Assembly (NCBI RefSeq): GCF_006385135.1
Contig: NZ_CP041025.1
Location: 961,501 to 1,025,500, forward strand
DNA: 64,000 nt
Origin: Paremcibacter congregatus
GTDB taxonomy: Bacteria > Pseudomonadota > Alphaproteobacteria > Sphingomonadales > Emcibacteraceae
Direction: 5' to 3'
Under the pieces are notes generated by a model. That model worked only from the letters and a program-made list of their open reading frames with translations. It was not told the DNA's origin and searched no databases. Positions 1-64,000 of this stretch are shown one piece after another. The translations under genes and the position numbers were made by a program. Every line of letters starts with the position of its first letter. The first letter of the stretch is position 1.

Positions 1-358
1 GGACCAGGGTCCGTTTGATGCCGAGGCCGCGCAGGTCAACCATCTTTGCACCGTTGTTACCGTTGTTGGTGGTGGAGCCAAGCTGGAAACCGGTGAAGGC
101 CGGGATGTCTTTCAGGAAGTCGTCAACGCTGGTCACGCCGGCATTGGTGAGCTCGGTTGCGTCAAATGTTGAAATGGGACTTGCAGAACTGAATTCATCA
201 CGGGCAATGCGTGAGCCGGTGACGATTACTTCTTCAAAGACGGGTTCTTCTGCCGCGTTCTGGGCAAGTGTCGTATTGCTCATGGCCACAGACATAGCTA
301 GAGCGGATACCCCAAGTTTTAGAAATGAGGTATGATTTTTTGGTGTATGAATATTCAA
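1..358 (-). CDS. TonB-dependent receptor, 5' portion (cut by window edge)
   Basis: This is the N-terminal 119 codons of an outer-membrane TonB-dependent receptor; the rest lies before base 1. Translated from a TTG at 358, it begins MNIHTPKNHTSFLKLG, followed by a hydrophobic signal peptide ending near TLAQNA. Next comes the TonB-box-like stretch EEPVFEEVIVTGSRIARDEF and the start of the plug domain, with VDLRGLGIKRTLV at the edge. The TTG is chosen because AGGAGG lies 6 nt upstream (complement of 363-369); no ATG/GTG in frame is as well placed before the signal peptide. It lacks an STN domain, as do the receptors at 8473 and 11751. The substrate cannot be told. The TTG start is inferred. Confidence 0.8.
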   Translation of the reverse strand, partial: MNIHTPKNHTSFLKLGVSALAMSVAMSNTTLAQNAAEEPVFEEVIVTGSRIARDEFSSASPISTFDATELTNAGVTSVDDFLKDIPAFTGFQLGSTTNNGNNGAKMVDLRGLGIKRTLV

Positions 359-642
359 GATATTCCTCCTTAATTGGTTACAATTACAGAAGGGCGACGG
401 TTTTTTTAAATGAGGAAGTTAGCTTCCTTCTGCTCCCTAGAGGTGCCAAAGTTTATTATAAATTCTCGTCGGCCTTCATTGAACAAGACCCATGAGAAAT
501 CAAAAGCCACCATTTGTAGGGGTGAAAACCCAAAGATATTCAATATTTAGATGATTCTTTGTATTGCGAGGAGTGGTGCAAAATAATATGCGGTCATATT
601 GCTATGAAATAATTGATAGTTTAGCTGGGGGCGTTTGAAAAT

Positions 643-3600
643 TTAATAATAAATATTGATGCCCAAATGAAAGTATGTGCCAAGTGTATCATAGAGATTG
701 GGGAAGGTGTTGGCCTGTTGTTGATCGCTGCCGACAAAATCGGGTGCGGTATCGAAAATATTGTTAACCCCGGCTCGCAGAATGCTGTTATCGGAAATAT
801 GATACCGGAGATAGCTGTCAAAATAATTCTTGGCATGCAGTTTAGGGACGGCGATATCCGATATATCGTTAAGTTTTTTATGAGCTGGTCCGATATGCCG
901 CCATCTGAAGGATACTTCAAGGGTATCATTTTCCCAACTGATCAATTGTGTCAGGCGAAAACGCGGGAGAGGGGTATAGCAGTTCCCGGAGAAAAACCCG
1001 GCACACTGTATGTAGGCTTTTTCATCAACGAGCTTATATTTGTTGCTGAACAAATAAGAGCCCTGAAGGGAAAGGTCAAGTTTTTCGTTATCTCCAAATA
1101 TACCTTTATCAAGCGGATGGAAATATTGCACATACCCATCGAGGCCTGAGGTGACAATCTGACCATTATTGGTTATTTTTGAATTAATGAAATCGAGTAG
1201 GCCTTTTGAATCTCGGTAAATATTCTGGCAGGCGCTCATTATTGGTGCCGATATGTTGTAGCAGTTTTGTACTGTCTGGTTTGCGCCGCTGCCGAAACTG
1301 CCAATAACATCGTTTACTGTAATACGATAATAGTCCAATGCCATTTTAAAGCCAGGCAGGAAACGAGGTTGATATATCGCGCCAATTGTTACGGTATCTG
1401 ACTTCTCTACATTTAGCTCAATATTTCCACTGTAGACTTCCTTGATTTGGAGAAGGATCTGCTCATACAGCCCTACCTGATCTGCCGGGACGCCTGTGGC
1501 AATGCAAATATCGCGAATGCTGCTGGTATCAATAATTTTTCCATCACTGCTGTAGCGGCGGGAGCAGGGATCATAAACAGTCGGATAGCTTTCAGACTTT
1601 TCGTTATATAAGTCTTCAATGCTAGGTTCCCTTACTGCATGTTGGAACTGGCTTCTTATCCGTAAACTTGATGTTACTTTCCAGTTTAACCCTGCAGCGA
1701 AAGTCCATACGTCTCCTATGAGGTTGTAATTTGAATATCTAAGAGCGCCGGATAGTTCCAGTTTTTTAAATATGGGTGTGTTTTCGATGACAGGGATCTG
1801 AAATTCGCTGAAAAGGCTCCAAACATGATATTCTCCTGTGGCGGGGACTTGCTTGTTAAAACCGGTTGAAGGGTTGTCAGGGGAGGACTGGTCGCCACTA
1901 TACCAACTATCTTCTTTGTGCCAATCTGTGCCAATCAGTATTTTAATGTTATCCTGCAAACCGGAATTATAGGTGCCGTTGAAATAAAGGTTTGCATCTT
2001 GTCGTGAATAGGTTGTGTGCTCTGCGAGGTCAGTGCTTATATAATTTAGTGCTTCCGCGGATAAATTCCCGGCGCCGTAAATATTAGCGGGAGAGCAGCC
2101 AGCTTGGCGAGCGGCCATATCCTTACAGACATATGTACCGTCTATTTCTATAATATCCAGGGCATTGTACAGGCTCTGGCTTAAAATGGCGTTTTTGTGT
2201 GTGATGTTGTTTTTATAGTGGCTGTAATTATACTGTGCGACCATATCCCAATGAGATGTTACGGTGCCTTGCAGTCCAAGAACGATATTCATGGTTCGCC
2301 GGTTATATTTGATTTGTCTTGGGCCAGCCTCGGACATGCGCCTTAGTAAACGAGGTAGAACAGCCCGGCCATCTGCTTGATAAAGGAGTGCGCCAGCCGT
2401 ATCGGCATCAGGGGTTCCTGTGACGGCTACAGGACTACCGTCTTCTGCCCAAAGAGGGGTTCTTCCAGAAATGGTTCCATCAGAGTTATATGCAAGATTA
2501 ACCGCTTGGCGTGCTTGGACGGGGTTCCCCAGAGCGTCGAATATAAGGGAACCGTTTGTATCGCGAGCTTGCCAGATGGAGCCTGTACTATACCAATCAA
2601 TTCCTCTTAGTGCGATCTTTGAACTCTCTGCGAGAAAAGGGTGTTCGACCAGTATTTCTATATCATTTAGCTCAATGGGGGTGGGCGCCAGCTCAAGGTC
2701 GACTTTATTGTTAGACAGGATGGTTTGATTAAATAACTCGAACTGATCAGATATCTGATATTTTACACCAAATGTCGCTATAAGCTGTCGTTGGGGGACC
2801 TGGAGAAAATTATATGGTGCATAGTTATATTTATCAAACTCGCTGTTGAAGGGCAGGTTCTCTCCATTTGGGCCGAATTTTTCAAGACCAGGATGGGGGC
2901 CATTGTTATTTACGCCAATAACCAGACCGTCTGGTGTGCCGTAACTGCCCGATCTAACAAGCCCGGGGATTCCCCCAAGTTCGGGGCTAAGGGGTCTTCC
3001 GTAACCAAAATATGGGTTTTCGGAGCCAGGGCTAATAAATCCGTCAGCCAGAGCAAATTTTGAAAAATTTCGATCTCCTTGCATGATGGCATGTCGGTTT
3101 ATTACGCCGAAATGAATAAAGGCATGTCCTTTTTGATCATTAAATGAATCGCCATAAGCTAGGTTGACATCGTATTTATCCCCATCTCCCTGATGCGATA
3201 CACGATAGCGGGCTAAACCTTCAAAGCCGTCAATTTCATCCCGTAACTTGAAATTAACGACACCTGAAATTGCATTGGCCCCATATACGGCGGAAGTACC
3301 CCCTGTAGCTACCTCGATATTTTCTATCAGGAACGAGGGGATGGTATTGAGGTCAATAAGACCTGATTGGCTGCTTGGTACATAACGCCGACCATTAAGC
3401 AGAACCAGAGTTCGGGCCGCGCCGAGCCCACGCATATCAACAGTTGCAAGGCCATTTCCGGGGTTATTTGAGTTTCCGGTAAAAGAAGGAACGACTTGGG
3501 GAAGTTTGTTCAGCAGCTCCTCAATATTGACTGTTCCAGTTTTTTTTATTGTTTCTTTTTTAATAATGGATACCAGATTTGGTGCGGTGAATTCTTGCCG

Positions 3601-4113
3601 ACGAATGCGGGAACCTGTGATAACCATTTCTTCTGGTTTTCTGGTTGTGGTTTCAAGTTCAGAGGGGCTTATAATTAGAGTTTTCTGGTGCGAACCTTCT
3701 TTTTCTATAGTTTGAGCGGTTGATGGCTTCTTGATGTCTTCCTTTTTCTGGTAATTTTGTTCTTTTTTGACCACAATTGTACCCTCAGTATTGCGGTATG
3801 CTGTGAGTCCGGTATCTTTGAGAATATACAATAAAGCTTTGATGGGGTGATAGGAACCGGTTAGCCTTTTAGCGGGGATATGCTTCGCATCATCAAATCG
3901 AAAGATTATGTGTTCCCGGGACTGTTCTGCAAACAAAATCAGGGCATCTGCAACAGAATGCTCAGGAATAGAAAACTGAATAAGATTAGCCGAACTACTC
4001 TGGTTGAGTTCACTTGCGATAGAGCTTTCTGCACGGCAGACCGGAGCTGTATTAGCTAAGATTGCGAAACTGAGCGCAATAACAATACCCCGTTTCGTCA
4101 TTAATGTAGACAT
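643..4113 (-). CDS. TonB-dependent receptor with STN signalling domain (FecA-like)
   Basis: Outer-membrane receptor of about 1156 residues, last gene of a sigma/FecR/receptor operon. After a signal peptide (MTKRGIVIALSFAILA) comes a secretin/TonB short N-terminal (STN) domain, roughly residues 45-120 (IQFSIPEHSVADALILFAEQ). In FecA-type systems this domain contacts FecR in the periplasm. The TonB box and plug follow (EEMVITGSRIRRQEF; VDMRGLGAARTLVLLNGRRY) and then a long beta-barrel ending in aromatic residues (LGINIYY). The gene starts 30 nt after the fecR stop. The reading frame is open further up to a TTG at 4131; ATG 4113 is preferred, but the ATG at 4101 is also possible. It is more AT-rich than the housekeeping genes here. 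The ligand is unknown; sigma-coupled receptors often take iron chelates, but some families take sugars or peptides. Confidence 0.88.
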   Translation of the reverse strand: MSTLMTKRGIVIALSFAILANTAPVCRAESSIASELNQSSSANLIQFSIPEHSVADALILFAEQSREHIIFRFDDAKHIPAKRLTGSYHPIKALLYILKDTGLTAYRNTEGTIVVKKEQNYQKKEDIKKPSTAQTIEKEGSHQKTLIISPSELETTTRKPEEMVITGSRIRRQEFTAPNLVSIIKKETIKKTGTVNIEELLNKLPQVVPSFTGNSNNPGNGLATVDMRGLGAARTLVLLNGRRYVPSSQSGLIDLNTIPSFLIENIEVATGGTSAVYGANAISGVVNFKLRDEIDGFEGLARYRVSHQGDGDKYDVNLAYGDSFNDQKGHAFIHFGVINRHAIMQGDRNFSKFALADGFISPGSENPYFGYGRPLSPELGGIPGLVRSGSYGTPDGLVIGVNNNGPHPGLEKFGPNGENLPFNSEFDKYNYAPYNFLQVPQRQLIATFGVKYQISDQFELFNQTILSNNKVDLELAPTPIELNDIEILVEHPFLAESSKIALRGIDWYSTGSIWQARDTNGSLIFDALGNPVQARQAVNLAYNSDGTISGRTPLWAEDGSPVAVTGTPDADTAGALLYQADGRAVLPRLLRRMSEAGPRQIKYNRRTMNIVLGLQGTVTSHWDMVAQYNYSHYKNNITHKNAILSQSLYNALDIIEIDGTYVCKDMAARQAGCSPANIYGAGNLSAEALNYISTDLAEHTTYSRQDANLYFNGTYNSGLQDNIKILIGTDWHKEDSWYSGDQSSPDNPSTGFNKQVPATGEYHVWSLFSEFQIPVIENTPIFKKLELSGALRYSNYNLIGDVWTFAAGLNWKVTSSLRIRSQFQHAVREPSIEDLYNEKSESYPTVYDPCSRRYSSDGKIIDTSSIRDICIATGVPADQVGLYEQILLQIKEVYSGNIELNVEKSDTVTIGAIYQPRFLPGFKMALDYYRITVNDVIGSFGSGANQTVQNCYNISAPIMSACQNIYRDSKGLLDFINSKITNNGQIVTSGLDGYVQYFHPLDKGIFGDNEKLDLSLQGSYLFSNKYKLVDEKAYIQCAGFFSGNCYTPLPRFRLTQLISWENDTLEVSFRWRHIGPAHKKLNDISDIAVPKLHAKNYFDSYLRYHISDNSILRAGVNNIFDTAPDFVGSDQQQANTFPNLYDTLGTYFHLGINIYY

Positions 4114-4143
4114 AAGATGAACTCTATCCAATCTACTCGGCTT

Positions 4144-5259
4144 CTAGGCTTCAATGATGACCGCGACCAAAGGGGTAAACCTAATTATCCTTACAGGAAA
4201 TGTATCTTCAATGGCGTTCAGTAAGGCTTCAAAATCATCGGTATCAAAAGCGCCGCCGATTTCCATTTCTCCCAAACGGTCATCGGAAATGATAATTTTT
4301 TTGCTGGTATAGCGGGACATTTCTTTAATTACTTCGGACAGTTTCTGGCCTCTGAAAATAAGTTTACCGCTTTGCCAGGCAATTTTCTGTGACAGTTCTA
4401 GCGGGTGGGCAGATCTTACCACACTCAGGCCATTTTTAAGCGCAGCAATTCTTTTGCCTCCACTGACCAGAACGGCATTTGTAGCATCACCTTCTTCAGA
4501 TAAGGATGACGCGTTTAATTTTGTTGTGCGGTTGGTGTTGTGATTAACGGCAACGGTACCTTCGAAAACGATGACTTCTACCTGTGTTTCGTTATCATAG
4601 ATATTAAAAGAAGTGCCAATTGCTCGAACGATCCCTCTTGATGTTTCGACAATAAAGGGCCGGGTTGCATCTTTTTCAACATTAAATCGGGCTTCGCCTT
4701 CTATAAGATTAACTTTTCGGACTGTGTCGGTATAGATAACGCTTGCCTTGGAATGTGTGTTGAGAAAGAGAGTGGACCCATCTGTAAGTTCAATGATTTG
4801 TCGTTCGCCGGTAGCCGTTTGGTAGGTACCATCTGGCAAATCATTTGAATAAATAATTAGTCCAAGGCTGCAGACGAAAAGGAGAGATGCGGCCATGGCC
4901 CATCGTTGCATTCCTGAAAACCTACGGGAAGGTGCCGATGGTGTTCTATGGTGCTGAGTTATTGGGACTACTTTATTCTTTTGCTCAGGCTCGCTGTTAG
5001 CCTCAAGCCTTTCCTTAAGATGTAAGGAAGGCTGTTCTTCTGTTTCTCTTAAGGCCATAATCTCAGGCATTGTATCAATTTCCGACCAAAATATTGCAAC
5101 TTCCTCGAAAGCGGCGCGGTTTTCTTCATTTTGGTCAAGCCATTTATTAAAGCCATCAATTACAGTTTCATCCCAGGAACTGTCTTCAAGGCGAAGATAC
5201 CATTTCCGGGCGATGTCCATAGGATCATCATCCTGTTCTACATCAATAATTTCACTCAT
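4144..5259 (-). CDS. FecR-family anti-sigma / sigma regulator
   Basis: Inner-membrane regulator of about 371 residues that links the receptor at 643-4113 to the sigma factor at 5315-5893. The N-terminal cytoplasmic part (residues about 10-60, ARKWYLRLEDSSWDETVIDG and WLDQNEENRAAFEE) is the DUF4880 region typical of FecR proteins. A single transmembrane segment (WAMAASLLFVCSLGLIIY) lies near residue 125. It is followed by the FecR domain (TGERQIIELTDGSTLFLNTHS) and a C-terminal STN-like DUF4974 region (LIFRGQKLSEVIKEMSRYTS). ATG 5259 is chosen over the in-frame GTG at 5271; neither has a strong ribosome site. In the known family, ligand binding at the receptor is passed through this protein to activate the sigma factor. 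That role is inferred from order and domains. Confidence 0.88.
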   Translation of the reverse strand: MSEIIDVEQDDDPMDIARKWYLRLEDSSWDETVIDGFNKWLDQNEENRAAFEEVAIFWSEIDTMPEIMALRETEEQPSLHLKERLEANSEPEQKNKVVPITQHHRTPSAPSRRFSGMQRWAMAASLLFVCSLGLIIYSNDLPDGTYQTATGERQIIELTDGSTLFLNTHSKASVIYTDTVRKVNLIEGEARFNVEKDATRPFIVETSRGIVRAIGTSFNIYDNETQVEVIVFEGTVAVNHNTNRTTKLNASSLSEEGDATNAVLVSGGKRIAALKNGLSVVRSAHPLELSQKIAWQSGKLIFRGQKLSEVIKEMSRYTSKKIIISDDRLGEMEIGGAFDTDDFEALLNAIEDTFPVRIIRFTPLVAVIIEA

Positions 5260-5314
5260 CAGACTACCCACTGACTATTAAATGTTGATCTTACGCAGAA
5301 CAATTGTCTACCCC

Positions 5315-5893
5315 TTAGACAATTTGACGTTTGACTTTTCTCCCTTCAAGCGTCTGTTGACTGCTAAGATTTACGCTTTGTTTCTTGGCTCTTTTCATAT
5401 AGTTCTCACAATCGCGCATGCCTTTTAAAACGTGTTTTTCGGCAGTGCTGACTGATATGCTTAACTCTTGTGACACTTCTTTGAAGGATTTTTTATGAAT
5501 GATCCGCAGAGTAAAGGCTGCACGGCATTTTGGAGGCAGGGTTGCAACAGCGTCACAAAAAAGCTTGTATTCCTGTTGGGAACTTACTTTCTGATCGGCA
5601 GGTGGCTCGTTGCTTTCCACTTCCATTTCATCCATATTGATGCCGGTATCAAATTTTATTATTTTACGGCGGCGCAATGCTTTCATTGCCAGATTATGAG
5701 CAATTCGATAGAGAAACGCTTTGTGAGATATAATCTCTTCGGGGTTCTCAATACTATGAAGTTTCAGAAAGGCTTCTTGGGCCACTTCTTCTGCTTCATT
5801 TTCAGACCGCAGAAAGTTATAGATATAGCCGACTAAGCGTTTGCTATGATCTCGATATAATTCTTCGAGAATGGTCTGTTCGTTCTTTGCCAT
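5315..5893 (-). CDS. ECF-type RNA polymerase sigma factor (FecI-like)
   Basis: Sigma-70 family extracytoplasmic-function factor of 192 residues. Region 2 is residues about 10-75 (LYRDHSKRLVGYIYNFLRSE, AEEVAQEAFLKLHS, AFLYRIAHNLAMKALRRRK). Region 4 is residues about 115-165 (LPPKCRAAFTLRIIHKKSFK, then VSQELSISVSTAEKHVLKGM, a helix-turn-helix). A basic tail follows. It is the first gene of the minus-strand operon sigma-fecR-receptor, and the 55-nt gap to fecR holds no obvious terminator. An AAAGG lies about 10 nt upstream of the ATG. By analogy with FecI it should transcribe the receptor operon when the ligand is present. Confidence 0.9.
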   Translation of the reverse strand: MAKNEQTILEELYRDHSKRLVGYIYNFLRSENEAEEVAQEAFLKLHSIENPEEIISHKAFLYRIAHNLAMKALRRRKIIKFDTGINMDEMEVESNEPPADQKVSSQQEYKLFCDAVATLPPKCRAAFTLRIIHKKSFKEVSQELSISVSTAEKHVLKGMRDCENYMKRAKKQSVNLSSQQTLEGRKVKRQIV

Positions 5894-6300
5894 AAGTCTT
5901 AAGCCTTTATGAATGAGGCCGAGACGAAAAAACCAAGTACGACTTTCCAGAGGTGCTTTTTCCTCCGCAGATAGACATTATATATCCTTGTTTTTATTGA
6001 TCTATGGTATTTTCAGGGGCTATATACTGAAGCTACCAAGTTTCTCAAACTTATAAGAGTAATATGTAAAAGTCTACTAGTGGAAAAAACTTATTCAAGG
6101 GTCTTTAGTTTAATGGACTTTTTTTTGAGATGAAGAAGCCTTGAGGCTATTATAGTGCTTCCAGATGAATTATTGTTAATTTAAAACAAACATATCGTCC
6201 ATAAGTTTTTTTGTTTGGTATATGCCCGTTGCACAATCTGTGCAGAACAGGTAATAAGGGTCCAAATTATCAACTCATATATAGAAGTGAAGAGCAATAC
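5894..6300. other. Divergent intergenic region, sigma factor / ettA
   Basis: AT-rich 407-nt gap between the divergently transcribed sigma-factor operon and ettA. It contains a good ettA promoter candidate (6229-6257) and a short AGCC-TTGA-GGCT hairpin at 6137-6148. I see no convincing gene. The open frame running from 6211 into ettA is only an upstream extension without family support. Confidence 0.5.
6229..6257 (+). promoter_or_regulatory. Candidate sigma-70 promoter of ettA
   Basis: TTGCAC (6229-6234), a 17-nt spacer, then TAATAA (6252-6257). This would put the transcript start near 6264, giving a leader of about 37 nt before the ATG at 6301. Spacing and hexamers fit the housekeeping consensus. 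It is inferred from sequence only. Confidence 0.45.
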
Positions 6301-7980
6301 ATGGCGTCTTATCAATATAGTTATGTGATGAAGGGTCTGAACAAGACCTACCCTGGTGCGAAGCCGACCCTTAAGGATGTTACCCTGTCCTTTATGCCGG
6401 ATGCGAAGATTGCCGTCATCGGCGTCAACGGCGCCGGTAAATCGACATTGATGCGGATTATCGCCGGACAGGACAAGGACTTCCAGGGAGAAGCCTGGGC
6501 CGCCGAAGGGGTGCGGGTCGGTTACCTGGAGCAGGAGCCTCATCTGGATCCGGAAAAAAATGTCTTTGAAAATGTCATGGATGGTCTTGGTAGCCTGAAG
6601 GCGATTGTCGATGAATTTAACGCCATTAGTTTGAAATTCGCCGAGCCAATGAGCGACGATGAAATGAATGAGCTGATTGCCAAACAGGGCGAGTTGCAGG
6701 AACAGATCGATGCCGCCGATGCCTGGGATCTGGACAGCCGTGTGGAGCTTGCCATGGAAGCGCTCCGTTGTCCTCCGAAGGATTCGGACGTAACTGTCCT
6801 CTCCGGGGGGGAACGCCGTCGCGTGGCGTTGTGTCGCCTGCTGTTGTCCAAACCGGAAATCCTCCTGCTTGACGAACCAACCAACCATCTGGATGCGGAA
6901 TCTGTCGCCTGGCTGGAAAATCATTTGCGCGAATATGTCGGCACCATCATTCTGGTGACCCATGATCGCTACTTCCTGGATAATGTGGTGAACTGGGTGC
7001 TGGAAATTGACCGCGGCCACGCAATCCCCTATCAGGGCCATTATTCCGACTGGCTGGAGCAGAAAGAAAAACGCATCGCCCAGGAAGAAAAGGTCGAAGC
7101 CAGCCGCAAGAAAACCATGAAACGGGAGCTGGCCTGGATCCGGCAGTCACCGAAAGCCCGGCAGGCGAAAAGCAAGGCGCGTATCAACGCTTATGACGAC
7201 CTGTTGGCGGCGGCGCAAGAAGGTCGAAATGCCGATGCCCAGATTCAGATCCCGGTGGGGCCGCGTCTCGGTAATGTCGTGATTGAAGCGGAAAACTTGA
7301 GCAAAGCGTTTGGCGACAAGTTGCTGGTGGATGGGTTGAGCTTCAAACTGCCGCCGGGCGGTATCGTGGGGATCATTGGCCCCAACGGCGCGGGTAAAAC
7401 GACATTGTTCAAGATGATCACCGGACAGGAAGTGCCCGATGGCGGTTCATTGAAAGTGGGAGAAAGCGTGCTGCTAGGCTATGTGGACCAGAGCCGTGAT
7501 GACCTTGATGATACCAAAACCGTCTGGCAGGAAATCTCGGACGGTCTGGATGTGTTTGATTTCAATGGCCGGGATGTGCCGAGCCGGGCCTATGTCGGGA
7601 ATTTTAATTTCAAGGGCACGGATCAGCAGAAAAAGCTTGGTCAATTGTCCGGCGGGGAGCGTAACCGTGTACATCTGGCGAAGATGCTGCGCACGCCAGC
7701 CAACGTTCTTCTGCTCGATGAGCCAACCAACGACCTTGATGTGGAGACTTTGAGCGCCCTGGAGGCGGGGCTTGAGGATTTTGCCGGTTGCGCTGTTATC
7801 ATCTCGCATGATCGCTGGTTCCTGAACCGGATCGCCACCCATATTCTGGCCTTTGAAGGCAATTCGGAAGTGGTGTGGTTTGAGGGCAATTACGAAGATT
7901 ATGACAAGGACCGTCATCGTCGTATGGGCGCGGCAGCAGACCGTCCTCATAAACTGCAATATAAGAAACTCACCCGTTAA
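6301..7980 (+). CDS. ettA: Energy-dependent translational throttle protein EttA (ABC-F)
   Basis: Soluble ABC-F ATPase of 559 residues that binds the ribosomal E site and gates entry into elongation according to ATP/ADP level (family knowledge). It has two ABC cassettes. The first has Walker A GVNGAGKS (41-48), signature LSGGERRRV and Walker B ILLLDEPTNHLD. The second has GPNGAGKTT, LSGGERNRV and VLLLDEPTNDLD. Between them is the charged P-site tRNA interaction linker (KRELAWIRQSPKARQAKSKA). Length and linker match EttA rather than Uup or drug-resistance ABC-F proteins. The start is ATG 6301 (MASYQYSYVMKGLNKTYPG), the normal family N-terminus; an open frame extends upstream to 6211 but adds unrelated residues. 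It is monocistronic and followed by a terminator at 8005-8034. Confidence 0.95.
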   Translation: MASYQYSYVMKGLNKTYPGAKPTLKDVTLSFMPDAKIAVIGVNGAGKSTLMRIIAGQDKDFQGEAWAAEGVRVGYLEQEPHLDPEKNVFENVMDGLGSLKAIVDEFNAISLKFAEPMSDDEMNELIAKQGELQEQIDAADAWDLDSRVELAMEALRCPPKDSDVTVLSGGERRRVALCRLLLSKPEILLLDEPTNHLDAESVAWLENHLREYVGTIILVTHDRYFLDNVVNWVLEIDRGHAIPYQGHYSDWLEQKEKRIAQEEKVEASRKKTMKRELAWIRQSPKARQAKSKARINAYDDLLAAAQEGRNADAQIQIPVGPRLGNVVIEAENLSKAFGDKLLVDGLSFKLPPGGIVGIIGPNGAGKTTLFKMITGQEVPDGGSLKVGESVLLGYVDQSRDDLDDTKTVWQEISDGLDVFDFNGRDVPSRAYVGNFNFKGTDQQKKLGQLSGGERNRVHLAKMLRTPANVLLLDEPTNDLDVETLSALEAGLEDFAGCAVIISHDRWFLNRIATHILAFEGNSEVVWFEGNYEDYDKDRHRRMGAAADRPHKLQYKKLTR

Positions 7981-8004
7981 ATATTAAACGGATCAGAAGC
8001 TGAG

Positions 8005-8034
8005 AAAGCCGGGTCGCATGATCCGGCTTTTTTT
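8005..8034 (+). terminator. Rho-independent terminator after ettA
   Basis: AAAGCCGGGT (8005-8014) pairs with ATCCGGCTTT (8021-8030) around a 6-nt loop, followed by a T-run to 8034. The stem ends 25-50 nt after the ettA stop. Confidence 0.85.
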
Positions 8035-8472
8035 ATATCTGGAATTTTGTTCTCATGCGGTACTGTTACACATTTTAGAGATATTCAATTTATACGATTA
8101 TGGTGCATGGGACATATTGGGAGAGGGTTTCTTTGAAAGACTCGCCTTTTTACGTTTTCTATGATGTAAATTGTGGATTTTAATTACTGAGATGATGCTA
8201 ATTGCCACGCATAAGGATTTTATCAACCGAACAATATTTTGTGGGAAACAAATTTTATTCTAAATTTTACAATCATTTTGAAATAATATTTAGTTGTTGA
8301 TTTTATTAGTGTTTTTATTTTTTTTTACTAGTGGAGTAGCGGGTGTGAAGGGTCGTAATTACCGGAGGGGTCCAACATGTTACATGTTTAATTGACTATT
8401 AGGTATAATAATAGACAGTTCTATTTGTTGATGTTGGTGTCCTCCATTAATTATAACCAACGGAGGAATACC
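8035..8472. other. AT-rich leader region of the receptor gene at 8473
   Basis: About 440 nt, strongly AT-rich, without a gene I can support. Its downstream end holds a perfect 15-nt inverted repeat (8374-8388), a TATAAT (8404-8409) and the ribosome site CGGAGG just before the ATG at 8473. Nothing recognisable is seen in 8035-8370. Confidence 0.5.
8374..8388. promoter_or_regulatory. Candidate operator/promoter: inverted repeat plus TATAAT
   Basis: AACATGT-T-ACATGTT is a perfect 15-nt inverted repeat. It lies 15 nt upstream of TATAAT (8404-8409), where a -35 element or an operator would sit, about 65-100 nt before the receptor start. No protein binding it can be named. The TTGACT at 8392-8397 is too close to TATAAT to be its -35 element. 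Confidence 0.4.
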
Positions 8473-11295
8473 ATGAAGAAATTCTCTTCACGTTTTAAGT
8501 ATGGCGTCTCAGCTTTGGCTGTTGCAGCTACTTTACCACTATCAATACAATCTACACTTGCAGCGGACGAAGCCGCTGCAGCGGAAGAAGTAGCTTTTGA
8601 AGAAGTTGTTGTGACGGGTTCGCGCATTAAGCGGAAAGACCTTATTGCAACATCACCGGTGAGTGTTATTGGTACAGAAGCCATTGAGCTTAGTGGCTCG
8701 ACACATGTCGCCAATTTCCTGAATGAACTGCCATCTGCCGGTGTCCCGGGTTCTGTTGATACGGCGACAAACTTTCGGACGGCAACAACTGGTTTGAATA
8801 CAATTGATTTACGTAACTTGGGAACAGAACGGACACTCGTTTTGGTCAATGGACGTCGCCATGTTGGCGGTGCCGCTGGTTCACCAACAGTTGATGTTTC
8901 TATGATCCCTGCTGCATTGGTTAGCCGTGTTGAAGTTGTCACAGGTGGGGCCTCTGCGGTCTATGGTTCTGAAGCCATGGCTGGTGTCATCAACTTCATC
9001 ATGAAGGATGATTTTGAAGGTATTGAATTAAACGGTCGGTATGGCACATCTGAAAAAGGCGGCGCCAGTGAAACTGATCTTTCTTTCTTAGCGGGCAGTA
9101 ACTTTGCGGATGATCGTGGTAATGCGACTATCTATCTTGGTTATAGTGATCGGGGTGTTTTGCGGTCATCACAACGAGCGCTTTCCGCGCATGATGCGAC
9201 AAACAGCTCATACGGCCCGAAAGGCCATTTCTATACACCTGGATTTGGTGGCAACTGGACGCAGGATGATGACACGGGTCTTTTTGACAAAACATTCGTT
9301 GCTGCTGAAGATGGCTTTGATCGGAATGCAGTGCGTTTGATTCGTGTCCCGACTGAGCGGACACAGTTTAACGCTAATCTGAATTATAGAATTAACGACA
9401 ACATGACATTCTTTAATGAAACGTCATATGCTCAATTGACATCTTCGTCGCAATTGGAGCCAACTGTAGTCGGGTTCAATATCTCTGTCGGCAGCACACC
9501 ACACATTAATGTGCCTCTTAATAACCCTTTCATGCCTACAGAATTGCGCAATAACATTCTGGCTCTTGACCCGACTGCTGAATATGCCGTGATGCTCAGA
9601 CGTTTTACGGAAATCGGTCCGCGGACGAGTGATGTTCAACGCAAGACTTTCCGTACAATGTTTGGTCTGGAAGGCTCAATTAACGACAATTGGGATTATG
9701 AAGTTTATTACCAGTACGGTAATAACAGCCAAGATCAAACAAACGGTGGCGTGTTTAATACATTGAACTTCTTGAATGCATTGAACGTTGAGGATGACGG
9801 TGCAGGTGGATATCAGTGTGTTGATCCGGTTGCTCGGGATCTTGGTTGTGTGCCTTTGAATGTCTTTGGCGAAGGTACTATTACCGGTGCTGCATTGGAC
9901 TTTGTGAAGGTGAATAGTCAGCTGACGACACGTATGACGCAGAATGTCGCTGGTGCGACTATTACTGGGAGTGCTTTTGAACTTCCTGCTGGTGAAGTTG
10001 GTGTCGCGTTCGGTGGAGAATGGCGCAAAGAGAAAAGTGCGTTTAATTCTGACTCGCTGGCAGCATCAGGTCTGACATCAGGTAATACAACGCCTAATAC
10101 TGTTGGCGAATATGATGTTTATGAGATGTTTGGTGAAGCAAATATTCCTATTCTGAAAGATGCGCCATTTGCAGAATATCTTGGTCTTGAGCTTGCTGCG
10201 CGTCACGCCAACTACAGCACAATTGGGGGAACGTGGGCTTATAAAATCTCATTGGATTGGCGCCCGATTAATGACGTGCGTGTGCGGGGGGGCTACTCTA
10301 CTGCGACACGGGCGCCGAATATCGGAGAACTCTTTGATCCAGGTAGTGAAACTTTCCGCAGCTTTGCGGACCCCTGTGCCTTTGGTGGTACGGGTGGCGC
10401 TAGCGCGGATGGTGACACAATATATGATGCGCAAAGCTCAACTGTTCAGGCGAATTGTGCAACGATTGCCGGTACAGCAACGCTTGATCCTGCTGGTATC
10501 AATATTACCAGTGCAGGTGGACTTTCCGCTGGGAACCCAGATCTGAATGAGGAAAAAGCGAAGACATGGACCGTTGGGGCAGTATTTACGCCTGAGTTTG
10601 TACCAGGTTTGAATATTACGATCGATTACTTTAACATCGAGATTAACGATGCGATTGATAGCTTCACTGCTCAGGAAACAGTTGATCAATGCGTTCGTCA
10701 GCCTGATTTCCCAAACAACGCGTTTTGTGATTTGATTCAGCGAAATGCTACGACGGGTCTTGTTTTGCGTGTTGATGCATTAGCAATTAATGCGGCGAGC
10801 CGTAAAACTGACGGGATTGACTTTGCACTTGATTATTCCCGTGACATCGGTGAAGGGGTGCTTAACTTTAACCTCAATGGTACACGTACCTTCTCATATA
10901 ACTTCATTCCATTTGAAGGTGGTGATGTTGTTGATGATTTGGGCGAAATCGGTTTCCCAAAACTTAAAGTCAATGGTACATTGACCTATGCATGGGATAA
11001 AATCCGTATCGGGTGGAGCACACGCTTTATTGACGGAGTTAACGTTGATAATGACAACCCATCCGCTGGTCCAGGTACGGTTGGCTCATATCTTTATAAT
11101 GACCTGCAGGTTCGATACACTATCGACGATGAAGGTAACTATGAAGTCTATGCCGGTATTGATAACATCTTTGACAAAGAACCTCCATTTCTTGGGCAGG
11201 GCGTTAATGGTGACGTGACAGGTACAAATACTGCGGCCGATATTTATGACGCAATCCGTCGTTATGCTTATGTTGGTGTAAAAGCCAAATTCTAA
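8473..11295 (+). CDS. TonB-dependent receptor (tandem paralogue 1)
   Basis: Outer-membrane receptor of 940 residues. ATG 8473 is preferred over the upstream in-frame start at 8392 because CGGAGG sits 7 nt before it and the signal peptide begins there (MKKFSSRFKYGVSALAVAAT, cleavage near LAADEA). The TonB box/plug entry is FEEVVVTGSRIKRKDLIA. The plug has TIDLRNLGTERTLVLVNGRR and VTGGASAVYGSEAMAGVINF. The barrel ends RRYAYVGVKAKF with a terminal Phe, as expected for outer-membrane insertion. There is no STN domain, so no sigma-factor signalling is expected. It is a close relative of the gene at 11751: the N-termini, ribosome sites and many barrel segments match, though codon use here is visibly more AT-rich. 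Substrate unknown. Confidence 0.92.
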   Translation: MKKFSSRFKYGVSALAVAATLPLSIQSTLAADEAAAAEEVAFEEVVVTGSRIKRKDLIATSPVSVIGTEAIELSGSTHVANFLNELPSAGVPGSVDTATNFRTATTGLNTIDLRNLGTERTLVLVNGRRHVGGAAGSPTVDVSMIPAALVSRVEVVTGGASAVYGSEAMAGVINFIMKDDFEGIELNGRYGTSEKGGASETDLSFLAGSNFADDRGNATIYLGYSDRGVLRSSQRALSAHDATNSSYGPKGHFYTPGFGGNWTQDDDTGLFDKTFVAAEDGFDRNAVRLIRVPTERTQFNANLNYRINDNMTFFNETSYAQLTSSSQLEPTVVGFNISVGSTPHINVPLNNPFMPTELRNNILALDPTAEYAVMLRRFTEIGPRTSDVQRKTFRTMFGLEGSINDNWDYEVYYQYGNNSQDQTNGGVFNTLNFLNALNVEDDGAGGYQCVDPVARDLGCVPLNVFGEGTITGAALDFVKVNSQLTTRMTQNVAGATITGSAFELPAGEVGVAFGGEWRKEKSAFNSDSLAASGLTSGNTTPNTVGEYDVYEMFGEANIPILKDAPFAEYLGLELAARHANYSTIGGTWAYKISLDWRPINDVRVRGGYSTATRAPNIGELFDPGSETFRSFADPCAFGGTGGASADGDTIYDAQSSTVQANCATIAGTATLDPAGINITSAGGLSAGNPDLNEEKAKTWTVGAVFTPEFVPGLNITIDYFNIEINDAIDSFTAQETVDQCVRQPDFPNNAFCDLIQRNATTGLVLRVDALAINAASRKTDGIDFALDYSRDIGEGVLNFNLNGTRTFSYNFIPFEGGDVVDDLGEIGFPKLKVNGTLTYAWDKIRIGWSTRFIDGVNVDNDNPSAGPGTVGSYLYNDLQVRYTIDDEGNYEVYAGIDNIFDKEPPFLGQGVNGDVTGTNTAADIYDAIRRYAYVGVKAKF

Positions 11296-11309
11296 TCTAT
11301 TTTAATATG

Positions 11310-11337
11310 GCTCTCCCCGGTTGTTGCCGGGGGGAGC
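11310..11337 (+). terminator. Terminator-like hairpin after receptor paralogue 1
   Basis: GCTCTCCCCGG (11310-11320) pairs with CCGGGGGGAGC (11327-11337), with one G-U pair and the loop TTGTTG. It lies 15 nt after the stop codon. The following bases (TGTCTTTACA) are only moderately T-rich, so termination may be partial. Confidence 0.65.
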
Positions 11338-11750
11338 TGTCTTTACAATAAATCCGTATTAAGCTCAGGAAATGCTTCCCTCACTTAAATGCGCTAAAAA
11401 GGCAGATGCAAGAGAAGCAGGTTTGTTATATAAACGGTTAATATTTCTTAGAGCGGATTAACCTGTTCCTTTATAATAAGTCTTTCAAACGTCTGCTTAT
11501 TTCAGGACCGTTGAAATGCTTTTCTATATTGTCTAAAAACCACGTAGTCAGAAAGTTTTTTGATTTTTATTGAAGGTTGTGTATATTGTAACCCTCAACT
11601 AACGGAGGTGTTCACTCAGTAGGGTACAAATTTGGCTACTTTTTAAGTATAGTCAGTTGCATTTGTATTGTTCGATGGCCACCAGTTTCCAGTAATTTTC
11701 TGACCCTCCATTTATGTAACCAATAGGTAAATATTCATAGGAGGAATACC
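11338..11750. other. Intergenic region between the two receptor paralogues
   Basis: About 410 nt, AT-rich, with no gene, RNA or clear promoter that I can support. The last 16 nt (GGAGGAATACC then ATG) repeat exactly the ribosome-site and start context of paralogue 1. Confidence 0.4.
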
Positions 11751-14645
11751 ATGGAGAAATTTTCTTCACGCTTTAAATGTGGCGTGTCACTTCTGACTGC
11801 CGCCATTTTACCCCTCACATCCCAGCCTTTACAGGCCGCGCAAGACACCGTGCAGAATTCTATCGAAGACGAGATCGTTTTGGAAGAAATCATGGTCACC
11901 GGATCGCGGATCAAACGGCGCAGCCTCGATTCGCCGACACCGGTCGCGGTAATCGGTGCAGAGGACCTCGCATTCTCAGGTAAGTTGAACCTCGGGGACT
12001 ATCTGTCGGAATTACCTCAGCTTGGATCGACTTTTACTACAGCCAACTCGACCCGCTTTATCGGCACGGCCGGGGGATCTTTTCTCGATCTGCGCCGGTT
12101 GGGGTCCGTGAGGACGCTGGTGCTTGTGGATGGTCGTCGCCATGTGGGCAGCAGCGCCGGAGACACCCGGGTGGATATTAATACAATTCCCTCAGACCTG
12201 ATTGAACGGGTCGAGGTGATCACCGGCGGGGCCTCGGCCATTTATGGTTCTGATGCGGTCACCGGGGTGGTCAATTTTATCTTGAAAGAGAATTATGAGG
12301 GACTGACGGCGCGGGCGCAATATGGCCTTGCCGATGAAGGCCCTTATGACAGTTATCATTTAAGTCTCACCGGTGGCGGGAACTTCAACGATGACAGGGG
12401 CAATGCGGTATTGTCCGTGGAGTGGGCGGAAGAATCCCGGGTCAAAAATACCGATCGCGAATTCAGCAGCAGACGGTATCGTCTGGTCAATAATCCCGAT
12501 GATACGGGGCCGGATGACGGTATACCGGACCAGTTCTATCGCCCGAATTCCGGCATTAGCTTTATCACCAAGGCCGGGACGATTTTTTTCGACCTGGGCA
12601 GTTTGATGACCTTTGACCCTGATGGATCGGTTCGGGATCAGGTGCTGGGCACCGACTTTGGCGGTTTTGAATGTATGGATTGCGATTTCCTGGATCTGGA
12701 CGAGGTGTCCGATCTCAGGCCTTCCCTGCAGCGGTTGTCTCTGAACGGGAAATTCACCTATGACCTTACAGAAGATATATCTGTGTTTGCGGAGGCGAAA
12801 TACGTCAATACGCAGACCTTCAATCTCGGGCAGCCGGCCTTTGATTTCTTTGGGTCCGCCATCACCATACAGCGCGACAATGCCTTTCTCAAAAGTGACC
12901 TGGCCGCGTTGATGGATGACGCCGGGGTGACGGAAATCGGCATCAACAGGTTCAATGTAGATGCCGGCCGACGGGGAGAGGACAATGAACGGCAGACCCA
13001 CAGGATCGTGGCCGGCTTCAAAGGTGATCTCGGCGAGGCCTGGACTTGGGAAGCGTCCTACAGCTTTGGCCGCTCGACCCAGATATTGACGGCCATCAAT
13101 AACCGGATAAATGACCGCTGGACCGCCGCCACCGACGCGGTGGTGGACCCCGCGACGGGTGAGATCGTTTGTCGTGTGACATTGGAAGATAGTGATAACT
13201 CGCTGCTTGACGGTTGTATTCCAACCAGTATATTTGGCGATGGCGCTGTAAATGCGGCATCGGAGGCTTGGTTTAATCAGGACACCATTCGCCGGGATAC
13301 CATTGAGCAGCAAGTGGCCTCGGCCTTTATCTCGGGCAGCGTATATGAGCTACCTGCCGGCGATCTGGATGTGGCGGTCGGGATTGAGTGGCGGAAGGAC
13401 ACCAGTCTGTCGAAACCGGCGCCGCTGGATTCTGCCGGGCTGACATTCGGTAATGCCCTTCAGGTGACATCGGGCGAGATCGAGGTCAAGGAGGCTTTTG
13501 GCGAGATATCCGTTCCAGTGTTGAAGGATGCCCCCTTTGCGGAGAGTTTAATGCTTGATGCGGCCATTCGCTACGCGGATTATGACACGTCATCGGATAA
13601 AAATACGACCTGGAAAGTTGGGGGGACCTGGCAGCCAATTTCAGATGTCAGATTTCGCGCCACATATTCCAAAGCGGTTCGGGCACCAAATATTGGTGAA
13701 TTGTTCGGCCCTCAGGATGCCAATTTCTTTAGTGTGGATGATCCCTGTAAAACCAGTGAACTGGATCTGATTGCCGATCCGGCCCGGCGCAGCAACCGTG
13801 AAGCCAACTGTGCGGCGCTCGGGGTCGCGCCGGATTTTGATTCAGATTATGATCAGGCGACGTTGCCCGGTCTGTCCGGGGGTAATCCGGATCTGGAAGT
13901 GGAAACAGCGAAAACCTGGACGGCTGGCGTTGTGGTGACGCCGCGTTTTCTGGACGGATTTAGCGCGACGGTTGACTGGTGGCAGGTTACGATTGACGAT
14001 GCGATCAGTTCGACCGATGCTCAGGATATCCTGGACCGTTGTGTCGATGCAGAATCGATCAATAACATTTTTTGTCCGCTCATCACCCGGGACAGTACCG
14101 ACGAGATCACCAATATTCTCCAGATTCAAGCCAATATTGCTGGTTTGGAAGCGTCCGGGGTTGATTTCGATATTACCTATAATATTTCAGGTATCGCCAA
14201 TACGGATGGCATGTTGTCACTGAAATTAATGGGGACCTATTTGTTGTATAATCGTGATTTCCCCTTCCAGGACGAGCCCGATAATCCAGACCGGGAGGAT
14301 GGGGAGTTAGGTGATCCGGAGTGGTTGATGAACTTTACCGCCACCTACTATTCCGGCCCTTGGACCTTCAACTATAAACTGCGCTTCATTGATGACATGT
14401 TGCGGGTGGAGCATGAAGATTTTGAGGCCTCGCCAGAGGAGCAGGAGCTGATCCATACGGGAACGGTGACCTACAGCGATATTCAACTGCGTTACCAAAT
14501 CCGCGACGGCATTGAAGTTTATGGGGGGGTGAATAATATTTTCGAAAAGAACCCGCCACTGCCTTTTGATGCGACGGGAGGTGATTCCGGAATTTATGAC
14601 AATGTCGGGAGATTTTTCTATACTGGCGTGACGGCAACCTTCTGA
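11751..14645 (+). CDS. TonB-dependent receptor (tandem paralogue 2)
   Basis: Outer-membrane receptor of 964 residues. The signal peptide is MEKFSSRFKCGVSLLTAAIL, cut near LQAAQD. The plug entry is LEEIMVTGSRIKRRSLDSPT and the plug has FLDLRRLGSVRTLVLVDGRR and ITGGASAIYGSDAVTGVVNF. The barrel ends in RFFYTGVTATF. The start ATG 11751 has GGAGG 7 nt upstream. It shares N-terminal sequence, domain plan and ribosome site with the gene at 8473 but is visibly richer in G+C at third positions. An older duplication, or separate acquisition followed by placement side by side, would explain this. No regulator or enzyme next to it reveals the substrate. Confidence 0.92.
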   Translation: MEKFSSRFKCGVSLLTAAILPLTSQPLQAAQDTVQNSIEDEIVLEEIMVTGSRIKRRSLDSPTPVAVIGAEDLAFSGKLNLGDYLSELPQLGSTFTTANSTRFIGTAGGSFLDLRRLGSVRTLVLVDGRRHVGSSAGDTRVDINTIPSDLIERVEVITGGASAIYGSDAVTGVVNFILKENYEGLTARAQYGLADEGPYDSYHLSLTGGGNFNDDRGNAVLSVEWAEESRVKNTDREFSSRRYRLVNNPDDTGPDDGIPDQFYRPNSGISFITKAGTIFFDLGSLMTFDPDGSVRDQVLGTDFGGFECMDCDFLDLDEVSDLRPSLQRLSLNGKFTYDLTEDISVFAEAKYVNTQTFNLGQPAFDFFGSAITIQRDNAFLKSDLAALMDDAGVTEIGINRFNVDAGRRGEDNERQTHRIVAGFKGDLGEAWTWEASYSFGRSTQILTAINNRINDRWTAATDAVVDPATGEIVCRVTLEDSDNSLLDGCIPTSIFGDGAVNAASEAWFNQDTIRRDTIEQQVASAFISGSVYELPAGDLDVAVGIEWRKDTSLSKPAPLDSAGLTFGNALQVTSGEIEVKEAFGEISVPVLKDAPFAESLMLDAAIRYADYDTSSDKNTTWKVGGTWQPISDVRFRATYSKAVRAPNIGELFGPQDANFFSVDDPCKTSELDLIADPARRSNREANCAALGVAPDFDSDYDQATLPGLSGGNPDLEVETAKTWTAGVVVTPRFLDGFSATVDWWQVTIDDAISSTDAQDILDRCVDAESINNIFCPLITRDSTDEITNILQIQANIAGLEASGVDFDITYNISGIANTDGMLSLKLMGTYLLYNRDFPFQDEPDNPDREDGELGDPEWLMNFTATYYSGPWTFNYKLRFIDDMLRVEHEDFEASPEEQELIHTGTVTYSDIQLRYQIRDGIEVYGGVNNIFEKNPPLPFDATGGDSGIYDNVGRFFYTGVTATF

Positions 14646-14665
14646 TCATCGTTGATCTAACGCAA

Positions 14666-14705
14666 AACACCCCCGGTCAGGGTCTGGCCGGGGGTGTTCT
14701 TTCTT
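14666..14705. terminator. Bidirectional terminator between receptor and mlaA
   Basis: AACACCCCCGG (14666-14676) pairs perfectly with CCGGGGGTGTT (14688-14698). It is followed by CTTTCTTT on the plus strand and preceded by AAAA, which gives a T-run on the minus strand. It lies between the converging ends of the receptor (14645) and mlaA (14718). Confidence 0.8.
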
Positions 14706-14717
14706 TAGTGCGATCGC

Positions 14718-15548
14718 TTAAAAGTCGTCATCAAAATCGTCGTCGAACAGGTCGTCGTCTGCGTTGGTATCCAGCTTGCCGTTATTGATTTCATAATTAC
14801 GGTTCTGACGATAGGCGCTGCGAATAGTCGCATAAAAATCTGTCGAAGACTTCCCCAGGTCATCGAGAGTTTCGAGATTTTCTTCCCGGTAGATCAGGCC
14901 GCGTAACGCCAGACGGCCATAACGCACGTAAGTCCAGCCTTTGTGAGATAACCACAGGCTGACAGGGTCATAAAAGAAGTCGACCGTAAAACCGGCGAAG
15001 TCCCGTGCATTGGATGGGCCGAGGATCGGCAGCATCAGATAAAAACCCTCGCCAAAGCCCCAGACGGCGAATGTTTCGCCAAAATCTTCACTATGATGTT
15101 CAATGCCCCAATAGGTCGCCGTATCTAATATCCCCAGTAGTCCGAACGTGCTGTTGATTAAAAACCGGGTCAGGGTAGTGCCGGCGCGTTTTGCCTCGCC
15201 CTGCAATACATCATTGACGAAGGTAACCGGTTCACGCCAATTACTGACAAAATTAGAAATCCCGTCGCGAATATCAGGCGGGCCGAACTGGCGGTAAAGT
15301 CGTGCGGCCGGGGCCAGAAGAATACGGTCAAAACCCTGGTTAAATGAAAATATTGCCCGGTTCATGGGCTCCAGGGGGTCATTTGCCTCCAGATAGGCGG
15401 TCAGGGCCTGAGGATCTGAAGCGGGGGGCCTTTTGGCGCAACCTGCTGTAAAGAGAAGCATAATAGACAGGAGAACAAGCCCGGCCTGGCGAAACGATAT
15501 GCCCGATAACTGGGGCAAAAAGCGCGAAATGCGCGGGATGAGTGTCAT
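14718..15548 (-). CDS. mlaA: MlaA/VacJ-family outer-membrane lipoprotein
   Basis: Lipoprotein of 276 residues. In the Mla pathway, MlaA sits in the outer membrane and moves mislocalised phospholipids inward to the MlaC carrier. The signal sequence ends in the lipobox FTAGC (about residues 33-37). The MlaA domain follows (NDPLEPMNRAIFSFNQGFDR, WREPVTFVNDVLQGE, RFLINSTFGLLGILDTAT, GFGEGFYLMLPILGPSNARD). The tail is strikingly acidic (DDDLFDDDFDDDF at the C-terminus), which is not part of the conserved domain. The other mla genes are not in this window. It is convergent with the receptor gene and divergent from the ArsR-methyltransferase gene at 15727. Confidence 0.92.
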   Translation of the reverse strand: MTLIPRISRFLPQLSGISFRQAGLVLLSIMLLFTAGCAKRPPASDPQALTAYLEANDPLEPMNRAIFSFNQGFDRILLAPAARLYRQFGPPDIRDGISNFVSNWREPVTFVNDVLQGEAKRAGTTLTRFLINSTFGLLGILDTATYWGIEHHSEDFGETFAVWGFGEGFYLMLPILGPSNARDFAGFTVDFFYDPVSLWLSHKGWTYVRYGRLALRGLIYREENLETLDDLGKSSTDFYATIRSAYRQNRNYEINNGKLDTNADDDLFDDDFDDDF

Positions 15549-15683
15549 GAAAAATCTTTCTGCATCTTATACCTCAGACGTTTTACTGGAGCAGGGGCGC
15601 AATTGCAATATACCTTAGAGGTTAAATTTTCACAATTTCGTTAATTTCTGGTGAGAGTTTAATATCTTCACTTTACTTTATAT

Positions 15684-15703
15684 AAATATATCTTTATATA
15701 TTT
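15684..15703. promoter_or_regulatory. Candidate operator upstream of the methionine operon
   Basis: AAATATAT-CTTT-ATATATTT is a perfect inverted repeat with 8-nt arms, ending 12 nt before the ribosome site of the ArsR-type regulator at 15727. AT-rich imperfect repeats of this kind are typical ArsR-family operators, and the position suggests autoregulation of the regulator-metF-metH operon. The assignment is inference. Confidence 0.45.
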
Positions 15704-15726
15704 CTTTATGAAAAAGGAGAATTCAG

Positions 15727-16677
15727 GTGGATGTACAGGTGGAAATCGGTTTTGATCGAATGTTGAATGCATTGAAGGCCGTGGGGGAGGAAACCCGGTT
15801 GCGGATTCTGGCCTTGTTTCAGACCGGAGAGTTGACGGTTACTGAACTGGTCACCATCCTGCGACAAAGCCAGCCGAGGGTCTCGCGACATTTACGGTTA
15901 CTGTGTGAGGCGGGACTTCTGGAGCGTTATCGGGAGGGCACATGGATATTTTACCGTCTGGCCGCAGGTGGGCCGGAAGGGGATCTGGCGCGCGCCATTA
16001 TCACATATATACCTTTCTCCGAACAGGTGCTGCAGCATGATGCGGAACGTTTGCGAGAGGTTAAATCGGAACGTCAGGGACGGGCGACACAATATTTTAA
16101 GGAAAATGCCGAGAATTGGGATCGTATCCGCTCGCTATATGTGGCGGAGGAAAAGGTTGAGCAGATCCTGCTGGAAGTGACGGCGGATATGGAGATCAAT
16201 GATTTTCTTGATGTGGGGACCGGGACAGGCCGTATTCTTGAAGTCTTTGCCGACCGCATCGGCCGGGGTACGGGGATCGACCTCAGTCGGGAAATGTTGG
16301 CGGTTGCGCGGGTGAATCTGGAAAAGGCCAATCTGCATAATTGCCAGGTACGTCAGGGGGATATGTATGATCTGGCGTTGGCCAGTGAGTCCATGGATCT
16401 TGTTCTGATCCATCAGGTATTGCATTTCGCCGATGATCCAAGCGCTGCGATCAAGGAAAGTGCGCGCTTGTTGCGGACCGGAGGGCGGGTGATCGTGGTT
16501 GATTTTGCCCCCCATAAACTGGAATACCTGAGGGAAGAACATGCGCATCGTCGTCTTGGCTTCAAGAATACGGAAATTGCCGGCTGGTTTATGGCGAACG
16601 GTCTGGAAAGCCATCCGGTGATAGAGCTTGAGGGCACCGAACTGGATCTGTCGATCTGGGTCGGCACCAAAAATTGA
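15727..16677 (+). CDS. ArsR-family regulator fused to a SAM-dependent methyltransferase
   Basis: 316-residue fusion. Residues about 5-90 are a winged-helix ArsR domain (ALKAVGEETRLRILALFQTG; LRQSQPRVSRHLRLLCEAG; ERYREGTWIFYRL). Residues about 130-310 are a class I methyltransferase with a SAM-binding motif (FLDVGTGTGRILEVFADRIG) and the following acidic residue in GTGIDLSREM. The GTG start at 15727 has AGGAG 7-8 nt upstream. It lacks the vicinal cysteines of metal-sensing ArsR proteins. It leads metF-metH1-metH2 with only 35 nt to metF, so it probably senses SAM or S-adenosylhomocysteine and controls the methyl cycle, in the manner of SahR-type ArsR regulators (family knowledge). Whether the methyltransferase domain is catalytic or a ligand sensor cannot be told. 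Confidence 0.88.
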   Translation: MDVQVEIGFDRMLNALKAVGEETRLRILALFQTGELTVTELVTILRQSQPRVSRHLRLLCEAGLLERYREGTWIFYRLAAGGPEGDLARAIITYIPFSEQVLQHDAERLREVKSERQGRATQYFKENAENWDRIRSLYVAEEKVEQILLEVTADMEINDFLDVGTGTGRILEVFADRIGRGTGIDLSREMLAVARVNLEKANLHNCQVRQGDMYDLALASESMDLVLIHQVLHFADDPSAAIKESARLLRTGGRVIVVDFAPHKLEYLREEHAHRRLGFKNTEIAGWFMANGLESHPVIELEGTELDLSIWVGTKN

Positions 16678-16712
16678 TATACTAGATTTAAACAAATTAT
16701 TGAGTAAATATC

Positions 16713-17627
16713 GTGACTGATTTTCAAAGAGAAGACCTGCTAAAGCCGAGCCTTTTCGCCGCTGAAGCAAAAGACATTGATGTCTCGTTCGAATTTTTTC
16801 CCCCGAAAACAGAGAAGATGGAGCAGGCATTATGGAGTAGCATCCGTAAACTGGAACCCCTGCATCCGGGCATGGTATCGGTCACTTACGGGGCTGGTGG
16901 ATCAACCCGGGAACGCACCCATGCCACTGTGTCGCGCATTCTCAAGGAAACCGATCTGCTGCCGGCGGCCCATCTGACCTGTGTGGCGGCGACCAAAGGG
17001 GAGATCGATGATATCGCCCGCGAATATTGGGACATGGGCGTGCGTCATATTGTCGCCTTGCGCGGTGATATGCCAACCATCGGGCAGGCGTATGCGCCCC
17101 ATGAACAAGGCTATAAAAATGCCGCCGACCTGGTGACGGGTCTGAAAAAAATTGGTGATTTCCACCTGTCCGTGGCTGCTTACCCGGAAAGCCATCCGGA
17201 TTCCGCCAATCCGGCGGCAGATATTGATAACCTGAAACGCAAGATTGACAATGGCGCTGATCAGGCGATCACCCAGTATTTTTTCGATGTGGATATGTAT
17301 TTCCGCTTTATGGACCGGGTGCTGGCGGCGGGCATCACGGTGCCGATCATTCCGGGCATCATGCCGGTGACCAATTTCGCCCAGGCGAAGAATTTTTCCG
17401 GGCGGTGCGGTACCAGCATTCCCGCCTGGCTCGCGACCCTGTTTGAAGGTCTGGATGACCGGCCTGAAATCAGACGCCATGTGGCGGCGACGGTCGCGGC
17501 GGAGCAATGCATGCGGCTCTATCAGGGCGGGGTCAAGAAATTCCATTTCTATACCCTCAACCGGTCGGAACTGACGACAACCATTTGCCATTTTCTGGGG
17601 ATCAGACCAGAAGGAGAAATATCATGA
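16713..17627 (+). CDS. metF: 5,10-methylenetetrahydrofolate reductase
   Basis: Flavoprotein of 304 residues that reduces methylene-THF to 5-methyl-THF, the methyl donor for MetH. Family motifs are visible: [14 protein letters not shown] near residue 25, [45 protein letters not shown] and [10 protein letters not shown]. The TIM-barrel core continues with [19 protein letters not shown] and [13 protein letters not shown]. Length is normal. The start is GTG at 16713 with only a weak ribosome site. The stop overlaps the metH1 start by 4 nt (ATGA), indicating translational coupling. Confidence 0.95.
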
Positions 17628-18688
17628 CAGCCTCCCGTACAGACCTGCTGAAACAGGCGATGAAAGAACGCATTCTGGTGCTCGACGGCGGCATGGGCAC
17701 CATGATCCAGAGCCACAAGCTGCAGGAAGTCGATTATCGCGGTGCGCGCTTTGCCGACTGGGGGCAGGATGTCAAAGGCAATAACGACTTGCTGACCCTG
17801 ACACAAGCCGAGATCATCAAGGATATCCATCGGCAATATTATACCGCCGGGGCGGATCTTGTCGAAACCAATACGTTTAATTCTACCCGGGTGTCTCAGG
17901 CCGATTACGGCATGGAAGAACTGGTCTATGAACTCAATAAACAAGGGGCAGCGATTGCTCGTGAGGTGGCCGATGAGTTTATCGCCACGGAACCGGATAA
18001 GCCACGGTTCGTGGTGGGGACGCTGGGCCCGACAAGCCGGACGGCATCTCTGTCGCCGGATGTCAATAATCCGGCTTTTCGCAATGTGACCTTTGATGAA
18101 TTGGTGGAAAATTATACCGAGGCCACCAAAGGTCTGATTGACGGCGGATCTGATGTTATTCTGATCGAAACCATTTTTGACACCCTGAACGCCAAGGCGG
18201 CGGTCTTTGCTGTTAACAAGGTATTTGAAGATACCGGAGTCACCCTGCCGATCATGATTTCCGGCACCATCACCGACGCCTCCGGCCGCACCCTGTCTGG
18301 GCAGACAGCAGAAGCCTTCTGGTATTCCCTGCGCCACGCCAAACCTTTGAGTATTGGTTTTAACTGTGCGCTCGGGGCCAAGGATTTGCGCCAGCATGTG
18401 CTGTCCGTGTCCAAGATCGCCGAAACCGGAATCTCCGCCCATCCCAATGCGGGCCTGCCCAATGAAATGGGGGAGTATGACGAGAGCCCGGAAGAAATGG
18501 CCGGTCAATTGAAAGAGTGGGCGGAAAGCGGCCTGCTGAATATCGTTGGCGGCTGTTGCGGTACAGAGCCGGAGCACATCAAAGCCATCGCCGAGGCGGT
18601 GGCGGGCGTTCCCCCGCGCAAAATTCCCACAGTAGATATCCATATGCGCCTGTCGGGCCTGGAACCTTTTGAGGTCATTCAACAATGA
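17624..18688 (+). CDS. metH: Methionine synthase, homocysteine-binding subunit (split MetH, part 1)
   Basis: 354-residue homocysteine S-methyltransferase domain corresponding to the N-terminal module of cobalamin-dependent MetH. Motifs: [17 protein letters not shown] at the start, [20 protein letters not shown], and the zinc-binding cysteines in [10 protein letters not shown] and [12 protein letters not shown] near the C-terminus. The ATG at 17624 follows AAGGAGAAAT and overlaps the metF stop, so it is preferred to the open frame extending upstream to 17507 inside metF. It overlaps part 2 by ATGA. Many alphaproteobacteria carry this split form; the two proteins together make one enzyme. Confidence 0.94.
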
Positions 18689-21318
18689 AAAAGAGTAGTA
18701 TTTTTATCAATGTCGGGGAGCGGACCAATGTCACCGGCTCGGCGAAGTTCAAGAAACTGATCCTGAATGGTGATTTTTCCGAAGCACTGGATGTGGCGCG
18801 TCAACAGGTCGAGGCCGGGGCGCAGATCATCGACGTCAATATGGACGAAGCCATGCTCGACAGTCAGGAGGCGATGGTCACTTTCCTCAACCTGATTGCC
18901 TCGGAACCGGATATCTCCCGCGTGCCGGTGATGATCGACAGTTCCAAATGGTCGGTGATCGAGGCGGGTTTGAAATGCGTGCAGGGCAAGGCGATCGTCA
19001 ACAGTATTTCCATGAAGGAAGGTAAGGAGCCTTTTATCCAGCAGGCAAAGCTGATCAAGGAATATGGCGCCGCCGCGGTGGTCATGGCCTTTGACGAGCA
19101 GGGCCAGGCTGATACCTGTGCCCGTAAAGTGGAGATCTGTACCAATTCCTATAATATTCTGGTGGATGAAGTGGGATTTCCGCCGGAAGATATTATCTTT
19201 GACCCTAATATTTTTGCCATCGCCACCGGTATTGAAGAACATAACAATTACGGCGTCGATTTTATCGAAGCCACCCGCAAGATCAAGGAAACGCTACCTT
19301 ATTGCCATATTTCTGGCGGGGTGAGTAACGTATCGTTCTCTTTCCGGGGCAACAACCCGGTGCGTGAAGCCATGCACAGCGTTTTTCTCTATCACGCCAT
19401 TCAGGCGGGGATGGATATGGGGATTGTTAATGCCGGTCTGATCACGGTCTATTCCGAGATTGAACCGGAATTGCGCGAACGGGTCGAGGACGTGATCCTC
19501 AACCGCCGCGAGGACGCCACCGACCGGCTGCTGGAGATAGCCGACAAATTCAAGGGCGAGAAAGGCGTGCAGCTCACCGAAGATCTGAGCTGGCGCGAAG
19601 GGCCGGTTGAGCAACGGCTGTCCCATGCGCTGGTCAAGGGCATCACCGCCTATATTATCGAAGATACCGAAGAAGCCAGGACACTGGCGGACAAGCCACT
19701 CGACGTGATCGAGGGCCCGCTGATGGCCGGGATGAATGTGGTGGGCGACCTGTTTGGCTCCGGCCAGATGTTCCTGCCCCAGGTGGTGAAGTCGGCCCGG
19801 GTGATGAAACAGGCGGTGGCCCATTTGCTGCCCTTCATTGAGGCGGAGAAGGAAAAATCCGGTGGGGTCAGCACCAAGGGCAAGATCCTGATGGCGACGG
19901 TCAAAGGCGATGTGCATGACATCGGCAAGAATATTGTCGGGGTGGTGCTGCAATGTAATAACTACGAGATCGTCGATCTCGGGGTGATGGTGCCTTACGA
20001 CCGAATTTTGAAGACCGCCATTGAGGAAAAGGTGGATATTATCGGCCTGTCCGGCCTGATCACGCCGTCGCTGGAAGAAATGGCCCAGGTGGCCGAGGAA
20101 ATGCAGCGTCAGGAATTCACCATTCCACTGATGATTGGCGGGGCGACGACCTCGAAGATTCATACGGCGGTGAAAATCGCGCCACATTATGAAGAACCGG
20201 TGATCCATGTGCTTGATGCGTCGCGCGCGGTGGGGGTGGCCAGTAATCTGCTCAGCAACACACTGAAAAAGGATTATGTTACCCAGGTCGCCAATGAATA
20301 TCAGGACATGCGGGACCGGCACGCCCGCGGCTCCAAAAAAGACAACCGGGTGACGATTCAGCAGGCGCGGGACAATAAATTCCCCATCGACTGGACCGGT
20401 TACGAGGCACCTAAGCCAGGTTTTCTCGGCCAGAAATCTTTCGATGATTATGATCTCGGAAAGCTGGTGGACCGCATCGACTGGACACCCTTTTTCCGTA
20501 CCTGGGAACTGGCGGGAAATTATCCCAAGATCCTTACCGACAATGTGGTGGGCGAGACGGCGACGAATCTGTTCCGTGACGCGGAAGCGATGCTAAGACG
20601 TATCGTCGACGAGAAATGGTTGCGCGCCCGGGCCTCGATCGGTTTCTGGCCGGCCCAGTCCGTCGGCGACGATGTGGAGCTTTATAGCAATGAGGACCGC
20701 GCGGAAGTGTTGCTGCAGGTGCCCTTCCTGCGTCAGCAGATGAAGAAGCGTGAGGGCAGTTTTAACATGTGCCTGGCGGACTTTATTGCGCCCAAAGACA
20801 GCGGCGTCGCCGATTATATGGGCGGTTTCGTGGTCACTGCCGGCATCGGCATCGAGGAAAAACTGAAAGAGTTCCAGGCGACCCACGATGACTATAACGA
20901 TATCCTGTTGAAATCCCTGGCGGACCGGTTGGCGGAAGCCTTTGCCGAGCATATGCATGAATGTGTCCGTAAGGAGCATTGGGGCTATGCGGCGGGCGAG
21001 AACCTGAGCAACGCGGAATTGATCAAGGAGAAATATGCAGGCATTCGTCCGGCGCCCGGTTACCCGGCCTGTCCCGATCACACGACGAAACCGGCGCTGT
21101 TTGACCTTCTTGATGCGCCTAATCAGGCGGGCGTGACCCTGACCGACAGTATGGCCATGTTGCCGGTGTCCTCGGTATCGGGTTATTATTTCAGCCATGC
21201 GCAAAGCCAGTATTTCGGTCTGGGTAAGATGGGGATGGATCAGCTGGAAGATTACGCCAAACGTCGTGGGATCGAGATCACCATCGCCAAACGCTGGCTG
21301 GCGAGCAATCTGGCGTGA
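18685..21318 (+). CDS. metH: Methionine synthase, folate/B12/activation subunit (split MetH, part 2)
   Basis: 877 residues carrying the remaining MetH modules. The pterin-binding domain comes first ([34 protein letters not shown]). The B12 cap follows (residues about 320-400) and then the cobalamin-binding Rossmann domain with the DxHxxG motif in [16 protein letters not shown], whose His is the lower axial ligand. The C-terminal SAM-dependent reactivation domain has [20 protein letters not shown], a shifted form of the usual RxxxGYxPA motif. It starts inside the stop of part 1 (ATGA) and ends LASNLA. No frameshift separates the two parts, so the split is a true gene fission. Confidence 0.95.
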
Positions 21319-21364
21319 GCGGGACCGCTTAGCAGCAGGAGGTATCACAACAGGATGTGTTGTC

Positions 21365-22051
21365 GTGGAAAGTAAAAAAATTATCGGGCAGGGGGCGGTG
21401 GCGCTGTCCTCACTTCTGGCGGTGCAGGGCCGGAACTGTTCAGAAATGCATTTTGTGGATTGTCAGTTTGCAGATATGGATTTTCTGGACGTTGATTTTT
21501 CCGGTAGTCGTTTCGAAAACTGCCATTTCACGGCCTGTCGGTTTGACGGTTCCGATCTTTCCGACAGCATTTGGCATAAATGTCAGGCAATTGGGGGGTA
21601 TTTTTGTGATGTCAACGCCACGGATGCCCGTTTTACCCGAGGCAATTTTAGCAATACGGACTGGACAGGGGCCACCTTGACCAGCACGGCGTTTGAGGAT
21701 TGCAAACTCATCGGGGGGCATTTTGAGCGGGTTTCAACATATGGGATGGTGTTGCGTCAATGCCGCCTCGCCAGTGCTTTCCTGCGGGGGATCTCCTTTT
21801 ACAAAAGTCAACTTGATGAGGTTGATTTCTCGGATGCGGACCTTGATGGCGCTGACTTCCAAAAGGCGGTCTTTGTGAATTGCTCCCTGCGTCAGGCGGC
21901 GTTGGCGACCGCAAAATTCGCCGGTGCGGATTTGCGGGGGTGTGATTTGGGGCCATTGTCCCTGACGGATGCCCGTCAATTCCGTCAGGCCGTGATTTCC
22001 CATAATCAAGCCGCTGATCTGCTGCGCGGTATTGGACTGGTCGTGATGTGA
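21365..22051 (+). CDS. Pentapeptide-repeat protein
   Basis: About 228 residues made largely of A(D/N)LXX-type repeats that fold as a right-handed beta-helix (MHFVDCQFADMDFLDVDFSG, CRFDGSDLSDSIW, VDFSDADLDGADFQKAVF, AKFAGADLRGCDLGPLSL). No signal peptide or membrane segment is visible. The GTG at 21365 (VESKKIIGQ) with CAGGA 9 nt before it is the best start after the metH2 stop; the open frame extends upstream into metH2. A stronger AGGAGG (21337-21342) is poorly spaced for it, so the exact start is uncertain. Cytoplasmic pentapeptide proteins include topoisomerase-protecting Qnr-like forms, but nothing here supports a specific function. Confidence 0.75.
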   Translation: MESKKIIGQGAVALSSLLAVQGRNCSEMHFVDCQFADMDFLDVDFSGSRFENCHFTACRFDGSDLSDSIWHKCQAIGGYFCDVNATDARFTRGNFSNTDWTGATLTSTAFEDCKLIGGHFERVSTYGMVLRQCRLASAFLRGISFYKSQLDEVDFSDADLDGADFQKAVFVNCSLRQAALATAKFAGADLRGCDLGPLSLTDARQFRQAVISHNQAADLLRGIGLVVM

Positions 22052-22103
22052 GGTACTGCTGTTATATCTTGACTTTAGACCCTGCATTTGATTCTCTGCT
22101 TTT

Positions 22104-22712
22104 ATGACATATCAAAAACCCATTTTGCTGCTGAGCTTTATCCTTTTGGCCTCCTGCTCAACCACGCCGCCGCGCAATATCACCAATAGCTGTGATATTT
22201 TTCAGGAGAAGAGCGGTTGGTACAAGGCGATGAAGCGGGTGCAGAAACGCTACGGCACGCCGATTCATGTACAGTTGGCGATCATGCGGCAGGAATCGAG
22301 CTTCAAGCACAATGCCCGCACCGAACGGACGCATATCTTGTGGGTTATTCCCTGGGGACGCAAATCGACGGCTTACGGTTACGCTCAGGTGAAGGATGGG
22401 ACCTGGGATTGGTACAAACAGAAAACCGGCAACCGCGGCGCAGACCGGGATGATTTTAATGATGCGGCGGATTTCATCGGCTGGTACACGACAGTCAGTC
22501 AGAAGACGCTGGGCATTTCAAAATGGGATGCTGAAAATCAATATCTCGCCTATCATGAAGGCCACGGCGGTTTTAAACGCAAGACATATCGCAAAAAGGC
22601 TTGGCTTATGAAGGTGGCGAAGAAGGTCAAGCGCAACAGCCTGCAATATGCCGCCCAACTGAAAAAATGTGAAAATGACCTGGATCGCGGTTTCTGGCTC
22701 TGGCCGTTTTAG
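22104..22712 (+). CDS. Lipoprotein lytic transglycosylase (SLT domain)
   Basis: 202-residue lipoprotein with a lysozyme-like transglycosylase domain that cleaves peptidoglycan glycan strands. The signal sequence ends in the lipobox LLASC (Cys18). The catalytic motif is AIMRQESSFKHNA with Glu64 as the likely acid, followed by GYAQVKDGTWDWYKQKTG and YLAYHEGHGGFKRKTY. Ser at +2 of the lipobox would favour the outer membrane by the E. coli rule. Its stop overlaps that of the convergent gene at 22709 by 4 nt. It resembles EmtA/MltE-size enzymes, but I would not assign a symbol. Confidence 0.82.
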   Translation: MTYQKPILLLSFILLASCSTTPPRNITNSCDIFQEKSGWYKAMKRVQKRYGTPIHVQLAIMRQESSFKHNARTERTHILWVIPWGRKSTAYGYAQVKDGTWDWYKQKTGNRGADRDDFNDAADFIGWYTTVSQKTLGISKWDAENQYLAYHEGHGGFKRKTYRKKAWLMKVAKKVKRNSLQYAAQLKKCENDLDRGFWLWPF

Positions 22713-23041
22713 GCGGTAGTGTCCTCCGCCTCGAAGGAATACTCCCGCTCTACCAGCGCGATGCGGGTGGTGTAGCTTTTATACCATTTCTCGCGGCCGG
22801 CATTTTGCGCAGCGGTATGTTCGCTGACGGCTTTCCAGGCCTTGATGCTCTCCAGGTCTCGCCAGTAGGAGACCGAGATCCCGTCTTTGTTTTCCCGCAC
22901 CGACTCAAAGCCGAGATAGCCCGGCTGCTCGGCGGCAAGAGCCACCATCCGATCCGCTGTCTCCGCATAGCCCGGTTCAAAATCTGTCCGGACATTAGTG
23001 AAGATCACGGCGTAATAGGGCGGTTTTGGGGCTTGATTCAT
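22709..23041 (-). CDS. Antibiotic biosynthesis monooxygenase (ABM) domain protein
   Basis: Small ferredoxin-like protein, about 110 residues, of the ABM superfamily. It reads YYAVIFTNVRTDFEPGYAET, then AEQPGYLGFESVRENKDGIS and VSYWRDLESIKAWK, ending near HTAAQNAGREKWYKSYTTR. These are hallmarks of the family, which includes small heme-degrading or quinol monooxygenases and many uncharacterised members. The ATG at 23041 is chosen because GAGAAG precedes it and the domain starts there; the frame is open up to 23128. It sits tail-to-tail with the transglycosylase and 96 nt downstream of the amidohydrolase on the same strand. The substrate cannot be told. Confidence 0.75.
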   Translation of the reverse strand: MNQAPKPPYYAVIFTNVRTDFEPGYAETADRMVALAAEQPGYLGFESVRENKDGISVSYWRDLESIKAWKAVSEHTAAQNAGREKWYKSYTTRIALVEREYSFEAEDTTA

Positions 23042-23137
23042 GTTGCGCTTCTCATGCGTTAATATGGTGGCTGTCATTTTCTGGGGGTTAGGCATATCAG
23101 GGCCGCAGTATGCACCGCGACCCGTCAACTATGGTTA

Positions 23138-24463
23138 TCATTCCACAGCGATCCGGCCTTGCGCCATGACGAAGCTCGGGGTGCGCAGGGTTAAAATATT
23201 TTCAAGCGGATTGCCGGCGGCCGCTATAATATCGGCTGACTTGCCCTTTTCCAATGTACCAATCTGATCCGCGCGGTCGGCGAGTTCCGCCGCGTTGACG
23301 GTGGCAGCGACAAGAACAGCCTGTTCCGGCATGCCGGCTTCGACCATGAGTTCCAGTTCTCGGCCATTGATGCCATGTTTGCTGACCCCGCTGTCGGTGC
23401 CAAAGGCGATTTTGACCCCGCCTTCATAGGCGCGTTTTAGCATGTCCAGCATGCGCGGGCCGACCCGTTTGGCCTTGTCGGCGACCGCCGGAATGAAGAA
23501 GCCCGGTTTGTTTTCGGCAATTTCTGCGACCGTCACACCGGCGAGAACTGTCGGCACCAGATAAGCGCCGGTTTTCTTGAACAGTTTGATGGTGTCCTTA
23601 TCGAGATAGGTGCCATGTTCGATGCTGTCGACGCCGGCGCGCAAGGCGGCCTCGATCCCGCCCTTACCGTGGGCATGAGCGGCAACCTTGCGGCCCATGG
23701 CGTGGGCGCTTTCTACAATGGCGGCCTGTTCCACATCGGTGAACTGCTGTCCGGTGCCGGTGGCGATTTTGCTCAGAACCCCGCCGGTGGCGACATATTT
23801 AATCATATCGGCGCCGTATTTAATTTGATCGCGTACCGCGTGGCGGCAAGCATCGGCGCCGTCGCAGATGCCACTATCGGGGTCGCCAAAAACATCCGGA
23901 CGGTAGCCGTTATGATCGCCATGTCCGCCGGTGGGGGAAATGGTCAATCCCCCCGCGACGATGCGGGGACCCAGAGTGAGACCTTTCTGGATGCCGTCCC
24001 GTAAGGCGAAAACCGCTTCACGGGGGCCGCCGACATTGCGTATGGTCGTGAAGCCGGCGTTCAGCACCCGGCGGGCATAAACCGCGCCTTCCAGAACATA
24101 GTCTGATTCTGTCATCGTGACGGCGTCAAGGCGGCCCCGGGGGCTCAATTCACCGGTGATGTGGGTATGGCTGTCGATCATGCCGGCCATGACGAACTGA
24201 TCTTTCAGGTCAATGATTTTCGGGTCTGTGACGCCTTCCGCTGTGGCCAGATAACCGGCCTTGATATCAACGATCTTGTCATTTTTGATCAGTATTGTTT
24301 GCTCTGTCGTGGGCTTTTTCCGGGCGTCGGCGAGCAGGGTGCCCGCATGAATCAGAGTCCAGTTATCTTTTTTCGCCTCTTCCGCCAGCGTCGCCGGGGT
24401 GAAAAGGCCAAGGCCGAATGTCGCGCCGAGAAGGCCCGAGATGAGTTTCTGCTTATAGGTCAT
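23138..24463 (-). CDS. Exported metal-dependent amidohydrolase (imidazolonepropionase/prolidase-like)
   Basis: 441-residue amidohydrolase-superfamily enzyme with a signal peptide (MTYKQKLISGLLGATFGLGL, cut near TLAEE), so periplasmic. Metal ligands are seen in GMIDSHTH, a Lys/His region in KYVATGG, the HxH of AAHAHGKGGIEAAL, SIEHGTYLD and the catalytic Asp in IAFGTDSG. These are features of exported Xaa-Pro or imidazolonepropionase-related members. The ATG at 24463 is preferred to the upstream ATG at 24493 because GGGAG precedes it and the signal peptide starts there. It follows the 5-oxoprolinase gene on the same strand (59-nt gap), so both may process peptide-derived compounds. The exact substrate is not determinable. 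Confidence 0.87.
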   Translation of the reverse strand: MTYKQKLISGLLGATFGLGLFTPATLAEEAKKDNWTLIHAGTLLADARKKPTTEQTILIKNDKIVDIKAGYLATAEGVTDPKIIDLKDQFVMAGMIDSHTHITGELSPRGRLDAVTMTESDYVLEGAVYARRVLNAGFTTIRNVGGPREAVFALRDGIQKGLTLGPRIVAGGLTISPTGGHGDHNGYRPDVFGDPDSGICDGADACRHAVRDQIKYGADMIKYVATGGVLSKIATGTGQQFTDVEQAAIVESAHAMGRKVAAHAHGKGGIEAALRAGVDSIEHGTYLDKDTIKLFKKTGAYLVPTVLAGVTVAEIAENKPGFFIPAVADKAKRVGPRMLDMLKRAYEGGVKIAFGTDSGVSKHGINGRELELMVEAGMPEQAVLVAATVNAAELADRADQIGTLEKGKSADIIAAAGNPLENILTLRTPSFVMAQGRIAVE

Positions 24464-24481
24464 ATCTGCTCCCAAGGTTAA

Positions 24482-24493
24482 TTGATTAATCAA
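24482..24493. promoter_or_regulatory. Palindrome upstream of the amidohydrolase
   Basis: TTGATTAATCAA is a perfect 12-nt palindrome 19 nt before the amidohydrolase start and 30 nt after the 5-oxoprolinase stop. It is a possible operator, but short palindromes occur by chance in AT-rich gaps. Confidence 0.25.
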
Positions 24494-24522
24494 CTATATA
24501 AAAAAATCTTCTTATTGCCAGT

Positions 24523-27500
24523 TTATTCTGCCTCTTTTTGTGCCGTTCCGCAACCACCGCCACCGGGGGTTTCGATAATCAGAACATCACCGGGTTGCAT
24601 TTGCGTTTCTGCTGCAGAGGCGAGCATTTCTTCTGTTCCGTTTGTGCGCATGACTTTGTTGACGCCGCAAAGACCATCTTCTCCGCCGTCAAGTCCTGCC
24701 GGTGGAACCCGGCGATGGTTGGCGATGATCGCCGCCGTCATCGGATGATTGAAGCGGATATGGCGGATCACGCCGTCACCGCCGCGATGCTGGCCGTGTC
24801 CACCACTGCCGTGGCGGATTTCGAAAGTCTCCAAAGTCACCGGATAACGCCATTCCAGCACTTCCGGGTCGGTGAGGCGGCTGTTGGTCATATGGGACTG
24901 GACGGCGCTCGCCCCGTCATTGTCATGGGTGGCACCCATGCCGCCGGCGAGGGTTTCGTAATATTGAAACTCATCATCGCCAAAGGTCAGGTTATTCATA
25001 GTGCCCTGGGCCGCCGCCATGACGTCAAGGGCGAGAAACAAAGCGTTGACCACCGACTGGGACGGCTCGACATTGCCCGCGACCACGGCGGCGGGGGGCA
25101 GGGGGTTGAGCATTGAGCCTTTAGGCACAATAATTTCGATCGGTTTCAGGCAGCCTTCGTTGAGGGGGATATCATCCTCTACCAGACAACGGAAGACATA
25201 GAGCACCGCCGCGCGGCAGACCGCCAGCGGGGCGTTGAAATTGCTGTCGAGCTGGGCGCTGGTGCCGGTGAAGTCGACGCGGGCTGTACGGGCGGTGGCA
25301 TTGATGGTGATCCTGACCCGAATATGGGCGCCGTTATCCAGCGGATAGTCATACGACCCGTCACGCAAGACCTCGATTACCCGGCGCACGGCTTCCTCGG
25401 CGTTATCCTGCACATGCGTCATATAGGCGCGCACCACCGGCAGGGTGAATTCACGGATCATCCGGTCGAGCTCACGCGCGCCCTTTTCATTGGCGGCGAT
25501 CTGGGCCTTGAGATCGGCGATATTCTGATCCGGGTTGCGGGCGGGCCAGCGACCGGAGCGGAGTTTCTGGCGCAGGGCGGTTTCCTGAAATTCCCCATTA
25601 TGGGTAAGGTGGAAATTATCAAACAAAATGCCTTCCTCGTCGATATGGCGCGATAGGGGCGGCATGGAACCGGGGGTGATGCCGCCGATATCCGCATGAT
25701 GGCCGCGGGTGGCGAGGTAGAATAGCGGTGCTTGCTCCTTATCCGCATCGAAATAGGGGGTGACCACGGTCATGTCGGGCAGATGGGTGCCGCCGTGATA
25801 AGGATCATTGAGCAGGTAACAATCGCCGCGCCGCATCTCGCCCCGGTTGGCGGCGATGACGGCTTTGACGCTGGCCCCCATACTGCCGAGATGCACGGGC
25901 ATATGCGGGGCGTTGGCCACCAGATTGCCCGCGCTGTCAAACAGGGCGCAGGAAAAATCGAGCCGTTCCTTCATATTGACCGAATGGGCGACCTTTTCCA
26001 GCACTGCCCCCATCTGTTCGGCGATGGACATGAACAGGTTATTGAAAATCTCCAGCATCACCGGATCGGCCTCGGTGCCGATGGCGGCGCGGCGTTCGAT
26101 CGGAGTGATGCGCTCGAGGATCAGGTTATTCTGCTCATCAATCCGCGCCTGCCAACCGGGCTCCACCAGGTTGGTGCCATGATCCTCCAAAATCACCGCC
26201 GGGCCAGAGACGGGCGCGCCGGGGGCCAGTTGATCGCGATGCCATCTGGGGCAGTCTTTTATCCGGCCGTCAAGATGGATCTGCTGTCGGGCGGCGGTCT
26301 GGGATCTGTCCGGGGGTTGTTTTGCAGCGGGTGTGACGGTGCCGCCGCCACCGTATGCCTCGACGGTGACCGCTTCGACGATCAGGATTTTCTCGGGCGA
26401 GATAAAGCCGAACTGCTGGCGATGCTGCTGCTCGAAATCATTCTGAATTTCCCTCAGTGTGCCGAGCGGCACCTGTAATGTGCTGTCGCTGCCGGCATAT
26501 TTGATCTGCAGGTTTTTGAGAGTGTCGATTTTGGCGACATTCTGGTCTTGCAGATCCTGTCGCGCGGCCCTCTCAAGATCGTCGATACATCTGGTGACTT
26601 CGGTGAGGTTTCGGGCGTCAAGCGGCTGTTCGATGGCCTGTTCCTTCAGGCTACGCAGGTCGGCGAGCCCCATGCCGTAAGCCGACAATACCCCGGCGAG
26701 GGGATGCAGGAAGATACGTTTCATGCCGAGCCGGTCGGCGACCTTGCAGGCATGTTGCCCGCCGGCGCCGCCAAAGCTGACCAGGGTATAGTCGCTGACG
26801 TCATAGCCGCGCTGGGTGGATATTTTCTTGATCGCGGTGGCCATGTTCTCGACCGCAATGGCGAGAAAGCCCTCGGCAATCTCCTCGAGAGTGGGCTCTG
26901 GGCGGCCACTGGCGGTGATCGCGTCGGCGATTTCCTGAAATCTGGCGGTGACAATCTCCCGGTCGAGGGGGTGATCTCCCGTAGGGCCGAAGACGTTGGG
27001 AAAGCTCTTGGGATCAATACGACCCAGCAGGATATTACAGTCGGTGACGGTCAACGGGCCGCCGCGGCGATATCCGGCGGGACCAGGATTGGCTCCGGCG
27101 CTGTCGGGGCCGACGCGAAAGCGGCTGCCGTCAAAGGTGAGGATCGAACCGCCTCCGGCGGCCACCGTGTGGATATGCATCATCGGCACCCGCATGCGCA
27201 CCCCGGCGACCTGGGTGTCGAAACTGCGTTCATAGCTGCCGTTATAATGGGTGACGTCGGTGCTGGTGCCGCCCATGTCAAAACCGATCAGACGGGTATA
27301 ACCGGACTGGGCCGCCGTCTTGACTGCGCCAACGATACCGCCCGCCGGACCGGAGAGGATGGCGTCCTTGCCGTGGAAGTGATCCGCATGGGCGAGCCCG
27401 CCGTTGGATTGCATGAAATAGAGCGGCACGCCGGGCAAGGCCTGCTGCACCCGGTTGCGGTAGCGCAGCAGGATCGGGCTGAGATAGGCGTCGACCACGG

Positions 27501-28128
27501 TGGTGTCGCCGCGGCTGACCAGCTTCATCAGGGGGCTGGTCACATGGCTGAGGGAAATTTGTCGAAAGCCGACCTGCCCGGCGAGGGCGCCGATCTGTTG
27601 CTCATGATCCGGATAGCGGTAACCATGCAGGGTGACAACGGAAACCGCATCAATGCCCATGGCGTACGCGTCTTGCAGTGCAGGCTTTAGGGCGGTGAGC
27701 TTCAGGGGGGTCTCAATTTCCCCGTGGGCGCTGATCCGTTCCTCGACCTCGATGACTTTTTCATAAAGCAATTCCGGCAGTTGCACATCGAGGGCGAAAA
27801 GGTCAGGCCGGTTCTGATAGCCGATGCGCAGGGCGTCGCGGAAGCCTTTGGTGATTACCAGCAGGGTGCGGTCGCCCTTGCGCTCCAGCAGGGCGTTGGT
27901 GGCGACGGTGGTGCCCATCTTGACGGCGGCGACGCGACGTGCCGGAATGGGATCATCCTTGCCGAGCCCGAGAAAGTCTCGGATGCCCTGCAGGGCGGCG
28001 TCTTCATAGTGCTCGGGATTTTCCGACAGAAGTTTATGGCTATGCAGCGCGCCATCCGGCGCCATCGCCACCACATCGGTGAAGGTCCCGCCGCGATCAA
28101 TCCAGAACTGCCATTTTTTATTTTTCAA
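24523..28128 (-). CDS. 5-oxoprolinase / hydantoinase A-B fusion protein
   Basis: About 1201 residues joining a HyuA-like ATPase half (residues about 1-690: [70 protein letters not shown]) and a HyuB-like half (from about 710: [54 protein letters not shown]). This layout and length match eukaryotic-type and bacterial ATP-dependent 5-oxoprolinases, which open pyroglutamate to glutamate. Hydantoinase or acetophenone carboxylase relatives cannot be excluded. Start: TTG 28128 with CGGAG 7 nt upstream is preferred to ATG 28155, which has no ribosome site. Either start lies inside the end of the upstream gene, implying translational coupling. Confidence 0.88.
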
Positions 28129-29002
28129 GATTTGGCTCCGACAGAGACGCCTCATAAATGCGGGCGGGGTCGAGGTGAGACATAGGCACCGCGGCTTCCA
28201 TAACGATCTGGGCGGCGATTGTCGGATCTATGGCGTCCTTGGATTCAAGGATCAACTGTTGGGCGGACAGGCCGATGATCAAGGGCCATTGCGCCGGGGG
28301 CTGTTCATTTAACACCAATGTATTGCGGATAATATTCCAGTATTTCCACAACAATGCTTCGCTGCTCATCTGGGGTAAATGTTGTTCGGGGAGTTCCGGC
28401 ACGCCGAAGCTGTCCTGTCCGATAGTGGCACCGGTGTGAGCGAAAATGTCTGTGACGTCTGGTAAAGGTTTGCCAAGATGCAGGGCAGCGCCGCCGACAA
28501 ATCCCCAGACTGAATGTTGGCCTTTCTTGTCTGTGATCAAACATTCATTGAGAAACGGGCCGGTGAAAAAGGTTTCGCCATTTGTGGTTTTGACAGCGAC
28601 CAGGGCCTTGTCGAGGGTGATTTTTCCTTCGGCGATAAAGCCATTGCGGATCGCCATCTGACAGGCAAACCCGGACAGGGCGCCAACGGTGGTCAATGTG
28701 GTTTGAATATGAATGGCTTCGTTACGGGTTTGTTCGGCAAGAAGGAGATTGGTGATCTGACTGGCGACCTCATCCGGGGGCAGAATGTTTTCAGTTCCCT
28801 TCTTGGCGGCAGTGGCGCGGAGACTTTGCAGGACCATGCGCATCGGGTCACTGTCGAGCAAGCGGGCGTGGTCGGTTTGCCAATAAAGGGGATCACTGCG
28901 GTCCTGCAGGGTGAGGGCGCGTTCAGCACGGGCGGGGAGGCCCAGAGCAAGGCTGGCAGAGAACAGGAGTGCAGCCCACAGGATGACGCGACGATTTGGC
29001 AT
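28118..29002 (-). CDS. Conserved exported protein of unknown function
   Basis: About 294 residues with a clear signal peptide ([20 protein letters not shown], cut after ARA) and no membrane segments in the mature part. I do not recognise the family. Visible features: [20 protein letters not shown], a long stretch with helix-like residues ([20 protein letters not shown]), and a central region [20 protein letters not shown] followed by [20 protein letters not shown]. The ATG 29002 is preferred to 29038 because GAGGGA precedes it and the signal peptide begins there. It overlaps the 5-oxoprolinase gene start by 11 nt (with the TTG start) and is upstream of it, so the two are probably one operon. 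A partner role in uptake or processing is a guess. Confidence 0.72.
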
Positions 29003-29230
29003 AGATATGGTCCCTCGAAGAGATTGAATGTAATGCATGTTTGGCTCACTCTAGCGGGATCAACGGGATTATTCAATGTCGTTTGACGTCAGGATGTCTG
29101 CAGGTAGCTTGAGAAATCATATTGCTGCGCGAACAGGCGTATTTACTGAAAAATGGCAAAATTTTACCCCTATCTTTCCTCAGGTTAAGTGATATAGACT
29201 AGGGCAATTAAGCGAGAAGGAATTTGTTTT

Positions 29231-29956
29231 ATGTCGATTTGGTCTTCGATTATTGGGGGAGCGGCCGGTGGTGCGATTTTAGGGGGGCCACTGGGAGCGT
29301 TACTGGGGGCGGTTGCCGGTCATTATATCGGTAAGAAGTTGAACGAAGGCACCGGCGGCGGCACCGAACAGGTGACCTTTACCATTGGTGTTATTGTCTT
29401 GAGCGCCAAAATGGCGAAAGCCGATGGTCATGTCAGCCGGGAGGAAATAGACGCCTTTAAACAGGCCTTCAAGGTACCCGAGGGTGAAATGAAGAATGTA
29501 GCCCGGGTGTTCAATATGGCGAAAAAGGACGCCACGGGGTTCGAGCCTTATGCGGGACAGCTGGCGAAACTGTTTCACGATAAGCCGGCGATGTTGGAAG
29601 AACTGCTGTCGATCCTGTTTTATATCGCCAAAGCCGATCAGGTGGTGCATCCGGCGGAACTTGATTTTCTCGAGAAAGTATCGGCCATCTTCGGTTTTTC
29701 TGCAGCGGAATTTGACCGTATCAGGGCGGAAAACCTGGGGCCGGACAAGGCGGATCCCTATACCATTCTCGGTGTCACACGGGAGTCCAGTGATAAAGAC
29801 ATCAAGTCGGCTTACCGCAAACTGATCAAGGAACATCATCCGGACCTGCTCGCCTCTCAAGGGTTGCCCAAGGAATTTGTCGAAGTTGCCAACGAGAAAC
29901 TGTCGGTGATCAATGTTGCTTATGACCGGATCGCGAAAGAGCGCGGCCTGAAATAA
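29231..29956 (+). CDS. djlA: DjlA-like co-chaperone (TerB-like + J domain)
   Basis: 241 residues. A glycine-rich hydrophobic N-terminus (GGAAGGAILGGPLGALLGAV, residues about 9-30) could insert in the inner membrane. A TerB-like helical domain covers residues about 45-155 (LSAKMAKADGHVSREEIDAF, YIAKADQVVHPAELDFLEKV). The C-terminal J domain runs from about 175 to 241 (DPYTILGVTRESSDKDIKSA) with the HPD motif in KEHHPDLLASQ. This order is that of DjlA, which stimulates DnaK. GAAGGA lies 9 nt before the ATG. It stands alone, 42 nt before the EamA gene. Confidence 0.85.
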   Translation: MSIWSSIIGGAAGGAILGGPLGALLGAVAGHYIGKKLNEGTGGGTEQVTFTIGVIVLSAKMAKADGHVSREEIDAFKQAFKVPEGEMKNVARVFNMAKKDATGFEPYAGQLAKLFHDKPAMLEELLSILFYIAKADQVVHPAELDFLEKVSAIFGFSAAEFDRIRAENLGPDKADPYTILGVTRESSDKDIKSAYRKLIKEHHPDLLASQGLPKEFVEVANEKLSVINVAYDRIAKERGLK

Positions 29957-29998
29957 CAAGGTCGATATCTTGTGTCGCCAAACCCCTAAGGACCGTGG

Positions 29999-30883
29999 AT
30001 GCCCATACATCATATTTTATTTGGCTTTCTGGTATCCATCGCCTGGGGCGTTAATTTCGTCGCCATGAAGATCGGGCTTAATCATCTGTCACCATTTCTT
30101 TTTATCGCGTTGCGTTTCGCCATTGTCCTGATGTTGATGGCGCCGTGGTTGCGGGTCATGCAGGGTAAGATGTGGCTGTTGCTGTGGATCGGACTGTGCC
30201 TTGGCGGGGTGCATTTCGCCTTTGCCATCATGGGGTTGCAGTTGGCGGAAAATATTACCTCAATCGTGGTGATTGTTCAGATGCATGTGCCGATCACGTT
30301 GATTATGGCGCATATTTTTCTGCAGGAAAGGCTCAGTTACTGGCGCGGCAGCGGGATTGTCATTGCCTTTATGGGGGTATTGCTGATCACCTTCGACCCG
30401 GCAATCGCCAATGAGCGTTTGGCGATTTTGGTGATTTTTGGCGCGACTTTATTTTATTCCACCGGGTCAGTGCTGTTGCGGCGTTTGAAAGATGTCGGGG
30501 TCTTTAATACCCAGGCCTGGACAGCGGTTTTCGGTTTGCCTATTCTTTTGAGTCTGACATTTATGACAGAGGCGGACCAAATGACGCAATTGATGGCGAT
30601 GAACCAGGAAGGCTGGATGGCGGTTTTCTATACCGCCGTGGTGTCGTCGATCATCGGCTATGGCGGCATGAATTTTCTGGTGAAGCGTCACCCGGTGACC
30701 CTGATTGCGCCGATATTCCTCAGCGTGCCAATTTTCGCGACCATGGCGGCGGTCATCGCCTTTGATGAGATATTGACGCCGCGCTTTCTCATGGGAGCCA
30801 GCTTGACTCTATTGGGGCTTTCGGTGATTCATTTGCGGGACTGGTGGAAGAAACGTCAACTGGTGGAGGAGTTATTGCCGTGA
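29999..30883 (+). CDS. EamA/DMT-family transporter
   Basis: 294-residue inner-membrane protein with about ten hydrophobic segments in two EamA repeats (ILFGFLVSIAWGVNFVAMKI; FGATLFYSTGSVLLRRLKDV). Members export amino acids and other metabolites; the substrate is not predictable. AAGGA precedes the ATG. It overlaps the start of the amidase at 30880 by 4 nt (GTGA), so the two are translated as a pair. Confidence 0.88.
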   Translation: MPIHHILFGFLVSIAWGVNFVAMKIGLNHLSPFLFIALRFAIVLMLMAPWLRVMQGKMWLLLWIGLCLGGVHFAFAIMGLQLAENITSIVVIVQMHVPITLIMAHIFLQERLSYWRGSGIVIAFMGVLLITFDPAIANERLAILVIFGATLFYSTGSVLLRRLKDVGVFNTQAWTAVFGLPILLSLTFMTEADQMTQLMAMNQEGWMAVFYTAVVSSIIGYGGMNFLVKRHPVTLIAPIFLSVPIFATMAAVIAFDEILTPRFLMGASLTLLGLSVIHLRDWWKKRQLVEELLP

Positions 30884-31608
30884 TTCTCCACCCGTCACCC
30901 AACTTCAACGATCGCCCGGCAAACGCCCAAGGGCGCGCCCGTTATCTGGTCCTGCATTATACCGGCATGGCCAGTGGCGGAGAAGCTTTGGCGCGGCTTT
31001 CTGATCCTAAGGCGCAGGTTAGCGCGCATTATCTGATCGAAGAAGACGGGCGGCTGTTCAAGCTGGTGGAGGAAGACAAGAGAGCCTGGCACGCGGGCGT
31101 ATCAAGCTGGGAGGGAGAGCCGGACATCAACGGCCATTCCATTGGCATAGAATTGGTTAACCCCGGGCATGACAGTCCGGGCTATATTGGCGATTACCGA
31201 CCCTTTCCCGAACGGCAAATGGCGGCGTTGATCCCGCTCTGTCAGGACATCATTGCCCGTCATGATATAAAGCCCTGGCATGTATTGGGGCATTCGGATG
31301 TTGCACCGGGACGCAAGATTGACCCGGGAGAACTGTTTGACTGGCCGCGTCTGGCTAAGGCGGGGGTTGGTCTGTGGCCGGATGAGGGGAGCGTTACGGG
31401 TCAGTGGGAAAAGGCGGCAACCATGCAGAAGATGTTGCGGCGTTATGGGTACGGCGTTGAAGTGACAGGAGGCTGGGATCAGCAGACATCGGATGTTGTC
31501 GCGGCGTTCCATCGCCATTTCAGACCACGCGATCATACCGCGTCGGCTGATGAGAAGACAGAGGCGTTGCTGTCGGCGTTATTGCAGCTAAAAGAGGCGG
31601 ATTATTAG
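30880..31608 (+). CDS. N-acetylmuramoyl-L-alanine amidase (Amidase_2 + PG-binding)
   Basis: 242 residues. The zinc amidase domain covers residues about 15-160 (YLVLHYTGMASGGEALARLS, VSAHYLIEEDGRLFKLVEED, HAGVSSWEGEPDINGHSIGI). Likely zinc ligands are the His in LVLHYTG, the His in WHVLGHSDVAPGRKIDPG and the nearby Asp. A C-terminal peptidoglycan-binding-like segment follows (MLRRYGYGVEVTGGWDQQTS). GTG 30880 (VILHPSPNF) with GGAGGA 9 nt upstream fits, and it overlaps the EamA stop. No signal peptide is visible, so it is closer to cytoplasmic AmpD in location though its domain plan resembles AmiD. It cleaves the muramyl-peptide bond in cell-wall recycling or turnover. Confidence 0.87.
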   Translation: MILHPSPNFNDRPANAQGRARYLVLHYTGMASGGEALARLSDPKAQVSAHYLIEEDGRLFKLVEEDKRAWHAGVSSWEGEPDINGHSIGIELVNPGHDSPGYIGDYRPFPERQMAALIPLCQDIIARHDIKPWHVLGHSDVAPGRKIDPGELFDWPRLAKAGVGLWPDEGSVTGQWEKAATMQKMLRRYGYGVEVTGGWDQQTSDVVAAFHRHFRPRDHTASADEKTEALLSALLQLKEADY

Positions 31609-31823
31609 TTCTTCGTCTCGGGCTGTGGTTCCAGTGTGTCTTCTGTATGACTGGCCTTGACTTTGTCGGGCTGTAACCCTTTCGGCAATGATTCCAGAGT
31701 GCGTTCTGTATTGGGGCCAGCAGGCCCATGTTCAAATATATACTCGTCATTTCCGGCACATCCTGTGGTCAGGGTGAGACAAAGTCCCGCCATCAGTAAG
31801 GAAAAGGTGATGTTTTTACGCAT
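31605..31823 (-). CDS. Small lipoprotein
   Basis: 72-residue predicted lipoprotein: MRKNITFSLLMAGLCLTL, then TTGC as the lipobox, then a short polar, proline- and glutamate-rich tail. No known domain. The ATG 31823 is chosen because the signal peptide starts there; the frame is open up to 31862. Its stop overlaps the amidase stop on the other strand by 4 nt (TTAG). Confidence 0.6.
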   Translation of the reverse strand: MRKNITFSLLMAGLCLTLTTGCAGNDEYIFEHGPAGPNTERTLESLPKGLQPDKVKASHTEDTLEPQPETKN

Positions 31824-32019
31824 AGTGTGAATTCCGGTTATTTCTGAGCCAAATTTGATCATGTTGGCAATGTGCCCGAGTTTGAGGGGGAAGGCAAGAT
31901 GCGGTCGACGATAAAGCGAAATAATTATGCAAAATTATTACTAGTCTTAGAACTTTTTAAATAATTGCGCTGTAGGGTGAAAGCAGAAGCTGGAGGTAGG
32001 GGGCGCTAGGGAGTTTGGC

Positions 32020-32367
32020 ATGACGACGTCGTCTGTGAAGAAGGGTGCTGAAAAAATTCAGAGTATCAGAGAGGGGCTGAGCTATATGCGCGCCCACAAG
32101 CGACGCACCGTGGTTTGGCCGGCGACATTCTATGTGGCTAATTTTGAATTCAGTTCTACCCTTTATGATATTTCGTTGAGCGGCATCCGGATAAAATTGC
32201 CTTTGCCGTTGGCCAATGGAACCGAGGCTTCGGTTAAAATCAGAAACAAGGTTCAACTCAAGGCACGTGTGGTTTGGCATGCAGGTGAATTTCTCGGACT
32301 GCAATTTATCGATGATGCGGATGAGGTGCGTGACGCACTGGGCGATATGGCGACCGGGCTCTATTAA
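32020..32367 (+). CDS. Single-domain PilZ protein (1 of 4)
   Basis: 115-residue PilZ domain protein, a c-di-GMP receptor family. The RxxxR motif is RAHKR (about residues 24-28) and the DxSxxG motif is DISLSG (about 50-55). The conserved C-terminal strand pair is ARVVWHAGEFLGLQFID. No other domain, signal peptide or membrane segment is present. It is followed 90 nt later by rnpB. Three close relatives lie at 39385, 39834 and 40315. The output target is unknown. Confidence 0.85.
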   Translation: MTTSSVKKGAEKIQSIREGLSYMRAHKRRTVVWPATFYVANFEFSSTLYDISLSGIRIKLPLPLANGTEASVKIRNKVQLKARVVWHAGEFLGLQFIDDADEVRDALGDMATGLY

Positions 32368-32457
32368 ACGAAGGCGACCCTGCTGTCTCTTCAATGCCTG
32401 ACAACATAATTCATTTTTTTCTGTTTTTTCCTGCTGTTCTGGATTATTTCTAGGTCA

Positions 32458-32847
<390 letters not shown>

Positions 32848-33010
32848 TTAATGCCGAGCAGTAGTAGTGTTTCTTGAGATTTGGGTGGCAATCTGAGCTA
32901 CTCTTCCATTCTTGTCTTGTGCGCTGTGCTTTTTTGATTGGTTTGAGTAAATCTGTTTATGGAATTCTTTTGCATCAATAAGAAGTGCGATTTAAAATAG
33001 GGGAGCTTAT

Positions 33011-34207
33011 ATGCCTGAAGAAGTAAAAGAATACAAACTTACACCAGCCAATCAAAATCCTTGGTATCTATTGATGATTTGGTATGGAGAACCTAGTGCT
33101 CCTGAGGATATGGAGATAGCGAGCCAAAACAGACTTTTCTGGCATCGCTATATGTTTGAGAAAATGACTACTGAGCAGAGAGGAGATTTAATTGAGCGAG
33201 GTGTGCATGAGGGGGAGAATTTAAAACCCTTTAGCCGTCAGGAAAAGCTGGAGCATGAACAGATGCTTCGCGAAAGAATCAAGAAAAATGGAGGGGATGA
33301 TAACTATCCCTCGAATGGGGTAATCGACCTATCAGGCATTGAAATTGAAAAAGACTTCATCGCATATAATTACATTTTTCCACATCATACGAAATTTAAC
33401 CAAGTAAAATTTAGAAAGAGAGCTAATTTTTATAATTCAAGGTTTTATGGTTATGCGGAATTTGTGGGTGTAGAGTTCTCGGAAATGGCATATTTTAGAT
33501 ATGCTACCTTTTATGCTTGGGCGAATTTTAAGGGAGCTGTATTTTTAAGTACGGCTGATTATAGAAACGTTCCATTCAATTCAACGACAGATTTTTCCGA
33601 AGCTGAATTTACTATGGCGCCAGTATTTCATGGCAGTAAGATGTATTTGGACACAGATTGGAGCGATACAAAATTCTCTAATAGATATGAACAGGAAGCA
33701 GATGCTGTGCGGGCTGAAAGGTGTTGGTCAACTTTAAAACTTCTCATGAATCAAATGATGCGCCACGATTATGAGTTGAAGTTTTTTGCTCTGGAGATGG
33801 AAGCCCGTACACTCTATCGAGGTAAATCATTATCCTACAATTTATATAAATATCTCTCTGACTTTGGGCAAAGTATTTCACGACCTTTCTATTGGTTGGT
33901 TGGGGTGTTTGTTTTATTCTGGGCTATCTTTTACGGCATGCAATTTTATGAATATTCTTTATCTGTCGGCGCTGATCAAGGTTATTTTACATCCTATTAT
34001 GTGAATGCTGTTGCGTTGCCTTCAGTGAGCCAGTCGGCTTTGACCAGCTTAGTGAATTCGGTTCCGTTCGTAGGATTGCAAAAATATGTATATGGGGCAG
34101 AAGCGTCAACACTCACATTAGTTATTGGCGTCGTCCAAACTCTGATCAGTAGTATTTTATTGTTTTTGATCGGCCTTGGAATTCGTAACCGATATCGTAT
34201 CAAATAA
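33011..34207 (+). CDS. Pentapeptide-repeat membrane protein, AT-rich
   Basis: 398 residues. A polar N-terminal region of about 105 residues (NPWYLLMIWYGEPSAPED) precedes degenerate pentapeptide repeats of the F/Y-rich kind, about residues 110-230 (FNQVKFRKRANFYNSRFYG, AYFRYATFYAWANFKGAVF). A linker follows, with charged ETs and RAERCWSTLKLLMNQMMRHD. At the C-terminus are two transmembrane segments (PFYWLVGVFVLFWAIFYGMQ; LTLVIGVVQTLISSILLFLI). This plan, a beta-helix domain followed by a 2-TM unit that could form an ion-channel-like pore, recurs in bacteria with unknown function. Base composition is clearly more AT-rich than the flanks, and it sits next to rnpB, so recent acquisition is plausible. 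No partner gene is adjacent. Confidence 0.8.
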   Translation: MPEEVKEYKLTPANQNPWYLLMIWYGEPSAPEDMEIASQNRLFWHRYMFEKMTTEQRGDLIERGVHEGENLKPFSRQEKLEHEQMLRERIKKNGGDDNYPSNGVIDLSGIEIEKDFIAYNYIFPHHTKFNQVKFRKRANFYNSRFYGYAEFVGVEFSEMAYFRYATFYAWANFKGAVFLSTADYRNVPFNSTTDFSEAEFTMAPVFHGSKMYLDTDWSDTKFSNRYEQEADAVRAERCWSTLKLLMNQMMRHDYELKFFALEMEARTLYRGKSLSYNLYKYLSDFGQSISRPFYWLVGVFVLFWAIFYGMQFYEYSLSVGADQGYFTSYYVNAVALPSVSQSALTSLVNSVPFVGLQKYVYGAEASTLTLVIGVVQTLISSILLFLIGLGIRNRYRIK

Positions 34208-34226
34208 AATTATCTAATCACATTTT

Positions 34227-34255
34227 AAAAAAATGCCCAGGAAGACCTGGGCATT
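34227..34255 (-). terminator. Terminator of the small exported protein gene (minus strand)
   Basis: AATGCCCAGG (34232-34241) pairs perfectly with CCTGGGCATT (34246-34255). Read on the minus strand it is followed by a T-run (complement of 34227-34233). It can also pair in plus-strand RNA but lacks a T-run there. Confidence 0.75.
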
Positions 34256-34325
34256 AAAGGACGTCTAGGGAAACGCCTTTGGTAGTTTAAGAGGTGGGGC
34301 GAAACAGTTTCGCCCACGGGTCGGG

Positions 34326-34679
34326 TTACTGTGTGCCGGTGTGGCTGGCTTTCCAGGTTTTCTGAACCTCGCCGGTCTGGGCATTGATCAGAACGACACC
34401 TTTGGTCGTGGGCAGTCGCTTTCCAGTGCGTACTCTTACAATCCAGGTGCCCTCTTTAAGTTCTGCATCATCGATAGCGGCGGTCACATGCAGTGAAGTG
34501 CCGGCCCGCAGAAAACCAATCGAGTCAAGATAGCGGCGGGCAATGCGCTTGGCGTCTTGATCCGTAAAAGTGACTGCCGTGTCTGCGGTGGTCGATTGGG
34601 CCCAGGAGGAGGGGAGACCGGTGGTCATGATCAGGCCAAAAAACAAGGCCGTGATTTTGTGCAATGGTGATATTCGCAT
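34326..34679 (-). CDS. Small exported protein, PepSY-like
   Basis: 117 residues with a signal peptide (MRISPLHKITALFFGLIMTT, cut near SWAQS). The mature part (DQDAKRIARRYLDSIGFLRA; GTWIVRVRTGKRLPTTKGVV, ending NAQTGEVQKTWK) has the helix-plus-strands pattern of PepSY-type domains, which often inhibit proteases or bind in the periplasm. The match is by pattern only. It is divergent from the LysR gene at 34852. Confidence 0.65.
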   Translation of the reverse strand: MRISPLHKITALFFGLIMTTGLPSSWAQSTTADTAVTFTDQDAKRIARRYLDSIGFLRAGTSLHVTAAIDDAELKEGTWIVRVRTGKRLPTTKGVVLINAQTGEVQKTWKASHTGTQ

Positions 34680-34752
34680 GTTAAAATTCTTTCCAAGCTC
34701 ATCATGTTATCTAAATGAGTAAATGCGAAGTTTCCGGTGTGTTACGCGACTC

Positions 34753-34841
34753 ATATGAATTCATATATAAATAATGCAGTTTCATGTGCGTTGATTCAAA
34801 CGAATTTTTGTCATATATTTATGAGATAAATTCATATATGA
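34753..34841. promoter_or_regulatory. Repeated AT-rich palindromes between exported protein and LysR gene
   Basis: ATATGAATTCATAT (34753-34766) is a perfect 14-nt palindrome. ATTCATATAT occurs twice as a direct repeat (34759-34768 and 34830-34839). TCATATA (34811-34817) and TATATGA (34835-34841) form a wider inverted repeat. All lie in the divergent gap just before the LysR start, where such regulators usually bind. Confidence 0.4.
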
Positions 34842-34851
34842 GAAAATTTAA

Positions 34852-35784
34852 ATGTTTGTATCGCCTGCTATTTTATCCGCCTTGCCGGCTTTTGATGCTG
34901 TGGCGCGTTTGCGAAGTTTCGGAGCGGCAGGGGAGGCGCTCAATATCAGCCAGAGCGCCGTCAGTCATCGGATCAAGCATCTGGAGGAGCAGCTCGATGT
35001 TCGTTTGATACGGCGGACAACACGGGCTCTGGAATTAACGCCAGAGGGGTTGCGTTTCGCGGATGCCGCGCGTCAGGCGCTGGCCGAGATGGAGGGGGCG
35101 CTGTATGACCTGAAACAGGATAAAGATGAGGGCATGATCATTTTGTCGGCACTGGCGTCGTTGGCGGCCAAATGGCTGGTGCCGCATCTGGTGGAATTTT
35201 ATCGGGCCTATCCAGGCAGTCAGGTCTCTGTGATGGCCCAGGATGCGCTGGTGGATTTAAGTCGTGAGCCGGTGGATGCCGGATTGCGTTACTCCCGGGC
35301 ACCGCAGCCCGGTCTGCATGCGACCCATTTGTGCAAGGATTGGCTGGTGCCGATTGCCAGTCCGCGATTGTTTAAGGATGGTAAAATTCCGACCACACCG
35401 GAAGATCTGGCACGATTTCCCCTGATGTCCTATACGGCGTCGTTGCCGTTCGATATCGCATATTCCTGGAAATACTGGTTTGAACAGATGGGGTCTGATA
35501 TTGAGCCGGAATTGGTGGGGCCTTATTACGACCGCGCCGACATCATGATCCAGACGGCCATCGCCGGGCATGGTATTGTACTCGGGCGCGCCATGTTGAT
35601 GGAAAAAGATTTGTTTGATCAGGGGCTTTTGGTTCAGGTGGGCCCGAAAGTGAGGGCCCAGGCCTCTTATTATTTTGTGACCTTGCCGGATAAGGCGCGC
35701 TGGCCTAAGATTGTGATTTTCCGGGAATGGTTACAGCAAACCATGGGCGAAAGCTATGCCCGTATTTCCGAATTTCTCTATTAA
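34852..35784 (+). CDS. LysR-family transcriptional regulator
   Basis: 310 residues. The N-terminal winged helix-turn-helix covers residues about 8-65 (LPAFDAVARLRSFGAAGEAL, ISQSAVSHRIKHLEEQLDVR). A LysR substrate-binding domain follows (GMIILSALASLAAKWLVPHL; VDAGLRYSRAPQPGLHATHL). The overall pattern is GcvA-like. Candidate targets are the divergent exported-protein gene at 34326-34679 and the aldo/keto reductase 26 nt downstream. The effector cannot be predicted. Confidence 0.9.
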   Translation: MFVSPAILSALPAFDAVARLRSFGAAGEALNISQSAVSHRIKHLEEQLDVRLIRRTTRALELTPEGLRFADAARQALAEMEGALYDLKQDKDEGMIILSALASLAAKWLVPHLVEFYRAYPGSQVSVMAQDALVDLSREPVDAGLRYSRAPQPGLHATHLCKDWLVPIASPRLFKDGKIPTTPEDLARFPLMSYTASLPFDIAYSWKYWFEQMGSDIEPELVGPYYDRADIMIQTAIAGHGIVLGRAMLMEKDLFDQGLLVQVGPKVRAQASYYFVTLPDKARWPKIVIFREWLQQTMGESYARISEFLY

Positions 35785-35810
35785 GACACTTCGTGCGATA
35801 AGGTATTTTT

Positions 35811-36725
35811 ATGTCTTCAGTTTCTAAAGTATGCATGTCTCCCGGCGGACCTGAATTTTCTCCTTTTGTTCAGGGCTATTGGCGGTTGGCGGAATGGGGT
35901 ATGTCTTCGGCGGAGCTCCTGTCCTTCATTTCACAACATGTGGCACATGGCATCACGACAGTGGATCATGCGCCGGTCTACGGCGATCCTTCCTGTGAGA
36001 GCCTGTTTGGCGCCGCGTTGAAGCTGGACCCGTCTTTGCGCAACCGTCTAGAGATTGTTTCCAAATGTGGCATCGAGAACCCCCCTGAGGGCGGGGGCGC
36101 GGGGGCTGTCGCTTATTATGACAGCAGTAAAGGCGCGATTATCGCCTCGGTGGAAGGTTCTCTGTCACGGCTCGGGGGTGATCATCTGGATGTATTGTTG
36201 GTTCATCGTTGCGATTTTCTGATGCAGGCGGATGAGGTGGCGGAAGCCTTCGTCGCCCTCAAAGCTAGTGGCAAGGTACGGCATTTTGGCGTGTCCAATT
36301 TTAGCCCAAGTCAATTTTCGCTGCTGCAGTCGCGGCTGGACGCCCCTCTGGTCACCAATCAGGTCGAGATTAATCCGGTGAACTTCGGCGTGGTCTCTGA
36401 TGGTACTCTGGACCAGTTGCAGGAAGGACGGGTGCGGCCGATGGCCTGGTCCTGTCTGGCGGGAGGTGAAATTTTCCAGGGACAATCCGCGCAAATGATC
36501 CGGCTGCGTGCAACACTGGAGGTTTTGCGGGAAGAGCTGGGCGCGGAAAGCATCGATCAGGTGATTTTTGCCTGGATCATGCAGATGCCGTCGCATCCGG
36601 TGCCGATCCTGGGGAGCGGCAATATCGCGCGCGTCACGGCGGCGCTCGGCGCGCTGGATCTGAATTTGAGCCGGGAGCAATGGTACCGCCTGTGGGTCGC
36701 GTCAAAAGGTCACGGGGTGCCGTGA
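35811..36725 (+). CDS. Aldo/keto reductase
   Basis: 304-residue NADPH-dependent oxidoreductase of the aldo/keto reductase superfamily, close in pattern to the YdhF type. Residues seen: GITTVDHAPVYGDPSCESLF with Asp and the catalytic Tyr, a Lys in NRLEIVSKCGIENP, a His in LDVLLVHRCDF, then KVRHFGVSNFSPSQFSLLQS and the C-terminal cofactor-binding PVPILGSGNIARV. It follows the LysR gene by 26 nt, probably co-transcribed or controlled by it. Confidence 0.9.
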   Translation: MSSVSKVCMSPGGPEFSPFVQGYWRLAEWGMSSAELLSFISQHVAHGITTVDHAPVYGDPSCESLFGAALKLDPSLRNRLEIVSKCGIENPPEGGGAGAVAYYDSSKGAIIASVEGSLSRLGGDHLDVLLVHRCDFLMQADEVAEAFVALKASGKVRHFGVSNFSPSQFSLLQSRLDAPLVTNQVEINPVNFGVVSDGTLDQLQEGRVRPMAWSCLAGGEIFQGQSAQMIRLRATLEVLREELGAESIDQVIFAWIMQMPSHPVPILGSGNIARVTAALGALDLNLSREQWYRLWVASKGHGVP

Positions 36726-36815
36726 CGCCGCGCCATCTTGGCGGCTGACAAGGGGTGAAAAATCAGTTAGATTAGCCTCTGATAAAAATAATAATACATA
36801 ACAACGGGATATCTC

Positions 36816-39071
36816 ATGTCACTTTTGCATACTGTTTTACCATTTATTGTGGGGAGTTGCCTTCTGGGTTCCCCGGCCGCGCTGGCGGCGGAAAAGTCTT
36901 CATCCATGAAATCATCACAAAAACTTACCATTGAACGGATCACATCAAGTCCGGCGCTGGAGGGCAGTTCGCCCCGGTCGGTGAAATTTTCCCCGGACGG
37001 CTCGCGGGTGACATTCCTGCGCCCGAGCGCCGCTGACTATAAGGTGCTGGATCTGTGGGAATATAACCTGAAAGATCAAGAAGCCCGACTTCTGGTGGAA
37101 AGCACCTCGATCACCGGCGGAGAGGAAGAATTATCCCAGGTCGAACGCGCCCGCCGTGAACGGATGCGGATTTCCAATTCAGGGATTGTTTCTTACAGCT
37201 GGTCCGAAGACGGCGCGAAGCTGCTCTTCCCTTTGGGCGGTGATCTCTATCAGTATGAACTGGAGGGCGGCGCCGTGAACCGCCTGACTAACTCGGCTGA
37301 ATATGAAACCGACAGTCGCTTTTCACCACAAGGCAGCTATGTCTCCTACATTCTTGATCACAATATCCATGTGGTTGATGTCAAGGCGGGCAAAGACCGG
37401 GTGATGACGACCTCGCCGACGCCGACCATCAAAAATGGCAGCGCCGAATTTATCGCGATGGAGGAAATGGACCGGGATACGGGCTACTGGTGGTCAGAAG
37501 ATGAGAAGTCTATCGCCTTTATCCAGTTCGATGAAGCGCCGGTGGAAATCGGTCAGCGCTATGAGATTGACCGGACGAGCTTTAAAGTGCTGGAGGAGCG
37601 TTATCCCCGTGCCGGCACCAACAATGTCACTGTGAAGCTCGGCATCATGACGGTTGCGACCGGTGATGTAACATGGGTGGATCTGGGCGATGACCAGGAT
37701 ATTTACCTTGCCCGGGTCAACTGGGTGCCGGATAATTCCGGGGTGTTTTTTCAGCGTCTCAACCGGGATCAAACAACGCTCGATGTGATCTTTGCCGATG
37801 CCGCGACCGGAAAAACCCGCCCCGTGTTGACGGAAAAAGCCAAATACTGGATCAACCTGCATGACAATCTGGATTTTATCAAGGACGGCAAGGAGTTTCT
37901 CTGGACGTCCGAGCGCAGTGGCTTCAGTCACCTTTATCACTATAAAACCGACGGTACATTAATCGGGCAACTGACCGATGGCGACTGGGTGGTGACCGGC
38001 TTGAAGCAGGTCGATGAGACGGCGGGAATGGTGTATTTCGACGGCCATGCGGACACGCCGCTGGAACGTCATCTTTATCGCACCAGCCTGACGACGGCCC
38101 ATAAGGTGACGGAGCCTCAACGAATTACGGCGTCTGGCGGATCGCATGGCGTGAAATTCCCGGACGAAGGGACGGATTATATCGATTATTATTCAGATCC
38201 CTCTACCCCAAGCCAGGTATCTATCCGTAACCAGAACGGCGAACTTCTGACCTGGGTGGATGAGAATAAATTGGATGAAAATCACCCGTATTTTCCTTAC
38301 CTGAAGGACCACATCACGCCGGAATTCGGCAAATTCACCGGGCCGAGTGGGGATGATCTCTATTACCGCATGTATAAACCCGCCAATATGGAGAAGGGTA
38401 AGAAGTATCCGGTGATCTTCTCGCTTTATGGCGGGCCTCATGCGCAGTTGGTGCGGCGCAGTTGGGACAAGAGCCTCCATCAGATCCTGGCCCAGAGCGG
38501 CTATATTGTTTTTACACTGGACAACCGCGGCAGCAATTACCGTGGCGTCGAGTTTGAAGGCGCGCTCTATCATGAAATGGGCAAGGTGGAAGTGGAAGAC
38601 CAGGTCGCCGGGGCCGCGTTTCTGAAGAAATTTGACTTTGTTGATGGGGACCGGATCGGGGTGCATGGTCACAGCTATGGCGGTTATATGACCCTGATGA
38701 CCATGTTTAAGGCGCCTGAGGTGTTCAAAGTGGGGGTTTCTGGCGCGCCGGTGACCGAATGGCGGTTGTATGACACCAATTACACGGAACGCTACCTTGG
38801 CCACCCGGATAAAAATAAGGACGGCTATGACAAAAGTAGTGTGTTTCCTTATGCGCAAAACCTGAAGGGTAAATTGTTGCTGGTGCACGGCATGGCGGAT
38901 GACAATGTGTTGTTCAACAACAGTACCATGCTACTGGATGAGCTGCAGAAGAACGCCATTCAGTTTGATTTCATGGCTTATCCTGGGCAGACTCACCGTC
39001 TGGGCAGCGATAATATGCGCCAGAGGCATCTCATGCACCTGATCAAGCGCTATTTTGATGATCATTTGTAA
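36816..39071 (+). CDS. Exported prolyl oligopeptidase-family peptidase (S9, DPP-IV-like)
   Basis: 751 residues with a signal peptide (cut near AALAAEK). An N-terminal DPP-IV-type beta-propeller covers residues about 50-480 (WSEDGAKLLFPLGGDLYQYE; EFIAMEEMDRDTGYWWSEDE). The alpha/beta-hydrolase domain follows, with the nucleophile Ser in HGHSYGGYMTLM, Asp in VHGMADDNVLFNNS and His in YPGQTHRLG. The Glu pair in FIAMEEMDRDTGYWW, which in DPP-IV anchors the substrate N-terminus, is present, so dipeptide release from peptide N-termini in the periplasm is likely. It is a single gene, with a terminator-like hairpin about 190 nt downstream. Confidence 0.92.
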   Translation: MSLLHTVLPFIVGSCLLGSPAALAAEKSSSMKSSQKLTIERITSSPALEGSSPRSVKFSPDGSRVTFLRPSAADYKVLDLWEYNLKDQEARLLVESTSITGGEEELSQVERARRERMRISNSGIVSYSWSEDGAKLLFPLGGDLYQYELEGGAVNRLTNSAEYETDSRFSPQGSYVSYILDHNIHVVDVKAGKDRVMTTSPTPTIKNGSAEFIAMEEMDRDTGYWWSEDEKSIAFIQFDEAPVEIGQRYEIDRTSFKVLEERYPRAGTNNVTVKLGIMTVATGDVTWVDLGDDQDIYLARVNWVPDNSGVFFQRLNRDQTTLDVIFADAATGKTRPVLTEKAKYWINLHDNLDFIKDGKEFLWTSERSGFSHLYHYKTDGTLIGQLTDGDWVVTGLKQVDETAGMVYFDGHADTPLERHLYRTSLTTAHKVTEPQRITASGGSHGVKFPDEGTDYIDYYSDPSTPSQVSIRNQNGELLTWVDENKLDENHPYFPYLKDHITPEFGKFTGPSGDDLYYRMYKPANMEKGKKYPVIFSLYGGPHAQLVRRSWDKSLHQILAQSGYIVFTLDNRGSNYRGVEFEGALYHEMGKVEVEDQVAGAAFLKKFDFVDGDRIGVHGHSYGGYMTLMTMFKAPEVFKVGVSGAPVTEWRLYDTNYTERYLGHPDKNKDGYDKSSVFPYAQNLKGKLLLVHGMADDNVLFNNSTMLLDELQKNAIQFDFMAYPGQTHRLGSDNMRQRHLMHLIKRYFDDHL

Positions 39072-39384
39072 GGGATTGACAGCCCTGAGCCAGTCGCGCT
39101 AAAATTCTTTAGGTGGAAAAGGATAAGCTGCATCCGAAAGGGCGGTTAGGGCGACTGATGGAGCGCCAACAGCTTGCATGTGGAATTCCTGTGGCCTGAA
39201 TTCGGTCGCGGTGGCTTTTTTGTGATCTGTTTTTTCCGATGATAAACGCTTTTGGCGACCTCCCTGACAGAAGGGAGGTTGCCTGGCCTTTTATCGAACT
39301 TTTAGACTTTGTTAATGTTTTCAATATAAGATTTGCCTAATTATTGAATGGAGAAAAGCAGGCAGAAGGGCCATGGGAAATTAA
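39072..39384. other. Intergenic region, peptidase gene to PilZ gene 2
   Basis: 313 nt. It holds the hairpin at 39255-39282 and an AT-rich stretch just upstream of the PilZ gene. No gene or RNA that I can support is seen. Confidence 0.45.
39255..39292 (+). terminator. Terminator-like hairpin downstream of the S9 peptidase
   Basis: GCGACCTCCCT (39255-39265) pairs with AGGGAGGTTGC (39272-39282), one G-U pair, loop GACAGA. A short T-run (39289-39292) follows after 6 nt. The position is far from the peptidase stop, so it may instead end a longer 3' untranslated RNA. Confidence 0.5.
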
Positions 39385-39702
39385 ATGGTTAGTGAAGGCG
39401 TGAGAACAGTTTTGAGTTCAATGCGAAAGCACAACAGGCGGACAATGGTGCAGCCTGCGGTTCTGGGTATCGGCAGCTTTGATTTTGAATGTACGGCCTA
39501 TGATGTGTCATTGGGCGGCATCCGGATCAAGGCAGACTTGCCGGTTGAACGTAACGCCAGTGTCTATGTCCAGATGCGGCACAGGCTAAGACAAAACGCC
39601 AAGGTCGTCTGGGCAGCGGATGGTTTTATGGGATTGCGGTTTATCGATCCACCTGAAAAGGTCAAAATGGGCCTGGGTAGTCTTTCTAATGGATTGAATT
39701 AA
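39385..39702 (+). CDS. Single-domain PilZ protein (2 of 4)
   Basis: 105-residue PilZ protein. Motifs RKHNR (RxxxR) and DVSLGG (DxSxxG) are intact, and the strand pair AKVVWAADGFMGLRFIDP matches its paralogues. It is followed by a terminator (39729-39754), so it appears to be its own transcription unit. The ATG 39385 is the first in a frame that covers the domain completely. Confidence 0.85.
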   Translation: MVSEGVRTVLSSMRKHNRRTMVQPAVLGIGSFDFECTAYDVSLGGIRIKADLPVERNASVYVQMRHRLRQNAKVVWAADGFMGLRFIDPPEKVKMGLGSLSNGLN

Positions 39703-39728
39703 TCTTTATCGTGAAGTGTATTGGTGTT

Positions 39729-39754
39729 AAGGTGACTTTTTGTCGCCTTTTTTT
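39729..39754 (+). terminator. Rho-independent terminator after PilZ gene 2
   Basis: AAGGTGAC (39729-39736) pairs with GTCGCCTT (39742-39749), one G-U pair, loop of five T, followed by TTTTTT to 39754. Confidence 0.8.
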
Positions 39755-39833
39755 GTCAGAATTGCAATTATACCGTATTGTGCGCTATGGTTTGCGGGAA
39801 AGCCAATTTGGGGTGTGAAGGACGAGCCGTACG

Positions 39834-40169
39834 ATGACTGAACGGACTGCCAATGTTGAAGTGTCGGAGAACAGACAATTTGTCCGGCGTCATGTGTTGT
39901 TGAAAGCACTTCTTGATACCGGGAAATATGAGTTTGACTGTATGGCGTATGACCTGTCGGTCAAGGGAGCTCGTCTTAAGCTGGATCTGCCATTGAAGAC
40001 CAGATGCGAGGTTCGTGTTCTGGTCAAGCAAAGTTCAATGATCCCTGCCGAGGTGGCCTGGGCGAAGGATGGATTCATTGGCGTTGAATTCACCATGCCG
40101 GTGAAGGAAGTTAAACAATTATTGGATGATCTTGGCGTAAAGCTGCCTCACACAGGAGACATTGTGTAA
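39834..40169 (+). CDS. Single-domain PilZ protein (3 of 4)
   Basis: 111-residue PilZ protein. RQFVR gives the RxxxR motif and DLSVKG the DxSxxG motif. The end of the domain reads AEVAWAKDGFIGVEFTMPVK. It is most similar to the gene at 40315, sharing the C-terminal pattern LLDDLGVKLP versus CLGELGARLP, so the two probably arose by local duplication. Confidence 0.85.
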   Translation: MTERTANVEVSENRQFVRRHVLLKALLDTGKYEFDCMAYDLSVKGARLKLDLPLKTRCEVRVLVKQSSMIPAEVAWAKDGFIGVEFTMPVKEVKQLLDDLGVKLPHTGDIV

Positions 40170-40314
40170 GGTCGTTTCCCCCTTTTATTTTTTGAACAGC
40201 AGCGCTGTGATGGCGCCAAACGGTTCGTTATGATTTATATTTGACTCTTTTTAGTGTATATGCAACTAATTTCTAAAGTGTATGTAAGTGTATGTTTTTT
40301 TAGTATGATTTGAA

Positions 40315-40647
40315 ATGGAAGCAATGAGTAAAAAAAGTATAACCACTCTTGACCGGAATGCGAGAAAATCCATCCGGCAATCTGTGTTACTGGGAGCCGT
40401 TATTGAAGCGGGAGATTATGAGTTTAACTGTAAAGCATATAATCTTTCCTTGGGAGGTGTCCGTCTGAAGTTAAATTTACCCCTGGCATTAAACAGTATG
40501 GTAAAGACTTCGGTCAAAGGCAGTGACTTTTTACAGGCGCAGGTTGTCTGGGTCGATAAGGGATTTATTGGTTTGTCGTTTGCGCATTCGCCTGAAGAAG
40601 TAGCGAAATGTCTCGGTGAGCTTGGGGCCAGACTCCCGAAAAGCTGA
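40315..40647 (+). CDS. Single-domain PilZ protein (4 of 4)
   Basis: 110-residue PilZ protein: RKSIR (RxxxR), NLSLGG (N replacing D in D/NxSxxG) and AQVVWVDKGFIGLSFAHSPE. The ATG at 40324 is an alternative start. It is the last gene before the dcw cluster and is separated from mraZ by a strong compound terminator, so any link to mraZ is by position rather than co-transcription. Confidence 0.85.
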   Translation: MEAMSKKSITTLDRNARKSIRQSVLLGAVIEAGDYEFNCKAYNLSLGGVRLKLNLPLALNSMVKTSVKGSDFLQAQVVWVDKGFIGLSFAHSPEEVAKCLGELGARLPKS

Positions 40648-40756
40648 ATATCAAGAGCCTGAAATAAAGAGAAAATGACCGCCCTGTTATACCGGGGCAT
40701 GACGTGCTGATCCGGGCTGCGGTCGGGACGGCGCGCTCTTGTCTGTTTTTCTTTTT

Positions 40757-40809
40757 GGCGTATCTCACCCCGAGTCTTTTTCGGGGAAGAAGATGCGCCG
40801 TTATTTTTT
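40757..40809 (+). terminator. Compound terminator between PilZ gene 4 and mraZ
   Basis: The outer stem is GGCGTATCT (40757-40765) with AGATGCGCC (40791-40799), one G-U pair. The inner stem is CCCCGA (40768-40773) with TCGGGG (40781-40786). TTATTTTTT (40801-40809) follows directly. Two stacked stems plus a T-run make an efficient intrinsic terminator likely. Confidence 0.65.
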
Positions 40810-40956
40810 CTGCAAAATCCATAATCCCCCAATTTTTTCTGTGTTTGGCGTGCCGCAAAATATTTCTTTAGATATTGGGCAGGGCGCTCTGCTGCCTGAT
40901 CTGTGGTCTCTTTCGATCTATCCATTTGTAAAGTAAGAACTAATTGGCAGAAACCC

Positions 40957-40983
40957 GGGGCGTTAAGATATTGTTAACGCCCC
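40957..40983. promoter_or_regulatory. CtrA-type box within a perfect inverted repeat, mraZ upstream region
   Basis: TTAA (40963-40966), GATATTG (7 nt), TTAA (40974-40977) then C: an exact TTAA-N7-TTAAC, the CtrA full-site consensus. The half-sites are part of a perfect 10-nt inverted repeat, GGGGCGTTAA / TTAACGCCCC. It lies 133-148 nt before the mraZ ATG. CtrA control is inferred from the motif. Confidence 0.6.
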
Positions 40984-40990
40984 CTGTGTA

Positions 40991-41035
40991 CCATCTAATT
41001 CCATTGACGACCCATACAATACCATGTTATTCCAT
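40991..41035. promoter_or_regulatory. Five phased CCAT repeats: candidate MraZ operator and dcw promoter
   Basis: CCAT begins at 40991, 41001, 41012, 41022 and 41032, spaced 10, 11, 10 and 10 nt; on the minus strand this reads ATGG. MraZ is known to bind several short TGG-containing repeats at 10-nt spacing just upstream of its own gene, so this is a good autoregulatory operator candidate. TTGACG (41004-41009) with TTATTC 17 nt later (41027-41032) could be a promoter that bound MraZ would cover. The -10 element is weak. Confidence 0.6.
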
Positions 41036-41110
41036 AAGGGTAGCATCTGAGGGCCTGACAAGCGTAGGCTGTTATGTGAGGGTAATGAATATTTTAATCC
41101 GGGGCTGGGC

Positions 41111-41527
41111 ATGCCATTATTTACGTCGACATACACCAACAGGGTGGATAAGAAAGGCAGGGTTTCCGTGCCCGCGTCTTTCCGTGCGACGTTGCCAGAG
41201 GGCGATCAGACCATCACTGTCCTGCGGTCCCTGAACGGGGCGGCGATCGAAGGCTTCGATGCGGGGTACCTTCAGGATATCAGTGAAAAGGTCGATAACT
41301 TCGATCTTCTGACCTCTGCTCTGCCAAAACAAAATCCGGCGATGAAAATTTTGCGTAAAAGTGCGCCGCTGAATATTGATTCAGATGGTCGCGTGGTGTT
41401 GCCTCAGGATTACATGGCCCATGCAGGTATTACAGACCGGGCTGTCTTTGTTGGTCTTGGCCGGACGTTTCAGATCTGGAGCCCGGAAGAACATGATCGC
41501 GCCATGGGCGAAGAGGAGGAGGATTGA
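41111..41527 (+). CDS. mraZ: Transcriptional regulator MraZ
   Basis: 138-residue DNA-binding protein of the AbrB-like fold that represses the dcw cluster in known cases. It has two SpoVT-AbrB-like halves, each with the DxxGR motif: VDKKGRVSVPASFRATL near residue 13 and SDGRVVLPQDYM near 93. Size and the first position in the cluster are typical. The candidate operator lies 75-120 nt upstream. The stop is 2 nt before the rsmH ATG. Confidence 0.95.
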   Translation: MPLFTSTYTNRVDKKGRVSVPASFRATLPEGDQTITVLRSLNGAAIEGFDAGYLQDISEKVDNFDLLTSALPKQNPAMKILRKSAPLNIDSDGRVVLPQDYMAHAGITDRAVFVGLGRTFQIWSPEEHDRAMGEEEED

Positions 41528-41529
41528 TT

Positions 41530-42525
41530 ATGACTGATGTGTCTTTCGATCCCCGTCATTATCCTGTTATGCGCAATGAAGTGCTGGATATGGCGGCTCC
41601 TCAGGCCGGAGAAGTTTTTGTTGATGGCACTTTCGGGGCCGGCGGATATAGCCGGGCGTTGCTGGAGACTGCCGACTGTATCGTTTATGCGATTGACCGC
41701 GATCCTAATGTTCAGGCGACAGCGGATAAGCTTGCGGCCGAATTTCCGGGCCGTTTTCATTTGCTGGCGGGATGCTTTTCCCAGATGGATCAGCTTCTTG
41801 ATACGGCGAATGTTGCGGCTGTGGATGGTGTGCTTCTGGACATCGGGGTGTCGTCCATGCAGTTTGACGATGCCGAGCGCGGGTTTTCCTTTCAGAATGA
41901 CGGCCCGTTAAGCATGCGCATGAGCGATGAAGGGCTCAGTGCTGAAGATGTCGTCAATGACACGGAAGAAACCGAGTTGGCCAACATCATTTATCAGTAT
42001 GGGGAGGAGCGTAAGTCCCGTCGGATCGCCAAGGCCATTTGTGAAGCCCGGGCACAGGGGCGCATCAACCGCACCACGCATCTGGCCAATATCATTGAAA
42101 AGGCTGTGGGCTACCAGCGTTATATCAAAGGCAAGAAACAAATTCACCCGGCAACCCGGACCTTTCAGGCCTTGCGGATTTACGTCAATGACGAGTTGGG
42201 GGAACTGGAAAAAGGTCTTCTGGCGGCAGAAAAGATACTGGCGCCAGGGGGGCGTTTGTGCGTGGTGTCGTTCCATTCCCTGGAAGACCGTATTGTGAAG
42301 AAGTTTTTTAAAGCCCGCAGTGGTGCGCCGGCCCGGGGATCTCGTCATCTGCCGGAAGCGATGATCGAACGTGAATTGGCGACTGCCGGGAGTTTCGAGA
42401 TGATAGCGCGGGGGGCTGTTAAACCGGGAAAAACTGAACTGGATCAGAATCCAAGATCGCGTTCTGCAAAATTGCGCGGGGCGCGTCGTACGGCGACGGC
42501 GCCTTGGTCAGGAGAAGGAAAATGA
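41530..42525 (+). CDS. rsmH: 16S rRNA (cytosine(1402)-N(4))-methyltransferase
   Basis: 331-residue SAM-dependent enzyme (formerly MraW) that methylates C1402 in the ribosomal P site. The SAM motif is FVDGTFGAGGYSRALL near residue 32, followed by VYAIDRDPNVQ. Then come DGVLLDIGVSSMQFDDAERG and GFSFQNDGPLSMRMS, RTFQALRIYVNDELGELEKG and CVVSFHSLEDRIVKKFF. ATG 41530 is preferred over the TTG at 41524 because GGAGG is well spaced only for the ATG. It overlaps ftsL by ATGA. Confidence 0.95.
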   Translation: MTDVSFDPRHYPVMRNEVLDMAAPQAGEVFVDGTFGAGGYSRALLETADCIVYAIDRDPNVQATADKLAAEFPGRFHLLAGCFSQMDQLLDTANVAAVDGVLLDIGVSSMQFDDAERGFSFQNDGPLSMRMSDEGLSAEDVVNDTEETELANIIYQYGEERKSRRIAKAICEARAQGRINRTTHLANIIEKAVGYQRYIKGKKQIHPATRTFQALRIYVNDELGELEKGLLAAEKILAPGGRLCVVSFHSLEDRIVKKFFKARSGAPARGSRHLPEAMIERELATAGSFEMIARGAVKPGKTELDQNPRSRSAKLRGARRTATAPWSGEGK

Positions 42526-43031
42526 TAAAAGTTGTTGGTGGGTTCTTTGTTTTGATGGTGATGATTGCGGCAGGAACCGTATATAGCTTGAAGGAAACAA
42601 CGGAACGGCTTGAGACGCACAAGGCGCAGTTGGCGACCCGCATTCTGGAGGATCGGGCCGCGATCAAGGTGTTGCATGCAGAAATGGCCTATTTGTCGCA
42701 ACCTGAAAGATTGCAGAAGTTGAGCCAGCGTTTTCTAGCGTTGCGTCCGGCGACCTCTTTTCAAATGGCGGATAATGTGACGTCCTTGTCCTCGCGGGAG
42801 GATGATACTGTCCATCTGGCATCTGCGCCTGTGGATCAGTTCCCGGTGTTGTTGCCTCAGGAAAAACCGGTCTTCAAAGCTGAAAAATATCGGAATGCGG
42901 TGACGTTGGCGGCTTATCCGGCTACGGAGGAGGCCCCGAAGGTTGCGCAGAAAGAACAGGTAAGCAAGAAGACAACGCGGCGCATGGGGTTTTACGAGCG
43001 AATTTCTCTGAAACTGGAGGATGAGAAATGA
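42522..43031 (+). CDS. ftsL: Cell division protein FtsL
   Basis: 169 residues: a short cytoplasmic start, one transmembrane segment (VVGGFFVLMVMIAAGTVYSL), then a periplasmic coiled-coil stretch (KETTERLETHKAQLATRILE) and the L-motif region LSQPERLQKLSQRFLALRP. FtsL forms the FtsQLB complex that activates FtsWI. Sequence conservation in this family is poor, and the call rests on position between rsmH and ftsI plus topology. The ATG 42522 follows AGGAGAAGG and overlaps the rsmH stop. The tail after the coiled coil is longer than in E. coli. Confidence 0.85.
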   Translation: MIKVVGGFFVLMVMIAAGTVYSLKETTERLETHKAQLATRILEDRAAIKVLHAEMAYLSQPERLQKLSQRFLALRPATSFQMADNVTSLSSREDDTVHLASAPVDQFPVLLPQEKPVFKAEKYRNAVTLAAYPATEEAPKVAQKEQVSKKTTRRMGFYERISLKLEDEK

Positions 43032-44740
43032 GGTCAGTTGACCTCCATATCGAAGGGGCGACATCGGGCGCAATAGAAGTGGCGCGCAACCGTCTTGTCG
43101 TGCCAACTTTTTTCTTCGTGCTCGGGTTCAGCATTCTGGTGATCCGCCTGATTTCGATCGGCATGTTTGAACCCATGTCGGACATCAATACCTATACCCG
43201 CGTGGGGACGACGGAGCTTGTCCGTGACAGGGTTGATATTCTGGATCGCAACGGCATTGTGATGGCCACTAACCTGAAGGCGCCGTCTCTGGCTGTGCGG
43301 CCGAGGCTGATTACCGCGCCGGAAGAAACCGCGGACCGGATTTTGCGGGTTTTACCGGACCTGAACCGGGTGCGGTTGCTCAATAAGCTGAAATCTTCAA
43401 ACCATTTTGTCTATATCAAACGTAATCTCACCCCGCAGCAGGTCTGGAAGATCAATGCGCTCGGTTACCCCGGGCTGGTTCTGGAGGAAGCGGAGAAAAG
43501 AGTATATCCGCAAGGCAGTCTGGCGTCTCATGTGTTGGGGTATGTTGATCTGGATAATAAGCCTCAGGCCGGTATTGAAAAATTTGCCAACGATCATCTG
43601 TCAGACCCGGAACGGTCCAATGATCCGTTGCAGCTGTCAATTGATCTCAGGGTTCAGCATATCATGCGGCAGGAACTGGCGTATGCCATGGATAAATTCT
43701 CGGCTCTTGGCGGGGCGGGGATTGTCATGGATGTGAATACTGGCGAGGTCCTGGCGATGACCTCTTTGCCGGATTTTGACGGCAATGGCGCCATCAGTCC
43801 GGGGGCGCCGGAGATGAAAAACCGCAACATTCTCGAACCTTATGAAATGGGTTCTGGTTTTAAGGCTTTTACCGTCGCCATGGCCCTGGACACGGGCAGG
43901 ATCAGTCTGGATGACAAATTCGATGCAACGGAGCCGCTCAGGGTGGCGGGGCGGACCATTAATGATGATCATCCAAAGAAGCGCCCCTTGACGGTACCGG
44001 AAATTTTTACTTTTTCTTCCAATATCGGCGCCTCCCTTATGGTGCGGGAGCTGGGCACAGATATTCAGCGGGATTTCCTGCAGAAAATAGGCATGTTTGA
44101 CAAGGCGGAAATTGAATTGACCGGCCTGTCACGCCCGATCCTGCCCAGTCGCTGGGGCGAGATACAATCAATGACGGTATCCTATGGACATGGTATTGCC
44201 GTAACACCGTTACATCTGGTGACGGGAATTGCTGCAATTGTCAATGGGGGACGCCTTATTCCCGCCACCTTGATCCGTAAGAATGAGTCTCAAGAGTACG
44301 CCGACTATGATCTGAAGGATTTGCCGGGATATCGCAAGTATCCTCAGGTGATTTCCACCGAAACCAGTGTCAAAATGCGTCATCTGATGCGGCTTGCCGT
44401 GGATTATGGCAGTGGCGGTAACGCCCGGGTTGATGGTTATCGCGTCGGGGGCAAGACCGGCACGGCGGAAAAGGTCAAGAACGGCGTTTACAGCCGCAAG
44501 GACAAGATTACCTCATTCACGGGCGTTTTTCCCATGGATGACCCGAAGTATGTCATTTTTGTCATGCTGGACGAACCGAGAGGAATTGAGGAAACATTTT
44601 ATAAAGCGACCGGCGGCTGGGTGGCCGCGCCGGTGGTGGGGCAGGTGATCCGGCGGATCGGACCTCTGCTCGGTGTGTCACCGAAAGCACATGTAGAAAC
44701 GAAGTATCAAAATTTAGTACTGGTGAAAAATAACGAATGA
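43028..44740 (+). CDS. ftsI: Penicillin-binding protein 3 / septal transpeptidase FtsI
   Basis: 570-residue class B PBP cross-linking septal peptidoglycan. One N-terminal membrane anchor covers about residues 22-45 (RLVVPTFFFVLGFSILVIRL). The non-catalytic pedestal domain follows (NTYTRVGT, RVDILDRNGIVMATNLKAP). The transpeptidase carries the SxxK motif SGFK with nucleophile Ser276, SSN (330-332) and KTG (476-478, GGKTGTAEKV). Start and stop overlap ftsL and murE by ATGA, as expected in a tightly coupled division operon. Confidence 0.95.
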   Translation: MRSVDLHIEGATSGAIEVARNRLVVPTFFFVLGFSILVIRLISIGMFEPMSDINTYTRVGTTELVRDRVDILDRNGIVMATNLKAPSLAVRPRLITAPEETADRILRVLPDLNRVRLLNKLKSSNHFVYIKRNLTPQQVWKINALGYPGLVLEEAEKRVYPQGSLASHVLGYVDLDNKPQAGIEKFANDHLSDPERSNDPLQLSIDLRVQHIMRQELAYAMDKFSALGGAGIVMDVNTGEVLAMTSLPDFDGNGAISPGAPEMKNRNILEPYEMGSGFKAFTVAMALDTGRISLDDKFDATEPLRVAGRTINDDHPKKRPLTVPEIFTFSSNIGASLMVRELGTDIQRDFLQKIGMFDKAEIELTGLSRPILPSRWGEIQSMTVSYGHGIAVTPLHLVTGIAAIVNGGRLIPATLIRKNESQEYADYDLKDLPGYRKYPQVISTETSVKMRHLMRLAVDYGSGGNARVDGYRVGGKTGTAEKVKNGVYSRKDKITSFTGVFPMDDPKYVIFVMLDEPRGIEETFYKATGGWVAAPVVGQVIRRIGPLLGVSPKAHVETKYQNLVLVKNNE

Positions 44741-46227
44741 TCAAGCTGTCGAAACTGTTACATGAACATACTTCACTCCGGGATACGGATATCGCGGGGG
44801 TAACGGCTGACAGCCGCACGGTGAAACCAGGATACCTCTTTGCTGCCTTGCCGGGAACACAGGTGGACGGGGCGGACTATATTCTCAAGGCAATTAAGGC
44901 GGGCGCCGTTGCAGTTCTTTGTCGTCCCGATGCGGTCAGGGCCGATGTTATGGCGGCTCATGACAGTGTGATCTGGATCAGGGAAGATATTCCGGCGCAG
45001 GTGTTTGCCCATATTGCCGCCCGTTTTTTTGATCAACAACCAGAAACCGTGGCGGCGGTCACCGGCACCAATGGCAAGACAAGTGTTGCGGCATTTACCA
45101 AGCAGATATGGGAACATATGGGATTTAAATCCGGTTCCGTCGGTACATTGGGCATTAATGGCCCAGACAGCCATCAGGATACCGGCATGACCACACCGGA
45201 TCCGGTCACCCTGCAAAAAGCCATGCGGGATTTGTGTGAGGCCGGGGTTGACCATGTTGTGTTTGAGGCGTCCAGTCATGGTCTGGCGCAATATCGTCTG
45301 GACGGGATGAATGTGTCCGTGGCGGCATTTACCAATCTTACCCGGGATCATTTTGATTACCACGGTACGCAGGAAGAGTATTTTAACGCCAAGGCGCGCT
45401 TGTTTGGTGAAGTGATGAAACCAGGCAGTGTCGCCGTGCTCAATGCCGATTGTCCGTTGGTGATGGAAGTGGCGGATATTTGCGGCGCTCGGGGGCACAA
45501 GGTCATTACCATCGGGCACCACAGCGGGGATATTCGCCTGCTGCGTCAGCAAACTTCGGAAGTCGGGCAGGATATTACGATTGGTTATCAGGGCGAAATA
45601 TACGACCTGACCTTGCCGCTTGTCGGGTCTTTTCAGGCGATGAATGCGTTGATGGCTGTTGGTCTGGTGATCGGGAGCGAGGGAAATGTGGACCAGGCAT
45701 TCGAAGCCCTGTCCCATTTGCGCGCCGTTGAAGGACGTATGGAACAGGCGGGGCGGCATAAAAGCGGGGCGCGAATTTATGTGGATTACGCCCACACGCC
45801 GGATGCTTTGGAAACGGTGCTGACGGCCATGCGGCCCCATGTGAAAAACAAGTTGGCGGTGGTATTTGGCTGCGGCGGGGACCGGGACAAGGGCAAGCGC
45901 CTGATTATGGGTGAGGTCGCGGCGCAATTCGCCGATCGCACGTATGTTACAGATGATAACCCGCGGGGGGAAACTGCGGCGGATATTCGGGATCAGATCA
46001 TGCAGGGTTGTCCCGGCGCCATGAATATTGGTGATCGGGCCAGTGCCATTGGGCAGGCGATTGCGGATTTAAAAAATGGGGACATCCTGCTGGTGGCGGG
46101 GAAAGGCCACGAACAGGGTCAGATCATTGACAACAAGGTCGTGCCCTTCGATGATATTGCCGAAATAAGGTCGGCGCTCGCGGCGGCCCCCCTTCAACCC
46201 TCGCCACAAAGGAGGTACGGCGCATGA
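44737..46227 (+). CDS. murE: UDP-MurNAc-L-Ala-D-Glu:meso-DAP ligase
   Basis: 496-residue ATP-dependent Mur ligase adding the third peptide residue of peptidoglycan precursors in the cytoplasm. The ATP motif is GTNGKTS (110-116), with TTPDPVTLQKAM and HFDYHGTQEEYFNAKARLFG following. The meso-diaminopimelate specificity motif is DNPR (407-410), so DAP-type rather than lysine-type wall. Overlaps ftsI and murF by ATGA. Confidence 0.96.
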   Translation: MIKLSKLLHEHTSLRDTDIAGVTADSRTVKPGYLFAALPGTQVDGADYILKAIKAGAVAVLCRPDAVRADVMAAHDSVIWIREDIPAQVFAHIAARFFDQQPETVAAVTGTNGKTSVAAFTKQIWEHMGFKSGSVGTLGINGPDSHQDTGMTTPDPVTLQKAMRDLCEAGVDHVVFEASSHGLAQYRLDGMNVSVAAFTNLTRDHFDYHGTQEEYFNAKARLFGEVMKPGSVAVLNADCPLVMEVADICGARGHKVITIGHHSGDIRLLRQQTSEVGQDITIGYQGEIYDLTLPLVGSFQAMNALMAVGLVIGSEGNVDQAFEALSHLRAVEGRMEQAGRHKSGARIYVDYAHTPDALETVLTAMRPHVKNKLAVVFGCGGDRDKGKRLIMGEVAAQFADRTYVTDDNPRGETAADIRDQIMQGCPGAMNIGDRASAIGQAIADLKNGDILLVAGKGHEQGQIIDNKVVPFDDIAEIRSALAAAPLQPSPQRRYGA

Positions 46228-47657
46228 GCTTGACACCACTTTGGTCCAGCGCGGAAGTCGCCAAGGTTTTGGACTGTCGCGAAGAGGCTTCCTGGCAGTG
46301 CCAGGGTGTTTCCATTGACAGCCGTACGGTCGAGACGGGCGATCTCTTTTTTGCTCTGATTGGTCCTCATTCAGACGGGCATGATTATGTCAAAATGGCC
46401 GTTGCCAGAGGCGCCGTCGCGGCCGTGGTCAGTAAACCGGTCAAGGGTCTGGACCCCAAATTCCAGGTCAAGGTTGATGATGTGCAGCAGGCGTTGAACA
46501 AACTTGGCGAAGCGGGTCGGGCGCGGGTTGATATACCCATTATTGCGGTGACCGGCAGTGTGGGCAAGACCGGCACCAAGGAAGCTCTGAAATGTGCGTT
46601 GTCGCGCAATAAAAAAGTGCACGCCAGCGTGTTGAGTTACAATAACGATATTGGTGTGCCCTTGTCACTGGCGCGGATGCCGCGCGATGTCGATTACGGT
46701 ATTTTCGAACTCGGCATGAACCACGCCGGAGAGCTGGGTCCCCTGTCTAAAATGGTGCGGCCTCATGTGGCGATGATCACGACCGTTGAACTGGCCCACA
46801 GTGAATTTTTCGAAAACATAGAAGCCATCGCCGACGCCAAGGCGGAGATTTTTGAAGGACTGGAGCCCGGCGGTACCGTCATTCTCAATCATGATAACCC
46901 GCAGTTTACCCGTTTGAGTGATGCGGCCAAGACCCGGGGTATTGATCATATCATCTCCTTCGGTTCCGACGAATCCGCCCATATACACGTCATTCGTCAG
47001 GTTTTTCATCCCACCTGCAGCTGTGTTATCGCACAGGTGATGGGTCAGATCATGACTTTCAAGGTTGGCATGCTGGGCCATCACTGGGTAATGAACAGTC
47101 TGGCCATATTGGGGGCTGTAAAGGCGGTCAATGGAGATTTGGGCCTGGCGGGTCTGGGCTTAGCGGAAATGCAGCCGCTTAAAGGTCGGGGGCGTCGCCA
47201 TCAGATCTTTCTCGACCCGACAAATGAGGCCTCAATTCTGTTGATTGACGAGAGCTATAATGCTAATCCCGCCTCTATGCGCGCGGCGTTGCAAACCTTG
47301 CAGCAAACAACACCACAACATAAGGTGCGCCGCATTGCGGTTCTGGGAGATATGGGTGAGCTTGGCGACCAGAGCGCCATGTTGCATGCGGCGCTGGCAG
47401 ACGTGTTGAAGGAAAAAAATATTGACCGGGTTTATATGGTGGGGCCGCAGATGAAATATCTGTCGGACCGGTTGGATAAATTCCGCAATGCCGGCCATTT
47501 TCCGGATCGGGAGGCGCTGGAAAGTGCGCTTCTCCGGGATTTGCGGTCCGGGGATGTGGTTATGGTCAAAGGTTCGAATGCCAGTGGCATGGGCAAAGTG
47601 GTGGATAAAATACTGGACCTGGAAGGACCTGTGGCCAAACAGGCTGCCGCCGGGTGA
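46224..47657 (+). CDS. murF: UDP-MurNAc-tripeptide:D-Ala-D-Ala ligase
   Basis: 477-residue Mur ligase that attaches D-Ala-D-Ala to the UDP-MurNAc tripeptide. The N-terminal substrate domain has SIDSRTVETGDLFFALIG. The ATP motif is TGSVGKTGTKEALK, then YNNDIGVPLSLARM, ELGMNHAGEL and IDESYNANPASMRAAL. The gene is normal in length. A 114-nt gap with paired segments separates it from mraY, the largest gap between mraZ and ftsA. Confidence 0.96.
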   Translation: MSLTPLWSSAEVAKVLDCREEASWQCQGVSIDSRTVETGDLFFALIGPHSDGHDYVKMAVARGAVAAVVSKPVKGLDPKFQVKVDDVQQALNKLGEAGRARVDIPIIAVTGSVGKTGTKEALKCALSRNKKVHASVLSYNNDIGVPLSLARMPRDVDYGIFELGMNHAGELGPLSKMVRPHVAMITTVELAHSEFFENIEAIADAKAEIFEGLEPGGTVILNHDNPQFTRLSDAAKTRGIDHIISFGSDESAHIHVIRQVFHPTCSCVIAQVMGQIMTFKVGMLGHHWVMNSLAILGAVKAVNGDLGLAGLGLAEMQPLKGRGRRHQIFLDPTNEASILLIDESYNANPASMRAALQTLQQTTPQHKVRRIAVLGDMGELGDQSAMLHAALADVLKEKNIDRVYMVGPQMKYLSDRLDKFRNAGHFPDREALESALLRDLRSGDVVMVKGSNASGMGKVVDKILDLEGPVAKQAAAG

Positions 47658-47771
47658 AATTAAAGGGAACAGGCCTTATTCGGGCCCTATAATAAACAAG
47701 ATCGTTCCCTACAAGAATAGGGGGTCCCAAGGGGCCATGTTTCTTGATTTAGCGAGTTGGAAAGAAAGTTA
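47658..47771. other. murF-mraY gap with nested inverted repeats
   Basis: GGGAAC (47665-47670) can pair with GTTCCC (47704-47709), enclosing GGCC (47672-47675) and GGCC (47683-47686) as an inner stem. It may be an attenuator or mRNA-processing site inside the operon. No T-run follows, so full termination is unlikely. Confidence 0.3.
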
Positions 47772-48860
47772 ATGCTGTATCATTTTTTATACCCCTTGAG
47801 CGATGACTTCGGAGTATTCAATTTATTTCGCTATTTGACCTTTCGGGCGGGCGGGGCTCTGATGACAGCATTTCTGATCAGTTTCCTGATGGGACCTTCC
47901 GTGATTGGCATGCTGAAACGGCGCCAGAAAAAAGGACAGCCCATTCGCCTCGACGGCCCCGAAGGTCATATCATAAGTAAGCAAGGCACTCCGACCATGG
48001 GCGGATTTCTGATCCTGCTTGGTTTGTCAGCGGGCACGGTATTATGGACGGATATCACCAATCAATATGTCTGGGCCTGTCTGATCATCACGACGGGCTT
48101 TGGTCTTATTGGTTTTATGGATGATTATTATAAGATCACCCGCGCCAGTTCCGATGGCGTTTCAGGCAAAATGAAGTTGTTGATGGAAGTTGTCGTTTCT
48201 GTGGTGGCAATTCTGGTGATCCTGGACAAGGCGGGGCCTGAAATCGGGTCGCAACTGGCGATTCCATTGTTTAAAGACATGTTGATTGATCTTGGGTGGT
48301 TTATGGTGCCGTTTGGCGTCTTTATGCTAGTGGCGTCCTCCAACAGCGTCAATCTCACAGATGGCCTTGATGGTCTGGCGGTGATGCCGGTGATTATAGC
48401 CGCAGGCACCTTTGCCCTGATCGCCTATCTGGTGGGCAATGTGGTGTTTGCCAATTACTTGCAGCTGACTTATGTCGCGGGTGCCGGGGAACTGGCGGTC
48501 TTTTGTGCGGCGATCATCGGTGCAGGGCTTGGTTTCTTGTGGTTCAACGCCCCGCCGGCGATGGTTTTTATGGGCGATACGGGCAGTCTGGCGCTCGGGG
48601 GCGCCCTTGGGGCGGTCAGCGTGATCACCAAACATGAAATCGTCCTGGGGATTGTTGGCGGTTTGTTCGTTCTGGAAACTGTATCGGTTATTGTCCAGGT
48701 GGTGTCGTTCAAACTGACAGGCAAGCGGGTTTTCCGCATGGCGCCGATCCATCATCATTACGAGAAAAAAGGCTGGGCCGAGCCGACCATTGTGATCCGT
48801 TTCTGGATCATTGCGGTGTTGCTGGCGCTTGTCGGACTGGCGACATTGAAACTGCGTTAA
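47772..48860 (+). CDS. mraY: Phospho-MurNAc-pentapeptide-transferase
   Basis: 362-residue integral membrane enzyme making lipid I. About ten transmembrane segments. Signature motifs: [18 protein letters not shown], the catalytic aspartates in [35 protein letters not shown] and [20 protein letters not shown], and [17 protein letters not shown] near the end. ATG 47772 ([10 protein letters not shown]) is the family start; the frame extends a few codons upstream to a TTG. murD, expected next, is absent: ftsW begins 50 nt after the stop. Confidence 0.96.
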
Positions 48861-48910
48861 TGTGATAAATATTTTTTTGGGGGAAACTGGATAAATACTG
48901 AGATGACTGA

Positions 48911-50059
48911 ATGACCGTTTTTTCGAGAACCGATACCAGCCTGTTGAGCAACTGGTGGTGGACTGTTGACCGCCGCATGCTGATGATGCTCGGGCTGTTG
49001 ATCGGACTGGGCATTCTGATGACCTTGAGCGCCAGTCCGGCAATCGCCGAGAAGTTGGGGCTGGACCCTTTTCATTTCGTCAAACGCCAGATGTTTTTCA
49101 TTTGCCTGGGAGGGGTGATGATGTTCAGCATCTCGTTGCTGCCCATTATCTGGATCAGACGTCTCGGGGTCGGGTTGTTCCTGATCAGTCTGGTTCTTCT
49201 GGCCCTGACAATGGCCATCGCGCCAGAGGCCAAGGGGGCCCGGCGTTGGCTGCGCTTAGGCAGTTTTACCTTGCAGGCGTCTGAATTTCTTAAACCCGCC
49301 TTTATCGTCTTTACCGCCTGGATGTTTGCCGAGACACAGAAAACGCCGGGTTTCAAGGGCTGGACCATTTCCTTGTTGTCTTATGGCATCGTAGTATTTT
49401 TCCTGATCAATCAGCCGGATTTTGGCCAAACCATTTTGATTACCATCGTGTGGGGCACACAATTTTTTATGGCCGGCCTGCCAATGATCTGGGTTATGGG
49501 GCTGGCCGGTTTCGGTATTGCCGGAATTTTATCGGCCTATCTGTTTCTGCCGCATGTAACCAGTCGTATTGACCGGTTCATTTCACCGGAAACAGGGGAC
49601 ACCTATCAGGTGGATACGGCCATGAACGCCTTCCGCAGCGGGGGGCTTTTTGGACGGGGTCCGGGGGAGGGCGCAGTGAAAAAAATTCTGCCTGACGCCC
49701 ATACGGATTTCATTTTCGCGGTCACCGGCGAGGAATTCGGGATTGTATTATGTCTGGTGCTGATTGTGTTATTCGCGGTGATCGTGGTCAGAGGCCTGAT
49801 GAGGATCATGAAGGAAAGCGATTTGTTTATCTTCCTTGCCGTTTCGGGGCTGATGATTCAGTTCGGGGTGCAGGCCTTTATTAATCTCGGGGTTAATTTG
49901 TCTCTGCTGCCAAGCAAAGGCATGACCCTGCCGTTTATCAGTTACGGGGGATCGTCTTTTTTATCGACCGCCATTGCCATGGGAATGGTTTTATCTCTGA
50001 CCCGGCGTGGCAGCCGGGATAATCTGGAAAACCTGAATTCCGCCTGGAGACAAATATGA
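48911..50059 (+). CDS. ftsW: Septal peptidoglycan glycosyltransferase FtsW
   Basis: 382-residue SEDS-family polymerase with about ten membrane segments. Conserved: MTLSASPAIAEKLGLDPFHF, KGARRWLRLGSFTLQASEFL, QPDFGQTILITIVWG with the catalytic Asp, GRGPGEGAVKKILPDAHTDF, and the end TLPFISYGGSSFLSTAIAMG. It partners FtsI in septal wall synthesis. It takes the place directly after mraY, where murD normally intervenes. Confidence 0.95.
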   Translation: MTVFSRTDTSLLSNWWWTVDRRMLMMLGLLIGLGILMTLSASPAIAEKLGLDPFHFVKRQMFFICLGGVMMFSISLLPIIWIRRLGVGLFLISLVLLALTMAIAPEAKGARRWLRLGSFTLQASEFLKPAFIVFTAWMFAETQKTPGFKGWTISLLSYGIVVFFLINQPDFGQTILITIVWGTQFFMAGLPMIWVMGLAGFGIAGILSAYLFLPHVTSRIDRFISPETGDTYQVDTAMNAFRSGGLFGRGPGEGAVKKILPDAHTDFIFAVTGEEFGIVLCLVLIVLFAVIVVRGLMRIMKESDLFIFLAVSGLMIQFGVQAFINLGVNLSLLPSKGMTLPFISYGGSSFLSTAIAMGMVLSLTRRGSRDNLENLNSAWRQI

Positions 50060-50072
50060 GGAAGAACGGCGC

Positions 50073-51359
50073 ATGAAGAGACGGCGGACCAGTCATATTG
50101 TTTTGGCGGCAGGCGGCACCGGGGGGCACGTCTTTCCAGCCAGTGCCCTGAAGGATGAATTGATCAGTCGCGGCCATCAGGTCAGTCTGGTGACCGACGT
50201 GCGGGGCTATGGCTACAAGGATCATTTTAACGGCGCAAAAATTTATAAGATTAACAGCACGAGCTTTGCGGGGCGCGGATTGTTTGGCAAGATTCTGGCC
50301 CTGCCAAAAATTATTCTCAGTGTGCTTCAGGCGCGGTCTTTGTTGAAGACGATGCCGCGGCGTCCCGGCGTCGTCGTGGGTTTTGGCGGTTACCCCTCAT
50401 TTCCGGCGATCCGGGCGGCGGCGTCTCTGGGTATTCCGACGTGCCTGCATGAACAAAATGCGGTGCTGGGGCGGGTCAACCGTTTGATGGCGAAATCCGT
50501 TGATGCGGTCGGCCTGTCATTTGAGAAAACCCGCAAGGCGGAGTTTGAAAAATACGAACATGTGGTGGTGACAGGCAATCCGGTGCGCAAGGAGGTTGTC
50601 GAACTTGGGGATAAATTCTATCCGGATATCGGCGAAGATCGCATTTTCCGAATTCTGGTTATCGGCGGTAGTCAGGGAGCGAGCATTTTTGGTGAAGTGG
50701 TACCGCAGGCGATTTCGACCCTGCCACGGGCTTTGCAGCGGCGGTTGCAGATCACGCAACAATGCCGGGCCGAGGATATTGACCGGGTCCGGGCGATTTA
50801 TGCAGAGACCAAGATCGCGGTGGAGCTGTCGACGTTTATTCCCAATATTCCCGAATGTCTGGAATGGGCTCATCTGGTGATTGGTCGGGCCGGGGCATCG
50901 ACCATTGCCGAACTGACCGCGGCCGGGCGGGCGGGCATATTGGTGCCTTATCCCCATGCAACCGATAATCATCAAATTGAAAATGCCCGTGAAATGGTGA
51001 TCAATGGTGGGGCGTGGTTGTTTAATCAGAAAGAATTCAATGCCGCCGAACTTGCTAAATTACTGCAACGGCTGGCCAAACGCCCCCGGGATGTCTGGCG
51101 GGCGTCGGAAGACGCCCGGAAGGTTGGTAAACCTTACGCGACAAAGGACTTGGCCGATCTGGTGGAACGCCTGGCTCTGGTCAAGGGCAGTTGGAAAAGC
51201 ATAAAAACCCATGATGAGGATCCGGCGGTTCTGACGGTGAAAGTTGTACCGGTTCCGGACCCTATGTCCGATACCGCTACGGACGAGCCGTCTGCCGCCC
51301 AAGAGGACAAAGAGGTGGTAAAGGCGCCGATCCCTAATCCGTTAAAAGTCTTAAGATAA
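50073..51359 (+). CDS. murG: UDP-GlcNAc transferase MurG
   Basis: 428-residue GT-B glycosyltransferase that makes lipid II from lipid I at the inner-membrane face. Motifs: [19 protein letters not shown] near residue 10, [38 protein letters not shown] and [20 protein letters not shown] with [14 protein letters not shown]. The enzyme core ends near residue 370; an extra tail of about 55 residues follows ([20 protein letters not shown], then [11 protein letters not shown]), not present in the usual 355-360-residue enzyme. Its PNPLK motif also occurs in the FtsZ linker here. Confidence 0.95.
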
Positions 51360-51370
51360 GTGAAGACCAT

Positions 51371-52813
51371 ATGAACAAGAATATACAGCCGGTCAAAATT
51401 GGCCATCCGATCAATATAGGAACGTTGCATTTCGTCGGCATTGGCGGCATCGGCATGAGCGGCATCGCCGAGGTCATGCATAACTTTGGTTATAAAGTAC
51501 AAGGCAGCGATCTGAGCGAGAACCCAAATGTGGCGCGCCTGAGGGCCATGGGCATCAAGGTTATGATCGGGCAGCGGGCTGAAAATCTTGACGGGGCCTG
51601 GGGCATTGTCTGTTCCTCCGCGATTAAGCCCGATAATGCGGAAGTGATCGCCGCCCGCGCCGCCAAGATGCCGGTAATCCGGCGGGCAGAAATGCTTGCC
51701 GAGCTGATGCGCTTGAAATGGTGTGTGTCGATTGCCGGTACCCACGGGAAAACCACGACGACTTCGATGGTGGCGGCGGTGTTGGATGAGGCGGCCTATG
51801 ATCCAACAGTGATCAATGGCGGCATCATTAACGCATATGGCACCAATGCCCGCCTCGGGGAGGGCGACTGGATGGTGGTCGAAGCCGATGAAAGCGATGG
51901 CACTTTTGTCAAGATTCCGTCAACTGTGGCGGTGGTGACCAATATTGATCCTGAGCATCTGGATTTTTATGGTGATTTCGAAGCGGAAAAAGAAGCCTTC
52001 CGCACGTTCGTCGAGAATGTTCCCTTTTATGGCTTTGCCGCCATGTGCATTGATCATCCGGAAGTGCAGGCCCTGATCGGTCGTGTCACCGACCGCAAGA
52101 TTCTCACCTATGGTTTCAGCCCCCAGGCGGATGTCCGGTGTATGGACCTGCGATTTGAAGATGGCAGCGCCCTGTTTAATGTTCATCTGACCGACCGGCA
52201 GGAAGATACCGTCGAGATCCTGGCTGATATCGCCCTGCCGATGCCGGGACGTCATAATGTTTCCAATGCGCTGGCGGCCATTGCCGTTGCCCATGAAATG
52301 GGTGTGTCTGGCGAAGTCATCCGCCGCGCCTTTGGCAAGTTCTCCGGCGTCAAGCGCCGCTTTACTCTGGTGGCCAAGGTCGGGGGGATTTCGATCATTG
52401 ATGATTACGCCCACCACCCGGTTGAAATTTCTTCTGTGCTTGGGGCGGCCCGGGAAGCCTATCAGGGGCGGGTCATTGCCGTGATGCAGCCTCATCGCTA
52501 CAGCCGGCTGGAAAGTCTGTTTGATGAGTTTTGTAGCTGTTTCAATGATGCGGATGTGGTGTTGGTTGCACCGGTCTATGAAGCGGGGGAAAAACCGATC
52601 GAAAATATTAACCGCGACAGTCTGGTCGATGGTATCCGGGCTGTGGGGCATCGTCATGTGATCGCCTTGGACGGACCGGAAAGTATGGCTGCACAGGTCG
52701 CGGCGGTGACGCAGTCTGGCGATATTGTGTTGTGCATGGGGGCCGGCAGCATCAGTCAGTGGGCATATGACCTGCCGACACCACTGGCCGCAGCCTTGGG
52801 AGAAAGACAATAG
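51371..52813 (+). CDS. murC: UDP-N-acetylmuramate:L-alanine ligase
   Basis: 480-residue Mur ligase adding L-Ala to UDP-MurNAc. N-terminal [23 protein letters not shown]-binding [20 protein letters not shown], then [40 protein letters not shown] and [18 protein letters not shown]. Length is normal. Its TAG stop shares a base with the murB GTG start. Confidence 0.96.
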
Positions 52814-53745
52814 TGAAGACGGCGATGAGTTCAGATGCATATCAGAAGGATGCCTTGCCGCGGGTGCGCGGTAAAATCGCCGCCGAGGCGTCGTTGAATA
52901 CATTGACCTGGTTTCGGGTTGGCGGGCCTGCAGATATCCTGTTCACGCCGGAAGATGTGGCGGACCTTGCTGATTTCCTTCGTCAAATTCCAGCCGATCT
53001 GCCCATTCTGCCGCTGGGGGTGGGGTCCAATCTGTTGATCCGCGACGGGGGGGTCGCCGGGGCCGTGATCCGTTTTGGCAAAAAATTCTCCGAAATCACC
53101 CTGCAGGGCGATGAGCTTGTTGTGGGGGCGGGGGCGCCGGATATTGCGGTCGCCGGCGCGGCGCGGGATGCGGGGCTCGCCGGTCTCGAATTCCTGCGGG
53201 GGATTCCGGGCACCATCGGTGGGGCGGTTAAAATGAATGCCGGGGCTTACGGTGCGGAACTCGCCGATATACTGATCTCTGCGGATGTCATGGACCGGAC
53301 CGGGGCCCTTACGACACTGACGGCGGCCGACCTTGATTTTTCCTATCGTCATTCAGCCTTGCCCGAAGGTTATATGTGTTTGTCTGTGCGCCTGAAAGGA
53401 AAGCCCGGGAACAAGGCGACCATTGCCGCCCGTATGCAGGAAATTGCCGATGCCCGGGAAGAGAGCCAGCCCTTGCGCACCCGCACCGGGGGCAGCACGT
53501 TCAAGAACCCGGACGGGGTCAAGGCCTGGGCCCTGATTGATGGAGCCGGATGTCGGGAACTGACCATTGGCGGAGCGATGGTATCTGAAAAACATTGTAA
53601 TTTCCTGATAAATACCGGGTCAGCGACCGCAGATGACATTGAACGTCTTGGTGAAGAGGTGCGCCGTCGGGTGATGAATAATTCCGGCGTTGATCTCGTT
53701 TGGGAAATTCGTATCGTTGGACGCAAGGCGGAGGATGTTTTATGA
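52813..53745 (+). CDS. murB: UDP-N-acetylenolpyruvoylglucosamine reductase
   Basis: 310-residue FAD enzyme making UDP-MurNAc. Motifs: LTWFRVGGPADILFTPED, LPLGVGSNLLIRDGGVAG (FAD), FLRGIPGTIGGAVKMNAGAY, SYRHSAL and GSTFKNPDGVKAWALIDGAG. The absence of the extra loop seen in E. coli MurB makes it type II. The GTG 52813 with GGGAGAAAG 7 nt upstream is chosen; the ATG 52825 is an alternative. Confidence 0.94.
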   Translation: MKTAMSSDAYQKDALPRVRGKIAAEASLNTLTWFRVGGPADILFTPEDVADLADFLRQIPADLPILPLGVGSNLLIRDGGVAGAVIRFGKKFSEITLQGDELVVGAGAPDIAVAGAARDAGLAGLEFLRGIPGTIGGAVKMNAGAYGAELADILISADVMDRTGALTTLTAADLDFSYRHSALPEGYMCLSVRLKGKPGNKATIAARMQEIADAREESQPLRTRTGGSTFKNPDGVKAWALIDGAGCRELTIGGAMVSEKHCNFLINTGSATADDIERLGEEVRRRVMNNSGVDLVWEIRIVGRKAEDVL

Positions 53746-54656
53746 GCCGGCATGTCGCTGTATTGAAAGGTGGATGGTCTGCCGAACGTGAGGTTTCCCT
53801 GGTCAGTGGCGCGGCTGTGGCGGAGGCTTTGCGTGGTAAAGGATATCGGGTGAGTGAAATTGACGCCAGCCCGGATTTGGCGGCGGACCTTGCCCGGATG
53901 AAACCGGATGTGGTTTTTAATGCCTTGCATGGCCGTTGGGGCGAGGACGGCTGTGTGCAGGGCTTGCTGGAAATTATGGGCTTGCCCTATACCCATTCCG
54001 GTGTTACCGCATCGGCCGTGGCCATGGACAAGGTGATGGCCAAAGTGCTGTTCCAGACGGTTGATATTCCTTGTGCTGCCGATAAAATTGTCACTAAGGA
54101 GACGCTTTTTGCTGCCGATCCCCTGCCACGTCCGTTTGTGGTCAAGCCATATAATGAGGGCTCCAGTGTCGGGGTGGTGATCGTCAAGCCGGGAGATAAT
54201 TTTAGCCCTGAGCAACCGGGACCCTGGCAAGACGCTGATGAATTAATGGTGGAAAGCTATTTGCCAGGTCGGGAACTGACCGTATCGGTACAGAACGGCA
54301 AAGCCATGGCCGTAACGGAATTGAAGCCGCGCTCCGGCTTTTATGATTATGAGGCCAAATATGAAGAGGGCAAGACCGATCATATCATTCCGGCAGAAAT
54401 TGGTGTCGAGAGGCTGTCACAGATTATGGATTATGCCGAGCGGGCCCATGAGGTGCTGGGATGTCGCGGTGTAACGCGGTCGGATTTCCGTCTGGATGAC
54501 GGCCCCGGCGGTAACGGTATACCGTATATTCTTGAAATTAATACTCAGCCGGGCATGACTCCCCTGTCTCTGGTGCCGGAACAGGCCCGTCATATCGGAA
54601 TTGACTTCGGGTCCCTGGTGGCCTGGATGGTGGAGGATGCGTCATGTGGCCGCTGA
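53742..54656 (+). CDS. ddl: D-alanine:D-alanine ligase
   Basis: 304-residue ATP-grasp enzyme making the D-Ala-D-Ala dipeptide used by MurF. Motifs: VAVLKGGWSAEREVSLVSGA near the start, NALHGRWGEDGCVQGLLEIM, YTHSGVTASAVAMDKVMAK, FVVKPYNEGSSVGVVIVKP, RDFRL-type RSDFRLDDGP, and ILEINTQPGMTPLSLVPEQA. The ATG 53742 overlaps the murB stop; the open frame upstream to 53700 lies inside murB. It overlaps ftsQ by 13 nt. Confidence 0.96.
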   Translation: MSRHVAVLKGGWSAEREVSLVSGAAVAEALRGKGYRVSEIDASPDLAADLARMKPDVVFNALHGRWGEDGCVQGLLEIMGLPYTHSGVTASAVAMDKVMAKVLFQTVDIPCAADKIVTKETLFAADPLPRPFVVKPYNEGSSVGVVIVKPGDNFSPEQPGPWQDADELMVESYLPGRELTVSVQNGKAMAVTELKPRSGFYDYEAKYEEGKTDHIIPAEIGVERLSQIMDYAERAHEVLGCRGVTRSDFRLDDGPGGNGIPYILEINTQPGMTPLSLVPEQARHIGIDFGSLVAWMVEDASCGR

Positions 54657-55564
54657 GACAAAAGCCGCCGGTCAAGGGGGGCAAAAAGGTCTCCGGAAAG
54701 AAAGTACCAGCTAAGAAAGTCGTGAAGCGGGGGGCGAAACAGGCGCAGAGTCTGATTTGGCGCCGCCGGTGGGATCTTCTTATTCGCGCGACATCCATGG
54801 CGGTGGTGTGTTTCGGGGTGGTGACATCAATCTACATCTGGAAAAGCGGCTTGTTGAAGGAATGGATGCTGGAAGCAGGCGATACGGTGGATCGCCAGAT
54901 TGCCGAGGCGGGCTATACCGTGGGCGAGGTTCGTATTCGTGGACAGAAATATAGCACGCTGCAGCAAGTGCGTACGGCATTGGCGCTATATGATGGTCAG
55001 TCAATCGTGTCTTTGGATATTGATGAAATGCTTCGCCGGGTTGAGGCTTTGCCCTGGGTCAATGAGGCAACGATTGTCCGGGTGATGCCGGATGCTCTGG
55101 AAGTGACGATCACTGAACATACGGCGGCGGCGTTATGGCAGGTGGATGAACAGTTGTTTCTGATTACGGCCGAAGGACATATAATCACCGACCAGAATGT
55201 CGAGAGTTTTACTGATTTACCTCATGTGGTGGGGGAAGGGGCGCAGCAAAATCTGGCTGGCCTGTTGGCGATGAAAGCAACATACCCCGCTCTTTTTACC
55301 CGGGTAAAATCAGCCATCTGGGTCGGGGGGCGTCGTTGGGATCTGAATTTCCATAACGGGGTGAAAATAAAATTACCCGAGAAGGGATCAGACCTTGCAT
55401 GGGAGCAATTATACCAATATGAAGATCGACAGAAAATCCTGTCCAAAAAAATACTGATGATTGATCTCAGGCTACACGGCAAGACAGTTGTGCGTCTGAC
55501 CCCGGAAGAGGTGAAACGGCGCAAACTTCTGGCCGAAAGTGGACAGGCAGAAGAGACTATTTAA
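54644..55564 (+). CDS. ftsQ: Cell division protein FtsQ
   Basis: 306 residues: a basic, lysine-rich cytoplasmic start (PPVKGGKKVSGKKVPAKKVV), one transmembrane segment near residue 50 (ATSMAVVCFGVVTSIYIW), the POTRA domain (VGEVRIRGQKYSTLQQVRTA, SLDIDEMLRRVEALPWVNEA, IVRVMPDALEVTITEHTAAA), then the FtsQ beta domain. It recruits FtsL/FtsB to midcell. The start overlaps the end of ddl. Confidence 0.93.
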   Translation: MWPLRQKPPVKGGKKVSGKKVPAKKVVKRGAKQAQSLIWRRRWDLLIRATSMAVVCFGVVTSIYIWKSGLLKEWMLEAGDTVDRQIAEAGYTVGEVRIRGQKYSTLQQVRTALALYDGQSIVSLDIDEMLRRVEALPWVNEATIVRVMPDALEVTITEHTAAALWQVDEQLFLITAEGHIITDQNVESFTDLPHVVGEGAQQNLAGLLAMKATYPALFTRVKSAIWVGGRRWDLNFHNGVKIKLPEKGSDLAWEQLYQYEDRQKILSKKILMIDLRLHGKTVVRLTPEEVKRRKLLAESGQAEETI

Positions 55565-55578
55565 GGACAAATGAGCCA

Positions 55579-56874
55579 ATGCGAGAGCAGACCATTGCAG
55601 CATTAGATATCGGAACCAGCAAGGTTTGTTGCTTTATCGCCCGGGTGAGCGTCGATGGCGCGGTCACGGGGGAAAACGTGGATGAGATCAGTCGTCCGCG
55701 GGTGATCGGCATTGGTCACCAGATATCCAAGGGCCTGAAAGCGGGCACTATTGTTGATATGGAAGAAACGGAAACGTCTATTCGGGCGGCGGTGGATGCG
55801 GCCGAACGCATGGCGGGCGGCAGCCCGATCCACGATGTTTATGTGAATATTTCTGCCGGACAGCCGTCTTCCCGGGTCTTCTCGGTTGAAGTGGATGTGG
55901 CGGGTCACGAGATCAGCCAGTTGGATATCGACCGGGTGCTGGCGGCGGGGCAGGAAAACCTAAAGGAAGAAGAACGCTTCCTGCTGCATTCCCGCCCGAT
56001 AAATTTCAGCATTGATGGCGTGCCGGGGGCGAAAAAACCGCTTGGCATGTATGGCGAAAAACTCGGCGTGGAAATTCATATGTCGACTGTGGCGATCAGC
56101 CCGTTGAAGAACATTCAGACCTGCCTCAACCGATGCCATCTGAACTTGCAGGGGGTGGTCTTGACGCCCTATGCCTCGGCATTGTCGGCGCTGGTGCCGG
56201 ATGAACGGGACCTGGGGTCGATCTGTGTCGACATGGGCGGAGGGATCACCAGTATCGCGGCTTTTCGGGATAATGAATTTGTCTTTGGGGATATTCTGCC
56301 GGTGGGGGGCAATCACGTGACCCGTGATATCGCCCAGGGGCTGTCGGTGCCGGAAGCCAAAGCCGAACGTCTGAAAATCCTCTATGGGGATTGTCTGGTT
56401 GAACGGGTGCCGGTGCGGGAACAGATTGATATTGTGCAGACTGGCGAGGATGGCCGGGACCATGCCATGACCATTCCGCGGTCCATGCTGACGTCCATCG
56501 TTAATCCACGCATTGAAGAAATACTTGAACTGGTGCGGGACCGGATTGTTGAATGCGGCCTGGCGGACAGTGTCGGCCGGCGGATTGTTTTCACTGGCGG
56601 GGCGAGCCAGATTTCCGGACTTGAGGAATTGGCGCGCAAGATATTCTCTGCCGATGTTTCACCGGAACTGCGCGGGGATTTCCATGTCAGGATGGGGCGG
56701 CCGATCAGCATCGACGGGTTGGCGGACGCGACGGCGGGGCCTGTATTTTCGACCTGCGCGGGTTTGCTGAATTATGGCGCAGCCTTGCCGGGGGAAGTCC
56801 ATTACCGTAATGCGGAAAAACCAAAACCGGGATTTCTAACCCGGGCGCAAAGTTGGTTGAAAGCCAATTTTTAG
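55579..56874 (+). CDS. ftsA: Cell division protein FtsA
   Basis: 431-residue actin-like ATPase that tethers FtsZ to the membrane. Motifs: IAALDIGTSKVCCFIARV at the start, DVYVNISAGQPSSRVFSVEV, ICVDMGGGITSIAAF, GDILPVGGNHVTRDIAQGLS and VFTGGASQISGLEELARK. The end (GFLTRAQSWLKANF) forms the amphipathic membrane-targeting helix. It is followed by a 195-nt gap dense with regulatory motifs before ftsZ. Confidence 0.96.
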   Translation: MREQTIAALDIGTSKVCCFIARVSVDGAVTGENVDEISRPRVIGIGHQISKGLKAGTIVDMEETETSIRAAVDAAERMAGGSPIHDVYVNISAGQPSSRVFSVEVDVAGHEISQLDIDRVLAAGQENLKEEERFLLHSRPINFSIDGVPGAKKPLGMYGEKLGVEIHMSTVAISPLKNIQTCLNRCHLNLQGVVLTPYASALSALVPDERDLGSICVDMGGGITSIAAFRDNEFVFGDILPVGGNHVTRDIAQGLSVPEAKAERLKILYGDCLVERVPVREQIDIVQTGEDGRDHAMTIPRSMLTSIVNPRIEEILELVRDRIVECGLADSVGRRIVFTGGASQISGLEELARKIFSADVSPELRGDFHVRMGRPISIDGLADATAGPVFSTCAGLLNYGAALPGEVHYRNAEKPKPGFLTRAQSWLKANF

Positions 56875-56913
56875 AAGAAACCGGGCGGGGCTAGGGTGAT
56901 TTTTTGGGAAAAA

Positions 56914-57037
56914 GAGTCAAAAAAGGCCAAAAAACGACTCGAAAGACGAAAAAAACGACTCGGGACGCAGTTTTTCTAGACAGCGCGAATCACTTGAGTT
57001 AAATTATAGTTAACTATTTGTTAAGCCACATTGAATC
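56914..57037. promoter_or_regulatory. Cluster of five GANTC (CcrM methylation) sites upstream of ftsZ
   Basis: GANTC occurs at 56914-56918 (GAGTC), 56936-56940 (GACTC), 56957-56961 (GACTC), 56987-56991 (GAATC) and 57033-57037 (GAATC). The first three start 22 and 21 nt apart, about two helical turns, and two of them lie in a 13-nt direct repeat (56929-56941 and 56950-56962). A random 256 nt would hold about one. In Caulobacter, CcrM methylation of such sites controls ftsZ transcription; the same role here is inference. Confidence 0.6.
56999..57024. promoter_or_regulatory. Triple CtrA half-site array upstream of ftsZ
   Basis: TTAA at 56999-57002, 57010-57013 and 57021-57024, each separated by exactly 7 nt, giving two overlapping TTAA-N7-TTAA sites 46-71 nt before the ftsZ ATG. 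CtrA binds this spacing as a dimer and represses or activates ftsZ in Caulobacter. The identification rests on the motif and location. Confidence 0.62.
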
Positions 57038-57069
57038 GTAAATGAGCAACAGGGCAACCGGAGCGCACC

Positions 57070-58836
57070 ATGACCATAGAATTTACAACGACAGAATTAA
57101 CCGAACTGACACCTAAGATTACGGTGTTTGGCGTCGGGGGTGCAGGCGGTAATGCCGTCAACAACATGATTGAAACCGGACTCGAGGGTGTCGATTTCGT
57201 CGTTGCCAATACCGATGCTCAGGCGCTGGCCTATTCCAAGGCGGAACAGAAGGTGCAATTGGGCGCGTCATTGACCCAGGGGCTGGGCGCGGGGGCCCGT
57301 CCGGAAGTTGGACGCGCTGCTGCGGAAGAAACCATCGATTTGATCCGTGAACATTTGCGCGGGTGTCACATGACCTTTATCACGGCCGGCATGGGGGGCG
57401 GAACCGGAACCGGGGCTGCGCCGATCATCGCTCAGACGGCGCGGGAAGAAGGTATTCTGACGGTCGGTGTGGTGACCAAACCGTTCCAGTTCGAAGGCAA
57501 TCGCCGCATGTTGCTCGCGGATCAGGGTATTCAGGAATTGTCACAATATGTCGATACGCTGATCATTATTCCCAATCAGAACCTGTTCCGGATCGCCAAT
57601 GAGCGCACGACTTTCGCCGATGCCTTCTCCATGGCCGACGAAGTACTGCATTCCGGGGTGCGCGGGATTACCGATCTGATGGTGCTGCCGGGCCTGGTAA
57701 ATCTTGATTTTGCTGATGTACGTACCGTGATGAGCGAAATGGGCAAGGCCATGATGGGGACAGGTGAGGCCGAAGGCGAAAACCGGGCCCTGGAAGCTGC
57801 TGAAGCCGCCATATCCAATCCATTGCTGGATGAAGTTTCCATGAAAGGCGCCAACGGGGTGTTGATCAATATTACTGGGGGTATGGATCTGACCTTGTTT
57901 GAGGTTGATGAGGCGGCCAACCGTATCCGTAGCGAAGTCAACGCGGAAGCAAATATTCTGGTCGGGTCCGCCCTGAACCCGGATCTTGACGGTAAAATGC
58001 GGGTATCAGTTGTGGCGACTGGCATGGATTCAGATGGTCAGCCGCGTCGGGAAGAGCCGAAAAAAACATACAGTTTTGAAACGAAACCTGAGCCTGCCAA
58101 ACCAGCCGCAGACCCGACGCCGACAGGTGGATGGGATGAGCCTGTGGCCGCGCGCAAGAGCCTGGTCGAGAATGTTATGGCAGCGCCCGCTGCGCCGGAA
58201 GAGGCACGGGAAGAGGAGCCGCTTGAGCTGGTTAATGAAGCCCCGGTAGTAGAGGCGCCGATCGTAGAGGCACCTGTCGTAGCGGTGGCTGAGGAAAAAG
58301 GTCGGGATCAGGTGCGTCAGGAAACTGAAAGCCTGTTGGCGCAATTGGCCGACGGGATCGTGCAAAAACAAGCTGATGAGGCGCCCGAGCCTGCAGCGGA
58401 CGCAGGTTTGAGTGCGGAACGGGAAGAGCCCTTCATCGCAGCAGCGCCGGTCATGCCGAAGAAACGCATGGTCCCGCTGGAGGACGCCGCTGACCCGTTT
58501 GCCGAGGCGGCTATGGCCAATCCGGTGGTGGAAAAGACAACCGAGAAGCGCGGTTTTATGGGTATGTTCGGCAGCCGCCGCAAGACGGCTCCGAAGAAGC
58601 AGGCCATTTCCCGTCAGGCGGATTTGCTGGCCCCTGAGCCAGAGGCGCCCCGGAGTGAGCCAAGCTTGCGGCCCAACCCGTTAAAAGCGACGGCCCAGGC
58701 CCCGGTAGAACCGCAACAGCCAGCCACGACGCCGGTGGTTGAACCTGCAGTCGAAGCAGACACACCGTCCGGCCAAAAAAGCCAGGACGAAAACCATCTG
58801 GAAATTCCGGCGTTTTTGCGACGTCAGGCCAACTAG
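57070..58836 (+). CDS. ftsZ: Cell division protein FtsZ
   Basis: 588-residue tubulin-like GTPase forming the Z-ring. The globular domain covers residues about 15-320: [17 protein letters not shown], the GTP motif [13 protein letters not shown] (about 105-117), [18 protein letters not shown] and the T7 loop region [19 protein letters not shown] long proline-, glutamate- and alanine-rich linker of about 250 residues follows, as in alphaproteobacteria. The C-terminal conserved peptide [11 protein letters not shown] binds FtsA and other partners. It has its own regulatory region (GANTC and CtrA-type sites) after ftsA, so it can be transcribed apart from the rest of the cluster. Confidence 0.97.
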
Positions 58837-58891
58837 ACAGTTCAGACAGTAAAGAGGAACGGGTGAAATAATATTAAAAAAGACCGTATTG

Positions 58892-58910
58892 TTAAGCGCC
58901 CATTAACCAT
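58892..58910. promoter_or_regulatory. CtrA-type box downstream of ftsZ
   Basis: TTAA (58892-58895), GCGCCCA, then TTAACCAT (58903-58910). The spacing is exact and the second half matches the extended CtrA half-site TTAACCAT. Its place between converging genes is unusual, which suggests an unannotated transcript. Binding is inferred. Confidence 0.5.
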
Positions 58911-59031
58911 TAAAATGTTATTACAATTGCCATTGAGTAGAGAGTACCCAAAAAAATAATACAGTAGAGTAATAAAAAGAATAGTTACAGGCAGCGGGTA
59001 ATATAGTGGTTATTTTCCCGGAACTTAATTG

Positions 59032-59061
59032 AAAGAGACAGTTTTTACTGTCTCTTTTTTT
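59032..59061 (+). terminator. Rho-independent terminator downstream of ftsZ
   Basis: AAAGAGACAG (59032-59041) pairs perfectly with CTGTCTCTTT (59048-59057), loop TTTTTA, followed by a T-run to 59061. It lies about 200 nt after the ftsZ stop. Confidence 0.85.
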
Positions 59062-59137
59062 ATGAACTGGCGGTCTGGAATGCTTGAACTTACGGGCAGG
59101 GGGGACGTGCTGTGCTTATAGAGGAAAAGTGCCGGGC

Positions 59138-59167
59138 AAAAAAAGAGACGGTCCTTTGGACCGTCTC
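59138..59167 (-). terminator. Rho-independent terminator of hpd (minus strand)
   Basis: GAGACGGTCC (59145-59154) pairs perfectly with GGACCGTCTC (59158-59167). The A-run at 59138-59144 gives a T-run after the hairpin on the minus strand. Confidence 0.85.
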
Positions 59168-59194
59168 AAGACAGGGAAGGTTACTGTACTCAAC

Positions 59195-60247
59195 TTAGAC
59201 AACGCCGCGGCGCATCTGGTCCAGTTCAATGGATTCGAACAGGGCTTTGAAGTTGCCTTCGCCAAAGCCGTCATTGCCCTTGCGCTGGATGATCTCGAAA
59301 AAGATCGGGCCGATCACAGTGTCGGTGAAGATCTGCAGCAAAATACCTTCTTCCGGTGACCCATCGATCAGGATTTTGCGTTTGCGCAGTTCTTCGACAT
59401 CTTCACCGTGATCCTTGACCCGACTGTCAATCAGGTCGAAATAAGCGTCAATGGTGTCCTGTAGGACGATGCCGTTGGCGCGCAGTTGGTCGACGGATTT
59501 ATAGATATTGTCGGTATGCATGGCGACATGCTGAATGCCTTCGCCGCGATATTCCACCAGATATTCAACGATCTGTGACTTGCTGTCCTTGGATTCGTTC
59601 AGCGGGATGAAAATCTTGCCGCACGGACTTGCCATTGCCTGACTGGTCAGGCCGGTTTTCTGGCCATCAATATCGAAATATTTCTTTTCATGGAAGTTAA
59701 AGATTTTTTCGTAGAATTCAGCCCAATAAGACATGCGACCCTGGTAAACATTATGGGTCAGATGATCAAGATAGGTCAGATCACAACTGACCACATCCTT
59801 GTCGGCGGGATCGGTATAAGGATGGAAATCCACATCATATATGGTCTGGTCGCCGTAACGGTCGATGAGGTAGAGACGGCTTCCGCCGATGCCTTCAATG
59901 GCCGGAATATTCAGCTCCATGGGGCCGGCAGTGCTTTTGACTTCTTCGGCGCCATTTTCCAGGGCGCGTTTGAGCGCGAAGGTGGAATCCTTGACCCGGA
60001 AGGCCATGGACGCGATGCTGGGGCCGTGGGCAAATGCATAGCGTTGGGCAAAGCTGTTGGGTTCCGCATTCAGCAGAAAATTCACATCGCCCTGACGATA
60101 GAGGGTCACGTCTTTTGAACGATGTTTCGCGACGGCCTTGAAACCCATCTTACGGAACAGAACCCGCAACTCTTCCGGGTTCGGGGAGGCATACTCGATG
60201 AACTCAAAGCCATCTAGGCCCATGGGATTGGCGGTAGGATCTGCCAT
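59195..60247 (-). CDS. hpd: 4-hydroxyphenylpyruvate dioxygenase
   Basis: 350-residue non-heme Fe(II) enzyme converting 4-hydroxyphenylpyruvate to homogentisate in tyrosine breakdown. The iron ligands expected for the family are present: His162 in YLDHLTHNVYQGRM, His240 in EGIQHVAMHT and Glu318 in GPIFFEIIQRKG. Further: GFKAVAKHRSKDVTLYRQG, SPCGKIFIPLNES, and the C-terminal GFGEGNFKALFESIELDQ. GGAGA lies about 10 nt before the ATG. It is divergent from an Lrp/AsnC regulator; the rest of the homogentisate pathway is not in the window. Confidence 0.96.
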   Translation of the reverse strand: MADPTANPMGLDGFEFIEYASPNPEELRVLFRKMGFKAVAKHRSKDVTLYRQGDVNFLLNAEPNSFAQRYAFAHGPSIASMAFRVKDSTFALKRALENGAEEVKSTAGPMELNIPAIEGIGGSRLYLIDRYGDQTIYDVDFHPYTDPADKDVVSCDLTYLDHLTHNVYQGRMSYWAEFYEKIFNFHEKKYFDIDGQKTGLTSQAMASPCGKIFIPLNESKDSKSQIVEYLVEYRGEGIQHVAMHTDNIYKSVDQLRANGIVLQDTIDAYFDLIDSRVKDHGEDVEELRKRKILIDGSPEEGILLQIFTDTVIGPIFFEIIQRKGNDGFGEGNFKALFESIELDQMRRGVV

Positions 60248-60302
60248 AACTATACTATCTCCTGAAATACTGTTGATATGGTGTAATTATACTCCTTAAA
60301 TG

Positions 60303-60351
60303 TTGAAATATTGTTTTTAAAAACGAGGTGATTGGCGCTATATTGAAATAT
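60303..60351. promoter_or_regulatory. Direct repeats in the hpd / lrp divergent gap
   Basis: TTGAAATAT occurs at 60303-60311 and 60343-60351, exactly 40 nt (about four helical turns) apart, in the 130-nt gap between hpd and the Lrp/AsnC gene. Lrp-type proteins bind several phased AT-rich sites, so these are plausible operators. Confidence 0.4.
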
Positions 60352-60377
60352 AAAACCAAATTAAGGATATTTTTGAA

Positions 60378-60845
60378 ATGGCTATTTCGCTTGATGAATC
60401 GGACCGTAAAATACTTGATCTGATCCAGCAGGACGCGACACTGACCCACCAGGAAATTGCCGAGAAGACCGGGGTTTCCGCGACGTCTGTTTGGCGCAGA
60501 ATTAAGAATCTGGAAGAGGTTGGTGTTATTCGGGCCCAGGTGGCGTTGCTTGATCCAAAAAAAATCGGCATGCAGGTCTGCGCCCTGATTAATCTGCGGC
60601 TGGTGCGCCATGGCGAGGACACCCGGGTGGAGTTCGAGGAATTTATTGCGTCGCGACCAGAAGTCATGGAATGTTATGCGGTGGTGGGGAGTTATGATTA
60701 TATGTTAGTGGTGGTCGTGCCGGGTGTGGAGGATTACGAGATATTTCTATCCCGTCATCTGCTCAGTCACCATCTTGTAGCTTCATCCAATTCAAGCTTT
60801 ACCCTGCGGCGGGTGAAATACACCACGGCCCATGCCTTACGATGA
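60378..60845 (+). CDS. Lrp/AsnC-family transcriptional regulator
   Basis: 155 residues: the N-terminal helix-turn-helix (ISLDESDRKILDLIQQDATL, then THQEIAEKTGVSATSVWRRI) and the C-terminal RAM ligand domain (VALLDPKKIGMQVCALINLR; PEVMECYAVVGSYDYMLVVV). AAGGA precedes the ATG. Divergent placement makes hpd its likely target, with an aromatic amino acid or keto acid as effector; this fits known Lrp-type regulators of hpd genes but is inferred. Confidence 0.92.
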   Translation: MAISLDESDRKILDLIQQDATLTHQEIAEKTGVSATSVWRRIKNLEEVGVIRAQVALLDPKKIGMQVCALINLRLVRHGEDTRVEFEEFIASRPEVMECYAVVGSYDYMLVVVVPGVEDYEIFLSRHLLSHHLVASSNSSFTLRRVKYTTAHALR

Positions 60846-60883
60846 GAAGAAGTTGTTAAAAATAAAAAAATAAGGAGTAACAG

Positions 60884-61558
60884 GTGTTTATTGGACATTA
60901 TGCAGCGGGTTTTGCCCTGAAAGCGGTCGAAAGAAAGGCGTCATTGGGCGTACTTTTTCTGGCGGTTCAATTCGTCGATATACTGTATTTTATTCTCGTG
61001 CCGCTCGGGATCGAGCGCTTAAATATGGTGGAGAATTATACAGCCGTCAATCATATGGAATTGCTTTATTACCCCTATAGCCACAGTCTGATCGCGGCAT
61101 TTTTCTGGGGAGTGATTGCCTATGGTCTGTGGCGGTTTTTTCCCTGGTTCAAGAGAGAGAGGCGACATAGTGTGGCCATTGTGGTTGGGCTGGCGGTCCT
61201 GTCGCACTGGTTCATCGATTTTCTGGTTCATACGGCGGATATGCCACTTTTAGGTGATGACGGTGTGAAAGTCGGTTTCGGGCTGTGGAATAATTTTTCC
61301 CTGACCGTGATGGGGGAGATATCTCTGTTGCTGGCGGCGGTGTTCTATTATGTGAAAAGGACAAAGCCGAAAGGTAAATGGGGTGGAACTGCGGTCTGGA
61401 TTTTCACACTTCTGATGGTTGGTGTATATCTGATGACCGTGACGGCACCTTTTGATCCGGGGATCACACCGGACATCGCATCATATGGTGGCTTGGTGTT
61501 ATATTTTCTTTTTGGCGCCGCGGCCTTCTGGATCGATCGTTTCCGCAACGGAGCATAA
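60884..61558 (+). CDS. Membrane protein, possible membrane-bound metal-dependent hydrolase
   Basis: 224-residue integral membrane protein with about six hydrophobic segments. The N-terminus FIGHYAAGFALKAVE, the motif LYYPYSHSLIAAFFW and VLSHWFIDFLVHTADMP place His and Asp residues as in the YdjM/YfhO-like DUF457 membrane metal-dependent hydrolases. The resemblance is by motif only; substrate unknown. The GTG 60884 has AAGGAG 7 nt upstream. It follows the Lrp gene by 38 nt and ends in a bidirectional terminator. Confidence 0.7.
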   Translation: MFIGHYAAGFALKAVERKASLGVLFLAVQFVDILYFILVPLGIERLNMVENYTAVNHMELLYYPYSHSLIAAFFWGVIAYGLWRFFPWFKRERRHSVAIVVGLAVLSHWFIDFLVHTADMPLLGDDGVKVGFGLWNNFSLTVMGEISLLLAAVFYYVKRTKPKGKWGGTAVWIFTLLMVGVYLMTVTAPFDPGITPDIASYGGLVLYFLFGAAAFWIDRFRNGA

Positions 61559-61591
61559 AAAGAACGGCGCCGGGTCTGGCGCCGTTCTTTT
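61558..61591. terminator. Bidirectional terminator between membrane protein gene and hisC
   Basis: AAAAGAACGGCGCC (61558-61571) pairs perfectly with GGCGCCGTTCTTTT (61578-61591), loop GGGTCT. A/T ends serve both converging genes. Confidence 0.88.
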
Positions 61592-61604
61592 CATATATTA
61601 TCTG

Positions 61605-62699
61605 TTATGCCGCGAAGAACTCTGCAAACGCGGCGAGCATCGCTTCGTTTTCGGCATCAGTCCCAATGGTGATGCGCAGGGCTTGTGGCATACCGTAGTT
61701 GGCGACTGGCCGGACAATGATCCCGCGAGAGCGCAGGAACTGATCGGCGGCGAGGGACTGATCAGGGCCACCCGGGAAATGGGCCAGAAGAAAATTGCCC
61801 TGGCTCGGGGTTACGGTCATGTCCCATTCATTCAGGGCCTGGCTCAGTTTCGGCAACCATTTTAGATTATGGGCTTTGGCCTTCGCCACGTGGTCCTGAT
61901 CCCGGACCGCGGCGGTTGCGGCGGCCTGGGACAGGGCGGTGACGTTAAAGGCGCCACGAATGCGGTGCAGGATATCAAGCACACTTTTCGGACCGTAAGC
62001 CCAGCCTACCCGCGCCGCGGCGAGGCCGTAGATCTTGGAGAAAGTGCGGGTGACGATGGTGTTTTCCAGACCATTGTTCACCAGATCAAAACCGGCGTCA
62101 TAATCATCCTGATCGACATATTCTGCATAGGCCGCATCCAGCACCAGCAAAATATCATTGCGCAGGCCAGCCCGCAGACGCAGGATCTCGCTTTTCGACA
62201 GATAGGTGCCGGTGGGGTTGTTGGGGTTGGCAAGGTTGACGATCTTGGTTTTACCGGTCTGGGCCGCCAGAATGGCATCAACGTTGGCGGTAAAGTTGTC
62301 TTCCGGCACAACAACGGGGGTAGCGCCTACCGCATGGGTGGCGATGGGATACGCCAGGAAGCCATACTGACAGAAAATAATCTCGTCGCCGTCTGTGGCA
62401 TAGCCCTTGGCGAGCAGGTGCAGCAGCTCTTCCGAACCGTTGGAGCAGATGATCTGATCCGGGTCAATGTTATGGACATCACCAATAGCGGCGCGGAGCG
62501 CTGTACAGGCGGGGTCCGGATAAAGCTGCATGCCGCTGTCGGCCGCAGTTTTGACCGCGTCGATGGCCGCCGGGCTCGGGCCCATCGGGCTTTCGTTGGA
62601 TGCAAGTTTAATAACGGTGTCAAATCCTTCGATCTTGGCATCGCCCGCCTTATACGGGGTGATGTTCAGGACGCCTTTACGGGGCAGAATTTTGGCCAT
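61605..62699 (-). CDS. hisC: Histidinol-phosphate / aromatic aminotransferase
   Basis: 364-residue fold-type I PLP aminotransferase. Motifs: IKLASNESPMGPSPAAIDAV, NGSEELLHLLAKGY, LANPNNPTGTYLSKSEI, LDAAYAEYV, and the PLP lysine in TRTFSKIYGLAAARVGW. C-terminal RITIGTDAENEAMLAAF. HisC-type enzymes act on histidinol phosphate and often on Phe/Tyr/Trp. With hpd and indolepyruvate oxidoreductase next to it, a role in tyrosine or phenylalanine transamination is likely; no other his genes are near. AGAGGA precedes the ATG. Confidence 0.9.
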   Translation of the reverse strand: MAKILPRKGVLNITPYKAGDAKIEGFDTVIKLASNESPMGPSPAAIDAVKTAADSGMQLYPDPACTALRAAIGDVHNIDPDQIICSNGSEELLHLLAKGYATDGDEIIFCQYGFLAYPIATHAVGATPVVVPEDNFTANVDAILAAQTGKTKIVNLANPNNPTGTYLSKSEILRLRAGLRNDILLVLDAAYAEYVDQDDYDAGFDLVNNGLENTIVTRTFSKIYGLAAARVGWAYGPKSVLDILHRIRGAFNVTALSQAAATAAVRDQDHVAKAKAHNLKWLPKLSQALNEWDMTVTPSQGNFLLAHFPGGPDQSLAADQFLRSRGIIVRPVANYGMPQALRITIGTDAENEAMLAAFAEFFAA

Positions 62700-62729
62700 A
62701 GTGTGGTCCTCTAATTTTATATTAGTTTC

Positions 62730-64000
62730 TTATGCAACTTCTTTATGCTTATCCCGAGAATGATATTCTTGCAAGAGAAGAGCAGATTTTTGAGTCGCCA
62801 ATTCAACTGATTTCTCTTTGACATGGCCGTAACCTCTTATGTCTTCAGGGATTTCAGAAAGTGCAATGGCGCTGGATAATTTTTCAGAAGTCAGACTGTC
62901 AGCGAAAATAGCCATGAGGTCTTCATAGTCACTGATCAGTCGACGCTCCATTTTACGTTCTTCTGTGCGGCCAAAGACATCAAATGCCGTACCGCGCAGG
63001 CCACGCAGACGGGCGACGACCTTCAACGCCTTATGCATCCAGCCACCAAATTCCATCTTGCGCAGATGGCCCTTGCTGTCCTTGGGGGCGATCAGGGGCG
63101 GCGCCATATGGAAATGGATTTTGAAATCCCCTTCGAACTGCTGGTTTAAACGCCGTTCAAAATCGCCGTTGGTATAAAGCCGCGCCACTTCGTATTCGTC
63201 CTTTATGGCGAGCAATTTGAAGTAATTTCTGGCGACGGCCTTGGTAAGGGTATGGTCAGAGCCACCGATCTTGTCTTCCAGGGCGCGAATGGTCTCGACT
63301 GTAGAGAGATATTTATTCGCCAGTGCCTGGTCCTGATATTCTTTCAGGAAAGTGGCGCGGTAATTGACGATATCTTCCAGTTCTGTGAAGGGGGCATCCT
63401 GCGACAGAGGGTGGGGCAGGGCCTGTTCGATCATTTTGACGTCATGAGCGGCAATCCGGCCCCAGCTGAAGCTTTGCTTGTTGGAATCAATGGCAACACC
63501 ATTGAGTTCAATTGCCCGGTAGATGGCATCAAGGCTGAGGGGCACCGTGCCCTGTTGCCAGGCGTAGCCGAACAGGAACATGTTGGTGGCGATGCTGTCG
63601 CCCATCAGGGCCGTCGCCAGCCGGGTGGCGTCGACGGTGTTCAGGGCGTCTTCCCCGACCACGCGGCGGATGTTGCGGGTGATCAGGTCATCATGAATAT
63701 CCGCATCGCGGTTGAGGGTGAACTGCGCCGTCTGGATTTTCTGGGTGTTGAGAATGACGCTGGATTTCTTTTCCTGCAGGGTGCGCAGGGATTCCGGGCT
63801 GCCGGCGACAACCATGTCGCAGCCGAGCAGCAGGTCGGCTTCGCCGGTGCCGATGCGCACCGCCTTGATATCGTCAGCATGGGGTGCAAGACGCAGGTAG
63901 CTGATCACAGACCCGCCCTTTTGCGCAAAACCGGTGAAATCAAGCACGGTGGCACCTTTGCCTTCCAGGTGGGCCGCCATGACCATGATCTGACCAATGG
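62730..64000 (-). CDS. Indolepyruvate ferredoxin oxidoreductase family protein, C-terminal part (cut by window edge)
   Basis: C-terminal 423 residues of a large fused oxidoreductase whose 5' part lies beyond base 64000; the frame stays open to the edge. The piece starts in the gamma (KorC-like) domain: IGQIMVMAAHLEGKGATVLD, FAQKGGSVISYLRLAPHADD and LLLGCDMVVAGSPESLRTLQ. It ends in the C-terminal region seen in fused IOR proteins (YNxL-like EVARLYTNGDFERRLNQQFE; APPLIAPKDSKGHLRKMEFG). These enzymes oxidatively decarboxylate aryl-pyruvates to aryl-acetyl-CoA. With hisC directly downstream (30-nt gap), it forms an aromatic amino-acid degradation unit. Confidence 0.88.
   Translation of the reverse strand, partial: IGQIMVMAAHLEGKGATVLDFTGFAQKGGSVISYLRLAPHADDIKAVRIGTGEADLLLGCDMVVAGSPESLRTLQEKKSSVILNTQKIQTAQFTLNRDADIHDDLITRNIRRVVGEDALNTVDATRLATALMGDSIATNMFLFGYAWQQGTVPLSLDAIYRAIELNGVAIDSNKQSFSWGRIAAHDVKMIEQALPHPLSQDAPFTELEDIVNYRATFLKEYQDQALANKYLSTVETIRALEDKIGGSDHTLTKAVARNYFKLLAIKDEYEVARLYTNGDFERRLNQQFEGDFKIHFHMAPPLIAPKDSKGHLRKMEFGGWMHKALKVVARLRGLRGTAFDVFGRTEERKMERRLISDYEDLMAIFADSLTSEKLSSAIALSEIPEDIRGYGHVKEKSVELATQKSALLLQEYHSRDKHKEVA

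Follow-up and report, generated by a model that had tools for sequence, protein, structure and literature searches.

A family-conserved GANTC array upstream of ftsZ in Paremcibacter congregatus, a candidate methylation-controlled promoter on predicted bent DNA

The window analysed here is a 64,000-nt stretch of the Paremcibacter congregatus chromosome (NZ_CP041025.1, positions 961,501 to 1,025,500) that includes ftsA and ftsZ. The genome consists of a single contig of 4.19 Mb, and its nearest named relatives are Emcibacter MAGs. The gap between the two genes carries an array of GANTC motifs together with predicted promoter elements, as listed below in window coordinates; signed positions are relative to the predicted ftsZ start site.

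55579-56874: ftsA ORF (NCBIfam TIGR01174)
56875-57069, plus strand: ftsA-ftsZ intergenic region, 195 bp, bounded by the two ORFs and carrying the GANTC array
56900-56975: phased A/T-tracts (T6 at 56900, A5 at 56909, A6 at 56919, A6 at 56929, A7 at 56949, T5 at 56971), predicted intrinsic bend
56914-56918: S0, GAGTC at about -98; lineage-specific, with a GANTC at equal distance from the ATG in four relatives and none in most
56929-56941, plus strand: box 1, AAAAAACGACTCG, with GANTC at 56936 (about -76) and YGAKTCG on the minus strand
56950-56962, plus strand: box 2, AAAAAACGACTCG, with GANTC at 56957 (about -55) and YGAKTCG on the minus strand
56977-56982, plus strand: predicted -35, TAGACA; AGACA invariant in 23 of 23 genomes
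56987-56991: S3, GAATC within the -35/-10 spacer (predicted -25 to -21); invariant in 23 of 23 genomes
57000-57005, plus strand: predicted -10, TAAATT, after a 17-nt spacer; bases 57000, 57001 and 57005 (TA and the final T) invariant
56999-57014 and 57010-57025: two overlapping CtrA-type TTAA-N7-TTAA sites, covering the -10 and the predicted start site
57033-57037: S4, GAATC in the predicted 5' leader (about +22); invariant in 23 of 23 genomes
57060-57063, plus strand: GGAG, ftsZ ribosome-binding site, assigned from the sequence
57070-58836, plus strand: ftsZ (NCBIfam TIGR00065, score above cut-off), the gene proposed to be regulated

A sequence scan placed GANTC starts at 56914, 56936, 56957, 56987 and 57033, bearing out the five sites in 124 bp that the first-pass annotation had reported for this gap. 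The 13-nt direct repeat it had noticed around two of them was also recovered, the copies lying 21 nt apart. The background sample comprised 864 kb of the same chromosome, namely 800 kb of stretches plus the 64-kb window, or about a fifth of the genome. It contained 1249 GANTC (1.45 per kb), and the window alone contained 80, compared with 267 in shuffles. The chance rate of one site per 256 bp assumed in the first-pass annotation was too generous for a genome this poor in GANTC, and five sites in 124 bp are therefore rarer than was supposed. At the observed density, the probability of at least five sites is 1.1e-6 per 124-bp interval, and 864 kb should contain 0.04 clusters of this kind by chance; they were observed at two loci only, ftsZ and ccrM. 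The control motif CTNAG, of similar rarity (1.47 per kb), reached a maximum of 4 in 124 bp in the same 864 kb. Among 321 called gaps, at least five GANTC were present in three, the 195-bp ftsA-ftsZ gap and two longer ones (576 and 2869 bp), so the motif is not equally common in unrelated gaps; equal frequency there was one of the results that, by the first-pass annotation, would have undone its proposal. Overall, GANTC was 1.3 times denser outside than inside crude gene calls (1.80 versus 1.40 per kb), matching a known trend (PMC3973325). The combination of CGACTCG followed by GANTC within 34 nt occurs three times genome-wide, twice in the ftsA-ftsZ gap.

FtsA was found in 100 genomes across the order, and the region upstream of ftsZ was read in 22 relatives from five genera of one family (23 genomes including P. 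congregatus) and in 25 genomes outside that family but within the order. Within the family, four of the five GANTC sites (boxes 1 and 2, S3 and S4) hold a fixed register, and close relatives have thus kept the sites, as the first-pass annotation required. S3 and S4 are the most constrained, with GANTC in all 23 genomes, followed by box 2 (22 of 23) and box 1 (21 of 23, the GANTC being missing in two relatives). The distance from box 1 to box 2 is exactly 21 nt wherever both occur, while box 2 to S3 spans 30-31 nt and S3 to S4 spans 45-47 nt. The helical phasing of three sites proposed earlier holds in part: the two CGACTCG boxes are old, and the outermost GAGTC is specific to a lineage. The register is kept across the five genera, yet FtsA outside the genus is only 58-69% identical to that of P. 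congregatus.

The central base of the motif varies in box 1 (C, T or A) while GA and TC remain constant, and an extra GANTC specific to one genus (g4) shows the same behaviour (T, C or G). This pattern argues for selection on the methylation site. Mean GANTC content was 4.6 per 175 bp of ftsZ upstream region, against 0.26 for CTNAG. Conservation also extends beyond GANTC, with the A5 before box 2, the T4 after it and AGACAG all invariant. The pattern AGACAGNGNGAATC, which spans S3, was present in 22 of 22 near-complete family genomes, mostly as a single copy. The GANTC cluster before ftsZ is real and conserved family-wide.

None of the 25 genomes from outside the family showed the array register, and most of their ftsZ upstream regions contain 0 or 1 GANTC. 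A scan of genome contigs found the array in two Emcibacter MAGs, and two further matches were unrelated loci. A DNA search across the class with the 113-bp core returned no full-length match beyond the genome itself, only short weak matches. The paired-box pattern was also run across the class; it matched 33 of 385 genomes, for the most part at unrelated loci and about as often as a reversed control did, so the pattern alone is uninformative outside the family.

TAGACA/TAAATT is the sole sigma-70-like match in the ftsA-ftsZ gap, with weak hexamers (9 of 12 bases), and the position of the -10 predicts an ftsZ start site near 57012. CTAGAC was considered as the -10 of a second promoter and dropped because its conserved bases fit better as a -35 (TAGACA/AAGACA). 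S3 (56987) lies in the 17-nt spacer in the context GCGAATCAC, so that, relative to the predicted promoter, a GANTC occupies the spacer as in CcrM/GcrA-activated promoters. The extended GcrA motif is YGAKTCG/K (PMC7987155), and the form YGAKTCG has three matches here, all on the minus strand: TGATTCG at S3 and CGAGTCG in both boxes. The candidate CtrA sites at 56999 and 57010 provide the CtrA boxes of a Caulobacter-type ftsZ promoter, and 8 of 12 listed relatives from the family have at least one full CtrA-type site. No intrinsic terminator of ftsA was found in the A/T-rich repeats of the gap.

The A/T-tracts upstream of the -35 have centres at about 56902, 56911, 56921, 56931, 56952 and 56973, recurring every one or two helical turns or so, with the CGACTCG boxes located between A-tracts. 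Two methods were used to predict bending, a dinucleotide wedge model and a simple score of AA/TT/AT phasing, and the ftsZ upstream locus ranked top in the 864 kb by both. In the wedge model, the predicted bend among relatives ranges from about 69 to 178 degrees, and strong bending is therefore not universal in the family.

The genes that the first-pass annotation had suggested looking for, ccrM and gcrA, are both encoded in the genome, identified by profile and structure matches, along with ctrA. CcrM aligns end to end with the solved CcrMI structure 6pbd (E 4e-155) and matches NCBIfam NF050803 (4.8e-188) with 624 bits, under the equivalog cut-off of 830. GcrA contains the DNA-binding and sigma-binding parts (matches 7ye1, 5yiu and 5yix) and scores 129 bits, under the NCBIfam equivalog cut-off of 280. 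These low scores are perhaps caused by narrow NCBIfam models. Across the order, GcrA was found in 98 of 100 genomes and the CcrM RAMA domain in 94 of 100. CtrA is 74% identical to a Caulobacter CtrA query, and its identity is independently backed by an NCBIfam CtrA model score above cut-off. GC skew suggests an origin near the contig ends and a terminus near 1.9 Mb, which would place ftsZ (1.02 Mb) roughly halfway along a replication arm and ccrM (1.73 Mb) close to the terminus.

DnaA boxes are known in the Caulobacter ftsZ promoter, and CtrA repression of ftsZ is known for Caulobacter as well. CcrM activation of ftsZ, the precedent cited in the first-pass annotation, is published: CcrM-dependent activation in Caulobacter requires a CGACTC located between the -35 and -10 of ftsZ and close to the start of mipZ (PMC3708114). 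The P. congregatus promoter shares with that of Caulobacter crescentus a GANTC in the spacer, the CGACTC motif, CcrM in the genome and CtrA regulation of ftsZ, the last represented here by candidate sites (PMC3708114). The Caulobacter promoter has one conserved motif, whereas four GANTC are conserved here, and two CGACTCG lie upstream of the -35 (about -55 and -76) on phased A-tracts. The spacer word also differs, being CGACTC in Caulobacter and GCGAATC, within GCGAATCAC, in P. congregatus, which lacks CGACTC in the spacer; with CGACTCG upstream and GCGAATC in the spacer, the two promoters are not base-for-base alike. P. congregatus has a CGACTC upstream of mipZ, on the reverse strand, but the GANTC sites upstream of mipZ were not kept among 25 relatives, so the mipZ part of the Caulobacter ftsZ/mipZ co-regulation is not conserved here.

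In Caulobacter, a spacer GANTC marks start sites activated at 40-60 min, and a GANTC outside the spacer has the opposite association (PMC4287350). Relative to the predicted promoter, the P. congregatus ftsZ gene has the spacer GANTC of that timing class. More than one GANTC was reported at 11 of 96 Caulobacter start sites, counted over 50 bp upstream only (PMC4287350), and the array described here reaches about -98, beyond that span. GcrA acts via sigma region 2 to stimulate formation of the open complex at methylated promoters (PMC7403470). According to PMC7987155, ftsZ is a predicted GcrA target in some alphaproteobacterial orders; the regulon prediction scored extended YGAKTCK matches with Emcibacter congregatus among the genomes scored. 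GcrA binding is not always activating, and Brevundimonas showed no preference for the extended motif (PMC7987155). Because an Emcibacter genome was part of that prediction, proposing ftsZ as a GcrA target in this group is not in itself novel. The available text of that paper describes no array, spacing or DNA bend, and a search of the papers available found none linking GcrA with curved DNA. In the literature consulted, neither the array nor its fixed register nor the bend appears to have been described.

The second cluster lies upstream of ccrM (contig about 1735158-1735410), with 8 GANTC in 250 bp, 6 of them within 124 bp, partly inside the end of an upstream RNase-HII-like gene. Relatives hold a ccrM array in similar register around TTGAC(G/C)-N-GATTC, and this conservation suggests self-control of ccrM. 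No GANTC was found within 250 bp upstream of ctrA (2501843) or gcrA (1444203); the Caulobacter ctrA P1 promoter differs in having one. Taken together, the ftsZ and ccrM arrays suggest that in the Emcibacteraceae the main targets of the module are ftsZ and the module's own methylase, with mipZ, gcrA and ctrA having no conserved nearby sites or none at all.

With the regulators present, GANTC enriched and the sites conserved, a methylation-dependent ftsZ promoter read by GcrA, as the first-pass annotation proposed, is the best reading; the emphasis shifts from the phasing of three sites to S3 in the promoter spacer, the likeliest of the sites to act as the switch. We are reasonably confident that the predicted elements form the main ftsZ promoter, under the CcrM-GcrA methylation module and CtrA. 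Promoter activity, methylation, binding and timing are predicted here from sequence, conservation and the presence of the regulators. Sigma-70 RNA polymerase would use the weak -35 and -10, and sigma-70-bound GcrA would read the methylated GAATC in the spacer (TGATTCG on the minus strand) and promote open-complex formation. Replication would leave S3 hemimethylated and late CcrM activity would restore full methylation, so that ftsZ output would track the cell cycle. At other times, CtrA would repress ftsZ from its sites across the -10 and transcription start. The CGACTCG boxes, two helical turns apart between bending A-tracts, probably act as extra methylated GcrA sites and as an UP-like platform.

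On this best reading, the ftsZ promoter would work like that of Caulobacter with a different layout, as a GcrA/CcrM-activated and CtrA-repressed promoter elaborated in the Emcibacteraceae. In short, DNA methylation probably switches ftsZ, as it does in Caulobacter, here with a promoter that is more elaborate and set on predicted bent DNA. The methylation control of ftsZ known from Caulobacter would thereby extend to another group with a family-fixed layout. Being compact, this natural promoter would also allow the contribution of a spacer GANTC to be told apart from that of upstream GANTC on bent DNA.

A stronger form of this explanation, overlapping with it, is a two-layer device, in which S3 switches the promoter and the bent upstream array separately holds several GcrA or delays full methylation, giving a sharper switch. 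The 21-nt spacing fixed in every genome with both boxes fits such a device, as does a predicted bend that is the strongest in the sampled genome; the variation of that bend among relatives and the loss of the box 1 GANTC from two of them do not, and we regard it as rather unlikely. Equally tentative is the proposal that the array is a separate methylation reader, with two or three m6A sites two turns apart on the most bent DNA of the region, where several GcrA or slow remethylation would yield a sharp multi-site ftsZ response, and that it forms with the ccrM array a paired feedback particular to the Emcibacteraceae.

Somewhat less probable still is that the boxes are sites of another regulator, or that the A-tracts contact the RNA-polymerase alpha subunit, with methylation incidental. 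The invariant bases beyond GANTC would suit this alternative, and the in-phase A-tracts look like UP elements, but GA and TC are kept while the central base varies in box 1 and the genus-specific extra site, GANTC far exceeds CTNAG in these regions, and the motif is scarce elsewhere in the genome. Chance clustering preserved by short divergence is highly improbable: over a whole genome the cluster statistics alone are only moderately extreme, which speaks for it, but the register held across five genera with divergent FtsA already refutes it.

Several other loci carry related features. Upstream of ctrA, the DNA is highly A/T-rich, and its predicted bend ranks among the strongest in the sample. 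Four GANTC occur in 47 bp beside TTAA-N7-TTAA at contig positions of about 417515-417561, upstream of a sensor-kinase-like gene, which is a further candidate for joint control by CcrM and CtrA on the basis of these motifs. Within the window, a CtrA-type TTAA-N7-TTAA at 40963-40978 lies about 150 bp upstream of an mraZ-like gene (41111), the first of the division and cell-wall gene cluster. The gap between ftsZ and the convergent gene that follows contains another TTAA-N7-TTAA, at 58892-58907, just past the end of ftsZ.
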